DNA of 44,848 nucleotides from Gemmatimonadota bacterium (GTDB lineage Bacteria > Gemmatimonadota > Gemmatimonadetes > Gemmatimonadales > GWC2-71-9): assembly GCA_003223395.1 (NCBI GenBank), contig QHUZ01000027.1, positions 1 through 44,848 of the forward strand. Direction: 5' to 3'. The notes beneath the pieces are model-generated. The model ran no database searches. It was not told the DNA's origin and saw nothing but the letters and a program-made list of their open reading frames with translations. Both the position numbers and the translations under genes were made by a program. Shown here in pieces: positions 1 to 44,848 of the stretch (positions within the stretch are counted from its first letter, which is position 1; every line of letters starts with the position of its first letter).

Positions 1-271
1 TCTCTTCGTTGTCCAACTCGACCTGCGTGCCACTGTACTTCCCGTAGATGACCCGGTCCCCAACTTTCAGCTCCATCGGGATCGTCTCACCCTTCTCCCG
101 CCGCCCCGGACCCACGGCGATGATTTCGCCCTGGATTGGCTTCTCTTTGGCGGTGTCGGGGATGTACAGCCCACCCTTCATCGTTTCGGTCTCTTCCATC
201 GGCCGGATCGCGACGCGATCGGCCAACGGATAGACCTTGTACTTCGGGGTCGTCTTGGTTGCCGTTGGCAT
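1..271 (-). CDS. groES: GroES co-chaperonin (10 kDa), C-terminus cut by window edge
   Basis: GroES caps the GroEL folding chamber in the cytoplasm. The visible 90 residues cover nearly the whole family length. They open with [20 protein letters not shown], contain the mobile-loop stretch around [19 protein letters not shown] and the family block GEIIAVGPG, and end in [17 protein letters not shown], so only a few residues are missing. The ATG at 271 is preceded by GGAGG about 11 bases upstream. A perfect CIRCE operator lies about 40 bases before the start, so HrcA-type heat-shock repression is expected. groEL would be expected just beyond the left edge. Confidence 0.97.
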
Positions 272-311
272 GATACCCTGAACCTCCGTAACTCTTTGAA
301 TTGATTAGCCG

Positions 312-338
312 TTAGCACTCGCGGATGGTGAGTGCTAA
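312..338 (-). promoter_or_regulatory. CIRCE operator (HrcA binding site) upstream of groES
   Basis: TTAGCACTC and GAGTGCTAA form a perfect 9-base inverted repeat separated by nine bases, matching the classical CIRCE consensus without mismatch. It sits in the short gap between the lipoprotein-like gene and groES and is oriented with groES. HrcA is the known ligand of this element in many phyla. hrcA itself is not in the window. Confidence 0.97.
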
Positions 339-379
339 TTGACGACGGGGGGGAATCTGCGCAGGCGGCTAGGGCAGTG

Positions 380-754
380 TCAAGGGGCGAGCGCTTTGAT
401 CGCGGCGACGGCCCGAGCGCGAGGCGTGACCGTCAGCGAGTCGAGCGGAATTGTCGCGGCACCAACGATTTCGCCCGACCGCGTATCGGCGAGCCGGATA
501 TGGAACCAGAGGGGCTGCCCGGGGCCGGGATCGCTGAACGTGAAGTAGATCAGGACCGCCGTCGGTCCACTGCCGCCCCGGACCCTGGGCCGGACCTTGA
601 TCCCCTGCTCTCGCATCGCGCGGGCGAGCTCGATGCTTTGCGTATCCTTCTCTTCGACGACGACGGCGTAACCGTGCAGCTGGGCTGGGAGATGACCGCT
701 GGCACAGCCGAGGGCGACGAGCATACACGTCGGCACGATGGCGCGTCGGGTCAT
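380..754 (-). CDS. Hypothetical exported or lipoprotein-like protein, 124 aa
   Basis: I do not recognise this family. The start chosen is the ATG that overlaps the stop of the upstream NlpC/P60 gene in an ATGA junction. It gives a basic N-terminus followed by a hydrophobic stretch ending in LVALGCASG, where the Cys could be lipidated, although Ala at -3 is a weak lipobox. The remainder is a small soluble domain with alternating hydrophobic residues (YAVVVEEKDTQSIELARAM, then AVLIYFTFSDPGPGQPLWFH and LADTRSGEIVGAATI), reminiscent of a periplasmic alpha-beta domain. Translational coupling to the hydrolase suggests a shared envelope role, which is inference. Confidence 0.72.
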   Translation of the reverse strand: MTRRAIVPTCMLVALGCASGHLPAQLHGYAVVVEEKDTQSIELARAMREQGIKVRPRVRGGSGPTAVLIYFTFSDPGPGQPLWFHIRLADTRSGEIVGAATIPLDSLTVTPRARAVAAIKALAP

Positions 755-1764
755 TGAACGATCCGTCGCACACCCACCCATCGCGTAACCCACCAAGCCC
801 CGTCGGTGTCCAGCCCATCAAGGCGCGACAGCTTCACGCCGCTGTTCGAGCTGTGGATGAATTTCTGTTCACCGACGTACATCCCCACGTGGGTGACACC
901 GCCACCGGGTTGCGCCGCGAAGAGCAGAATGTCCCCAGGCTGGAGCGCGTCGAGGAGGGGAGGCACTTCGGCGCCCGCGTGCGCCTGATCGCGACTCATA
1001 CGTGGCAGCCGGATGCCATGCTGGCTGTAGGCCCACTGGACGAGCCCCGAGCAATCAAAGCCGTTCGCCGCAGTCCCGCCCCACACGTAGGGAGTCCCGA
1101 GCGCATCGAGCGCGGTCTTCACGACACCGGAGGCGTTGCCGATGATCATGAGCGGCGGCTGGGGCGGCGGCGCCTGGGGAGGCGGTAGCTCGCCAGGCCC
1201 CCGTCTTGGCCAGCGGCGGTCCACCGCCCTGCCAATGGTCACCGATAAACCGATCGAGGCGGCGATTCCATCGCGTGCGTTCGCGCTCGTGCGCCAGAAG
1301 CCGCGCGGCCCGACGTCTTGGAGCCGGTACACGGTTTCCAGGCCGAGTGCCGCCCAGCGAATCGGGCGCCATTCGACTCCCCCACCCAGGGTCCAGAGCG
1401 CCGCCAGCTCCTGCGACGATGTATCCGTAGAGACGCCGAGCGAAACGCCGGCGAGGGCGTATGGGCTGACCGTCGAGCGACGCCGAAAGGCGTGCAGCTG
1501 CCAGCCCGCGCCGTAGAAGGCGTGATGTCGTCCGAGACTGTCGTGGATCAGAATCTGTGCGGCGAGTCCCTGCGAGAAGATCCCGGCGATGGGGGCGTCC
1601 GTCCGAAGCTCGTAGCTCTTGGATTGATTCCCCGAATACCAACGCCCGAGGCGCAGATCGACGTCACGTCCCCCTCCCCCTCCCCCTCCCCCCCCTTGGG
1701 CGGAGAGCTGGGAGACTGCGGCAATTAGAAGGAGGGGCTCAATCCGCGGCCGCAATCGCGGCAT
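751..1764 (-). CDS. NlpC/P60 peptidoglycan hydrolase with N-terminal barrel-like domain
   Basis: Predicted gamma-D-glutamyl or peptide-crosslink hydrolase acting on cell wall peptides outside the cytoplasmic membrane. The 337-residue product has a signal peptide (1-23, ending QLSAQ), nine consecutive glycines (24-32), and a region of amphipathic beta strands (about 34-180) resembling a small outer-membrane barrel. A Pro-rich linker (about 193-205) leads to a C-terminal NlpC/P60 domain (about 212-337). The triad is visible: Cys238 in DCSG, His292 in THVGMYVG and His304 in FIHSS. The start at 1764 places the signal peptide at the N-terminus and overlaps the preceding gene by 26 bases. The barrel assignment is a reading of sequence pattern only; the hydrolase domain is secure. 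Confidence 0.88.
   Translation of the reverse strand: MPRLRPRIEPLLLIAAVSQLSAQGGGGGGGGGRDVDLRLGRWYSGNQSKSYELRTDAPIAGIFSQGLAAQILIHDSLGRHHAFYGAGWQLHAFRRRSTVSPYALAGVSLGVSTDTSSQELAALWTLGGGVEWRPIRWAALGLETVYRLQDVGPRGFWRTSANARDGIAASIGLSVTIGRAVDRRWPRRGPGELPPPQAPPPQPPLMIIGNASGVVKTALDALGTPYVWGGTAANGFDCSGLVQWAYSQHGIRLPRMSRDQAHAGAEVPPLLDALQPGDILLFAAQPGGGVTHVGMYVGEQKFIHSSNSGVKLSRLDGLDTDGAWWVTRWVGVRRIVQ
1670..1695 (-). repeat. G-tract hexamer repeat (GGGGGA) inside the NlpC/P60 gene
   Basis: On the coding strand this reads as a run of eight G followed by three A-separated runs of five G. It encodes the nine-glycine stretch immediately after the signal peptide. Gain or loss of one six-base unit would add or remove two glycines, whereas slippage in the G8 run would shift the frame. 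Four adjacent G-runs could also form a G-quadruplex. Confidence 0.85.
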
Positions 1765-2023
1765 GCTCCTCGGAAGCGCGCGGGGCCATGTGGTGCGAGA
1801 GCAAGTGCGGCAGATGACGCATGAAGCGAACCCAGGTCCAGAGCACCGCAAACCCGAACAGGAAGGCCCCGGAGCCGGCGATGACGAGCATGACGACAGG
1901 ATTCACGAATCGCAGCGCGACGAGCGCTCCAAGCCACAATCCCACATGCGATGCCGCCCACGCCCAGATCGGGGTCATCAGCCACCCCACGACCACGAGC
2001 AAGTGCGCCATCCATCTCGGCAC
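1739..2023 (-). CDS. Small membrane protein, 94 aa
   Basis: Unrecognised protein with about two membrane segments (LLVVVGWLMTPIWAWAASHV and the region VVMLVIAGSGAFLFGFAVLW), then an Arg/His-rich tail. A GTG start at 2023 has a GAGGA motif about ten bases upstream. An ATG four codons downstream is possible. It begins six bases after the stop of the membrane-protein gene before it and runs 26 bases into the NlpC/P60 gene, so it is probably co-translated with both. Confidence 0.65.
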   Translation of the reverse strand: MPRWMAHLLVVVGWLMTPIWAWAASHVGLWLGALVALRFVNPVVMLVIAGSGAFLFGFAVLWTWVRFMRHLPHLLSHHMAPRASEEHAAIAAAD

Positions 2024-2029
2024 GGTGCG

Positions 2030-2638
2030 TTATCCTCTGCGGGCCAGAACCACGAGGGCGAATATGACGAGCGTGAGCACAAACCCGGCGCCCGCGGCGA
2101 CCGGCATGAACAGGATGCCCGCCAACCCGAGGCCGAGACCGGCACTCAGACCACCCAGGACCGCAGGGGTCGCGAGCGACCGGATCGCCGTATCGCCACC
2201 ACGCGCGCCGCGGCCGGCTGTCACGATCGCCCCCATCCACCCCACGAACGTTCCCAGCATCCACCAGATCGGCAGATACCACCACGTGCTCCCGCCACCG
2301 ATGGCGTCCCAGGTCCACGGGAACGCCTTGAACGGCCGCAGCAGGATGATATCGATCGCCATAAAGATGATCGTACCCCACAACGCGATCGCCGCCGCAC
2401 TCGCCACACCCTGGACGGTGCGCGACGCCGCGAAGAACCCCGGCAGGAATGCCGCTGCGACACCACCCGCGAGCACGATGAGCATCAAGAGGAACGAGGT
2501 GACGACTCCCGTTGGAAGGAGACCGGATCTCGATACGAAGAGAAACAGGACGACGGCCGCCCCGGTCACCGCGCCGACGATGGTTCCACTCTGCAGTATG
2601 TGCCGGAATTCGGAGCGATCGACAGTCGCGGAAGTCAT
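2030..2638 (-). CDS. Polytopic membrane protein of unknown function, 202 aa
   Basis: No family recognised. The sequence contains five or six hydrophobic segments (for example GTIVGAVTGAAVVLFLFVS, TSFLLMLIVLAGGVAAAFL and GFVLTLVIFALVVLA at the C-terminus) joined by short loops. The ATG at 2638 is preferred over an upstream TTG because GAGGAG lies ten bases before it. It heads the short group of membrane and envelope genes that ends with the lipoprotein-like gene. Confidence 0.72.
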   Translation of the reverse strand: MTSATVDRSEFRHILQSGTIVGAVTGAAVVLFLFVSRSGLLPTGVVTSFLLMLIVLAGGVAAAFLPGFFAASRTVQGVASAAAIALWGTIIFMAIDIILLRPFKAFPWTWDAIGGGSTWWYLPIWWMLGTFVGWMGAIVTAGRGARGGDTAIRSLATPAVLGGLSAGLGLGLAGILFMPVAAGAGFVLTLVIFALVVLARRG

Positions 2639-2686
2639 CTGGTGCAATCTCCTCGAGGGTGATCCTGCTAATCTAAACGACGCACA

Positions 2687-3610
2687 TTACGAGGCAAACA
2701 CAAACAGCACTGTAAGGTCGGTCACGGCCCAGGCGGCGAGTGCGCGATACATCCCCCGCTGGTGTTGCTTCGGACTCCACGTCGCGTAATCGAGTAGCCA
2801 CGGGAGCAACACCACAAGCCAGAGTACCAGCGGCACCAGCAGCGTGAAGCCTTTCGCTGCGACGTTCAGGAGCAGCATTGCCCAGGCGAGTAATCCGAAC
2901 GCCAAGAGCGTGGAGAGGGTGGCTACGACGAGGCTCGCCCGCATCCCCAGGATCAGCGCGAGGGTGCGGTCGCCGCGCCGGCGGTCCTCGTCGAACTGAT
3001 ACAGCTGCGTGAGCGGATACAGCCCGGCAAACAGCGGACAGAACGCCAGCAGGACCAGGCCGTGCCCGATATCGAGGGGACGTCCGGTGCCCGCCCACGC
3101 GGCATAGGGCGTGAGCGTACCGAACCCCCACATGTTGATGACCCAGTCTACACCGGCGACCGCCTTGAAGCGAAACGGCGGAACGGAATACAGGATCGAG
3201 AGGACGAAACAGATCGCATACGCGACGCGGAATCCGACCGGGAGCAGCAACGCGAGTGCCTGCCCCACCACGAGCAATCCCCAGCTGAAATGGAGCAGAT
3301 AGCGCGGCAACGCGGGCGGGGAGTTCAAATAGCCGATGTCACCCTCGTCCTTGTCGAACACGCTGTTGATCGCGAGCGTGCCGCCGTTCAGAAACACGAC
3401 CCAGATGACGAGCGCGAGCAGCGCCGAGCCGATGTGCTCTCCGCGCATCACGCCCGCTACGCCGACCGCCAGGACATAGCCGAGGAGCGTGTGCCCCGCC
3501 ATGATGGGCCACTCGGCGGGACGCATGTGCAGGATGTAGGAGTAGACGTCGCCGGGGAGGACGCGATATCCCCAGCGCCGCCACGCGCTCAGCGTGCGTG
3601 CGTCGGTCAC
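2687..3610 (-). CDS. UbiA-family prenyltransferase
   Basis: Integral membrane enzyme predicted to transfer a polyprenyl group from a diphosphate donor to an unidentified acceptor. Both Asp-rich motifs are present: NSVFDKDEGD near residue 80, and QFDEDRRRGDRT in the second half. About eight hydrophobic helices fill the rest. The GTG at 3610 overlaps the coaX stop as GTGA. It is the last gene of the long overlapping chain and differs from the other UbiA-type protein at 5949-6770. A menaquinone, ubiquinone, heme or carotenoid acceptor cannot be chosen from sequence alone. Confidence 0.85.
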   Translation of the reverse strand: MTDARTLSAWRRWGYRVLPGDVYSYILHMRPAEWPIMAGHTLLGYVLAVGVAGVMRGEHIGSALLALVIWVVFLNGGTLAINSVFDKDEGDIGYLNSPPALPRYLLHFSWGLLVVGQALALLLPVGFRVAYAICFVLSILYSVPPFRFKAVAGVDWVINMWGFGTLTPYAAWAGTGRPLDIGHGLVLLAFCPLFAGLYPLTQLYQFDEDRRRGDRTLALILGMRASLVVATLSTLLAFGLLAWAMLLLNVAAKGFTLLVPLVLWLVVLLPWLLDYATWSPKQHQRGMYRALAAWAVTDLTVLFVFAS

Positions 3611-4392
3611 CACTTCAGGCCGAGCGCCGCCGCCGCGATCCGTAAGCCGACCAGCGTGAGATCGGGGTGAACCGATTCGATTTCCTTGCACAATGGCGCG
3701 ACGAGTCCGGCGAGTCCGCCCGTCGCGACGACGATCGGCTTAGTCTTCGATGGCCATTCGGCCCTGATGCGGCGCACCAGACCGTCCACCGCGTCGGCGG
3801 TGCCCCACAACACGCCGGCACGAATGCAGTCCTCCGTCCGGCGACCGATCGCGCGCGTGGGCGGCGTCAGCTCAGTGGCCGGCAGCTTCGCCGTCTTGCG
3901 CACCAGCTCATCCGACGCGGTGCGCAGGCCGGGCATGATCACTCCACCAATGAAGCGGACCCCCCCATCCACGGTGATGCAATCGAACGTGGTCGCAGTC
4001 CCGAAGTCCACGACGATCGTGTCTTTCTTGAAGAGCTGCGCCGCGGCGAGCGTGTTGACGATCCGATCGGCGCCGACCGTCAGCGGCTCTTCCACATCGA
4101 GCACCAAGGGCAGTTTCGATCGCCCGTCCACGCGCGTGGGCTTGCGGGTCGTGGCGGCCTCGATCCCGTCGCTGAGATTCTCGGTGATCTGCGGCGCGAC
4201 GGATGCGAGAATCGCGGCGCGAATCTCTTGCGTCGAATGACCGGACTGCGTCAGCTGTGCGGTAAGCGCATACGCCCACTCGTCGGGTGTACGGTTTGGA
4301 GTCGAGTGCAGGCGCCAATGTGCCTCGAGCCGGTCGCTCGCAAAGAGCCCGACGGTCGTCTCGGTGTTGCCGATGTCGAACGCGAGGAGCAT
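3607..4392 (-). CDS. coaX: Type III pantothenate kinase
   Basis: Phosphorylates pantothenate, the first committed step of coenzyme A synthesis. The 261-residue product begins MLLAFDIGNTETTVGLF, the phosphate-binding motif of this ASKHA-fold family. It carries GADRIVNTLAA and DFGTATTFDCI, both characteristic of type III enzymes, and ends in GLRIAAAALGLKW. The ATG at 4392 puts the DIGN motif at the N-terminus as usual. It follows birA by seven bases, a common bacterial pairing, and overlaps the next gene by four. Confidence 0.95.
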   Translation of the reverse strand: MLLAFDIGNTETTVGLFASDRLEAHWRLHSTPNRTPDEWAYALTAQLTQSGHSTQEIRAAILASVAPQITENLSDGIEAATTRKPTRVDGRSKLPLVLDVEEPLTVGADRIVNTLAAAQLFKKDTIVVDFGTATTFDCITVDGGVRFIGGVIMPGLRTASDELVRKTAKLPATELTPPTRAIGRRTEDCIRAGVLWGTADAVDGLVRRIRAEWPSKTKPIVVATGGLAGLVAPLCKEIESVHPDLTLVGLRIAAAALGLKW

Positions 4393-4399
4393 GGGGCGG

Positions 4400-5179
4400 C
4401 TAAGATAGCTCGACGTGGCCGTCGCGCACCATCGTAGTGCCTGCACCGGTGTCCACGAGCAGCGCCCCGTCGGGGCGGATACCCGCGGCGCGACCCGCGA
4501 GCGGCGTGCGAATCTGGCGGCCGCGGAGCCAGTCGCGCCGTGCGAACGCGGCGCATTCAAACTGCGTGAGCTGTGCGCCGTGCGCCGTGAGCCGTAACAG
4601 CGCGGGCACCAATTGATCTAATACGTCGATCCGGCGGACAATGGGCCGGAATTCGCGCAACGCAACGGCGCGATCGGCGAGCTCGGCCGGGATGTCGTTC
4701 GCCACGTTGACGCCGATCCCGACCGCGAGCCACTGCAATGACTCCCCCTGCCAGCGACTCTCGCACAAGATTCCCGCAACCTTGCGATCGTCGACGAGGA
4801 CGTCGTTCGGCCATTTGAGTCCCGCGCGCGGTCGCGAGAGCGACGTCGGCCGGACGCCGAGGACGGCTTCGACCACGTCGGCGAGCACGAGTCCCACCCG
4901 CAGCGACAACACGCCCGATGCGGGAAGTGCCGGTGGCGGCCGCAGCAACATGCCGAGCCACACGCCACCGGGAGGCGATCGCCAGGTGCGGCCGTCGCGC
5001 CCCCGCCCTGCGGTCTGTTCTTCGGAGAGCACGACCGTGCCCGACGGCGCACCCTGCGCGCCGAGGTCGTGAATGGCATCGAGACTGGAAGTGAGGGTCC
5101 GGAACACGCCGCATTGCGGCACGCCCCAACGGCGCGCGAGGACCGCCGCAGGTATGTCGTCGATCGCTAGCCGTGCCAC
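4400..5179 (-). CDS. birA: Biotin-[acetyl-CoA-carboxylase] ligase
   Basis: Attaches biotin to the carboxyl carrier protein of acetyl-CoA carboxylase. The catalytic core shows GRGRDGRTWRSPPGG, KWPNDVLV and KVAGILCE, with a C-terminal SH3-like piece (LAGRAAGIRPDGALLVD). No N-terminal helix-turn-helix precedes the core, so this is a monofunctional enzyme rather than a repressor. The GTG at 5179 overlaps uppP by 13 bases; there is no ATG in the plausible region. A 7-base repeat array (4564-4598) lies between the core and the SH3-like part, about residues 193-205. Confidence 0.92.
   Translation of the reverse strand: MARLAIDDIPAAVLARRWGVPQCGVFRTLTSSLDAIHDLGAQGAPSGTVVLSEEQTAGRGRDGRTWRSPPGGVWLGMLLRPPPALPASGVLSLRVGLVLADVVEAVLGVRPTSLSRPRAGLKWPNDVLVDDRKVAGILCESRWQGESLQWLAVGIGVNVANDIPAELADRAVALREFRPIVRRIDVLDQLVPALLRLTAHGAQLTQFECAAFARRDWLRGRQIRTPLAGRAAGIRPDGALLVDTGAGTTMVRDGHVELS
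4564..4598 (+). repeat. Heptamer tandem array inside birA (CCGTGCG type)
   Basis: Five successive 7-base units, centred on CCGTGCG and CCGTGAG, run without interruption. The array is antisense to birA and encodes part of its inter-domain region. The same CCGTGCG unit, in the opposite chromosomal orientation, recurs in the miaA array at 7991-8018. Confidence 0.75.
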
Positions 5180-5952
5180 AGGGCGTACGCCAGGGTGAAC
5201 AGTCCGATCGCAAAGCAGTAGGGCGCGAATGCGAAGAAGCGCCCGCGCCGGAGCATCGCCACCAGGAAGCGAATCGCGAACACGCCGGAAAGAAACGCGA
5301 CGAGACACCCGACGAGTAGCGGCACGCCACCCACCTGGGCGATGTCCACCGAGGCGTGCCGCGCTTCGAACAGGCCCGCACCGGCGATGAGCGGGATCGC
5401 CATCAAGAAACTGAAATCCGCCGCAGCCACGGCGCCGAGGCCGACCCAGAGGCCCGATGCAATCGTGGTCCCCGAGCGTGAGACGCCGGGCAGCGGGGCG
5501 AACGCCTGCGCCAGTCCGATGATCAGGGCCCCTTTGGGTGTCGGCTGCATCGCGCCTTCCGGCGACAGCTTCTTCGTGGACCACAGCAAGAGTCCGGTGA
5601 CGAGGAAGCCGATGCCCGCGGCCCACAGCGATTCGAATGCCCGCTCGATCTGATGCTCCAGAAAGACGCCTACCAGGCCGGCCGGAATCATCCCGATGAT
5701 CAGCAGTCCCGCATAGCGCAACGCGTCAGGCTGGCGGCGCACGACACCCACGGCGAGCCGCCAGAAGCGCGCGCCGTAGACGACCAGGATCGACCCGAGC
5801 GTCGCGACGTGCAGCGCGACTTCCACGAAGATCCCGGGCGTGTGCACGCCGGCCACATGGCCGATGACCGCGAGATGCCCATCGCTCGAGACCGGCAGGA
5901 ACTCGGTGAGTCCCTGCACCAGTCCGAGCAAAATGCCTTGCCAGAGCGTCAT
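5167..5952 (-). CDS. uppP: Undecaprenyl-diphosphate phosphatase (BacA/UppP type)
   Basis: Recycles the undecaprenyl lipid carrier for peptidoglycan and polysaccharide export, and confers bacitracin tolerance. The 261-residue membrane protein has both active-site regions: QGLTEFLPVSSDGHLA near the N-terminus and PGVSRSGTT in the second half, with about eight hydrophobic helices. The ATG at 5952 overlaps the upstream prenyltransferase stop as ATGA. Usual family length is 260-280, so the gene is complete. Confidence 0.96.
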   Translation of the reverse strand: MTLWQGILLGLVQGLTEFLPVSSDGHLAVIGHVAGVHTPGIFVEVALHVATLGSILVVYGARFWRLAVGVVRRQPDALRYAGLLIIGMIPAGLVGVFLEHQIERAFESLWAAGIGFLVTGLLLWSTKKLSPEGAMQPTPKGALIIGLAQAFAPLPGVSRSGTTIASGLWVGLGAVAAADFSFLMAIPLIAGAGLFEARHASVDIAQVGGVPLLVGCLVAFLSGVFAIRFLVAMLRRGRFFAFAPYCFAIGLFTLAYALWHG

Positions 5953-6770
5953 GCAACCTTTCCCGCGACCAGCGCGATCAGCCCGATGACCATGGCGCCC
6001 TTGAGCAGCGCACTCACGCGTTCGACTTTCCCGAGCAGCAGCCATGTCGCGGCAACGAGCACCGCCATTTGCGCGACGAGGGCGATCACAAAGTACGCGC
6101 CGCCGTATCCCGCGTTCCGCGGCAACAACAGACTGGCCGGCACGAACAGCAGGCCCACGCCCGCGGCCAACACCATTGCGGGCCGCCGCCCCAACGCGAT
6201 CGGCAGCGTGCGGCGCCCAATCGTCCGGTCGCCGGGTTCGTCCTCGACGTCTTTGACGACCTCGCGCACGAGGTGCAGCAACGCCGCCAACACCCACGGG
6301 ACAATACCCGCCGCGGCAGCGCCCGCCGCAAGTGCGCCGTAGAACGGCGGCGATCCCGCCACCACCGCAACCGCCACGTTGCCGAGCAGCGGCCTCCGCT
6401 TGAGGAGCGGCGAGTAGGCGAACATGACGGCAAGGGCGCCAAGGGCGGCAAGGAATAGCCACCCGCTGACCAATCCAGCGAATGCGAGTCCGATCACCGA
6501 ACCGTCGAAGACAATCCCGTCCGCGACACGACGCGAGCTCTGCCCCGCCGCCAGCGGCCGCGTCCCGGGACGATTGACGCGATCGGCCGCGACGTCCCGG
6601 ATGTCGTTCCACGTGTTGCCGACGGCGCCGATGGCGATCGCGGAGATCGCCGCGAACAGCAATTCCTTGGGAAGCGCGATCCGGCCTAACGCGATCCAGC
6701 CGCCCGCGAGCACGCCCGCGGCGGCGATGAGGAGATTGGGGGCGCGAATCAGTCGCAGCAGCGGCCGCAT
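5949..6770 (-). CDS. UbiA-family prenyltransferase, geranylgeranylglyceryl-phosphate transferase-like
   Basis: Membrane prenyltransferase of 273 residues. Motif one is NTWNDIRDVAADRVNRPGTR followed by PLAAG; motif two is VVKDVEDEPGDRTIGRRTLP. The NRP-x-RP-(L)AAG signature resembles enzymes annotated as geranylgeranylglycerol-phosphate geranylgeranyltransferase (archaeal ether-lipid step two and bacterial relatives). Genes of this type also occur in bacteria without archaeal lipids, so the real acceptor is uncertain. The start overlaps the bshA stop by one base (TAATG). Its neighbour uppP uses polyprenyl phosphates too. Confidence 0.85.
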   Translation of the reverse strand: MRPLLRLIRAPNLLIAAAGVLAGGWIALGRIALPKELLFAAISAIAIGAVGNTWNDIRDVAADRVNRPGTRPLAAGQSSRRVADGIVFDGSVIGLAFAGLVSGWLFLAALGALAVMFAYSPLLKRRPLLGNVAVAVVAGSPPFYGALAAGAAAAGIVPWVLAALLHLVREVVKDVEDEPGDRTIGRRTLPIALGRRPAMVLAAGVGLLFVPASLLLPRNAGYGGAYFVIALVAQMAVLVAATWLLLGKVERVSALLKGAMVIGLIALVAGKVA

Positions 6771-7897
6771 TACGCGAGGACCTCTTCGTACAGCTCCTCG
6801 TAGCGCGGCACGACCCGGTCGGCGGAGAACTCGAGCGCGTGTGCCGCCGCGGCGCGTTTCAACTTTTCGTGCTCGGCCGGATTCTCGAGCAGGCGCAACG
6901 CCCGGTCGGCCATCGTCGCGACGTCGCCGGGCGGCGCGAGGAACCCGGTCTTGCCGTCCTCGACGACTTCGGGAATGCCGCCGGCGGCACTGGCGATGAC
7001 CGGCACCGCGCAGGCCATCGCCTCGAGGGCGGCGAGCCCGAAGGACTCGGTCGCGGATGGCAGCAGAAACAGATCGGCCCCGCGCAGCACGTCACCCACG
7101 TTCTCCACCTTGCCGAGGAATCGCACATCCTTGCGCAGCCCGAGCTCATCGACCTGGTGCTCGGCTGCGTCGCGATCGGGTCCATCGCCGACGAGCACCA
7201 GGGTGGCGGGAATCTTCTTGCGCACCGTCGCGAAGACCTTCACGACATCTCCGACGCGCTTCACCGGCCGGAAGTTGGAGACGTGCACCAGCACCCGATG
7301 CCCCTTCGGCGCGAGCCGCTTGCGGTCGGAGTCGTCAGCCGGCGGATGGTAGTCCGCGGTGGAGATGAAATTCGGAATCACGCGCACGTCGCACTGCCCG
7401 CAGCCGAAGGCGCGATAGGTCTCGTCGCGCAGGTAGGCCGAAACCGCGGTCACCTTGTCCGACTGCTCGATGGAGAATTTGGTGAGCGTGTAGTACGACG
7501 GGTCCTGGCCAACGAGTGTGATGTCCGTGCCGTGCAGCGTCGTGACGATCTTGAGGTCGAGCTTTTCGTGCAGCAGCATCTGCTTCGCCAGCCACGCGGT
7601 CGCGGCGTGTGGGATGGCGTAGTGCACGTGCATCAGATCGAGCTGCTCGCGCTTGGCGACCTCGTGTTGCTTCACGGCGAGCGCCAGCGCATACGGGGAC
7701 GACTGCTCGAACAGCGGATACTCGAGCTGCGTGACTTCGTGGAACGTCACGCGCTCCGCGTACCCGCGCAGGCGGAACGGGCTCGCATAGGAGATGAAGT
7801 GAATCTCGTGGCCGCGGCGCGCGAGCTCGAGGCCGAGCTCGGTGGCGACGGCGCCCGAGCCACCATACGTTGGGTAACACGTGATTCCGATGCGCAT
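6770..7897 (-). CDS. bshA: N-acetyl-alpha-D-glucosaminyl L-malate synthase
   Basis: GT4 glycosyltransferase that joins UDP-GlcNAc to L-malate, the first step of bacillithiol synthesis. The N-terminus MRIGITCYPTYGGSGAVATE, then HVHYAIPHA, TTLHGTDITLVG, the NFIS loop and the donor-site region ending in ESFGLAALEAMACAVPVIAS, are diagnostic of BshA rather than a generic GT4 protein. The 375-residue length matches the family. It abuts the miaA stop directly. No bshB or bshC is present in the window; they must be sought elsewhere in the genome. Confidence 0.95.
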   Translation of the reverse strand: MRIGITCYPTYGGSGAVATELGLELARRGHEIHFISYASPFRLRGYAERVTFHEVTQLEYPLFEQSSPYALALAVKQHEVAKREQLDLMHVHYAIPHAATAWLAKQMLLHEKLDLKIVTTLHGTDITLVGQDPSYYTLTKFSIEQSDKVTAVSAYLRDETYRAFGCGQCDVRVIPNFISTADYHPPADDSDRKRLAPKGHRVLVHVSNFRPVKRVGDVVKVFATVRKKIPATLVLVGDGPDRDAAEHQVDELGLRKDVRFLGKVENVGDVLRGADLFLLPSATESFGLAALEAMACAVPVIASAAGGIPEVVEDGKTGFLAPPGDVATMADRALRLLENPAEHEKLKRAAAAHALEFSADRVVPRYEELYEEVLA

Positions 7898-8869
7898 CTA
7901 ATCGTGCGCCGTGATCGTATTCCAGCGCTCGCGGATCTTCATCGCCAAGGCCTCGGGAGTCTCGGTGGCATCGAGTGACCAGACTTCCGGCGCACGGCGC
8001 ACGGCGTACGGCGTACGCAGTTGATTTCGAAACCAGGTGTCTTGGCGTTTCGCGTAACGCCGAGTAGACACCAGTATGGAGTCACGCAACGCACTCTCGG
8101 ACAACTGTCCGTTCAACATCGCGACCACCTCCCGATACCCGATTCCATCGAGTCCCGCCGCATCCGGTGCGACCCCGGCATCCAGCTGGCGCTGCACTTC
8201 GGCCACGAGCCCGGCGGCAAGCATCTGATCGACGCGGGTCGCGAGCCGGCGATGCAGGACTTCACGCGGCACGGTGAGGTGAATGTACCAAGGCCGGAGC
8301 GTTCCGCTTTCACGGGCTTCCCGTTGCCACCACGACAGGGCGTGCCCCGTCAGCAACGCCACCTCGACCGCCCGGGCCGCACGCTGCCGGCCCCCGCCGA
8401 GAAACGCCGGGTCGAGCCGTCCCGCCCACCGTGCCAGATCGGCGCCCTCCAGCGATTCGGACCAGCGGCGCAGCTGCTCGCGCCGCTCCGGATCGAACGG
8501 GGGCTCACGAAACAGGCCTTCGGCGAGGGCGCGGATGTACAGCCCCGTGCCGCCCACGACGATCGGCTCGACGCCCTGCCCCGCGGAGCGCGTTTCCGCA
8601 ATCCAACCAGCGGCGTCACGGGCGAACCGTCCGGCGCTGTAACGCTCGCCGGGCGCCACGAGGTCCAGCCCGCGATGCGGGACCCGCGCCTGCGTCTCGC
8701 GATCCGGCTTCGCGGTGCCGATGTCGAGGCCGCGATACACCTGGCGCGCGTCGGCCGAGATCACGGTGATGGGCGTGAGGGCAGCGAGTGCGACGGCGAC
8801 GGCGGTTTTGCCGACGCCGGTGGGGCCTACGATGACTGGTGTCTGGTGTCTGGTGTCAGGTACGGCCAA
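7898..8869 (-). CDS. miaA: tRNA dimethylallyltransferase
   Basis: Adds the isopentenyl group to A37 of tRNAs reading UNN codons. The P-loop GPTGVGKTAVAVALA and SADARQVYRGLDIGTAKP are classical, as are GGTGLYIRALAEG and the C-terminal RRYAKRQDTWFRNQ. No ATG precedes the P-loop in this frame. The TTG at 8869 is the best start, overlaps mutL by 14 bases and yields 323 residues. Three GACACCA units lie between that start and the P-loop, and a second heptamer array encodes part of the C-terminus (about residues 283-292). Confidence 0.92.
   Translation of the reverse strand: MAVPDTRHQTPVIVGPTGVGKTAVAVALAALTPITVISADARQVYRGLDIGTAKPDRETQARVPHRGLDLVAPGERYSAGRFARDAAGWIAETRSAGQGVEPIVVGGTGLYIRALAEGLFREPPFDPERREQLRRWSESLEGADLARWAGRLDPAFLGGGRQRAARAVEVALLTGHALSWWQREARESGTLRPWYIHLTVPREVLHRRLATRVDQMLAAGLVAEVQRQLDAGVAPDAAGLDGIGYREVVAMLNGQLSESALRDSILVSTRRYAKRQDTWFRNQLRTPYAVRRAPEVWSLDATETPEALAMKIRERWNTITAHD
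7991..8018 (-). repeat. Heptamer tandem array in the miaA C-terminal coding region
   Basis: Four contiguous 7-base units, two reading CCGTGCG and two close to CCGTACG on the coding strand. They encode a stretch in the poorly conserved C-terminal tail of MiaA. The unit is shared with the birA array at 4564-4598, although the two genes are unrelated. Confidence 0.75.
8837..8857 (-). repeat. Perfect triple heptamer GACACCA at the mutL/miaA junction
   Basis: Three identical 7-base units on the coding strand. The first begins inside the mutL TGA stop, and all three lie between the proposed miaA TTG start and its P-loop. A change of one unit would shift the miaA frame relative to that start. Confidence 0.9.
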
Positions 8870-10541
8870 ACCGCCGTTCCAATTCCTCTTTGGGGAGCTG
8901 CACCATGCTGGGGCGGCCGTGCACGTCATGGGCGGGGAGCGTTGCCGTGAGTAAGCGCACCACCAGCTCGCGCATCTCGCCGGCGTCCAGCGTCTGTCCG
9001 GCCTTGATCGCCGCCCGACACGCGTACGTCGCCGCAAAGCGCTCCAAGCGATTTTGCCAGCCACCAAACCGGCCGCCGGCCAGATCGGCGACGAGCTCCT
9101 GCAGGCAGCGAGCGGCCTCGAAACGTGGATGGGGGTTCGGCGCGGTATGCACGACGATGCTGCGGCCGGAGAACGGCTCGATCTCGTAGCCGATGCGCGC
9201 CAGCAGCTCGCGATGCGCGTCGATCGCATCGAGCTCGGCGGGCGCGAAGTCGAGGGTGAGCGGCAGCAAGAGGCGCTGCGCGGGTGCGCCGTCACCCGAC
9301 AACTGGCGCATCACGTCCTCGTACAGCACACGCTCGTGGGCTGAATGCTGGTCGACGATGCTGACCGCCTGGCTGGTTTGGAAAACGATATACGTATCGA
9401 AGAGCTGAAGAAGAGGCGGTGTCGGCTGTCGGCCATCAGCCATCGGCTGTCCCCCGCCGAAGAGCTCCAATGGCACGCCGAGGCCACCGAAGGCCGATGG
9501 CTGATAGCTGACGGCTCCCAAGGGCGCGGCTGCCTCCAGCGGCGCCAGCGCTTCTCTCACAGCCTCCTCAACCACCCTTTCGACGAAGAACTTGTCGCGA
9601 AACCGCGCTTCGAGTTTTGCCGGGTGGACGTTCACATCGACCGCGTCGCCGGGTAGGTCGAGAAACAAGAGCAGCGACGGCCGGTCGCCGGGCGCGATCG
9701 TTGAGCGATAGCCTGCCTCAGCGGCGCGCAGGATGAACGGATCGCGAATGGGGCGGCCGCGGACGAACACGTAGCCCTTCCGGCCTGCCGGGCGGGCCTG
9801 CGCCGGACGCTGCACGAGTCCCGTGACCTCCAGCGGCCCCGCGCGGTGCGAGACCGCGAGCAGCGTGTCCGCCAGCTCGCCGCCCCAGAGGGCGTGTACG
9901 CGATCGATGAGCCGCGCTGCCGGAGGACAGTCGACCAACCCGCGACCGTCGCTCGTCAGCGAGAACGCCACGTCGGGGCGCGTGAGCGCGAGGACCGTGA
10001 GCGCTTCGACCGCCGCCCGCGTCTCCGTGGCCGTCGCGCGCAGGAATTTCCGCCGCGCCGGCGTGTTGTAGAACAGGCCGCGCACCGTGACCGTGGTGCC
10101 GCGCTGGCGCGCGGTCTCCTCCGCGCTTTCACCGTCGAGCTTCCCGCCGGTCACGCGCAGGCGCGTCGCCGCATCACCGTCGGCGCACGTTTCCAGCTCG
10201 AAGCGCGACACGGAAGCGATCGCCGGCAGCGCCTCACCGCGAAATCCGAACGTCCCAACGCCGATCAAGTCGGTGGCCGTGCGAATCTTGCTCGTCGCGT
10301 GGCGTTGCAGAGCGAGCTGTGCGTCTTCCCGATCCATCCCCGAGCCGTCGTCGCTCACGCGGATCAGGTTCTTGCCGCCATCCTCCAGCTCCACCCGGAT
10401 CGCGTGCGCGCCGGCATCGAGCGCGTTCTCGACCAGCTCCTTCACGACCGACGCGGGGCGCTCGACGACCTCGCCGGCCGCGATCTGGTCGGCGACGTTC
10501 CCGGCAAGCACGTGGACGCGCGCACGCGCGAGCACACTCAC
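8856..10541 (-). CDS. mutL: DNA mismatch repair protein MutL
   Basis: Mismatch-repair ATPase that links MutS to strand incision. GHKL motifs are clear: NVADQIAAGEVVERPASVVK, ELVENALDAGA, SDDGSGM and GTFGFRGEALPAIASV. The C-terminal domain holds DQHSAHERVLYE (about residues 395-406), a close match to the DQHA(X)2E(X)4E endonuclease motif, plus HGRP and a final ERRFGR. A nicking MutL is therefore likely, although the usual CPHGRP box reads HDVHGRP. The linker contains two inverted heptamer arrays. The GTG start at 10541 overlaps the batD-batE stop as GTGA. No mutS is present nearby. Confidence 0.96.
   Translation of the reverse strand: MSVLARARVHVLAGNVADQIAAGEVVERPASVVKELVENALDAGAHAIRVELEDGGKNLIRVSDDGSGMDREDAQLALQRHATSKIRTATDLIGVGTFGFRGEALPAIASVSRFELETCADGDAATRLRVTGGKLDGESAEETARQRGTTVTVRGLFYNTPARRKFLRATATETRAAVEALTVLALTRPDVAFSLTSDGRGLVDCPPAARLIDRVHALWGGELADTLLAVSHRAGPLEVTGLVQRPAQARPAGRKGYVFVRGRPIRDPFILRAAEAGYRSTIAPGDRPSLLLFLDLPGDAVDVNVHPAKLEARFRDKFFVERVVEEAVREALAPLEAAAPLGAVSYQPSAFGGLGVPLELFGGGQPMADGRQPTPPLLQLFDTYIVFQTSQAVSIVDQHSAHERVLYEDVMRQLSGDGAPAQRLLLPLTLDFAPAELDAIDAHRELLARIGYEIEPFSGRSIVVHTAPNPHPRFEAARCLQELVADLAGGRFGGWQNRLERFAATYACRAAIKAGQTLDAGEMRELVVRLLTATLPAHDVHGRPSMVQLPKEELERRFGRT
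9416..9450 (-). repeat. Heptamer tandem array 1 in the mutL linker
   Basis: Five 7-base units; on the coding strand they approximate the consensus C-Y-G-A-Y-R-G (CCGATGG and CTGATGG are exact members). They encode about residues 363-375 of MutL, between the ATPase and dimerisation domains. Confidence 0.78.
9487..9514 (+). repeat. Heptamer tandem array 2 in the mutL linker, inverted relative to array 1
   Basis: Four units of the same family (CCGAAGG, CCGATGG and relatives) read on the plus strand. Thirteen bases (9493-9505) are the exact reverse complement of 9435-9447 in array 1, so the mRNA could fold into a hairpin here. The array encodes about residues 342-351 of MutL. Confidence 0.78.
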
Positions 10542-12910
10542 AATCCCGTGATCTCCCCTCCGAGCACCCAGCCGTGGATTCCGTCACTGCGATGGACTTC
10601 GATCCACGGACCATAGCCGCGGCCGACGAGGAGCGCACCACCCGCTTGCACCGTGGCCGCCGCACTCGCGCCGCCGTAGGGCGCGGCGCGCACCGGCGCC
10701 GCGTCGGCGATCACCACCGCGACCGGCTGAGCGCGGCGCCGCCATTCGAGCGCGCCAAGGACCGACGCCCCGATCGCAACGGCCCCAAACAGGAGCAAGA
10801 CGATCCGCTGGCGCCCGCCAACAGCCACCGTCAGCCAGAGCAGCACCCACCCCACCGCGGCGATCAACCCCCACTCGGCCGGCGTCGCCCACCCCACGCT
10901 CAGCATCTGCTCGGTCACCGGATCCGGCGCCGGCAACAACCGCAGCGCCCGTCGAATCGTGGCATCGCGCGGCGCGAGGCGCGCCGCCCGAATCCATGCC
11001 GCCGTCGCCTTGCCGTCCGCCCCCGCGCGAAACAGTGTCGCGCCGAGGTTGTACCAGTGTGCCGGATCGCGCGGCTCGCGCGCGGCCCGTGCGGCGAAGG
11101 AATCGGCCGCGGCGCGCAGGGCTCCCGCTTCGAACAGCGCTTCCGCGCTCGGCGTCTGCGATTGCTGGGCACAAACATTCCCTGCGATCACCAGGAGAAT
11201 CCCGACCACGGTCAGCGTCGCATGCGGCCGCCGCACCCCGCCCGAACGCTCGGCGCCCAATACGCCCAGCACCTGCTCGATTTCTGCGGCGAGTTCCGTG
11301 GCGTCCCCCAGACCGCGCGGGCCGTAGCGCGCGGCGCGCAGGCGGTCGCGCAACCGCTTCACGTGATCGGCCACGGCGCTGTCCACACCAGCCGCGCGGA
11401 GCGCCTGGGCCAGCCCGTCGCCGTCGCGCGCGAACGGGTCCGAGACGTGGCTCGACAGCACGGCGAGGAAGTCCCGTTCCAGCTTGCCCAGCGGCGTCAG
11501 CTCGGGCCCGGCGGCCACGACAGCGGCGGCGGGCGCGCGCTGTCGGCGGCGGCTCGCGAGCAACGCGATAAACGGCGGCACGACGAGCAGCGCGACCCAC
11601 CCTTGCCACCCGAAACGCCAGGTCAGGCGATCGACCGGGAGGTCACCTCGCGCAGGCAGCAACGGAGGCAGGACCCGCGCCGCGCGTGGCTCCGCACCCG
11701 GTGCGACCGCGAGTGCGCGCGCGGGGGCCGCCGCCATCTCGTAGCGACCGGCCGTTGCATTGAAGTACGGGTACCGGACCTCTGGCAGCACGAAATTGCC
11801 GGACGAATCGGGCACGGCGAGGAAATGAAACGTCTTGCTGCCGGCGATGCGCCCGGCGTCTGTCGCCAGCCGCATTTCTGTTTGCGCCGGATAGGAGCGG
11901 AAGCCGGTCGGCCATCGCAGCCCGGGCTCTGGTGCGGGCCACAACGCGACGTTGCCGATGCCGCTGATCGTGAGCTCCGCCTCGACCGGCTCGCCGACCC
12001 GCGTGCTGGTCTGATCGATCTGCAGATCCAGACTCAGCTTTTCTCCGACGACGTTCGTCGGGGCATTGGGTGGATTGGCGGGCGGCAGGGGCAACACGGT
12101 GATCGCAATCGAGTCACTGCGCAGGGTGTAGCGTTCTTCGCGGCTGAAAAACGAGAATGTGACCGGGAGCGCGTACTCGACCGACGCCGGCGGCACAATG
12201 AGTCGGCCGGATACGAGCGGGAAGACGACCTGGTGCGCGATGAACAGATCCATCCAGCGCCCGTTCACCTGTCGCGACAGCGCCGCGCCGGACGATGCCG
12301 CCGTGGGATAGGCCCACACTCCCTCCGGCGTCACGAGCGTCAGCAGCGGCGGCCGTCGCATGCGCTCGCCCAGGTCGCGCGGAATCCACGCCGCGGCGAT
12401 CAGGTCCACCTGCTGGCCGGCGAAAACGGTATCGCTCGGCACGAGCATCGTGAGGGCGACTTTATCGGCGCGCCGCGAGACCGGCGCCGGCGTGGCTTCG
12501 AGCAGTGAGCGGGCCAGCGGACTCAGGGTGGACGTCATCCGATCGGCGGCGCTGTCAACGGTGATGAGAATCGGATCCGTTGCGACAATGCTGCCGCCCT
12601 GACGCGCGCGCACCGGTCCGATGAGCAACGCCCCCGGCTGCTGCGCGCGCAGCGTCAGCTCGCGCACCGTCGTGCGGATCGACCCGGCGCCGCCGCTGAT
12701 CGCGACTTCCGTCATATCGCGAGAACCGACGATCGCAAATCCGTTCAGCGTGGGCGGCGTGATGTCGACGGGATCTGCCGCACGGGTGTGCGCGCGAATC
12801 GTCAGCATGAGCTCCTCGCCGACACGCAGGCGGGTGCGATCCACACTGGCGGTCACCTCCGCCCCCTGAACGACGAGTAGTGCCGTGACGAACGGGACGA
12901 TCCCGGTCAC
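10538..12910 (-). CDS. BatD-BatE fusion: oxygen-tolerance-type protein with TPR and SH3-like ends
   Basis: Envelope protein of the MoxR-Bat system. The GTG at 12910 (GTGA overlap with the preceding gene) gives a signal peptide, then several beta-rich BatD repeats (VTASVDRTRLRVGEELMLTI; SLDLQIDQTSTRVGEPVEAE) and a membrane helix near 435-455 (VALLVVPPFIALLASRR). A second signal-like segment follows near 565-580 (VGILLVIAGNVCAQQ), then TPR motifs (EPRDPAHWYNLGATLFRAG), two more helices and an SH3-like C-terminus (APVRAAPYGG to GWVLGGEITGL). An in-frame GTG at 11236, just before the second signal-like segment, could start a separate 232-residue BatE. No stop separates the halves. Confidence 0.85.
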   Translation of the reverse strand: MTGIVPFVTALLVVQGAEVTASVDRTRLRVGEELMLTIRAHTRAADPVDITPPTLNGFAIVGSRDMTEVAISGGAGSIRTTVRELTLRAQQPGALLIGPVRARQGGSIVATDPILITVDSAADRMTSTLSPLARSLLEATPAPVSRRADKVALTMLVPSDTVFAGQQVDLIAAAWIPRDLGERMRRPPLLTLVTPEGVWAYPTAASSGAALSRQVNGRWMDLFIAHQVVFPLVSGRLIVPPASVEYALPVTFSFFSREERYTLRSDSIAITVLPLPPANPPNAPTNVVGEKLSLDLQIDQTSTRVGEPVEAELTISGIGNVALWPAPEPGLRWPTGFRSYPAQTEMRLATDAGRIAGSKTFHFLAVPDSSGNFVLPEVRYPYFNATAGRYEMAAAPARALAVAPGAEPRAARVLPPLLPARGDLPVDRLTWRFGWQGWVALLVVPPFIALLASRRRQRAPAAAVVAAGPELTPLGKLERDFLAVLSSHVSDPFARDGDGLAQALRAAGVDSAVADHVKRLRDRLRAARYGPRGLGDATELAAEIEQVLGVLGAERSGGVRRPHATLTVVGILLVIAGNVCAQQSQTPSAEALFEAGALRAAADSFAARAAREPRDPAHWYNLGATLFRAGADGKATAAWIRAARLAPRDATIRRALRLLPAPDPVTEQMLSVGWATPAEWGLIAAVGWVLLWLTVAVGGRQRIVLLLFGAVAIGASVLGALEWRRRAQPVAVVIADAAPVRAAPYGGASAAATVQAGGALLVGRGYGPWIEVHRSDGIHGWVLGGEITGL

Positions 12911-14553
12911 CAGTCTTTCACTCCCGCCGGCGCGGCGCGCCGCGTGCGGCCCGTACGATCGCGACGCGTCCGCAGCTCTTCCTGGCCGATCGAGCGCAAG
13001 ACTTGATCGGCCTGCGATTCGCTCATCCCGCCTCCGCCTGCGCTGGGAGGCGGCGGTGGCTGCTGTGGCTGGCCACCTCCTCCGCCCGACGGCGGAGGGG
13101 GCGGATTTGGTTTGTTCGCCTGGCCACCGCCGCCGCGCCGTTGGCGGTTGACCAGCTCCAGATTCCATTTCGCGCGGACGTGATACGGCTTGAGCAACAG
13201 CGCCTCGCGATAGGCGCGCTCGGCATCGGCGAGGTGCGCCTCGCGGCTGGCCGTGTCCGCCTTCGCCTGGAGCAGCGCGAGCAGGCCCATGTTGTAGAGC
13301 GCGCGAAACCGCAGCTCGGGATCGAGCGAGGTCGAGGCGTGCGCGAGGGTCGAGCGCGCGAGTGTGGGATCGCCGGCGGCGAGTGCCGCGGTCCCCGCGT
13401 TGTACCAGGCTGTGTCGTCGTCCTCGTGGGCCTTCAAGTCCGCGAGATAGGCAGTCGCGGCCGCCCGCACGTCCCCTTTGTCCCACGCTTTCTCCGCCGG
13501 AGAGCGAGGCCGCTGGGCGTGGACGGCGCTTGGGGCCCCGATACACCCGAGCAGACCGATGAGCGCGGCGGTGCGACGCGTGAGCGTCTGTGACCCCAGC
13601 ACGAGCGCCGCCAGCAGGAGCGGGATCCATGCGCGCGGCCGCCCCCGCTGCGTGCGGCTCTCGATCGCGGTCGCCCGCTTGTACGACGCCACGAGATCGC
13701 GCACGGCACCGGCCTGGTCGGGCAACTCCGCGGCAACAATCGTCCCCTGCGCGGCGTCGGCCACCGCTCCGAGCACATCTTCGCGTCTGCTGGTAAGGAC
13801 CGGATTCCCCGTTTCATCCTGCTGCCACGAAACCAGGGTCCCGCGATCGTCGCGCACGGGAATCTTGGTGGGCTGGCGCCCGCCTTCGGCTACGAGGATC
13901 AGATGAATGCCGAGCACCGCGAGACGACGCGCCTCCTGCACCGACTGTGTGAGGGAGTCGTGGGCTTCGCCGTCCGTGAACACGACGAGCACGCGGTCGG
14001 CGATCTCCGGGCTGGCATGCAGCAGGTCGATCCCCTGCGCCAGCGCCGGCGCCAGCGACGTACCGCCCTCCGATGCAACGTCGGGATCGAGGGCATCGAG
14101 ATAGAGTGTGAGCGCCGAGCCATCCACCGACAGCGGCGACAGGATGTAGCTCGTGCCCGCGAATGCCGATAGGCCGAGGCGATCGCCATCGAGGTCTTGC
14201 ACGAGGCGCCGCGCTTCGCGCAACGCCCTGCCCAACCGGCTCGGCTTGACGTCTTCGGCCAGCATCGAGCGCGAGATGTCGATGGCGATGACGAGGTTGA
14301 GCCCGCGCGTTTCGGTGACGATCCGCTCTTCGCCCCAGCGCGGCCCCGACAGCGCGACCGCGGCCAACCCGGCGGCGAGGCCCAGCGCAGGCGCCCCGAG
14401 CTTCCCCGCCGCCCGCGCGATGCGCGCGGTGCTCTCCGACCACGCGGCTGCCCGCCGGACTCGCACACGGCGCGCCCACGCAGCCGCGCCCCAGACAGCG
14501 CCGGCGACCACGGGAGCGAGGATAATGACGACCGGCGCGTCGAACGTGATCAT
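12907..14553 (-). CDS. BatB-BatC fusion: VWA domain membrane protein with C-terminal TPRs
   Basis: Residues 1-30 and 52-70 are membrane segments. A von Willebrand A domain covers about 85-260 with a complete MIDAS (D92, S94, S96 in DISRS; Thr165; Asp194 in FTDGEAHD). A membrane helix (309-320) is followed by a second hydrophobic stretch ending PSAVHAQ at about 347, which looks like a signal peptidase site. TPRs (about 352-470) and a Gly/Pro-rich tail complete the 548 residues. BatB and BatC are separate genes in many Bacteroidetes and spirochaetes; here they are one ORF. ATGA and GTGA overlaps flank it. Confidence 0.87.
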   Translation of the reverse strand: MITFDAPVVIILAPVVAGAVWGAAAWARRVRVRRAAAWSESTARIARAAGKLGAPALGLAAGLAAVALSGPRWGEERIVTETRGLNLVIAIDISRSMLAEDVKPSRLGRALREARRLVQDLDGDRLGLSAFAGTSYILSPLSVDGSALTLYLDALDPDVASEGGTSLAPALAQGIDLLHASPEIADRVLVVFTDGEAHDSLTQSVQEARRLAVLGIHLILVAEGGRQPTKIPVRDDRGTLVSWQQDETGNPVLTSRREDVLGAVADAAQGTIVAAELPDQAGAVRDLVASYKRATAIESRTQRGRPRAWIPLLLAALVLGSQTLTRRTAALIGLLGCIGAPSAVHAQRPRSPAEKAWDKGDVRAAATAYLADLKAHEDDDTAWYNAGTAALAAGDPTLARSTLAHASTSLDPELRFRALYNMGLLALLQAKADTASREAHLADAERAYREALLLKPYHVRAKWNLELVNRQRRGGGGQANKPNPPPPPSGGGGGQPQQPPPPPSAGGGGMSESQADQVLRSIGQEELRTRRDRTGRTRRAAPAGVKDW

Positions 14554-15530
14554 GGCACGCGCACCGCGAATGTGCCGGCAAGGACGAGCTCGAGGGCCAG
14601 GGCCAGCAGCCCGATTCCGAGCGGGACGCGATACGCCTCTTCGAAACGATGGTAGACGAGATGCTGCACCGGGGTCTTCTCGAGCCGGTTGATCTCCGCA
14701 AAGATGTTCGAGAGCGAGGCGGCGTCCGTGGCGCGGAAGTATCGGCCGCCCGTCGTATGCGCGATCTCGCCGAGCAGTTGCTCATCGATCTTTACCGGCA
14801 TCGTCTCGTAGCGCAGGCCCAGCGGTCCCTGCCCCGTTGGGACAGGCGCCTCGCCCTGCGTCCCGACGCCGATCGTATAGATCTTGATGCCGAACGCCGC
14901 GGCCGCCTGTGCCGCCGTGCGCGGATCCACCGTGCCCTTGTTGTTCTCTCCATCGGTGAGCAAGACGACGACTTTGCTCTTCCCCGGCGCGCGACGCAGG
15001 CGGTTGGCGCTCGTCGCGATCGCGGTGCCGATCGCGGTGCCGTCTTCCAGGATGCCGACGCGCATCTGACGGATCGCTTCTTCGAGCACTTCATAGTCGG
15101 TGGTGATCGGCACCTGGGTGAGCGCCTGTCCCGCGAACGCGACAAGCCCGATTCGATCCGAGGAGCGCGCGCGAACGAATTCCGTCGCGGTACGGCGTGC
15201 GACGTCGAGCCGATTGTTCGGCGAGAAGTCTTCCGCGAGCATGCTGCTGGAGATATCCAGCGCCAGGACGATCGAGATGCCTTCGCTGCGCAGCTCGGCG
15301 CGCGCCGAACCGAGGCGCGGCCCGGCCGCGGCGACGATCCATGCCGCCAGACAGAACGACCGGAGCGACACCGGCAGGCGCGCGATCCACAGCCGTTCCG
15401 CGGGACCGACCGCGGGACGCACGTCGCTCATCGGCGCGCCGGCGAGACGGGAAAGCCGCTGCTTGCGCCACCACCACCACAACGGCAAGCCGAGGAGCAG
15501 GACGAGCAGGACTGGCCGCGCGAACGTCAT
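14550..15530 (-). CDS. batA: BatA-type VWA domain membrane protein
   Basis: Partner of MoxR-type chaperone ATPases in the Bat system, implicated in stress or aerotolerance and metal-dependent complex assembly. The 326 residues begin with a hydrophobic helix (PVLLVLLLGLPLWWWWRKQR), a second helix near 55-70, and a VWA domain with MIDAS D92, S94, S96 (LDISSSM) and LTDGENNKG. A last helix closes the C-terminus (LGIGLLALALELVLAGTFAV). The ATG at 15530 was preferred because it restores the standard BatA N-terminus and makes an ATGA overlap. Confidence 0.9.
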   Translation of the reverse strand: MTFARPVLLVLLLGLPLWWWWRKQRLSRLAGAPMSDVRPAVGPAERLWIARLPVSLRSFCLAAWIVAAAGPRLGSARAELRSEGISIVLALDISSSMLAEDFSPNNRLDVARRTATEFVRARSSDRIGLVAFAGQALTQVPITTDYEVLEEAIRQMRVGILEDGTAIGTAIATSANRLRRAPGKSKVVVLLTDGENNKGTVDPRTAAQAAAAFGIKIYTIGVGTQGEAPVPTGQGPLGLRYETMPVKIDEQLLGEIAHTTGGRYFRATDAASLSNIFAEINRLEKTPVQHLVYHRFEEAYRVPLGIGLLALALELVLAGTFAVRVP

Positions 15531-16378
15531 CGCGGTGCCCCCCCTCCTCCCCCTCCGCCGTTGGTGCTCAGCTCCCGCGCGAGCGCGCGCGCTCGCGCCG
15601 CGAGTGGGGCGACTTCCACGCCGTGCGCGGTCGCAAACGCGACCTGATCGAGTCCGAGCAACAGCTCGCGCAGATCGCGCAGCGGCGCAGTGGGCCGCGC
15701 GCGTTCGACGACGGCCAGGCACTCTTCCGTGCTGAGTGCCTCGTGGGCATCCGGGATGGCGTGCGACAGCGCACGGCGCAGGCGTTGCGCGGCACGCGCA
15801 GCCACCGCCTTCGGCTCGCCTGCCGCCAACCACCGCGCATCCGAAACCTCGGCAGCGACTGCCAGATCCGGACCGGCGAGGACGCGCCGTGGCGCGCGAC
15901 GCCGCCAGAGCATGAGCAGGAGCAAGCTGCCAGCGGCCAGCAGAACGGCGGCAATCACCGGGAAGGGGCTGGACCGGTCGAGCCGCAGCGGGCCGAGGGA
16001 TGGCTGTGGAGCCGGCGACCGCACGCTATCCGGGATGACGCTCGCGACGTGGAACGTCGCAGTCCCGCCGGACAGGGAGTCCGCGGAACCGTCGGGACCG
16101 AGGCGCCACAGCGGCGGCATATCCAGGTTGATCTCGCCCGGCGTCCAGGCGACGACTGTGTAGCGCACGACCCACCCGCCCGGAGCCGCCAGCACCACCG
16201 GATCGCCAAGCGGCTCCGCGACGGTCGCCGACGCGAGCTTGCCCACGCGGACGCGCCAGCCGGCGGACGTCGCGACCGCGCGCTCGAGCTGAATCGTGTC
16301 GCCGACGGTCGGCTGACTCGGTGCGGCGACCCAGCCGTTTGCCTGGACAACGAGCAGCAGGAGCGCTGGTGCGATCAT
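15527..16378 (-). CDS. Single-span envelope protein of the MoxR-Bat cluster, 283 aa
   Basis: The product has a signal-like N-terminus (MIAPALLLLVVQANGWVAAP), an extracytoplasmic beta-rich part (about 20-140), one membrane helix (FPVIAAVLLAAGSLLLLML), and a cytoplasmic helical region ending in eight glycines. This layout and its place between DUF58 and batA resemble the DUF4381-like or BatD-like partners found in other MoxR operons, but I cannot assign a family with confidence. Both ends overlap neighbours as ATGA. Confidence 0.75.
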   Translation of the reverse strand: MIAPALLLLVVQANGWVAAPSQPTVGDTIQLERAVATSAGWRVRVGKLASATVAEPLGDPVVLAAPGGWVVRYTVVAWTPGEINLDMPPLWRLGPDGSADSLSGGTATFHVASVIPDSVRSPAPQPSLGPLRLDRSSPFPVIAAVLLAAGSLLLLMLWRRRAPRRVLAGPDLAVAAEVSDARWLAAGEPKAVAARAAQRLRRALSHAIPDAHEALSTEECLAVVERARPTAPLRDLRELLLGLDQVAFATAHGVEVAPLAARARALARELSTNGGGGGGGAPR

Positions 16379-17316
16379 CGGCTCAGTCGCCGGGCGCGCT
16401 CCGCAAACGCGCGCCGGAGCGGGACAGCGTAGGGCACCGTCGTCAGCAGCGAGACGCGATCCACCCCGGCCTGCACCAACCTGCGGCTGCGCTCTTGCTG
16501 CATCTTTTCCGCCGCGACACGGATGCGGGTGCGCGTGGGTGCGTGGCTCGTGTCCACCAGGAGACGTTGGCCGGTCTCGCCGTCTTCGAGCTCCACCCAT
16601 CCCGCATCGGGGAGATCGTACTCGCGCGGATCGTCGACCGTGATCGCCACGACTTCGTGGCGCGCGGTCAGTTGGCGAAGCGCCTCTTCCCAGCCTTCGG
16701 CGCGAAAATCCGACAGCACGACGATGATCGCGCGGTGGCGCAGCAGCTTCCCCGCATAGGCCAGCGCGCCCGCGAGGTTCGTGCCGCGCCCCCGTGGAGC
16801 GAACGCCACCAGGTCGCGAATCACTCGCAGCGCGTGAGCGCGCCCTTTGGCGGGCCGCACGACGTACTCCGGCATGTCGGCGAAGAGCAACGCGCCGACG
16901 CGGTCGTTGTGCCGCGCGGCAGCGAGCGCGAGGACGGCAGCGACCTCGACGGCGAGGCCCGCCTTGGTGTAGGGGCGGCCGAAATGCAGTGAACCCGATT
17001 GGTCGACGATGAGGAGCAGCGTCAGCTCGCGCTCCTCCATGAAGGTCTTGACGAACGGGTGACCCATCCGCGCCGACACGTTCCAGTCGATGGCGCGGAA
17101 GTCGTCGCCCTGCTGGTAGGCGCGCACCTCCGCGAACTCGATACCCTGGCCTCGAAAGACGGAGCGGTACTCGCCCGTGAACAGCGTGTTGACCAGGTTG
17201 CGGGCGCGCAGCTCGATCCCCTTCACCTGTTTGAGCACTTCGGCGGGCACGGCCCGCCGACGGGCGCGGACCGGGGATGTTACGGCACGCCGGCGCTCTT
17301 GTCCCGCATACGTCAC
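16375..17316 (-). CDS. DUF58 domain protein (MoxR partner with VWA-like fold)
   Basis: Family members normally pair with MoxR ATPases and carry a degenerate VWA fold. The 313 residues contain the DUF58 core: RNLVNTLFTGEYRSVFRGQG, then EFAEVRAYQQGDDFRAIDWN, followed by a VWA-like half with LLLIVDQSGSLHFG and IVVLSDFRAEGWEEAL. VDQSGS retains a MIDAS-like D-x-S-x-S. The GTG at 17316 overlaps the moxR stop as GTGA, and no ATG lies closer to the domain. Confidence 0.93.
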   Translation of the reverse strand: MTYAGQERRRAVTSPVRARRRAVPAEVLKQVKGIELRARNLVNTLFTGEYRSVFRGQGIEFAEVRAYQQGDDFRAIDWNVSARMGHPFVKTFMEERELTLLLIVDQSGSLHFGRPYTKAGLAVEVAAVLALAAARHNDRVGALLFADMPEYVVRPAKGRAHALRVIRDLVAFAPRGRGTNLAGALAYAGKLLRHRAIIVVLSDFRAEGWEEALRQLTARHEVVAITVDDPREYDLPDAGWVELEDGETGQRLLVDTSHAPTRTRIRVAAEKMQQERSRRLVQAGVDRVSLLTTVPYAVPLRRAFAERARRLSR

Positions 17317-18287
17317 GGCACGCCCACCGCCTCCAGGATCCTCGCGATGACGCGGTCGGTGTCCATGTCTTCGGCTTCGGCCTCGAACGTGAGCAGCACG
17401 CGGTGCCGGAGCACATCGAACGCCATCGCCTTGACGTCCTCGGGCACCACAAACGCGCGTCCGCGCAGATAGGCGTGTGCGCGCGCGGCCTGCGCCAGGT
17501 AGATCGAGGCGCGCGGCGAGGCGCCGAACGCGATCAGCGGCTTGAGCTCCGCCAGGCCGATGGCCTGCGGCTCGCGGGTCGCGCGGACGGTATCGACGAT
17601 GTAATCGACGACCTTCTGATCCATGAACAGCTCGGCGATGGCGCTGCGCGCCGCCAGGATGTCGTCCGCCTCGGCGACGCGCTGGACCTCGATGGGCCGG
17701 CCCCCCGCCATGCGCCCGACGATCTCCTTTTCCGCGTCGCGGGTCGGGTAGCCGACGCGGACCTTGAGCATGAAGCGGTCGAGCTGCGCTTCGGGCAGCG
17801 GATACGTGCCTTCGTGCTCGATCGGGTTCTGCGTCGCGAGCACGAGGAACGGCTCGCCCAGGAAGAACGTCTCGCCGCCGATCGTCACCTGCTTTTCCTG
17901 CATCGCCTCGAGCAGTGCCGACTGCACCTTGGCCGGCGCGCGGTTGATTTCGTCGGCGAGAACGAGGTTGGCGAACAGCGGCCCCTTCTTGGGATAGAAC
18001 TCCTGCGACCGTTGATCGTAGACCATCGTGCCGATCACGTCGGCCGGCAGCAGATCGGGCGTGAATTGGATCCGCGAGAAGCTGATCTTCAGGCATTCCG
18101 CGACGGTCTTCACCGCGAGCGTCTTGGCCAGTCCCGGCACGCCCTCGAGCAGGATGTGGCCGCCGGTGAGCAGGCCGATCAGCAGGCGCTCGACCATGAC
18201 TTCCTGGCCGACCACACGCTTCGCTACTTCGCGCGTGATGGTCTGCGTCAGCACTGCGTCGTTCGTCTTCGCCGTGCGTGTGGTCAT
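17313..18287 (-). CDS. MoxR-family AAA+ ATPase
   Basis: Chaperone-like ATPase thought to mature or insert metal cofactors with VWA partners. Walker A is GVPGLAKT (49-56), Walker B LVLADEIN (108-115), sensor one ATQNPIEHEGTYPLPEAQLD, and a C-terminal lid contains GASPRASIYLAQAARAHAYL. The 324-residue length is normal. It is the first of the ATPase-DUF58-Bat block and is coupled to the HEAT-repeat gene upstream through an ATGA overlap. Confidence 0.96.
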   Translation of the reverse strand: MTTRTAKTNDAVLTQTITREVAKRVVGQEVMVERLLIGLLTGGHILLEGVPGLAKTLAVKTVAECLKISFSRIQFTPDLLPADVIGTMVYDQRSQEFYPKKGPLFANLVLADEINRAPAKVQSALLEAMQEKQVTIGGETFFLGEPFLVLATQNPIEHEGTYPLPEAQLDRFMLKVRVGYPTRDAEKEIVGRMAGGRPIEVQRVAEADDILAARSAIAELFMDQKVVDYIVDTVRATREPQAIGLAELKPLIAFGASPRASIYLAQAARAHAYLRGRAFVVPEDVKAMAFDVLRHRVLLTFEAEAEDMDTDRVIARILEAVGVP

Positions 18288-19837
18288 CTCAGAGACGCTT
18301 CCGCTGCCCGCTTCACCGTTGGCTCCTTGTCTCGTGCGTAGAGTTCCAGCAACGCCTTCGCCTCCACTCGATCCAGCTGCGCCAATCCTTCAATTGCTGC
18401 GGCGCGCACGAACGGCGTGCGGCGCGGCCGTCCCCCGGGCTCGGCGAACTTCGCCAACACCTCCAGCGCTTCGGGAGCGCCGAGGTGCCCGATCGCTTTG
18501 AGCAACGCAGCCAATACCCCTTCGTCTTTCTCCTGCTCCAGCCGCCGTACCAGAACGGTGGTGGCCCCGACGTCGCCCGCCGCCGCGACTGCCCGCGCGG
18601 CCGCGGTGCGCACCAGCACCGATTCATCCTTGAGCGCCGGCATCGCGGGTCGCGAGATCTCGCGTCCACCCAGCTCGGCGAGACCGAGCAGTGCCGCTTC
18701 CCGCACCCGCTCGTCGGCGTGACGCGTCAGATTAATGAGCAGCTCGGCGACGTGCGGGTCACCGCTCAGCCCGAGAAACTCCGCCGCGGCCGCGACCACT
18801 TCCGGCACTTTGCTCTCGACTCGGGCTTGCAGCAGCTCCACGGCACGCTCGCCCGCGGCCCGCATGGCTGCCCGATAGGCTTCGCGCAGCTCCGGCGCCG
18901 CGTGCAGATACGCGTCCACCACCGACCCGGCGGACACCGCCCCGAGCGCGCCGACCGCATTCACCAGATGCGCGCGCTCGGCCGGCGGGACACGCGGCTC
19001 ACCGAGGCGCGCGACCATACGCTCCACAATAGCCTCGTCCGCAAGCGCCCCCGCCACCTCCCCGATCGCCTCTTGAATGTCAGGATCCTGGATCTTGCCC
19101 AGGGAGCGATCGAGCCCGGCGACGACCTCGGCGACCGCGCCAATATCGCGGAGCGCAATGACCTGCGGTGTGAGCTGGCGCAACTTCCCGATGATCACGC
19201 GTTGGTCTTCCGGGCGCGAGGCAGCCAGCAACGCCGCGACCGCGCGCCGCGCTTCCACGTCCGCCGGGAGGACATCTGGACGGAACACGCCGCTTTGCCG
19301 CGGGGGACTGACCGCCTCTGACGGCGGCGGCGAAGGGGCGGCGACAAACACCGGCTCCGACGGGGCGGCGACTGACGGCGGCGGCGATTCAACTGGCGCC
19401 GGAGGCACGTCGCCGAGCGAACGGGATGCAGAAAGGCGCTGGCTCGCGCGGCGACCCAGGTGCAGCGTGATACGGCCGAGGACGGCGTCATCAGGCGAGA
19501 CGTTCCCCACGGCGACGCCGAACAGGCCGAGCCAATGCTCGGACGTGACGCCAGGATTGACTTGAATTGACCGGATGCCGCGCGCGAAAAGCAGCCCGGC
19601 GAGCTCGGCGACCTGCGTGTTGCGTGGCAGGAGGTGCTGCCCGTGCCACAGCAGACCGGTCGCGCCGATCTTCCACTCCACGGTGCCGAGCGACGCGAGC
19701 GCCGGCAGCGCGCCCGTGATCTGGCGCATCGCTTCGAGCACCGCCGGATGAGACGGCGGATAGAGGCGCGTCAGCCGAAATGTCGTGCCGATCGCGCCGA
19801 GCGCACGGTCCAATGCTCCAGTGTCGATCGCCATCAT
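18284..19837 (-). CDS. HEAT-repeat protein
   Basis: Predicted soluble scaffold. Residues 1-130 form an alpha-beta region of unknown type (LGRITLHLGRRASQRLS near its end). A Pro-rich linker (about 145-190) leads to HEAT-like helical repeats that fill the C-terminal two thirds, for example ADERVREAALLGLAELGGRE and DESVLVRTAAARAVAAAGDV. No catalytic motif was seen. Immediate coupling to moxR suggests it binds a substrate or partner of the ATPase complex, which is inference. Confidence 0.85.
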   Translation of the reverse strand: MMAIDTGALDRALGAIGTTFRLTRLYPPSHPAVLEAMRQITGALPALASLGTVEWKIGATGLLWHGQHLLPRNTQVAELAGLLFARGIRSIQVNPGVTSEHWLGLFGVAVGNVSPDDAVLGRITLHLGRRASQRLSASRSLGDVPPAPVESPPPSVAAPSEPVFVAAPSPPPSEAVSPPRQSGVFRPDVLPADVEARRAVAALLAASRPEDQRVIIGKLRQLTPQVIALRDIGAVAEVVAGLDRSLGKIQDPDIQEAIGEVAGALADEAIVERMVARLGEPRVPPAERAHLVNAVGALGAVSAGSVVDAYLHAAPELREAYRAAMRAAGERAVELLQARVESKVPEVVAAAAEFLGLSGDPHVAELLINLTRHADERVREAALLGLAELGGREISRPAMPALKDESVLVRTAAARAVAAAGDVGATTVLVRRLEQEKDEGVLAALLKAIGHLGAPEALEVLAKFAEPGGRPRRTPFVRAAAIEGLAQLDRVEAKALLELYARDKEPTVKRAAEASLR

Positions 19838-21498
19838 CAGCGCTTAATGCGCGTCCCCTTGTCTTCGACGGTAAAGACCCACGTGGCAAAGCGCGACGGC
19901 TCGATCGTATCATCGGGATCGATCGCGTTCCAGTCGACGTCGCTGCCGGAGCTCTGCGGCCCGCTCGCGCGCACCTCCGCGTCTCGCACCATCGCCCCCG
20001 CGCGCGTGATCCACACCCCGAACTGCTCCGGCCGCAGGTCTACCCAGCCGCGCGGCGCCACGCTCAACGGGTCACGGTCCGGCTCGGGGGCCACGACCAC
20101 GATGCTCCCCCGGTACACAGTCTTTCCATCCGGCGCGACGATGGGCAATCCCACCGAGATAATTTGCTGCCGCAGCGCCGCGTCGGCTTCCAGGAGGCGC
20201 CACGCGGCATCGGCGAGCGCGCGCGGCTTGCTGCCCGCGAGCACCCGGACGTTGCGGCACAGCTGCCGGCAGAGATAGGCTTCGTACAACAATTTGGTGA
20301 GCCGCGGCGGCCCCAGCATCTCGTAGGCCACCCCGCGGGACTTGCGGCTGTCCTCGAGCGCCCGCAGACGGCCGACGGCGTTGCGGCGCAGCACCCCGGC
20401 GCGATAGGTCGGCCCCGCGGTCGACGCGTCGAGGGCCGCAACGATGTCCTTGCCGGTGGGCCGGCCCTGCAGCTCCAGGATCACGTAGTCGGCGACCTCT
20501 TCGGGCGTGATGAACTCCATCTGTCCCAGCGCGGTAACGGTTTCGAACTCGTCACGCGCGAACAAGCCGTTTTCGCCGACGTCGATGTACACGCCGTCGA
20601 GCGGCCGGCCGAGGTCACGCCACGGTGTCGCGCCCGGGGCGAACGCCTCCTGCAACCGCACCGGCGTGTCGCAGTCTACGAGCGGGATCGGCTTGCCTTT
20701 GCGGCGCACCGGACCGTGCGCCACTTCGCGCCATGCGATCGTCGCGGTCGGCTTGATTTCGACGGTGACCGGTGCGTCGGGCGTGCGTCCCAACAGGAAC
20801 AGCAGCATCGTATGCGCGCCGGCGATCGCCGACTTCGTCAGCAAGGTGGCGCTCGGCCGCTCCTCCGAGTGCGTGTACGGAATGTTGAACCCCATCCCCC
20901 CCGTGCCGCTGGTCCCGATCTTCACGTAGGCCTGTGTGCCGGCGCGCCGCAGCGCCTCGGTGATGATCTGCGCGTGGCGAATCAGCGGCGGCATCGGCAG
21001 GCGCAGCAGATGCTGCTCGATCGCCGCGCGATCGAGCGGCGCGCCGCCATTTTTGGCTCGGTCGAGCAAGTCCCGCGCGCTTTGAAAGACGTCCTGATAC
21101 GCGAACGCGGTCGCGGTATTGATGCTGTCCACGACCGCGTCGGGCTTGTAGCGAACCAGCAGTTGAAACAGGAGGTTGCGTTCCAGGACCGCATCGGTGA
21201 GATCACCGAGCAAGTCGCCGAGCACGAGAGCGCGGTGCTCGGCCTTGGCCATAACGGTCGCCATGTCGAGTCGCGCGACGGGCGCCGGCATGAAGACGTT
21301 GCCCCATTCGACGTCGATCGTCACGCCGCCGCGGTAGGGCTCGAGCGCGCGCGCGGCGGCTCGCACTTCGTCTTCGAACAACGCCACGAGCACGAGGCGG
21401 CGCGGCGGCGGCGACGCCGCCAGGACTCGCCGCGCCACGGCGTGGCCGACGAGACCGCTCCCGCCCAGCAGCATTACCGTCCGATCAGCGAGCTCCAT
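19837..21498 (-). CDS. Rossmann-fold (SDR-like) protein of unknown function, 553 aa
   Basis: The N-terminus VMLLGGSGLVGHAVARRVL is an NAD(P)-binding glycine-rich motif, followed by RRLVLVALFEDE. There is no obvious SDR YxxxK catalytic pair. A distinctive central motif, KIGTSGTGGMGFNIPYTHSE, and an acidic C-terminus with DVDWNAIDPDDTIEPSRFA are not ones I can name. At 553 residues it is about twice a classical SDR. It overlaps rluB by 14 bases and the HEAT gene by one base. An epimerase or saccharopine-dehydrogenase-like origin is possible. Confidence 0.8.
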   Translation of the reverse strand: MELADRTVMLLGGSGLVGHAVARRVLAASPPPRRLVLVALFEDEVRAAARALEPYRGGVTIDVEWGNVFMPAPVARLDMATVMAKAEHRALVLGDLLGDLTDAVLERNLLFQLLVRYKPDAVVDSINTATAFAYQDVFQSARDLLDRAKNGGAPLDRAAIEQHLLRLPMPPLIRHAQIITEALRRAGTQAYVKIGTSGTGGMGFNIPYTHSEERPSATLLTKSAIAGAHTMLLFLLGRTPDAPVTVEIKPTATIAWREVAHGPVRRKGKPIPLVDCDTPVRLQEAFAPGATPWRDLGRPLDGVYIDVGENGLFARDEFETVTALGQMEFITPEEVADYVILELQGRPTGKDIVAALDASTAGPTYRAGVLRRNAVGRLRALEDSRKSRGVAYEMLGPPRLTKLLYEAYLCRQLCRNVRVLAGSKPRALADAAWRLLEADAALRQQIISVGLPIVAPDGKTVYRGSIVVVAPEPDRDPLSVAPRGWVDLRPEQFGVWITRAGAMVRDAEVRASGPQSSGSDVDWNAIDPDDTIEPSRFATWVFTVEDKGTRIKR

Positions 21499-22204
21499 GT
21501 AGTCGCTCGATTGCTCCGATCTCCTGCCGGGTGAGCTCCCGCCAATGGCCTTCGGCCAGCTTGCCGAGCCGGACCGGGCCGTAGGACACGCGGTGCAACC
21601 ATTCGACTTTGAGCCCCAGCGCTTCCGCGATACGGCGCACGATCCGCTGCCGCCCTTCGGCGAGCGTCAGCTCGATCTCCACCGACTTCCCCTGCGGCCG
21701 CACGCGCGACTCGACGATGCGGACCGCGCGACCATCGATCACGATCCGTTGCGCGAGCGCGGTCCGGATCGCGCCGGCGTCGGCGCCGTGCACGCCCAGC
21801 CAATAGGTGCGGGGCACCTCATAGCGCGGATGCATCAGCCGGTGGGCCGCGCCGCCATCCGTGGTCAGGAGCAGCAGCCCCGACGTCATCACGTCCAGCC
21901 GCCCAACGTACGTGAGACCGGGCACCTTGGGGAGAAGCCCGAAGACCGTGCGGCGTCCCTCCGGATCAGCGCGGCTCACGACGTAGCCGAGCGGTTTGTT
22001 GAGGGCGAGCCAGGTCGTGCGGGTCGCGGCGCGGACCGGACGGCCGTCAACGGTGACCTTCTGCGTATCGGGATCGACGCTCATCCCGATCGTCGCGGTC
22101 TCGCCATCCACTCGCACGCGGCCGGCGCGGATCAGGTCTTCCGCCTTGCGGCGTGACGTGACGCCCGCACGCGCCAGAGCGCGCTGCAGGCGCATGAGGG
22201 TCAT
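21485..22204 (-). CDS. rluB: Pseudouridine synthase, RsuA/RluB family
   Basis: Isomerises a uridine in rRNA. The N-terminal S4 RNA-binding domain is MRLQRALARAGVTSRRKAED, and the catalytic motif is YVGRLDVMTSGLLLLTTDG, with the Asp of GRLD as nucleophile. WLALNKPLGYVVSR and EGRQRIVRRIAEALG are family blocks. The 239-residue length and the scpA-scpB-rluB order are typical, so RluB is preferred over RsuA or RluE. The start was set at the ATG that overlaps scpB as ATGA. Confidence 0.92.
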   Translation of the reverse strand: MTLMRLQRALARAGVTSRRKAEDLIRAGRVRVDGETATIGMSVDPDTQKVTVDGRPVRAATRTTWLALNKPLGYVVSRADPEGRRTVFGLLPKVPGLTYVGRLDVMTSGLLLLTTDGGAAHRLMHPRYEVPRTYWLGVHGADAGAIRTALAQRIVIDGRAVRIVESRVRPQGKSVEIELTLAEGRQRIVRRIAEALGLKVEWLHRVSYGPVRLGKLAEGHWRELTRQEIGAIERLHGAR

Positions 22205-22743
22205 TCGGGTTCGTCGACGGGGGTCGGACGCCGGAGCGCAACCGACAGCTCGTCGAGCCGCGGCAGATCCTCCAGGTCTTTCAAGCCGAGAATCTCCAGA
22301 AACGGCGGCGTCGTGCCGTAGAGCAGCGGGCGGCCGAGACCTTCGCCGCGCGTGACGACTTCGATGAGGCCGCGCTCCACCAGCTTGTCCATCACAGCGC
22401 CCGAATCGACACCGCGGATCTCGTCCACTTCCAGGCGTCCGACGGGCTGCCGGTACGCGATGATCGCCAGCGTCTCGAGGGCGGCCGGCGACAACCGGCG
22501 CGGCCGCAGCGCGAACTGCGCGCGCTCGATCGTCTCGGCATACTCGCGCCGCGTGAGGAACTGCCATCCCTCCGCGATCTCAACCAGTTCGACGCCGTGG
22601 TCCTCTTGATAGTTCTGGCGTATCTCGTCGAGCGCTGCTCTGACATTCCCTTCCGACGGCGCGAGGGACTCGAGCTCCTCCAGCGTCAGGGGGCGCGACG
22701 CCGCAAACAGCGCGGCTTCAAGCAGCTTCGCGAGAGATTCCAC
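22201..22743 (-). CDS. scpB: Segregation and condensation protein B
   Basis: Winged-helix subunit that dimerises and binds ScpA in the SMC condensin complex. The sequence contains LAKLLEAALFAASRPLTLEE, LSPAALETLAIIAYRQPVGR, EIRGVDSGAVMDKLVERGLI and LGRPLLYGTTPPFLEILGL, all diagnostic. The 180-residue length is standard. It overlaps scpA by 26 bases. Confidence 0.97.
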   Translation of the reverse strand: MESLAKLLEAALFAASRPLTLEELESLAPSEGNVRAALDEIRQNYQEDHGVELVEIAEGWQFLTRREYAETIERAQFALRPRRLSPAALETLAIIAYRQPVGRLEVDEIRGVDSGAVMDKLVERGLIEVVTRGEGLGRPLLYGTTPPFLEILGLKDLEDLPRLDELSVALRRPTPVDEPE

Positions 22744-23464
22744 GCGTGATCACCATCGGGCCGAACGGTTCGGGCTGCGACAACGTGAGCACGCTGCGCT
22801 TGGCGAGCTCGAGGAGCGCGATGAACGTGGACAGCACGTCCACCAGCGTGGCCTGGGGGCCCCCCCCGACGGCGTCGCGCCAGCCGAACGTCTCGCGCTC
22901 GGCCAGCAACGCCAGGATGCGCGCCGTCGCACCCTCGACGTCGAGCGGGCGCGGCACGACGCGGTGGTGCAAGTTCGGATCGGGCATGAGCGCGATGACG
23001 CGCTCCGCGGCCGCGAGCAGGTCGTTCAGGTCGATCTGCAGCGGCGCGGGCGGCGCATCGGGCGGCGGCGCTTCGTAGCCGCGGCCGAACCGCTCCGCGC
23101 GCGCGTCAGCGGCGTGGCCGAGCCACTCCACGAGCTCGCGAATCTGCTGGTACTCGAGCAGCCGGCGCACCAGCTCCGCGCGCGGGTCCTCCCATTCGTC
23201 GTCGCCGAGCCGGCGCGGCAGCAGCATTTGCGCCTTGATGCGCAGCAGCCGCGCCGCCATTTCGAGGTAGTCCGCCGCCTGATTGAGCCCCAGCTCGTTG
23301 ATCACCGACAGGAACTGAACCGCGATCTTCGCGATCGGCAGATCGGTGATATCGACTTCGTCTTCCTTGATCAGATGCAGCAGCAGGTCGAGCGGGCCGG
23401 AAAACTTCTCCAGCTCGACGACGAAGCCGCTGTTACCGGGATCGCGCAGGATGGGACTGGTCAC
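22718..23464 (-). CDS. scpA: Segregation and condensation protein A
   Basis: Kleisin subunit bridging SMC heads. The N-terminus FVVELEKFSGPLDLLLHLIK and EDEVDITDLPIAKIAVQFL are canonical. The central DYLEMAARLLRIKAQMLLP and the C-terminal winged helix complete 248 residues. The GTG at 23464 gives the overlap GTGA with the membrane protease gene and a short, sensible leader before the kleisin motif. Confidence 0.95.
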   Translation of the reverse strand: MTSPILRDPGNSGFVVELEKFSGPLDLLLHLIKEDEVDITDLPIAKIAVQFLSVINELGLNQAADYLEMAARLLRIKAQMLLPRRLGDDEWEDPRAELVRRLLEYQQIRELVEWLGHAADARAERFGRGYEAPPPDAPPAPLQIDLNDLLAAAERVIALMPDPNLHHRVVPRPLDVEGATARILALLAERETFGWRDAVGGGPQATLVDVLSTFIALLELAKRSVLTLSQPEPFGPMVITRGISREAA

Positions 23465-24114
23465 GTGGGGAGACCGCCCGGAAGCGCGACGGGGACGACG
23501 AGTCCTAGGGCGAGCCGCAGGAGCTGGAATGCGGGCCACAGAAAGAACTGAATAACCCCTGGCAGCATGTAGCTCACCAGGAGGATCGGGAGAAAGCCGA
23601 ATCGCTGGAACTGGCGGTATTGCATCCCTGCCCCGGGCGGCAAGAGATGATAGAACACGTGGCTGCCATCGAGCGGAGGAATCGGAATCAGGTTGAAGAA
23701 TGCGAGTACCAGATTCCATTGCATCCCGTAGAAGGTCATCCGCTGGAGGACCCCCAACGTCGAACTAAGCGAGGGCAACGCCTCCGCGATCGTTCCCACC
23801 GTCGCAAACAGCGCCGTAAAAATGACGAACAACACGAGGTTTACCGCGATGCCGGCGAGGGACACGATGATGTCTCCCCGCACATAATGCCGATAATTCC
23901 GTGGGTTGACGGGAACGGGTTTCGCGCCGCCGAAAGTGTATCTCCCTCCGGTACTGTACCAGAGCAGGATCGGAAGGAGCACCGTCATGAAGGGATCGAT
24001 GTGCTTCAGGGGATTGAACGTCAGCCGCCCGAGCATATACGCAGTGGAGTCGCCCTGCCGATACGCGGCCTCGGCGTGGGCGTACTCGTGGGCCACCATC
24101 GAAAACAGCAACAC
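23461..24114 (-). CDS. Site-2 protease family (M50) membrane metalloprotease
   Basis: Predicted intramembrane zinc protease. The HExxH motif is visible in MVAHEYAHAEAA, with the second-ligand region FFNLIPIPPLDGSHVFYHLL, as in YwhC/Rv2625-like rhomboid-independent M50B proteins. Only a GTG at 24114 offers a standard start, giving 217 residues. However, the upstream in-frame codons read W-F-E-F-L-L-S-A-P, which looks like the usual first half of this transmembrane segment. No ATG, GTG or TTG precedes it before a TAA, so a near-cognate start (ATC at 24144) or a sequence error is possible. It heads the long minus-strand chain. Confidence 0.87.
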   Translation of the reverse strand: MLLFSMVAHEYAHAEAAYRQGDSTAYMLGRLTFNPLKHIDPFMTVLLPILLWYSTGGRYTFGGAKPVPVNPRNYRHYVRGDIIVSLAGIAVNLVLFVIFTALFATVGTIAEALPSLSSTLGVLQRMTFYGMQWNLVLAFFNLIPIPPLDGSHVFYHLLPPGAGMQYRQFQRFGFLPILLVSYMLPGVIQFFLWPAFQLLRLALGLVVPVALPGGLPT

Positions 24115-24171
24115 CGGTGCCGAGAGAAGGAATTCGAACCAGATAGGGCGTACCCGGGTAGGTGACGGCCA

Positions 24172-24200
24172 AAGATATGTATACGCTTGACCCCACGCAA
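24172..24200 (-). promoter_or_regulatory. Candidate sigma-70 promoter for the scpA-to-coaX gene chain
   Basis: Minus-strand TTGCGT and TATCTT are separated by 17 bases, placing a transcript start near 24165, ahead of the protease gene. The element overlaps the opposite-facing rpsT promoter, and the -35 of each lies in the spacer of the other. Assignment rests on motif spacing only. Confidence 0.5.
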
Positions 24201-24215
24201 CTTACCGTCTACTTT
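24187..24215 (+). promoter_or_regulatory. Candidate sigma-70 promoter of rpsT
   Basis: TTGACC and TACTTT are separated by exactly 17 bases. The predicted transcript start, about seven bases past the -10, falls at 24222-24223, which is the rpsT ATG itself. Confidence 0.65.
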
Positions 24216-24222
24216 CCGCTCC

Positions 24223-24492
24223 ATGCCGAAGATCAAATCCGCGAAGAAAGCGATGCGCCAGGCGCGCTCGCGCACCATCCGTAACAAAGCCCAACGCTCC
24301 TCGCTGCGCACCGCGCTGAAGCACGTGCGCGCCGCCGCGACCGCCGACGCCGCCGCGGTCGCCTACGCGCTCGCCGCGCGCGTCCTCGACCGCGCTGCCC
24401 GCAAAGGACTGATCCACAAAAACAACGCCGCTCGGCAGAAGTCGCGCCTCGCGGCATTGGTCAAACGGTTACGGGAGAAGGCCTCGGCGTAG
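24223..24492 (+). CDS. rpsT: Small ribosomal subunit protein bS20
   Basis: The 89-residue basic protein begins MPKIKSAKKAMRQARSRTIR and continues NKAQRSSLRTALKHV, the hallmark of S20, which binds the 5' and 3' minor domains of 16S rRNA. An upstream in-frame ATG at 24187 is rejected because it overlaps the promoter and lacks conservation. No Shine-Dalgarno precedes the chosen ATG and the predicted transcript starts on it, so the mRNA is probably leaderless. It is divergent from the M50 gene, and its stop abuts that of the convergent zinc-ribbon gene. Confidence 0.97.
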   Translation: MPKIKSAKKAMRQARSRTIRNKAQRSSLRTALKHVRAAATADAAAVAYALAARVLDRAARKGLIHKNNAARQKSRLAALVKRLREKASA

Positions 24493-25239
24493 CTACATTG
24501 CCGCCAATTCCCCGCCGCATTTCTCGCAGTACCACTCCGTCGCCACGTTCATCGTTCCGCATTCTTTGCACTTGAGCGTCTTCTCGACCGGCGCGTTTTC
24601 GTCGATCGGCGCGAGCGGCGTTCCATCGAGTACCTCGTCGGGCTGATACTGCGCCCCACTTGCCCGCCCGGGCGACGGTGTCCGATCATCTTCCGTGACT
24701 GATTTCAGGAAGGCCAGCTCGTCGATTGGCGTCTTCCGTCGTTCTGGAGGCTTCTCGGGTGGTCTGGGTGGCGCTGCGGCACGCGCCGCGGCTGGAGCGG
24801 GTTTTGACTTGACCAGCTCGTCCAGCTCTTCAAGCCGAGTGATGTCGCGCTCGACATCCATCAGCTCGTCGCGCACTGCGCCGAGGTCCGCCAGCGCGTC
24901 CTTGTGGACCTGGCTCCACTGCCCTTCGTCGTATTCGCCCACCTCGTGCCGCAGCTCGGTTTCGGCCAAGCGCTCGGCAGCCGCCTTTTCCTTCCTCTGG
25001 AGCTCGACGAGGTTTTCCTTGCGCTGCGCGATCAGCTGCCGCGCCTCCTGGGCGTGTGCTTTCAACTCCTCGGTGACCGCCTTCAGCCGCGCCTCATAAT
25101 CGGCGCGGACGCGGGTACGCACGTGTTCGGGCGCCGAGTCCGCGGTCGCGGTGATGCGCGCGAGCCACGCCTCGTACTGGCGACGCTCTTCCAGTAGCCG
25201 CTGAATCGCGGCGGCACTTTTCGAAGGTCCCTTAGGCAT
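24493..25239 (-). CDS. Coiled-coil protein with C-terminal zinc ribbon
   Basis: Residues 1-135 are mostly charged heptad-like helices (for example RADYEARLKAVTEELKAHAQ). A Pro/Ala-rich linker with acidic patches follows, and the last 25 residues hold CKECGTMNVATEWYCEKCG, a C-x2-C ... C-x2-C zinc ribbon. This resembles other bacterial coiled-coil zinc-ribbon proteins of unknown role. It overlaps the aldolase gene by eight bases and is the last gene of the pyr operon. A scaffold or nucleic-acid-binding role is guesswork. Confidence 0.8.
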   Translation of the reverse strand: MPKGPSKSAAAIQRLLEERRQYEAWLARITATADSAPEHVRTRVRADYEARLKAVTEELKAHAQEARQLIAQRKENLVELQRKEKAAAERLAETELRHEVGEYDEGQWSQVHKDALADLGAVRDELMDVERDITRLEELDELVKSKPAPAAARAAAPPRPPEKPPERRKTPIDELAFLKSVTEDDRTPSPGRASGAQYQPDEVLDGTPLAPIDENAPVEKTLKCKECGTMNVATEWYCEKCGGELAAM

Positions 25240-25870
25240 CCTTCTCCCGTTGCTGCACCAACGCGCGGACTGCTTCGGCGCTCAGCGGCTGCGGTTGACC
25301 GACCTGGCGCGCGGCCAGGATAATGCGCGCGCTGTGTTCCAGACTTTCCATACGGATCCAGGCCTCATCGAGCGACCGGCCCATGGTCACGGCACCGTGG
25401 TTAGCGAGCAGCAGCGCGTCGTGCCCGTCGAGATAGGGGACAACCTGGTCGCCCAGCTCCCTCGTCCCCGACATCCCAAAGGGCACGAGCGCCACCGGTC
25501 CCACCACGAAAATAAGCTCCGGCAACAAATTGCCCGGAATCGTCTGGCCCGCAACGGCAAAACCTGTAGCGGCAGGGGGATGCGCATGCACGACGGCCTG
25601 CACGTCGGGCCGGTGCCGGAGGATGCGTAAGTGTAACTCCAACTCGCTGGTAGGTTTGCGGGAGCCGCGCCGGCGCACCTTGCCTGAGAAATCGACTTCC
25701 ACCATGTCGGCAGGATCCACGAGCGATTTGAGGACTCCGCTGGGTGTCACGAGCGCGCGTTCCGGCCCGAGACGCACCGAGAGATTGCCGTCCCGCCCGG
25801 CGATCAGGCCCCGCGCCGCGAGCTGGCGGCAGCACAGCGCCATGCGCCGGGCCACCGCGCTCCGGTTCAT
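25232..25870 (-). CDS. Class II aldolase/adducin family protein
   Basis: Zinc-dependent aldolase, epimerase or dehydratase fold acting on small sugar phosphates or related compounds. The metal ligands are visible as HAHP (two His) and ANHGAVTMG, together with TSELELHLRILR carrying the conserved Glu. The glycine-rich N-terminus is GLIAGRDGNLSVR. At 212 residues it is close to L-fuculose-phosphate aldolase (FucA) and methylthioribulose-1-phosphate dehydratase; the substrate cannot be fixed. It is joined to pyrC by an ATGA overlap. Confidence 0.9.
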   Translation of the reverse strand: MNRSAVARRMALCCRQLAARGLIAGRDGNLSVRLGPERALVTPSGVLKSLVDPADMVEVDFSGKVRRRGSRKPTSELELHLRILRHRPDVQAVVHAHPPAATGFAVAGQTIPGNLLPELIFVVGPVALVPFGMSGTRELGDQVVPYLDGHDALLLANHGAVTMGRSLDEAWIRMESLEHSARIILAARQVGQPQPLSAEAVRALVQQREKDA

Positions 25871-27168
25871 CGCGTGCCGGTGCTATCCAGGTCGTGGACG
25901 ATGGCGCCCGCGACGATCGTCAGCACGGCGCGGCCCGTGAGCGCCCGGCCGGCGAACGGGGTGTTGTGACTCTTGGAATGGAAGGTCGTCGGATCCACCG
26001 ACCACTTCGCGGCGGGGTCGAATACGGCGACATCCGCGACGGCGCCCGGCGCGAGTGAGCCACCCGCCAGATGGAATACGCGCGCCGGCTCGGTGCTCAT
26101 GCGGCGGATCAGCTCCGGCAGGGTGAACACGCCGCTTTCGACGAGCTCGGTGTGTGCGACGGCGAACGCGGTCTCCAATCCGACGACGCCGAACGGCGCG
26201 TCATCGAACGCCGCTTCCTTCTCGTCGTAGGCGTGTGGCGCGTGATCGGAGGCGATGCAGTCGATGACGCCGTCTTTCAGTGCGCCGCGGAGCGCGGCGA
26301 CGTCGGCCGCCTCGCGGAGCGGTGGATTCATCTTCGCGTGCGTGTCGTACTCTTCGCACGCGTAGTCGGTCAACGTGAGATGATGCGGTGTCACCTCGGC
26401 GGTCACGCGAATGCCGCGCTCCTTCGCCTCGCGGATAATGGCGACCGACCCGCGCGCCGACATGTGACAGAGATGGACATGGCCACCGGTCAGCTCGGCG
26501 AGCAGCACGTCGCGCGCGACGATGATCTCTTCGGCCGCCGCGGGAATCCCCTTCAAACCGAGTCGCGTCGCGACGAGACCTTCGTGCATCACGCCGCCGC
26601 CGGCCAGGGTCGGATCCTCGCAATGATCGGCGACGGGAATGTTGAACGTGCGCGCGTACTCGAGCGCGGTGCGCATCAGGTGACTGGAAACGACGGGCTT
26701 GCCGTCGTCCGAGACCGCGACCGCGCCGGCGCTCACCATCTCCCCGAACTCGGCGAGGCGCTCGCCTTTCTGACCGATCGACACGGCCCCGATCGGATGC
26801 ACGCGTGCCAGTCCCGCGCGGCCGGACTGGCGCACGATGAATCCCACCGCCGCCTGGTTATCGGTGACCGGGTCGGTGTTCGGCATCGCGCAGATCGCGG
26901 TAAAGCCGCCCGCCGCCGCGGCCCGCGCGCCGCTCGCCACCGTCTCTTCATCTTCGTTGCCCGGCTCACGCAGATGCACGTGCAAGTCCACGAGGCCCGG
27001 GGTGACGACCTTGCCCTTCACGTTGCGCACGATGGCGCCATCGGGGGCCGCCAGCCCGCGGCCGACGCTGGCGATCTTGCCGTCCTGGATCAGTACGTCG
27101 GCAGCCCCGTCCAGGTCGCGGCTGGGGTCGATGACGCGCCCGCCCTGCAGCAGGATGGGCGGGATCAT
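25867..27168 (-). CDS. pyrC: Dihydroorotase
   Basis: Third step of de novo pyrimidine synthesis: cyclisation of carbamoyl aspartate to dihydroorotate. The class I form (433 residues) shows [20 protein letters not shown] with the HxH metal motif, [11 protein letters not shown], further His ligands in VADHCEDP and TPHHLTLTD, and [20 protein letters not shown] with the metal Asp. The ATG at 27168 gives the expected N-terminus ([17 protein letters not shown]) and overlaps the pyrB stop as ATGA. Confidence 0.96.
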
Positions 27169-28130
27169 TCGCTGCCTCGTTTCGCGGCGTCGGCGAGCTC
27201 GGCTCGGCCGCCGGCGAGCAGATACAGCACGGCCATTCGCACCGCCACGCCGTTCGTCACCTGATCGAGTATCACGCTGTGCGGCCCATCGGCGACACGC
27301 GAGTCGATCTCGACGCCGCGGTTCATGGGGCCGGGATGCATGATCGTGATCGCTTTCGGTGAGCGCTCGAGGCGCTCCGGCGTGACGCCGAAGACGCGAT
27401 AGTATTCGCGCAGGCTCGGGATGAAGCCCTTTTCCATCCGCTCGAGCTGGAGCCGCAGTACGTTCAGCACGTCGGCCCACTCGATCGCTTCTTCGATGCG
27501 GCCGAAGACCTTCACGCCCAGCTCTTCGATGCCCCGCGGCAGCAGCGTCCACGGTCCGCACACGGCGACCTCGGCGCCAAGCTTCGTCAGGCCCCACAGA
27601 TTCGACCGGGCGACGCGTGAGTGCAGCACATCGCCCACCAGGCAGACCTTCAGACCTTCGATCTTTCCATGCTTGTCGCGGATCGTCAGCAGGTCGAGCA
27701 GCGCCTGGGTGGGGTGTTCGTGCTTGCCGTCGCCCGCGTTGATCACGTTCGAAGCGATGCGGTTGCCAAGGAATTCGGCCGCGCCGGACGACGGATGGCG
27801 AATGACCACCATGTCGATCCGCATCGCTTCGAGATTGCGCGCGGTGTCCACCAGCGTTTCGCCCTTGGAGACGGATGACCCGGTTGCCGCGACGTTGACC
27901 GTGTCGGCGGAGAGGCGCTTTTCCGCGAATTCGAACGACACGCGCGTCCGGGTCGAGGCTTCAAAGAAGAGGTTGACGATCGTCTTGCCGCGCAGCGCGG
28001 GCACCTTCTTGATCGGCCGCTCCGACACCTCCTTGAACGGCTCGGCGGTGTCGAGGATGAGCCGGATCTGGTCCGGCGTCATGTGCTCGAGCCCGGTCAG
28101 GTCCTTGCCGAGGGTCGAGGAGGCGTTCAT
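27165..28130 (-). CDS. pyrB: Aspartate carbamoyltransferase catalytic subunit
   Basis: Condenses carbamoyl phosphate with aspartate. STRTRVSFE is the carbamoyl-phosphate loop, [15 protein letters not shown] the 80s loop, and [26 protein letters not shown] and [17 protein letters not shown] are family blocks. The 321-residue length is normal. A pyrI regulatory gene is absent next door, consistent with the PyrR-regulated type of operon. It overlaps pyrR by four bases. Confidence 0.97.
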
Positions 28131-28678
28131 CGGATCACGTCCACCTGATCGCGGCCGTCGAGCTCCTCCACCTGGACGTCCACCCGCTCATCCCGCCCTG
28201 TCTTGACCGATTTGCCCACGATATCGGCCTGAATCGGGAGCTCCCGCCCGCCGCGGTCCACCAGCACGCAAAGCGAGATGCGCTTGGGACGACCGAAATC
28301 CGTCAGCTCATCGAGCGCCGCGCGCACGGTGCGGCCGGTGTACAGGACGTCGTCCACGATCACCGCGTGCTTGTCCGTGAGATCGCCCGGAATATGGGTT
28401 TCGCCGATGACCGGCTTCGGCCCCACCGTCCCCAGATCATCCCGGTACAGCGTGATGTCGAGCGCGCCGCGCGGCACGGCGGCGCCTTCCGATTGTTCGA
28501 TGAGTTTGGCGATGCGAGCGGCGAGTTCGACGCCGCGGCGCTGGATCCCGATCAGGACGAGATCATCCGTGCCGTGCGCTAACTCGAGGATTTCGACTGC
28601 CATACGCTGCAACGCCCGCGACATCGCGCGGGCGTCAAGGAGCGTGGTGCGTTCTTCTGCTTTGGGGGGCCGAGGCAT
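28127..28678 (-). CDS. pyrR: Bifunctional pyr operon regulator / uracil phosphoribosyltransferase
   Basis: PyrR binds pyr mRNA to control attenuation and can also convert uracil and PRPP to UMP. The PRPP motif is [20 protein letters not shown], with [13 protein letters not shown] and [20 protein letters not shown] typical of PyrR. Its 183 residues match the family. The ATG at 28678 was chosen because the longer in-frame extension has no conservation. First gene of pyrR-pyrB-pyrC. Confidence 0.95.
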
Positions 28679-28873
28679 CTCGAAGCTGAAAAGTACTACG
28701 GCGGCGAGGGGCGGCAAAGGCCGCCGATTTCCTTTAGATTCCAGGAGCGCCGCCAGGGCGGCCCACGGTCCGCGTAAAGGGTTTCTAGCCCCCCTAAGCT
28801 TTGCCAGACATGACCTGACTTCCTCGCCCCACGACGCGGACAACGGGCGGTTCTAGGAAGGAAGGTTCGCGTC
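28679..28873. other. Divergent intergenic region: pyr leader and ankyrin-gene promoter space
   Basis: About 195 bases separate pyrR from the ankyrin gene. A perfect six-base stem with an AAAG/CTTT loop lies at 28710-28725, about 30 bases before pyrR. It could be part of an attenuator, but no U-run follows. I find no convincing PyrR-binding consensus and no clear promoter pair. The plus-strand side has GGAAGGAAGG just before the ankyrin GTG start. Confidence 0.4.
28700..28715 (+). repeat. 16-base GC-rich intergenic repeat, copy 1
   Basis: GGCGGCGAGGGGCGGC, identical to the copies at 32229-32244 (same strand) and 32668-32683 (opposite strand). This copy sits in the pyrR leader and supplies one arm of the small hairpin there. 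Confidence 0.8.
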
Positions 28874-30136
28874 GTGAAGCCCAACCTCGAGTGGCTCCGT
28901 AAGCAGGCCAAGCATCACCTCGACGAGCTCCGCAAAACCGATCCGCAGGCCAAACTCGCCGATGCGCAGCTCGCGATCGCCAGGCAGAACGGGTTTCCGA
29001 GCTGGCGCGCCCTCAAAGCCCACGTCGACTCTCTGAGCGTCGAGGGCCAGCTGTTTGACGCCGCCCGCCGCGGCGACGTGGAGACGTTGACCGCGCTGCT
29101 CGATCAGCATCCCGAGAAGCTGCAGGCGCGCGACGAACCGTACGAATGGACCCTGCTCCATAAGGCGGCGAGTGAGGGGCAGCTCGCGACCGTGGACCTC
29201 TTGTTACGCCGGGGACTCGATCCGAACTCACGCGAAAAAGGCGACAACACCTACCCGATGCACTGGGCGGCGGCGGCCGGCAAGCTGGACGTGGTGCGCC
29301 GCCTGGCCGACGCGGGTGGTGACGTGGTCGGGCATGGCGACGATCACGAGCTGGAGATCATCGGCTGGGCAACGTGCTGGGATGGAACCGACGACGCCGA
29401 CCATCGCGCGGTCGTCGCGTTTCTGCTCAGTCGCGGTGCGCGCCACCACATTTTCTCCGCCATCGCCAGCAATCTGGGCGACGAAATCCGCCGTATCGTG
29501 GCGACAAGTCCAGCGACGCTGACCAGCCGGATGAGCCGCAACGAAAATCATCAGACACCGCTGCACTTTGCCGTCCGACGCAACCGCCCCGACATAGTCC
29601 GTCTACTCCTCGATCTCGGCGCCGATCCGCTGATCGCGGACGGGTTTGGTTTTCCGCCCGCGATGTATGCGACGGCGCCCGAGATCGACCGCCCGGTAAT
29701 GGAAGCGATCCGGAAAATGACGGCGGGCGAGCTCGTGAGCGCCGACCGCGGGCACCGTCCGACTCGCGCCGGCACGATGGATCTCCTCGCGAGCGTCGCG
29801 CTGGGCGACTGGGACGCGGCTGCGCGCCTCGCGCACGACAACCCCGAGCTGCTCAACACGGGCGCTCTCCATCTGGCCGCCAAACGGGGCGACCTGCAGG
29901 CGGTGCGCTGGCTGCTCGCGCATGACGCGAGCCCCGATGCGCGGTGGAACCATGTCGATGCCTACGTCACTCCCCTGCACCTTGCGATTCTGAACAACCA
30001 CACGGAGGTCGCTCGCGCGTTGGTGGACGCCGGCGCCGATCCGACCATTCGCGACAGCAAACACGACAGCGACGCAGTGGGCTGGGCCGGGTTTTTCCAT
30101 CGCGACGCGATTGTGGACCTGCTGAAGCGCCGCTAG
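28874..30136 (+). CDS. Ankyrin-repeat protein, 420 aa
   Basis: Predicted protein-interaction scaffold with no catalytic domain seen. The N-terminal 55 residues (PNLEWLRKQAKHHLDELRKT, then NGFPSWRALKAHVDSL) resemble the short domain that often precedes ankyrins in soil bacteria. Repeats follow in two blocks, for example EWTLLHKAASEGQLATVDLL, HQTPLHFAVRRNRPDIVRLL and VTPLHLAILNNHTEVARAL. The GTG start at 28874 is supported by GGAAGGAAGG about nine bases upstream. No signal peptide is present. Its stop overlaps the convergent dehydrogenase gene by four bases. Confidence 0.9.
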   Translation: MKPNLEWLRKQAKHHLDELRKTDPQAKLADAQLAIARQNGFPSWRALKAHVDSLSVEGQLFDAARRGDVETLTALLDQHPEKLQARDEPYEWTLLHKAASEGQLATVDLLLRRGLDPNSREKGDNTYPMHWAAAAGKLDVVRRLADAGGDVVGHGDDHELEIIGWATCWDGTDDADHRAVVAFLLSRGARHHIFSAIASNLGDEIRRIVATSPATLTSRMSRNENHQTPLHFAVRRNRPDIVRLLLDLGADPLIADGFGFPPAMYATAPEIDRPVMEAIRKMTAGELVSADRGHRPTRAGTMDLLASVALGDWDAAARLAHDNPELLNTGALHLAAKRGDLQAVRWLLAHDASPDARWNHVDAYVTPLHLAILNNHTEVARALVDAGADPTIRDSKHDSDAVGWAGFFHRDAIVDLLKRR

Positions 30137-31071
30137 GAGTACACCGGCGTCAAGGGAGGTTTGCCGCTCAGCACCGCCTGCACATTGGCGAGGGCGATCG
30201 CCGCCATCTTACGCCGCGTCTGTTCCGTAGCGCTGCCGATGTGCGGCAGCAACACGGTGCGCGGCGCGGCCAGCAGGCGCGGATGGATCGCGGGCTCGTC
30301 GGTATAGACGTCCAGGCCCGCCGCGCCGAGCTGTCCCAGCTCGAGCGCGGTAGCGAGCGCCTCCTCGCGGATCAGGTCGCCACGCGAGGTGTTGATGAGA
30401 ATCGCGCCGGGCTTCATGCGCGCGAGCGTCTCCCCGTTGATGATCCCTTTGGTCTCCGGGGTGGACGGCACGTGCAGGCTCACGATGTCGCTCTCGGCGA
30501 GTAACCGGGTCGCATCGACCCGCGTGGCGCCCGTCTCACGCTCAAAGTCGGGCTTGGCGGTTCGCGCGGCGTACAGGATGCGGAGCCCGAACGGCAGCGC
30601 ACGGCGTCCTACTGCCTGGCCGATCCTGCCCGCGCCGAACAGGCCGAGCGTCCGGCCACGCAGCTCGAGGCCGAGCAACTGTTCCGGATGCCAGCCGGTC
30701 CATTGCCCGCTGCGCACCAGATCCACACCTTCGATGACACGGCGCGCGGTCGCGAGGATCAGCGCCCAGGTGAGATCGGCCGTCGCTTCGGTCAGCACGC
30801 CAGGCGTGTTGGTGACGATCACCTTCCGCATCTCGGCCGCGACCACATCGACGTTGTTGTATCCGACTGCGCAGTTCGCGACGATGCGGAGATTGGGAAG
30901 GTTCTTGAACTCGGTTCCACCAACCCAGCGCGACAGCAACGGCACGAGTGCCACCCAGTCGCCCTTCGGAGTGGGTTCAGAGGCAGGCAACCATGTGATA
31001 TCGAGGTCTGCAAGCTGCCCGGGCTCAACGAGGTTTTTGATCTCGGCAGCGATGAGTACTCGGTGAGTCAA
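30133..31071 (-). CDS. D-2-hydroxyacid dehydrogenase (glyoxylate/glycerate reductase type)
   Basis: NAD(P)H-dependent reductase of a 2-oxoacid such as glyoxylate or hydroxypyruvate. The cofactor motif is GLFGAGRIGQAVGRRALPFG, the catalytic Arg lies in INTSRGDLI, the Glu in VYTDEPAIHP and the His in LLPHIGSAT. Its 312 residues are typical. The start is a TTG that overlaps the citrate synthase stop as TTGA, so the two are translationally coupled. Confidence 0.93.
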   Translation of the reverse strand: MTHRVLIAAEIKNLVEPGQLADLDITWLPASEPTPKGDWVALVPLLSRWVGGTEFKNLPNLRIVANCAVGYNNVDVVAAEMRKVIVTNTPGVLTEATADLTWALILATARRVIEGVDLVRSGQWTGWHPEQLLGLELRGRTLGLFGAGRIGQAVGRRALPFGLRILYAARTAKPDFERETGATRVDATRLLAESDIVSLHVPSTPETKGIINGETLARMKPGAILINTSRGDLIREEALATALELGQLGAAGLDVYTDEPAIHPRLLAAPRTVLLPHIGSATEQTRRKMAAIALANVQAVLSGKPPLTPVYS

Positions 31072-32201
31072 TCGACCTTCAGGCCCCTGGGACCCACGTA
31101 TTCCGATTGCGGCCGGATCAGGTGATCCTCGGCATGCTGCTCAATGACATGGGCACACCAGCCGGCGACTCGCCCACACGCAAACGTTGCTACGAATGAG
31201 CGCGGCTCGAGGCCCAGCGCCTGGAGCACGAGTGCCGTGAAGAACTCGACGTTCGTACGCAGATTCCGCCCCGGCTTCACTTCGTCCAGGACCTTCACGA
31301 TCGTCTGCTCCGCCGCGCGCGCCAGGTCGAACAGTTTCCGGTTCTCGAGGGCCGCCGAGCTGAGCTGATCGGCGACTTTGCTGAGCACTTCGGCGCGGGG
31401 GTCGCGGACCTTGTAGACACGGTGGCCGAATCCCATGATCCGCCGCCCCGCCGCCAGCTCATTCCGCACCCAGCCCTCCGCGCGATCAGCGGACCTGATG
31501 TCCTTGAGCATGTCGAGCACGGGACCCGGCGCGCCGCCGTGCAATGGCCCCTTGAGGGCGCCGATCGCGCCCGTTACGGCGCTGACCAGGTCCGAGCGCG
31601 TGCTCGCAATCACGCGCGCGGTGAATGTGGATGCGTTCATGCCATGGTCGATCACCGTGACCCAGTAGCTGTCGATCGCGCGCGCGGCGATCGGGTCGGG
31701 CTCCTTGCCGTGCATCATGTACAGAAAGTTCGCGGCCAGCGGCAAGTCGGTCCGCGGCGCGATCGGCGCCTGGCCGGCGCTCAGCCGGGCATGTGCCGCG
31801 ACAACAGTTGGGAAGCGGGCGGTGAGCATCTTCGCGGCCTGCATGTCCGCACCGGGCGAGATCTCATCTGGCTGAGCGAGATCGAGCGACAGGGTGGCGC
31901 ACGCCATACGCAGCGCGTCGATCGGCGGTGCCTGGGCGGCAGCCCGCACGACGTGCAAGGCTTCCTCAGGTAGCGGCCGCAACCCCGCGATTTCCTTCCG
32001 CAGGGTCGCCAGCTCGTCCTTCGAAGGCAGTGCGCCGCGCCACAACAGATGCGCCGCTTCCTCGAACGTCACATGGCCCGCCAGCTCCCTGAGCTGGTAC
32101 CCGCCGATGATCAGCTCACCGGCCTGGCCGTCCACGTGGCTGAGGCGCGTCTGGGCGGCGACGACACCATCAAGACCGCGCGGCCTGGTATTAGAGCTCA
32201 T
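31068..32201 (-). CDS. Citrate synthase family protein (citrate or 2-methylcitrate synthase)
   Basis: Condenses oxaloacetate with acetyl- or propionyl-CoA. Conserved elements include GGYQLRELAGHVTFEEAAHL, the catalytic His in GFGHRVYKVRDPRAEVL, the substrate Arg/Asp region in RTNVEFFTALVLQALGL, and HGGAPGPVLDML. At 377 residues it belongs to the short, dimer-type family, in which citrate and methylcitrate synthases cannot be separated by eye. The ATG at 32201 was chosen over an extension that runs into the intergenic repeat. Confidence 0.92.
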   Translation of the reverse strand: MSSNTRPRGLDGVVAAQTRLSHVDGQAGELIIGGYQLRELAGHVTFEEAAHLLWRGALPSKDELATLRKEIAGLRPLPEEALHVVRAAAQAPPIDALRMACATLSLDLAQPDEISPGADMQAAKMLTARFPTVVAAHARLSAGQAPIAPRTDLPLAANFLYMMHGKEPDPIAARAIDSYWVTVIDHGMNASTFTARVIASTRSDLVSAVTGAIGALKGPLHGGAPGPVLDMLKDIRSADRAEGWVRNELAAGRRIMGFGHRVYKVRDPRAEVLSKVADQLSSAALENRKLFDLARAAEQTIVKVLDEVKPGRNLRTNVEFFTALVLQALGLEPRSFVATFACGRVAGWCAHVIEQHAEDHLIRPQSEYVGPRGLKVD

Positions 32202-32204
32202 GTG

Positions 32205-32250
32205 ACAGGGCGGCGAAGGGCGGTGAAGGGCGGCGAGGGGCGGCAAAAAC
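32205..32250 (+). repeat. Ten-base tandem repeat upstream of the four-helix-bundle gene (contains 16-base copy 2)
   Basis: Four degenerate 10-base units of the form CGGCGAAGGG run from 32211. The exact word GGCGGCGAGGGGCGGC occurs at 32229-32244. The array fills the space between the citrate synthase start and the four-helix-bundle gene. Confidence 0.8.
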
Positions 32251-32280
32251 ATGAACCTCGCGAGGAAATGGTCCTGCTCT

Positions 32281-32306
32281 GTGCCTCGAATTGTCTATCA
32301 AGGCAC
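32281..32306 (+). promoter_or_regulatory. Inverted repeat abutting the start of the four-helix-bundle gene
   Basis: GTGCCT and AGGCAC form a perfect six-base stem, extended by two more pairs after one mismatch, across 26 bases that end directly on the ATG. It could be an operator or an mRNA hairpin covering the ribosome-binding region. A separate palindrome, CCTCGCGAGG, lies at 32256-32265. Confidence 0.5.
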
Positions 32307-32666
32307 ATGGCGACACACAAACGGTTCTTGGCATGGCAGGAATGCCATAAGCTTGTCCTTGCAGTCTATAAGGCAACCGAGTGCTTTCCCAAACATGAGC
32401 TATATGGTCTGACATCCCAACTCCGTCGTGCCGCGCTCTCAGCTGCCGTAAATATCGTCGAGGGCGCATCAAAAAAGGGCCGAAACGAATTTCGACGCTT
32501 TCTTGACATGTCTCTCGGATCGCTGGCTGAGGTCGAATATGAGTTAGAGGTGGCCGGTGCACTCGGCTACTTGAATGACGACGTGTGCTCCAGTCTTACT
32601 AACCAAGTACGCAGAGCCCATTTCTTGACGTGGAAGCTAAAAATCTCGATGAACGACGCGACCTAG
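32307..32666 (+). CDS. Four-helix-bundle protein (23S rRNA intervening-sequence / Avd-like family)
   Basis: The 119-residue product shows the family signature: FLAWQECHKLVLAVYKATE, FPKHELYGLTSQLRRAALSA, AVNIVEGASKKGRNEFRRFL, and the C-terminal helix beginning SLAEVEYELEVAGALGYL. Family members occur as orphan genes, inside 23S rRNA spacers, or as Avd accessory proteins of diversity-generating retroelements. No reverse transcriptase or template repeat is present here. The gene is visibly more AT-rich than its neighbours, is oriented against both, and lies between two inverted GC-rich repeats, which suggests recent acquisition. Confidence 0.9.
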   Translation: MATHKRFLAWQECHKLVLAVYKATECFPKHELYGLTSQLRRAALSAAVNIVEGASKKGRNEFRRFLDMSLGSLAEVEYELEVAGALGYLNDDVCSSLTNQVRRAHFLTWKLKISMNDAT

Positions 32667-32716
32667 CGCCGCCCCTCGCCGCCGTCTCACCTGCCGCCGT
32701 CTCACCTGCCGCCCTT
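32667..32716 (-). repeat. GC-rich repeat downstream of the four-helix-bundle gene (16-base copy 3 plus 15-base tandem)
   Basis: The exact reverse complement of GGCGGCGAGGGGCGGC lies at 32668-32683. It is followed by two perfect 15-base units (32678-32692 and 32693-32707) and a partial third. The array begins at the stop codon of the four-helix gene and runs into the last codons and stop of the M20 peptidase. Confidence 0.82.
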
Positions 32717-34111
32717 AGGCGACACTTCCTTTATGAGTTGATAGATGTATTCCGCGCCGTCGTAGTAGTCCTGCACGCCGATGCGCTCATCCCGGCCGTG
32801 CGCGCGAATGTCGTTGATATCGACGAACACACCGGAGACACCGTACACCGGAATCCCGGCATTTCTGAGATAGAGTCCGTCGGTGGCGCCCGTTTCCATA
32901 ACGGGGATGACCGGGATATTCCAGAGCCGTTTGGTCACGCGTTCGATGGCGTCCATGGCCTCGCCCTGGAGGGCCGCCGCTGGACTCGGCACCGCCGCCT
33001 GTACCACGCTGACCTTCACCGCAGTATCGGCCACGAGCCGAACGAGTGTGCGCTGCACGTCGTCCTGCGCCGTACCCGGCAGCATCCGGCAGTTCACTGT
33101 CGCACTCGCGCTCTGCGGCAGCGCGTTCTCGGCATGCCCGCCGGCGAGCTCGGTCGCGACGCAGGTGGTGCGGAATTGTGCGTTGTACAGGGGACTCGCA
33201 TCCGAGAGCCGCCGGATCGCGGCCGTGTCCGGCGTGGTCCGAGCGACCGCGGCCATATCCGTCGCTAGCTGTCCCTGTTGCATCTGCGACCACTTGGCGA
33301 ACGAGGCTTTCGTAATCTCGTTCGGCTGCGCCGGGAAGTCGTAGGCGCTCAGCCGGCCGAGGGCCGCGGCGACGCGATAGATCGCGTTGTCCTTCGTGGG
33401 CAGCGAGCTGTGACCACCCGGATTGTGCACCTCGAGTTTGAAGGTCACGTACACTTTTTCTGCCGCCTGCACCGACCGGAACGCGCGTTTCCCGTTGAGA
33501 ATCACCGGGTCGCCGGCGTCCATGTTGATCACATAAGCGGCTTCGATCAGATCGCGATGGTTGGCGAGCAGCCATTCCACGCCGTTGTAGTCGCTGCCGC
33601 CCTCCTCGCCCGTGGTCAGCGCGAGAATCAGATCGCGGTTCGGGCGGTAGCCTTCCTGCTTGAGCCGAGCGAGGGTGGCGACGATAATCGCAGCCCCGTC
33701 TTTGACGTCCATCGTGCCGCGGCCGTAGAAGAATCCGTCGCGTTCCAGGAACGTGAACGGATCGACCGACCAGTCTTCGCGCTTGGCCTCCACGACGTCG
33801 ATGTGCGCCAGGAGGAGGACCGGCTTTTGCGTCCCCGTGCCGCGAAACCGGGCCACGAGATTGTAGTTCTTCGAACCGGCGGGTCCGATGACCTGCACGT
33901 CGGCCGCAGGGAAGCCCGCGTCGAGGAGCCGCTTCGCCATCGCGTTGGACGCCACGGTTGTGCTGCCGCTCGAGCCGGTCGTGTTGATGTTGATCAGCTG
34001 CTCGAAGATGTCGCGGGCACGCTGATCGTTCGGCGACAGCGTGCGTGGCGCCTGCGCGTGCAGGGGTACGGTGAAGCCGATCGACAGCGCGAGCAGGCAG
34101 GCACGTTTCAT
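32702..34111 (-). CDS. Secreted M20 family metallopeptidase
   Basis: Di-zinc peptidase or amidohydrolase with signal peptide MKRACLLALSIGFTVPLHAQ, so exported. Metal ligands are recognisable in LLLAHIDVVEAK, GRGTMDVKDGAA, TTGEEGGSDYNG, NMDAGDP and the C-terminal IRAHGRDERI. The dimerisation (lid) domain occupies the middle. The 469-residue length suits the ArgE/DapE/CPG2 group with an M20 lid. GGAGAG precedes the ATG at a good distance. The C-terminal codons and stop lie within a GC-rich repeat. Confidence 0.93.
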   Translation of the reverse strand: MKRACLLALSIGFTVPLHAQAPRTLSPNDQRARDIFEQLININTTGSSGSTTVASNAMAKRLLDAGFPAADVQVIGPAGSKNYNLVARFRGTGTQKPVLLLAHIDVVEAKREDWSVDPFTFLERDGFFYGRGTMDVKDGAAIIVATLARLKQEGYRPNRDLILALTTGEEGGSDYNGVEWLLANHRDLIEAAYVINMDAGDPVILNGKRAFRSVQAAEKVYVTFKLEVHNPGGHSSLPTKDNAIYRVAAALGRLSAYDFPAQPNEITKASFAKWSQMQQGQLATDMAAVARTTPDTAAIRRLSDASPLYNAQFRTTCVATELAGGHAENALPQSASATVNCRMLPGTAQDDVQRTLVRLVADTAVKVSVVQAAVPSPAAALQGEAMDAIERVTKRLWNIPVIPVMETGATDGLYLRNAGIPVYGVSGVFVDINDIRAHGRDERIGVQDYYDGAEYIYQLIKEVSPKGGR

Positions 34112-34145
34112 TTCACTCTCCGTGGTCGTGAAGGCAGAAATACCC

Positions 34146-34964
34146 TCAATGCGCGCGGCTGCTCCGCAGCTCCACCTCCGAGACGATAAAGCCGAATGCC
34201 GGCCATCCACCAGACGCCACGGAGCGTTCGAACCAGGTCCGGGCTTTGGCCGTGTCACCCTGCACCAGATACCAGTTGCCGATGCCGTAGCTCAGCGTCG
34301 CTACCTGGATGTCGCTCGTGTCGGCGGGCGTGAACACAGAATCGGCTGAGACTTCGCCACGATAGAGTCGCAGCCGCTGCGCGTACGCGTTCCTCGCGTT
34401 CGGCACATCGGTATGGCGATCGAGCAGCGCCTGCGCGTCGGCCACGCGGCCCGCGCGTGACAGCGACATCCACAGCCAGTCCGTCGAGCCCGCGCGCTCC
34501 GCCGAGTCGGGCGACATCGGGAGCGCGCGGGTGAAGGCGTCGGCCGCGCCGGCGAAGTCACGGCGCACGAACTTGACGATGCCGAGGTGATACCAGATGC
34601 CGTAGATGGTGCTGTCGAGTCGGGCGCCGCGCTGCAGGTCGGCCATCGCCTTGTCGAATTGCCGCGTGGAGAGATAGCGGTGCCCGCGCCAGCGATACAG
34701 CAGCGCGTTGTTCGGTGCGATGCCGACGCCGCGTGTGAACGTCGCGATCGCCTCGCGATACTGCCGGACGCCCGATTGCGCGACGCCGAGCGCGATGATC
34801 TTCTCGACGTTGCGCGGATCGGCCGCCAGCGCGCTCTCGGCGCGCGCGATGGCGCCGGTGTCGCGCTGCGCCCGGTACTCCACACCGGCGGGCGAGCGGT
34901 ATTCGACGGACTGAAGCAGGCAGAGTGGTGCGAGGAGGCTGAGTAGAGTTGGCATAGGCGCCAT
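34146..34964 (-). CDS. Exported TPR-repeat protein, 272 aa
   Basis: A short signal-like N-terminus (PTLLSLLAPLCLLQS) precedes three or more tetratricopeptide motifs, for example ALGVAQSGVRQYREAIATFT, HRYLSTRQFDKAMADLQRGA and WYHLGIVKFVRRDFAGAADA. It probably mediates protein contact in the periplasm. No enzyme motif is seen. Two ATGs (34964 and 34955) are equally plausible, and neither has a clear Shine-Dalgarno. Confidence 0.82.
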   Translation of the reverse strand: MAPMPTLLSLLAPLCLLQSVEYRSPAGVEYRAQRDTGAIARAESALAADPRNVEKIIALGVAQSGVRQYREAIATFTRGVGIAPNNALLYRWRGHRYLSTRQFDKAMADLQRGARLDSTIYGIWYHLGIVKFVRRDFAGAADAFTRALPMSPDSAERAGSTDWLWMSLSRAGRVADAQALLDRHTDVPNARNAYAQRLRLYRGEVSADSVFTPADTSDIQVATLSYGIGNWYLVQGDTAKARTWFERSVASGGWPAFGFIVSEVELRSSRAH

Positions 34965-35013
34965 ATTGCAGCATGCCGCATCGCGCCGGAAGTGCAGTAA
35001 GTCGCGGCGTGGC

Positions 35014-35988
35014 TTACGGAAGCAGAATGACGACGTGACCTTTCTTGTGTCCGCCCTCCGCATGGCGGTGGGCAGCGGCGATCTCGTCCAGGCTGTAGCG
35101 CCGCTCGATCACGGTTCTCAACTTGCCCGCTTCGATGAGCCCCTTGAGTAGCGACAGATCAGCGGGGACGGCCCGTGCGACGCCGAGCCGCACTTTCGCC
35201 CTGCCCGTAATCGACGCCCACAGCCCGCGCACCAGATCCGAGAAGATGTCCGCCAGTCGCCCAGAACCGCCGATCAGCACGTAGTAACCGCCGCGCTTGA
35301 GCGCCTTCATGCTGCGTGAGAAGCCGCTCTTCCCGACCGTATCGAGGATGATGTCGTAGACCCGGCCCGCGCTCGAGAAATCCTGTTTCGTGTAGTCCAC
35401 TACCGCATCGGCACCGAGAGATTTGACCATGTCGAGATTGTCGGTGCTGCACACGCCGGTGACATCCGCGCCAAAATGCTTCGCCAGTTGCACCGCGAAG
35501 ACCCCGACGCTCCCGGACGCACCGTACACGAGGACCTTCTGCCCCGCCTGCACCTTGGCGTTCCGCAGAAAATGCAGCGCCGAGATCCCACCAAAGAGGA
35601 CGGCGGCGGCTTCGTCATGGGTCATGTTGGCCGGCTTGGGAGCGAGCAACCCATCCTCTGCGAGACACACGTACTCGGCATGTCCGCCGAACTTGAATCC
35701 GTTCGATCCGAAAACGTCGTCGCCCGCTTTGAAGCGCGTCACGGCTTTGCCCACCGACTCGACGGTGCCGGCGAACTCGGCACCGAGGATCTTGAGCTTG
35801 GGGCGCCAGAGCCCGTTCATGAATCGTATGATGAACGGATCCGCCTTTCGCATCCGCCAGTCCGCCGCGCACACCGTCGTCGCGTGAATGCGAACGAGGA
35901 CTTCGTTGTCGTTGGGAACCGGTTTGGGGACGTCTGTGATTTCGAGAACGTCGGGAGGACCGTATCTGGTGTAGACCGCGGCTTTCAT
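35014..35988 (-). CDS. Zinc-independent MDR family NAD(P)-dependent alcohol dehydrogenase / quinone reductase
   Basis: Cytoplasmic medium-chain reductase of 324 residues. The N-terminal GroES-like domain is MKAAVYTRYGPPDVLEITDV, and the cofactor motif is VLVYGASGSVGVFAVQLAKH. The structural zinc cysteines are missing, so a quinone-oxidoreductase-like or enoyl-reductase-like activity is more likely than alcohol oxidation. It is the last of four coupled ORFs and overlaps the 62-residue ORF as ATGA. Confidence 0.92.
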   Translation of the reverse strand: MKAAVYTRYGPPDVLEITDVPKPVPNDNEVLVRIHATTVCAADWRMRKADPFIIRFMNGLWRPKLKILGAEFAGTVESVGKAVTRFKAGDDVFGSNGFKFGGHAEYVCLAEDGLLAPKPANMTHDEAAAVLFGGISALHFLRNAKVQAGQKVLVYGASGSVGVFAVQLAKHFGADVTGVCSTDNLDMVKSLGADAVVDYTKQDFSSAGRVYDIILDTVGKSGFSRSMKALKRGGYYVLIGGSGRLADIFSDLVRGLWASITGRAKVRLGVARAVPADLSLLKGLIEAGKLRTVIERRYSLDEIAAAHRHAEGGHKKGHVVILLP

Positions 35989-36173
35989 GGGGGGGTCGGA
36001 TGTTCGTGCGTGTGATGCGGCGCGCCAGGATCGTCAAAGATGCATGCCGCGTACCCGAGCACCCGATCGCCGCCTTTCATTCCACTCAGCGTCGGCTTCC
36101 ACCCGCGGGCAAGGCGCGCGTCGAGCAGCTCGCGATCGGTGGGCTTGTGGCTCCAGACGGCGACCGCCGTCAC
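35985..36173 (-). CDS. Small hypothetical protein, 62 aa
   Basis: Unrecognised. It begins MTAVAVWSHKPTDRELLDAR, has the basic stretch LARGWKPTLSGMKGGDRVLG, and ends in a His/Pro-rich tail (GAPHHTHEHPTPP) that might bind metal. It follows the 73-residue ORF after nine bases and overlaps the oxidoreductase start by four, which supports it as a real gene. Confidence 0.55.
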   Translation of the reverse strand: MTAVAVWSHKPTDRELLDARLARGWKPTLSGMKGGDRVLGYAACIFDDPGAPHHTHEHPTPP

Positions 36174-36182
36174 GGCCCCCAG

Positions 36183-36404
36183 TCAGGTTGTGTCATAGAC
36201 GAGATAGCGTCCCTCGAACGGGACGAGGACGTCATGCGTGTACTCGTCCTGCGTCAGGATGGACTCGATCTCGAGCGGCGGGCGCTGCTCCCTGCCCCAG
36301 TTCAACAGGCGTTCGAGCGACGCATGGGCCGCGACGGTCTGCGCCAAACGGCTCCGCGTTGCGTTATCGAGGTTCGCGTAATCGATCAACGGCGTGTCGC
36401 TCAT
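36183..36404 (-). CDS. Small hypothetical protein, 73 aa
   Basis: Unrecognised soluble protein beginning MSDTPLIDYANLDNATRSRL, with a helical first half (QTVAAHASLERLLNWGREQR) and a beta-like end (VLVPFEGRYLVYDTT). The codon and residue composition look coding. It starts on the last base of the stop of a 36-residue ORF (TAATG). Confidence 0.6.
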   Translation of the reverse strand: MSDTPLIDYANLDNATRSRLAQTVAAHASLERLLNWGREQRPPLEIESILTQDEYTHDVLVPFEGRYLVYDTT

Positions 36405-36514
36405 TACGGCAGCATCACTCTGCGCTTGAAGTAGCGCCGCGCAAGGACGATCCTGTGACCGTCTCGAACGAGATGCTTCGGATCGAGCTCCCGGTAATCG
36501 ACCATCGCGCTCAT
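36404..36514 (-). CDS. Short ORF, 36 aa, basic peptide
   Basis: Reads MSAMVDYRELDPKHLVRDGH and continues to KRRVMLP. It sits exactly between the stop of the membrane-protein gene, one base away, and the start of the 73-residue ORF, one base of overlap. This perfect fit in a coupled chain is the main support. It may be a leader peptide or a small DNA- or RNA-binding peptide; no homologue is known to me. Confidence 0.45.
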   Translation of the reverse strand: MSAMVDYRELDPKHLVRDGHRIVLARRYFKRRVMLP

Positions 36515-36515
36515 C

Positions 36516-37214
36516 TTAGCTCCCGTACCGCACTCTGCACATCAACGACGCCGAGACCTCGCTTTCGCTGCTAACCCTGATGGCGTACAAGCCGGAGTCC
36601 GCGAAGACGTGCCGCAGAGTGTCGGTCGCCAGCGTAAGGTGCGCGACGTGTTCGAACTGTTTCGCTCCGTACGGGACAAGCACAATCACGCCGCGCCGCG
36701 GTGTGAACACGGCCAATTGGCTGCCATGCGGCACCTGCATGTCGAGTGTGAGCTCGTCACCGGGTCGCAGCTTCGGAGGCGTGCAGGTTAGCGGCGCCTT
36801 GGGATTGGGAAACGGCCACTCATCGGGCGCCATGAGATCGAACATCAGGAAGGCGCCGGACAAGAGCGCCGGCAGCACGAATCCCCACGTCCACACCATT
36901 CCGTACACGCGCAGACTGCTGTCGAGCCAGCTGTCTTCCGCTTCGCTCATCGCGGCGGCACGGCGATTCTCGAAGAATCGCATAGTCTCCCAATACAACA
37001 CGAACAGCAACAAGGGGATGACGAGGATGCCGACGTCGTCACGGACCGCGGGGTTGACGTACGCGAGGAGAAACGCGGCGCAGGAAAGATCCGACACGAC
37101 TTGCCCACCGGCGTAGAACGCGCCCACGCGGCGGCGCAGCAGCAGCGCGATCATCGCCCCCGCGAGCAGCGTCCGCGCGCCGACGTACACCAGCGTGCTG
37201 TTCCAGATTCCCAT
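36516..37214 (-). CDS. Membrane protein with C-terminal beta domain, 232 aa
   Basis: Unrecognised. About four hydrophobic segments occupy residues 5-130 (for example LVYVGARTLLAGAMIALLLR and VGILVIPLLLFVLYWE). A soluble region of about 90 residues follows with beta-rich patterning (DELTLDMQVPHGSQLAVFTP). The ATG lies five bases after the 3' end of tRNA-Ser(CGA) and has no Shine-Dalgarno, so translation may depend on tRNA processing that leaves a leaderless mRNA. Confidence 0.75.
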   Translation of the reverse strand: MGIWNSTLVYVGARTLLAGAMIALLLRRRVGAFYAGGQVVSDLSCAAFLLAYVNPAVRDDVGILVIPLLLFVLYWETMRFFENRRAAAMSEAEDSWLDSSLRVYGMVWTWGFVLPALLSGAFLMFDLMAPDEWPFPNPKAPLTCTPPKLRPGDELTLDMQVPHGSQLAVFTPRRGVIVLVPYGAKQFEHVAHLTLATDTLRHVFADSGLYAIRVSSESEVSASLMCRVRYGS

Positions 37215-37219
37215 GGGGA

Positions 37220-37306
37220 CGGACAGGGAGGGATTCGAACCCTCGATACCCTTGCGGGCATACCGGTTTTCGAGACCGGCGGTTTCAACCGCTCACCCAC
37301 CTGTCC
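37220..37306 (-). tRNA. tRNA-Ser (anticodon CGA)
   Basis: An 87-base class II tRNA. The acceptor stem GGACAGG pairs with CCTGTCC, with a G discriminator. The anticodon arm is CCGGT-CTCGAAA-ACCGG, reading CGA for codon UCG. A long variable arm and a T arm with GGTTCGAATCC complete it. CCA is not encoded. It reads codon UCG, which suits a GC-rich genome. Confidence 0.97.
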
Positions 37307-37313
37307 TGCTAGG

Positions 37314-37400
37314 CGGACAGGGTGGGATTCGAACCCACGTAACGGTTGCCCGTTAACACGCTTTCCAAGCGTGCGCCTTAAGCCACTCGGCCACCCGTCC
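37314..37400 (-). tRNA. tRNA-Ser (anticodon GGA)
   Basis: An 87-base class II tRNA, seven bases upstream of the CGA isoacceptor. The acceptor stem GGACGGG pairs with CCTGTCC (one G-U). The anticodon arm is CACGC-TTGGAAA-GCGTG, reading GGA for UCC/UCU. A TACTTT hexamer at 37410-37415 on the same strand is a plausible -10 for both tRNAs. CCA is not encoded. Confidence 0.97.
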
Positions 37401-37425
37401 CGGCACAACAAAGTAATCGGTGCGG

Positions 37426-38427
37426 TCAGCTCGTTGTAGCTAGCTCCCGCGCCTTGGCGATTTCCCACCGCATCGTAATCCCCCACTCCCGCTTATTGCC
37501 CGCCGCCTCGTCGGCGAAGCGGGTCAGGATCTCCGCTGCTTCCCGGTTCCTGCCGACACCGCGGTAGACGAGCCCCAGCAAGAACGAGTAGTAGCTCGTG
37601 CTGTCGCCCAGAGGACCCGGACGCCTTCCCCAATCCTCGGCGGCGGGAAGCACCGCTGCACTCGCGTCTCGCGCGAGCGCTGATCGTGGATCCTGCAAAA
37701 CGGTGAGCGCGGCGGTGAAGATCGCGCGCGTGTCTGCCGGCAGACCATCGGCAAGTTCTTCAAGAACCACCAATGCTTCTCCGTACTGATCCCGATGCAT
37801 CAGTGTCCGCACGACCATGTCGGCGACATGCTGCTGCTCCGCTGCCGGTGTGGCCGCCAAGGCGCGGCGATAGGCCGTTTCGGCTTCCGCATGTTTGCCA
37901 AGCGCCGAGTAGGCCATGCCCAGGTCCTGTAAGGCCATCCGGTACATGTGTGCGGTTCGCTCGAGCTGTGGCACCCATTCCTCGAGGAGCCGCGCGTTTT
38001 CTCCAAAATTCCCGTCGTACCAATACGATCGAATGACCGTCGCGTAGAGATGGTCGTAGAACCAGCCCGTTTCTTCGGATGAGCGATCGATCAAGCCCAT
38101 TCCGGTCCGAAGGATTTCGCGCTTCTCTTCGCCCTGGAAAGGCATCGACATCGCGGCATACAGTTGCGGGTCACTGACCCCCAGCGCGAAGGCTTTGCGC
38201 ATATCCGCGGTCGCTTCGGCGCGCCGGCCGAGGAAATACAGCTCGGAGCCACGCTCCGCGTACGCATCGCCGAACGAGGGGTCCAACGCGATGGCCTCGG
38301 AATACCGCGCAACCCTCCGCTCGCGAAACGAAGCCTCCTCGGCTTCCGAAAGGCGCTTGTAGCCACTCTGCTCGGCGCGCTTGTACTGCTCCTCCCGCAC
38401 TGCTTCGAGTATTTCTTTGGCGTTCAT
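37426..38427 (-). CDS. TPR-repeat protein, 333 aa
   Basis: Predicted cytoplasmic scaffold; no signal peptide (MNAKEILEAVREEQYKRAEQ). TPR units include RYSEAIALDPSFGDAYAERG, GMAYSALGKHAEAETAYRRA and LVYRGVGRNREAAEILTRFA. No enzymatic motif was found. The ATG overlaps the stop of the ligase gene as ATGA, so it is co-expressed with it, although a functional link is not evident. Confidence 0.88.
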   Translation of the reverse strand: MNAKEILEAVREEQYKRAEQSGYKRLSEAEEASFRERRVARYSEAIALDPSFGDAYAERGSELYFLGRRAEATADMRKAFALGVSDPQLYAAMSMPFQGEEKREILRTGMGLIDRSSEETGWFYDHLYATVIRSYWYDGNFGENARLLEEWVPQLERTAHMYRMALQDLGMAYSALGKHAEAETAYRRALAATPAAEQQHVADMVVRTLMHRDQYGEALVVLEELADGLPADTRAIFTAALTVLQDPRSALARDASAAVLPAAEDWGRRPGPLGDSTSYYSFLLGLVYRGVGRNREAAEILTRFADEAAGNKREWGITMRWEIAKARELATTS

Positions 38428-39944
38428 TGCCGGCGCAGCTGCCCTCGGTCCACCTTACCGAGATGCGTCCGCGGTAACGCGTCCAGGAAACGGACGGTGC
38501 GCGGTGCCTTGTACGGCTCCAACCGCTCCCGCGCGAAGGCCTGCAGCTCCTCGGCAAGCCCCGCGCGCTGCTCGCTCGCCACGACGAACGCGTGCGGCTT
38601 CGTGAGGCCATTCGCGTCTTCGACTCCCACCACCGCGACCTCTTTCACGAGCGGATGTTGGAGCAAGCAGCCTTCCACTTCCTGCGGCGCGAGCCACTTG
38701 CCGCCGACCTTGAGCAACTCGTCGGCGCGGCCGCAGAACGTGAAGTAGCCGTCCGCATCGCGGCACACGAGATCGCCGGAGACGTACCACTCGCCACGAA
38801 ATGCTGCCTTGGTCTTGTCCATCTGCTGCCAATAACCAATGGCTCGCGAGTCACCGCGCACCCACAACATGCCGACTTCCCCGTCGGGCAAATCGTGCGC
38901 GAGATCATCGCGCACCCTGACGTCGAAGCCCGGCACGACAGTCCCAAGGGTGCCCGGTTTCACCGCACCCGGCTTGTTCGAGATGAAGATGTGCCACATC
39001 TCCGCGGTGCCGAGCCCATCGAGCAGCTCGACGCCGAATATCTTCTTCCAGCGCTCGTACAATTCGACGGGCAATGCTTCTCCGGCGGAGGTCGCAAGCC
39101 GCAGCGATGAGAAATCTTGCTCGGCGGCATCCGGATGGGCGACCATCTGATTCACCATGGTCGGCACGTTCACCAGCACGGTCGGCCGAAACCGCCGAAT
39201 CTTCTCAAACAGCGTCTCGGCGGTGCTCTTCTCGGGAAACAGCGCCGCCGCCGCACCCACTGAGAATGGAAAGAACAGGTTCGATCCCGTCGCATACCCG
39301 AAGAACAGCTTCGGCACCGCCAGCGTGATGTCGCGCTCGGTGAGACCGAGCACACCTTGCCCGTAACATAGGGTGGTGTTGGCGAACGAGCCGTGACTCT
39401 GCACGACCGCCTTTGGTTGCCCCGTCGTGCCGCCGGAGAAGAGCCAGATCGCGGCGTCGTCGCGGTGGCTGGAGAACGTCTCGAGCTCCGGCGATGCACC
39501 GGCGAGGGCGCGCGTGGTCCCCGGCTCCCCGACCACGATGATTTGTTTGAGACGTGTCGCGCCGCGCTGGGCCGCCTGAAATACGGGCGCGGTGTGGCGA
39601 TGCACGAGCGCCACCGTCGCGCCCGTGTACGAGTAGACGTACTCGATCGCATCCACGGCGAGCTGTGGGTTGACCATCACCACTACCGCGCCAACTTTGA
39701 GTGTGCCGAACAGCGCCGCTACGAACTCCGGCCCGTCGGGCAGCGCGATGATGACCCGTTGCTCGGGCTCCACGCCGGCGCTGTGGAGCAGATGACCGAA
39801 CCGGTTCGCGAGCGCCTGCACCTCACGGTACGTGAGCGTGCCCTGGTCCGTGAGCAGCGCCGGCCGATCTCCCTTTCCCTCGCGGACGCGCGCGTCCAAC
39901 AACCAATCGGCGATGTTTAGGCGTTCCGGAAGCTCGTGCGCCAT
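38424..39944 (-). CDS. Benzoate-CoA ligase family enzyme, probable 2-aminobenzoate (or salicylate/benzoate) CoA ligase
   Basis: ATP-dependent activation of an aromatic acid to its CoA thioester. The adenylation P-loop is WLFSGGTTGQPKAVVQSHGS. LDGLGTAEMWHIFISN, YVSGDLVCRDADGYF and KVGGKWLAPQEVEGCLL are typical of benzoate-CoA ligases, and the catalytic Lys lies in PRTHLGKVDRGQLRR. It is 506 residues long and divergent from the monooxygenase cluster by only a few bases. With an ABMR/salicylyl-CoA hydroxylase-like gene in that cluster, 2-aminobenzoate or salicylate is the likeliest substrate (inference). Confidence 0.88.
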   Translation of the reverse strand: MAHELPERLNIADWLLDARVREGKGDRPALLTDQGTLTYREVQALANRFGHLLHSAGVEPEQRVIIALPDGPEFVAALFGTLKVGAVVVMVNPQLAVDAIEYVYSYTGATVALVHRHTAPVFQAAQRGATRLKQIIVVGEPGTTRALAGASPELETFSSHRDDAAIWLFSGGTTGQPKAVVQSHGSFANTTLCYGQGVLGLTERDITLAVPKLFFGYATGSNLFFPFSVGAAAALFPEKSTAETLFEKIRRFRPTVLVNVPTMVNQMVAHPDAAEQDFSSLRLATSAGEALPVELYERWKKIFGVELLDGLGTAEMWHIFISNKPGAVKPGTLGTVVPGFDVRVRDDLAHDLPDGEVGMLWVRGDSRAIGYWQQMDKTKAAFRGEWYVSGDLVCRDADGYFTFCGRADELLKVGGKWLAPQEVEGCLLQHPLVKEVAVVGVEDANGLTKPHAFVVASEQRAGLAEELQAFARERLEPYKAPRTVRFLDALPRTHLGKVDRGQLRRQ

Positions 39945-39958
39945 GAGAAAGGATGATG

Positions 39959-40708
39959 ATGCCGGTACATGAGCTGGCGCAACTGACGTGGGAGGAGGTT
40001 CGCGCGCTCGACCGCGAAAAAACGGTCGCGATCCTGCCCGTGGGCGCGATCGAGGCGCACGGACCCCACCTGCCGCTCGATACCGATGTGGTGATCGCCA
40101 CGGCGATGGCGCGCGCTGGGGCCAAGCGACTCGGGGCTCGGGACAAGGTGGTGCTGATTCTGCCCGCGTTGGCCTACACCGCAGCAGGCTTTGGCGCCGC
40201 CTTTCACGGCACGTTGTCCATTTCCGGCGTCACCGTCACGGCGCTCATCGTCGATCTCGCGCGCAGCCTGTCAGAGCAGGGCTTTCAGGTGCTGGCGATT
40301 GCCAACGCGCATCTCGACCCGGAGCACCTCACGGCGCTGAATGACGCCGTCAAGCTCGCTCGCGCCGATCGGCTGCTGCCGGTCGTGTTCCCCGACCTCA
40401 CACGGAAACCGTGGACTTTGAGGCTCGGAGATGAATTCAAGCGCGGCGCGTGCCATGCCGGCCAGTTCGAGACTTCCATCGTCCTCAGCGAGAATCCGGA
40501 GGCGGTACGCGAGCAGGTTCGCCACGGGCTTGCGCCCAACCCGCGCTCGCTCTCCGACGCCATCGGAGCGGGCAAACGGACGTTCGAGGAGGCCGGTGGT
40601 CCACGCGCTTATTTTGGTGACCCCGCCGCCGCAACCGCCGGCGAGGGCGCCCGTCTCATTGACGCGTTGGGTGCGATCCTCGAGGAGGCGGTGCTTGCGG
40701 CGCTTTGA
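39959..40708 (+). CDS. Creatininase family amidohydrolase
   Basis: Metal-dependent hydrolase fold. The ligand cluster VGAIEAHGPHLPLDTDV is canonical (Glu, His, Asp) and HAGQFETSIVL carries the later His and Glu. The usual NGHGGN block reads NAHLDPEH, so the substrate may differ from classical members. Three consecutive ATGs occur. The third (39959) is favoured because AAAGGA lies six bases before it; the first (39953) is only nine bases from the ligase start. Its reaction in an aryl-CoA pathway is unknown. Confidence 0.87.
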   Translation: MPVHELAQLTWEEVRALDREKTVAILPVGAIEAHGPHLPLDTDVVIATAMARAGAKRLGARDKVVLILPALAYTAAGFGAAFHGTLSISGVTVTALIVDLARSLSEQGFQVLAIANAHLDPEHLTALNDAVKLARADRLLPVVFPDLTRKPWTLRLGDEFKRGACHAGQFETSIVLSENPEAVREQVRHGLAPNPRSLSDAIGAGKRTFEEAGGPRAYFGDPAAATAGEGARLIDALGAILEEAVLAAL

Positions 40709-41465
40709 CGGCGCGGCCGCCGTGGTCACCGGCGGCGGCCAGGGGATTGGCGCGGCAATCGCGCATGCCCTCGCGGCCGAGGGCGCCGCGGTCGTCGTCG
40801 CGGCACGCCGCAGCGACCGCATCGAGCACGTGGCCACGGAGATCCGCAGCGCGGGGGGGGGCGGCAAGGCGTGGGCGGTGCAATGCGATGTGACGGATCC
40901 GGCGAGTGTGAACGATTTGGTGAAGGCGGCTACGCGATATGCGGGCGCGATCGACATCCTGGTCAACAACGCCGGCGTCGCGCACAGCGCGCCCCTCGCC
41001 AAAACCACGCTCGACGACTGGAATCGCGTGCTGGCAGTCAATGCGACTGGTACGTTTCTGTGTACCAGGGGCTTCATCAGTGGAATGCTCGAGCGCAAGC
41101 GCGGCTCGATCGTCAACGTTGCTTCGGTCGCGGGGCTCACCGGCGCCCGCTACATCGCCGCCTACGCCGCGGCAAAGCACGCCGTGATCGGCTTGACCGA
41201 GAGCGTCGCGGCGGAAGTCGAAGGGACGGGCGTCACGTGCAACGCCGTGTGCCCGGGATTCGTGGACACGGAAATGACGCAGGAGTCGGTGGAGCGAGTC
41301 GTCGCAAAGACCGGCAAGGCGGCCGGCGCAGCGCTCGCGGCAATGTTGGCGTCGGCATCACAGCGGCGGCTCATCACGCCGGACGAAGTCGCACAGGCGG
41401 TTCTCGCACTCTGCGACAGCAACGGCAAACGGCCCAACGGCATCGCCGTCACGATCGCAGGTTGA
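40695..41465 (+). CDS. Short-chain dehydrogenase/reductase
   Basis: NAD(P)-dependent oxidoreductase, probably the 3-hydroxyacyl-CoA dehydrogenase step of the cluster. The cofactor motif VVTGGGQGIGAAIAHALA, NNAG, the catalytic Ser in VNVASVAGLTG and the Y-x3-K in YAAAKHAVIGL are complete. There is no ATG before the cofactor strand. The TTG at 40695, preceded by GGAGG, gives 256 residues and overlaps the creatininase gene by 14 bases. Confidence 0.92.
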   Translation: MRRFDGAAAVVTGGGQGIGAAIAHALAAEGAAVVVAARRSDRIEHVATEIRSAGGGGKAWAVQCDVTDPASVNDLVKAATRYAGAIDILVNNAGVAHSAPLAKTTLDDWNRVLAVNATGTFLCTRGFISGMLERKRGSIVNVASVAGLTGARYIAAYAAAKHAVIGLTESVAAEVEGTGVTCNAVCPGFVDTEMTQESVERVVAKTGKAAGAALAAMLASASQRRLITPDEVAQAVLALCDSNGKRPNGIAVTIAG

Positions 41466-41476
41466 GGTAACCAGGC

Positions 41477-41857
41477 ATGGCGTTTGAGATCATCAATCCG
41501 GAAGCCTTTGGAGCGCGGCCGAGCGGCTGGAATCACGGCATGCTGAGCGAGAAGGGCGGCCGCATTCTGTTCGTCGCCGGCCAGATCGTTCCGGTCGGCG
41601 ATTTCGTGGCGCAGTGGGACGGTGCGCTGGGTCGTGTCCTGGAAGTGGTGCGCGCGGCGGGCGGAAAAGCGGAGAACATCGGCCGGATGGTCGTCTACAT
41701 CACCGATCGCCCGGCCTACCTCGCCAACCTCACGCCCCTCGGCGAAGTTCACCGCAAACATATGGGCCGCCACTACACCGCGATGGCCGTTGTCGAAGTG
41801 AAGTCGCTGATGGACTCAAAAGCGCTCGTGGAGATAGAGGCGGTGGCGGTGCTATGA
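41477..41857 (+). CDS. RidA (YjgF/YER057c/UK114) family protein
   Basis: The trimeric fold is supported by GGRILFVAGQIVPVGDFVAQ, EVVRAAGGKAENIGRMVVYI and the C-terminal VEIEAVAVL. Canonical RidA enamine/imine deaminases have an Arg in the R-[ST]-x-V-E-V block; here the block reads AMAVVEV, so that Arg is missing and the classic activity is doubtful. In aryl-CoA clusters a related protein might handle an enamine intermediate (inference). 126 residues, GAGGT before the ATG, ATGA overlap with the next gene. Confidence 0.9.
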   Translation: MAFEIINPEAFGARPSGWNHGMLSEKGGRILFVAGQIVPVGDFVAQWDGALGRVLEVVRAAGGKAENIGRMVVYITDRPAYLANLTPLGEVHRKHMGRHYTAMAVVEVKSLMDSKALVEIEAVAVL

Positions 41858-42654
41858 GCCTTCAGCCGTCGGCCTTCGGCTATCAGCTCGATGCAAAGAC
41901 GTCCGTCGCGACGATCACGCTCAACCGTCCCGAGCGACTGAATGCGCTGACGTTCGAGGTTTACAAGGAGCTCCGCGACACGTTTCAAAGCCTCGCCACG
42001 GAACCGGGCGTACGTGCCATCGTGATTACGGGTGCGGGTCGAGCATTCTGTTCAGGTGGCGACGTCGAGGACATCATCGGCGTGCTGCTGGGCAAGCCGA
42101 TCAAAGAGCTGCACGAATTCACGATCCTTACCTGCAACCTCATTCTCGCGATGCGCCGCTGTCCCCGACCAATCGTCGCTGCCGTGAATGGCACCGCTGC
42201 CGGCGCCGGCGCGGTGATCGCGGCCGCATGCGATATCCGCGTCGCCGCGGAATCGGCCAAGATCGCGTTCCTCTTTACGAAGGTGGGATTGTCGGGCGCC
42301 GATATGGGCGCGGCCTGGCTCCTGCCGCGCATCGTCGGATATGGCCACGCAACCGAAATGCTGCTCACCGGCGACTTTGTGGACGCCAAGCGCGCGTACG
42401 AGATCGGCCTCTACAACCGCGTCGTGCCGCAAGCGCAGGTGTTATCGGAAGCGCGCGCGATCGCCGAGCAACTGGCGCGGGGACCGGCGGCTGCGTTGGG
42501 GGTGACGAAGCAAGCGCTCGAGGCCGAAGCGGCGCTCGATTTCGAGGCGGCACTCGCCTACGAGGCAGAAATGCAGGCGCGGCTGATGCAGAGCCCGAAC
42601 TTCCGCGAGGCGCACGAGGCATTCCGCGCCAAGCGCGACCCGAAATTCATCTGA
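41854..42654 (+). CDS. Enoyl-CoA hydratase/isomerase family protein
   Basis: Crotonase-fold enzyme for a ring-derived acyl-CoA. VATITLNRPERLNALTFEVY, the oxyanion-hole block GRAFCSGGDVEDI, and AGAGAVIAAACDIRVAAESA are clear. The usual second catalytic Glu position (GLxPxxG) reads GLSGADMGAAWLLP, with Asp. The first residues after the ATG are encoded by a heptamer repeat array (41859-41886), giving an N-terminus MSLQPSAFGYQ that looks acquired. 266 residues; overlaps the acyl-CoA dehydrogenase by one base (TGATG). Confidence 0.92.
   Translation: MSLQPSAFGYQLDAKTSVATITLNRPERLNALTFEVYKELRDTFQSLATEPGVRAIVITGAGRAFCSGGDVEDIIGVLLGKPIKELHEFTILTCNLILAMRRCPRPIVAAVNGTAAGAGAVIAAACDIRVAAESAKIAFLFTKVGLSGADMGAAWLLPRIVGYGHATEMLLTGDFVDAKRAYEIGLYNRVVPQAQVLSEARAIAEQLARGPAAALGVTKQALEAEAALDFEAALAYEAEMQARLMQSPNFREAHEAFRAKRDPKFI
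41859..41886 (-). repeat. Heptamer tandem array at the 5' end of the enoyl-CoA hydratase gene
   Basis: Four contiguous 7-base units. On the minus strand they follow the same C-Y-G-A-N-R-G consensus as the mutL arrays (CTGATAG, CCGAAGG and relatives), 32 kb away in an unrelated gene. The array starts four codon positions into the enzyme and encodes residues 3-11. Confidence 0.78.
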
Positions 42655-43790
42655 TGGTCGATACCGCAGCGGTCCGCGCGTTTCTCGACGATAAGCATGT
42701 AACGTTGGCGGAGCGCGTGAGCGACTTCGCGACGCGCCAGCTCGCCCCGCTCGCCGAACCCAAGGACGACGCCGCCGCGCGCCTGCAGGCCCGCGAGCTG
42801 CTGGGCACGCTCGGCACCGCTGGCTGGTTCCAGCCAATTCGCGACCAGGACTGGCGCGCCTGCTGCATCGTGCGCGAAGCACTGGCCGCGGCGTCGCCGC
42901 TGGCCGACGCGGTGTTTGCCCTCCAGGCGCTCGGCGTCGTCCCGATGCTGCTCTCGGCCAACGACGCGATGCGCAAACGCTGGCTCGCGCCGGCAATCCA
43001 GGGTCGCGCCATGGCGTCGTTCGCGATGACGGAGCCCGATGCCGGCTCCGATGTCGCCTCACTCGGCGCGACTGCCGAGCCCGATGGCGACGGATACGCC
43101 CTCTCGGGCACCAAGACGTTCATTTCGAACGCCGGGATCGCCGATTTCTACACGGTGTTCGCGACCACCGATCGGGCCAAGAAGGACAAAGGCATCGGCT
43201 GCTTCGTCGTCGCGGCCGACACACCCGGCTTCCGCCTGGTACGGGCCCTCGTGCTCTCCGCCCCACATCCGCTCGGCGAAATCGCCTTTCAGAAGGCACG
43301 CGTCCCGAGCGAGTGCCGGCTCGATGACGCAGGTGAAGGTTTCAAACTCGGCCTCGCCACGCTCGATCGCGTGCGCGCCACCGTCGGCGCTGCGGCGTGC
43401 GGGATGGCGTCACGTGCACTCGCCGAGGCGCTGGCGCACGCGAAGTCGCGCAAACAATTCGGCAAGCCGCTGGCCGAGTTCCAGTTGATTCAAGAGAAGC
43501 TGGCCCGCATGGCCACCGATCTGACCGCCGCGCGGCTGCTCGTCTACCGGGCGGCGTGGGAGAAGGATCGCGGCGCGCCGCGCGTCACGCTCGAGGCCGC
43601 CATGGCCAAGGCGTTCGCCACCGAAGCGGCGCAGCGCATCGTCGACGACGCCGTGCAGATCCTCGGCGGCCGCGGCGTGCTGGCCGACCATCCGGTGGAC
43701 CGGCTGTACCGCTCAGTCCGGGCGTTGCGGATCTACGAAGGAACGACTGAAATCCAACATCTGATCATCGCGGGACAGCTCGTCAAGTGA
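42654..43790 (+). CDS. Acyl-CoA dehydrogenase
   Basis: FAD-dependent dehydrogenase. [20 protein letters not shown] and [20 protein letters not shown] are flavin-region signatures, [20 protein letters not shown] is typical of the C-terminal domain, and the catalytic Glu lies in [11 protein letters not shown]. 378 residues, complete. Placed after the hydratase and before the FAD monooxygenase, it would desaturate an alicyclic acyl-CoA formed after ring reduction (inference). The start overlaps the hydratase stop by one base. Confidence 0.94.
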
Positions 43791-44848
43791 AAATCGTCAC
43801 GATCGGGGGCGGGCCCGCGGCGCTCTACTTCGGGATCCTGATGAAGAAGGCAAATCCCAGGCACGAGATCACGATCCTCGAGCGCAACCGACTCGAGGAC
43901 ACGTTCGGATTTGGCGTCGTCTTCTCCGACGCGACGCAGAACAATCTCGCCGCCGCCGATCCCGAGACCTACGATGCGATGGCGAGCCACTTCGCGCACT
44001 GGGACAACATCGATATCCATTACGGCGGCCTCGTGATCACGTCGAGCGGCCACGGCTTCAGCGGCCTGTCGCGGCAGGCGTTGCTGGGCGTTCTGGGACG
44101 GCGCTGCAAGGATCTGGGTGTGTGCATCGAGGTCGGCACTGAGGTGACGGATCCAGCGGTGTACGCCGATGCCGATCTCGTCGTCGGCGCGGACGGGTTC
44201 AACAGCACCGTGCGGGACCGCTACGCTGAGCACTTCAAGCCGAGCATGGACGAGCGGCCCAACCGCTTTGTGTGGCTGGGGACGACGCGTCCCTTCCCCG
44301 CATTCACTTTCTACTTCAAGCGCGACACGCACGGGCTGTGGCGCGTGCACGCCTACCAGTACGAGCCAGGGCGGTCCACGTTCATCGTCGAAGCCACCGA
44401 GGCGACCTGGCGCAACGCGGGACTGGACAAGGCCACCGAAGACCAGACCGTCGAGTTCTGTGAAGCGCTATTTAAGGAAGAGCTGCAGGGCCATCGCCTG
44501 CTCAAGAATCGCTCGCTGTGGCGGCATTTCGTCACCGTGCGGAACAATGCCTGGTCGTACAGCAACGTGGTGCTGGTGGGCGACGCGGCGCACACCGCGC
44601 ATTTCTCGGTGGGCTCGGGGACCAAGCTCGCGATCGAGGATGCGATCGCGCTGGCCGGCGCAATGCGGCGTGACCCGGACGTGCGCACCGCACTCACCGA
44701 GTACGAGGCCGAGCGGCGGCCGGCGGTGGAGAGCCTGCAGCGCGCGGCGCAGGTGAGTCTGCAGTGGTTCGAGGACACCGAGCGTTATATGAGCCTCGAG
44801 CTGCCGCAGTTTGCTTTCAATCTACTGACGCGCTCCCTGCGGATTACG
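43787..44848 (+). CDS. FAD-dependent monooxygenase, 2-aminobenzoyl-CoA monooxygenase/reductase or salicylyl-CoA 5-hydroxylase type (3' end cut)
   Basis: Flavoprotein hydroxylase starting at GTG 43787 (GTGA overlap). Motifs: VTIGGGPAALYFGILMKKA (FAD), VVGADGFNSTVRDRYAEHF, and GDAAHTAHFSVGSGTKLAIE. The wording around FGFGVVFSDATQNNLAAADP and the HFSVGSGTK block matches the N-terminal half of 2-aminobenzoyl-CoA monooxygenase/reductase and salicylyl-CoA 5-hydroxylase, large proteins with a C-terminal old-yellow-enzyme domain. The window ends about 354 residues in, so that half cannot be seen. Confidence 0.85.
   Translation, partial: MKIVTIGGGPAALYFGILMKKANPRHEITILERNRLEDTFGFGVVFSDATQNNLAAADPETYDAMASHFAHWDNIDIHYGGLVITSSGHGFSGLSRQALLGVLGRRCKDLGVCIEVGTEVTDPAVYADADLVVGADGFNSTVRDRYAEHFKPSMDERPNRFVWLGTTRPFPAFTFYFKRDTHGLWRVHAYQYEPGRSTFIVEATEATWRNAGLDKATEDQTVEFCEALFKEELQGHRLLKNRSLWRHFVTVRNNAWSYSNVVLVGDAAHTAHFSVGSGTKLAIEDAIALAGAMRRDPDVRTALTEYEAERRPAVESLQRAAQVSLQWFEDTERYMSLELPQFAFNLLTRSLRIT

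Follow-up and report, generated by a model that had tools for sequence, protein, structure and literature searches.

Intervening sequences (IVSs) of 23S rRNA are about 0.43 kb long and have been proposed to be selfish elements; their transposition was also proposed, and left open (PMC4990558). The IVS of Coxiella carries tandem GACAGAT heptamers ahead of an S23p ORF and has a stem made of inverted repeats, and Xanthomonas S23p forms a homopentamer (PMC4990558). What 23S IVSs and S23p do, and where they come from, has been an open question for over 25 years (PMC4990558). The S23p/IVP family has a published motif, GxxRxxxSxxxNxxE, and its genes were reported as CRISPR-associated (PMC3936711; listed too in PMC10910872). 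In REPIN/RAYT systems, a single-copy gene is flanked by its own type of inverted repeat, of which solo and hairpin copies are dispersed (PMC3116915). In the literature searched, which lay outside subscription journals and most preprints, IVS-type elements are known in 23S rRNA (Coxiella, with heptamers) and not dispersed, and we found there no description of a dispersed form. Here, we analysed a gene of this family and its flanks in a stretch of 44,848 nucleotides from a Gemmatimonadota bacterium (contig QHUZ01000027.1), hereafter called the window.

An IVP gene between two inverted arrays

The gene at 32307–32666 (+ strand) encodes a 119-aa protein that profile matches, AlphaFold2, and Foldseek place among the four-helix bundles of the S23p/IVP type. 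It scored 103.1 bits against PF05635 (curated cut-off 33.8) and 99.5 bits against TIGR02436 (cut-off 24), and both scores, above the curated cut-offs, bear out the 23S-IVS-type assignment made in an earlier note on this DNA. As also stated there, the gene is AT-richer than its surroundings (GC 0.51 vs 0.67–0.69 in the flanks) and sits between a citrate synthase gene and an M20 peptidase gene; since both neighbours are on the minus strand, it is transcribed against both. The description of the gene as an orphan had to be given up, since the same genome has 13 PF05635 loci, one of them a disrupted gene that appears as two frames.

The AlphaFold2 monomer model (pLDDT 96.9) comprised four helices, and its top Foldseek match was 2gsc, by name the Xanthomonas S23p, with TM-scores of 0.87–0.91 for the best chains. 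The RxxxSxxxNxxE motif is present in the window protein, and R41, S45, N49, and E52 are kept in 96–99% of 194 sequences; three residues ahead of R41, the window protein has Q38 instead of G. Eight positions, mostly polar (Q38, R41, S45, N49, E52, G53, S72, and E75), are 95–100% conserved in the 194 sequences; they could make up an active site not yet recognised, or a structural network. With a dN/dS of 0.11 at one Flavobacterium locus, the IVP protein is under purifying selection there, at the one locus measured.

The 5′ arm (32207–32244, + strand) consists of four tandem units of ~10 nt, of the GGGCGGCGAA type, with the G-rich strand reading into the element. The 3′ arm (32668–32715, − strand), which begins 1 nt past the stop codon, is an inverted copy of this array, and the inverted alignment of the two arms scored 37. 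A single 16-base word in opposite orientation on each side of the gene had been noticed before. The word, GGCGGCGAGGGGCGGC, does form a perfect inverted repeat, at 32229–32244 (+) and 32668–32683 (−), and it is the inner part of the two arrays: in the window's element family, an arm is an array of 10–15 nt units. With ≤2 mismatches, GGCGGCGAGGGGCGGC has 5 matches in the window, for 0.6 expected; with ≤1 mismatch, it occurs 65 times in the genome vs 2 for the reversed word. The downstream repeat was correctly said to supply the last codons of the M20 gene, the arm encoding PKGGR and the stop codon (32702–32716). On the other side, we noticed an in-frame upstream ATG (32252), preceded by GAGG, that would add an arm-encoded N-terminal extension to citrate synthase (32199–32252).

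Between the 5′ arm and the gene, the leader (32245–32306, + strand) contains a hairpin that had been described as abutting the start codon. Its 7-bp stem (TGTGCCT/AGGCACA) is present, yet it is not conserved: none was seen in the homologous elements of the relatives G003 and G008, and we therefore attribute it to chance. Elsewhere in the window, the sequence surrounding a short solo array (28693–28725) matches sequence that flanks a full IVP element in G003 (G003:C39, L070:1–750). Reading the flanking sequences of both, we regard 28700–28715 (+ strand) as a solo remnant array at a place where G003 seems to hold the full element. A check for further copies in the genus found the same repeat type at G003:C39 and G008:C28.

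Inverted arms accompany PF05635 genes in many phyla

Arms were scored by local alignment of the 250 nt upstream of each gene with the reverse complement of the 250 nt downstream, with a threshold of ≥34. Random windows had a median score of 20 and a maximum of 33. Of the 13 PF05635 genes in the window's own genome, twelve were testable, the thirteenth being truncated by a contig end, and all twelve had inverted arms, with scores of 37–61. The threshold was also reached by 97/113 PF05635 genes of relatives and by 59/76 untruncated ones from named genomes of many phyla. When the flanks were aligned in direct orientation as a control, 34 was reached in 0/13, 2/113, and 6/76 cases in the own genome, the relatives, and the other phyla, respectively, and windows shifted within a locus reached it in 2/78 loci. 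The possibility, raised earlier, that such flanks are as common beside ordinary genes did not hold: none of 28 ParE toxin genes of the same relatives reached 34 (maximum 24), and among window ORFs of 90–170 codons a single one (1/60) was just at 34.

In the own genome, the flanking repeats are short and usually tandem, and the repeat word changes from one PF05635 gene to the next, so that a shared flank is not obvious. Element size is tight (median 525 nt), the 3′ arm lying ~1 nt past the stop codon. Beyond the window's order, about a fifth of family members are without clear arms, as are some operonic ones (L093 and L094). We also noticed two elements (L121 and L153) with very long arms, their 5′ side running to >100 nt of near-perfect heptamers, and a Stanieria element (L096) in which a ~44-nt palindrome, perhaps a nested small dispersed repeat, interrupts the 5′ arm (~1889–1945).

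Gene and arms are inherited together

Among pairs of genes with non-homologous flanks, arms were shared by ≤1% of those below 50% protein identity and by 50% (4/8) of those at 70–80%. Arm similarity was higher within an element than between orthologues (permutation p = 1e-4). Because arms are common to related genes at unrelated sites and matched within elements, gene and arms travel and evolve together. Judging from these comparisons, the unit is an array, the gene, and the inverted array, co-inherited at unrelated sites, and the two arms keep matching each other within an element while drifting between elements. Much of the cassette idea of the earlier note thus stood, since gene and inverted flanks behave as a unit, with arms common to related genes at unrelated loci. 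The 16-mer did not stand as a fixed terminal repeat: every element has its own.

Relatives hold filled, empty, and array-only sites

At the gltA–M20 site, G000 and G003 have the gene plus arms, G005:C28 and G008:C28 have an array only, and G005:C230 and G007:C115 are empty, so that the empty sites anticipated between these two genes do exist. As seen in such comparisons, element sites in relatives are filled, empty, or occupied by a leftover array. One element is common to G000 and G004, with genes 71% identical and no difference in the 27-nt arms, but it occupies a different site in each; the sites lie 0.8 kb from one another, and each genome is empty where the other is filled. The element has apparently relocated by about 0.8 kb; alternatively, the pattern could reflect two ancestral copies and differential loss. 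PF05635 copies within a genome are usually 30–55% identical, and movement here is hence not recent. Incidentally, gene-less pairs of GGCGGCGARG arrays (L081, L082, L085, L086, and L088) had the G-rich strand first in 5/5 cases, like the gene-bearing element, and two arrays in opposite orientation lie 3.7 kb apart at G000:C27:90611–94322 (L079).

Plasmids provided further cases. A cyanobacterial plasmid element, located 3′ of an integrase gene, was used as a query that only two Calothrix brevissima plasmids covered in full, 42/44 records matching it only in part. The three nearest relative plasmids read, ~90% identical to that of Calothrix, lacked exactly the element. Two Stanieria plasmids (97.9% identity) differ by a deletion with GCCT microhomology at its ends, which took out an element except for part of its 5′ arm; such a scar accounts for at least some solo arrays. 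In the cas6–cas4 gap of two cyanobacterial plasmids, IVP genes adjoin heptamer arrays (L095:2001–2360 and L340:1537–1905), inverted arms being measured for that of L095; the same gap in a relative, taken as an empty site, has only a different heptamer array. No phage record among those searched encoded a close relative.

At one Flavobacterium intergenic site, the content depends on the species: either of two IVP families, whose arms differ, hairpins without a gene, or no insertion at all. As a candidate for a proliferating Flavobacterium hairpin family, AATCAAGAGCCAAGA was rejected: it has ≤2 matches per genome, mostly at one orthologous site, and the hairpin is possibly a terminator.

Two other readings of these distributions were weighed. 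If the arrays were the target rather than the ends, the gene would insert into pre-existing tandem arrays, and the gene-less solo arrays that G005 and G008 have at the gltA–M20 site, as well as the about 65 matches to the 16-mer word in the genome, would follow. We find this hard to credit, since the arms are inverted, mutually matched, and common to related genes at unrelated sites, since true empty sites are without any array, and since the Stanieria deletion shows how a partial array originates. The gene might instead be a non-mobile host gene that regulates itself, with IVP binding the arrays in its own leader and with presence and absence reflecting loss only. Purifying selection and persistence at one site, both seen in Flavobacterium, speak for this, as does a repeat spacing that fits a ring protein. 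However, a regulatory leader has no need for an inverted 3′ arm, and relocation and plasmid-specific presence speak against it, the Calothrix plasmid case already pointing to gain. We consider it very improbable.

The arms share a YRR grammar

The repeat period in named genomes is mostly 7 and sometimes 8. Fifty-three heptamer arms, from many phyla, could be phase-aligned to YRRnnnn with zero exceptions at the three core positions. The alignment held 4.74 bits of information vs ≤3.91 for shuffled heptamers, the phase being picked for maximum agreement in real and shuffled sets alike. Arms usually have 4–5 cores, with a mode of 5 and with 4 nearly as common, and the window's own element family has 4 units per arm. 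In 19 Flavobacterium orthologues, five AG at an 8-nt period were present in 14 of the 5′ arms and 16 of the 3′ arms, with variable spacers. A strict rule of five repeats was dropped, since 4 is close behind 5, the window family has 4, and some arrays are long. Given the modal five cores, the pentameric Xanthomonas S23p, and a window model that best matches 2gsc, we hypothesize that one IVP pentamer binds one arm.

No sign of RNA pairing, target-site duplication, or reverse transcriptase

The arms remain complementary, and RNase III excises the Coxiella 23S IVS in its stem (PMC4990558). Both would fit an RNA-level IVS, in which the transcript folds arm upon arm, RNase III cleaves the resulting stem, the insertion stays silent, and selection acts on RNA pairing. 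A sense/antisense wobble test of arm mismatches, however, found no RNA-level pairing signature: 194 were G·U-compatible in the sense strand vs 232 in the antisense strand (p = 0.07), that is, the direction opposite to RNA pairing. In addition, YRR cores are kept despite imperfect pairing, and pairing alone would not demand cores. Selection on RNA pairing is thus unlikely, and the lack of a sense-strand G·U excess favours, without proof, selection at the DNA level or gene conversion.

PF05635 is the sole gene between the arms; there is no RAYT transposase gene, and no recognised transposase or reverse transcriptase within the element. Outer flanks were no more alike than shuffled pairs, so that no target-site duplication was found above chance; old copies could have lost theirs. 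As to the mobility claimed for the cassette, active transposition is inferred from comparison. IVP might also work in trans with a reverse transcriptase encoded elsewhere, like Avd, whose structures 4dwl and 8ub7 are neighbours of the window model (TM-score ~0.8); a resemblance between IVP and Avd was noted before (PMC10053308). Against this, no RVT_1 reverse transcriptase domain was found in the own genome, which is 97.6% complete and has 13 PF05635 loci, and we give retro-mobility very little weight.

Discussion

We propose, with a probability of about 0.6, that the window unit is one copy of a ~0.5-kb mobile element of the IVS/S23p type lying outside rRNA, and that its protein probably binds the arms. 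The element may be selfish or semi-domesticated. A putative pentameric four-helix-bundle protein would bind the arms, with each subunit taking about one YRR core, recognise both ends, and promote their movement or upkeep by acting on DNA, with strand transfer being done by host enzymes or by an unrecognised active site. Insertion would be rare, and deletion between short homologies would remove the element and leave solo arrays. IVSs of 23S rRNA would have arisen when copies entered rRNA helices that tolerate a hairpin.

A broader view, which we hold tentatively and at somewhat less than even odds, is that of a class of mobile elements present in many phyla, devoid of a known transposase, and encoding nothing but a ring-shaped pentamer, which recognises the regularly spaced YRR repeats of its own ends (about one per subunit). 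On this view, copies or remnants of the class would include 23S IVSs as well as part of the dispersed heptamer repeats and of the "CRISPR-associated" IVP genes. Sequence comparison suggests in particular that 23S IVSs exemplify a widespread mobile element without recognisable transposase. Since in two cas loci the IVP gene lies beside heptamer arrays in the cas6–cas4 gap, CRISPR-associated IVP genes may be passengers. Part of the short tandem repeats dispersed in bacterial genomes may likewise derive from IVP elements. Now that this architecture is seen to recur outside rRNA across many phyla, with a shared repeat grammar, the question of a remnant of transposition becomes a testable system: the protein and the two arms are defined, and sites both with and without the element are available.

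TRAP is an RNA-binding ring protein that takes one short core per subunit along a regularly spaced array. IVP would share with it the idea of a core per subunit; the proteins are unrelated and the likeness is an analogy only. Avd of diversity-generating retroelements has the same fold as the window protein, with no sequence match at E 0.001, but it has a reverse transcriptase as partner, whereas the window genome is without RVT_1. REPIN/RAYT is alike by analogy, with a distinctive gene, its own inverted repeats, and dispersed solo copies; it differs by its tyrosine transposase and short palindromes, where the window element has a four-helix bundle and tandem arrays. We regard the window element as a variant of the IVS kind, which would become a new class of element only if movement were demonstrated, and as IVS-like rather than a 23S IVS because it is located between citrate synthase and M20 genes; no rRNA was found at element sites in the 20 named loci tested. 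The 23S IVSs of Coxiella and Leptospira have the same S23p protein family and inverted-repeat ends, and the GACAGAT repeat of Coxiella reads as CAGATGA, a YRR unit. They sit in a 23S rRNA helix, whereas window-type elements are intergenic and dispersed, with several in a genome and a separate repeat for each.
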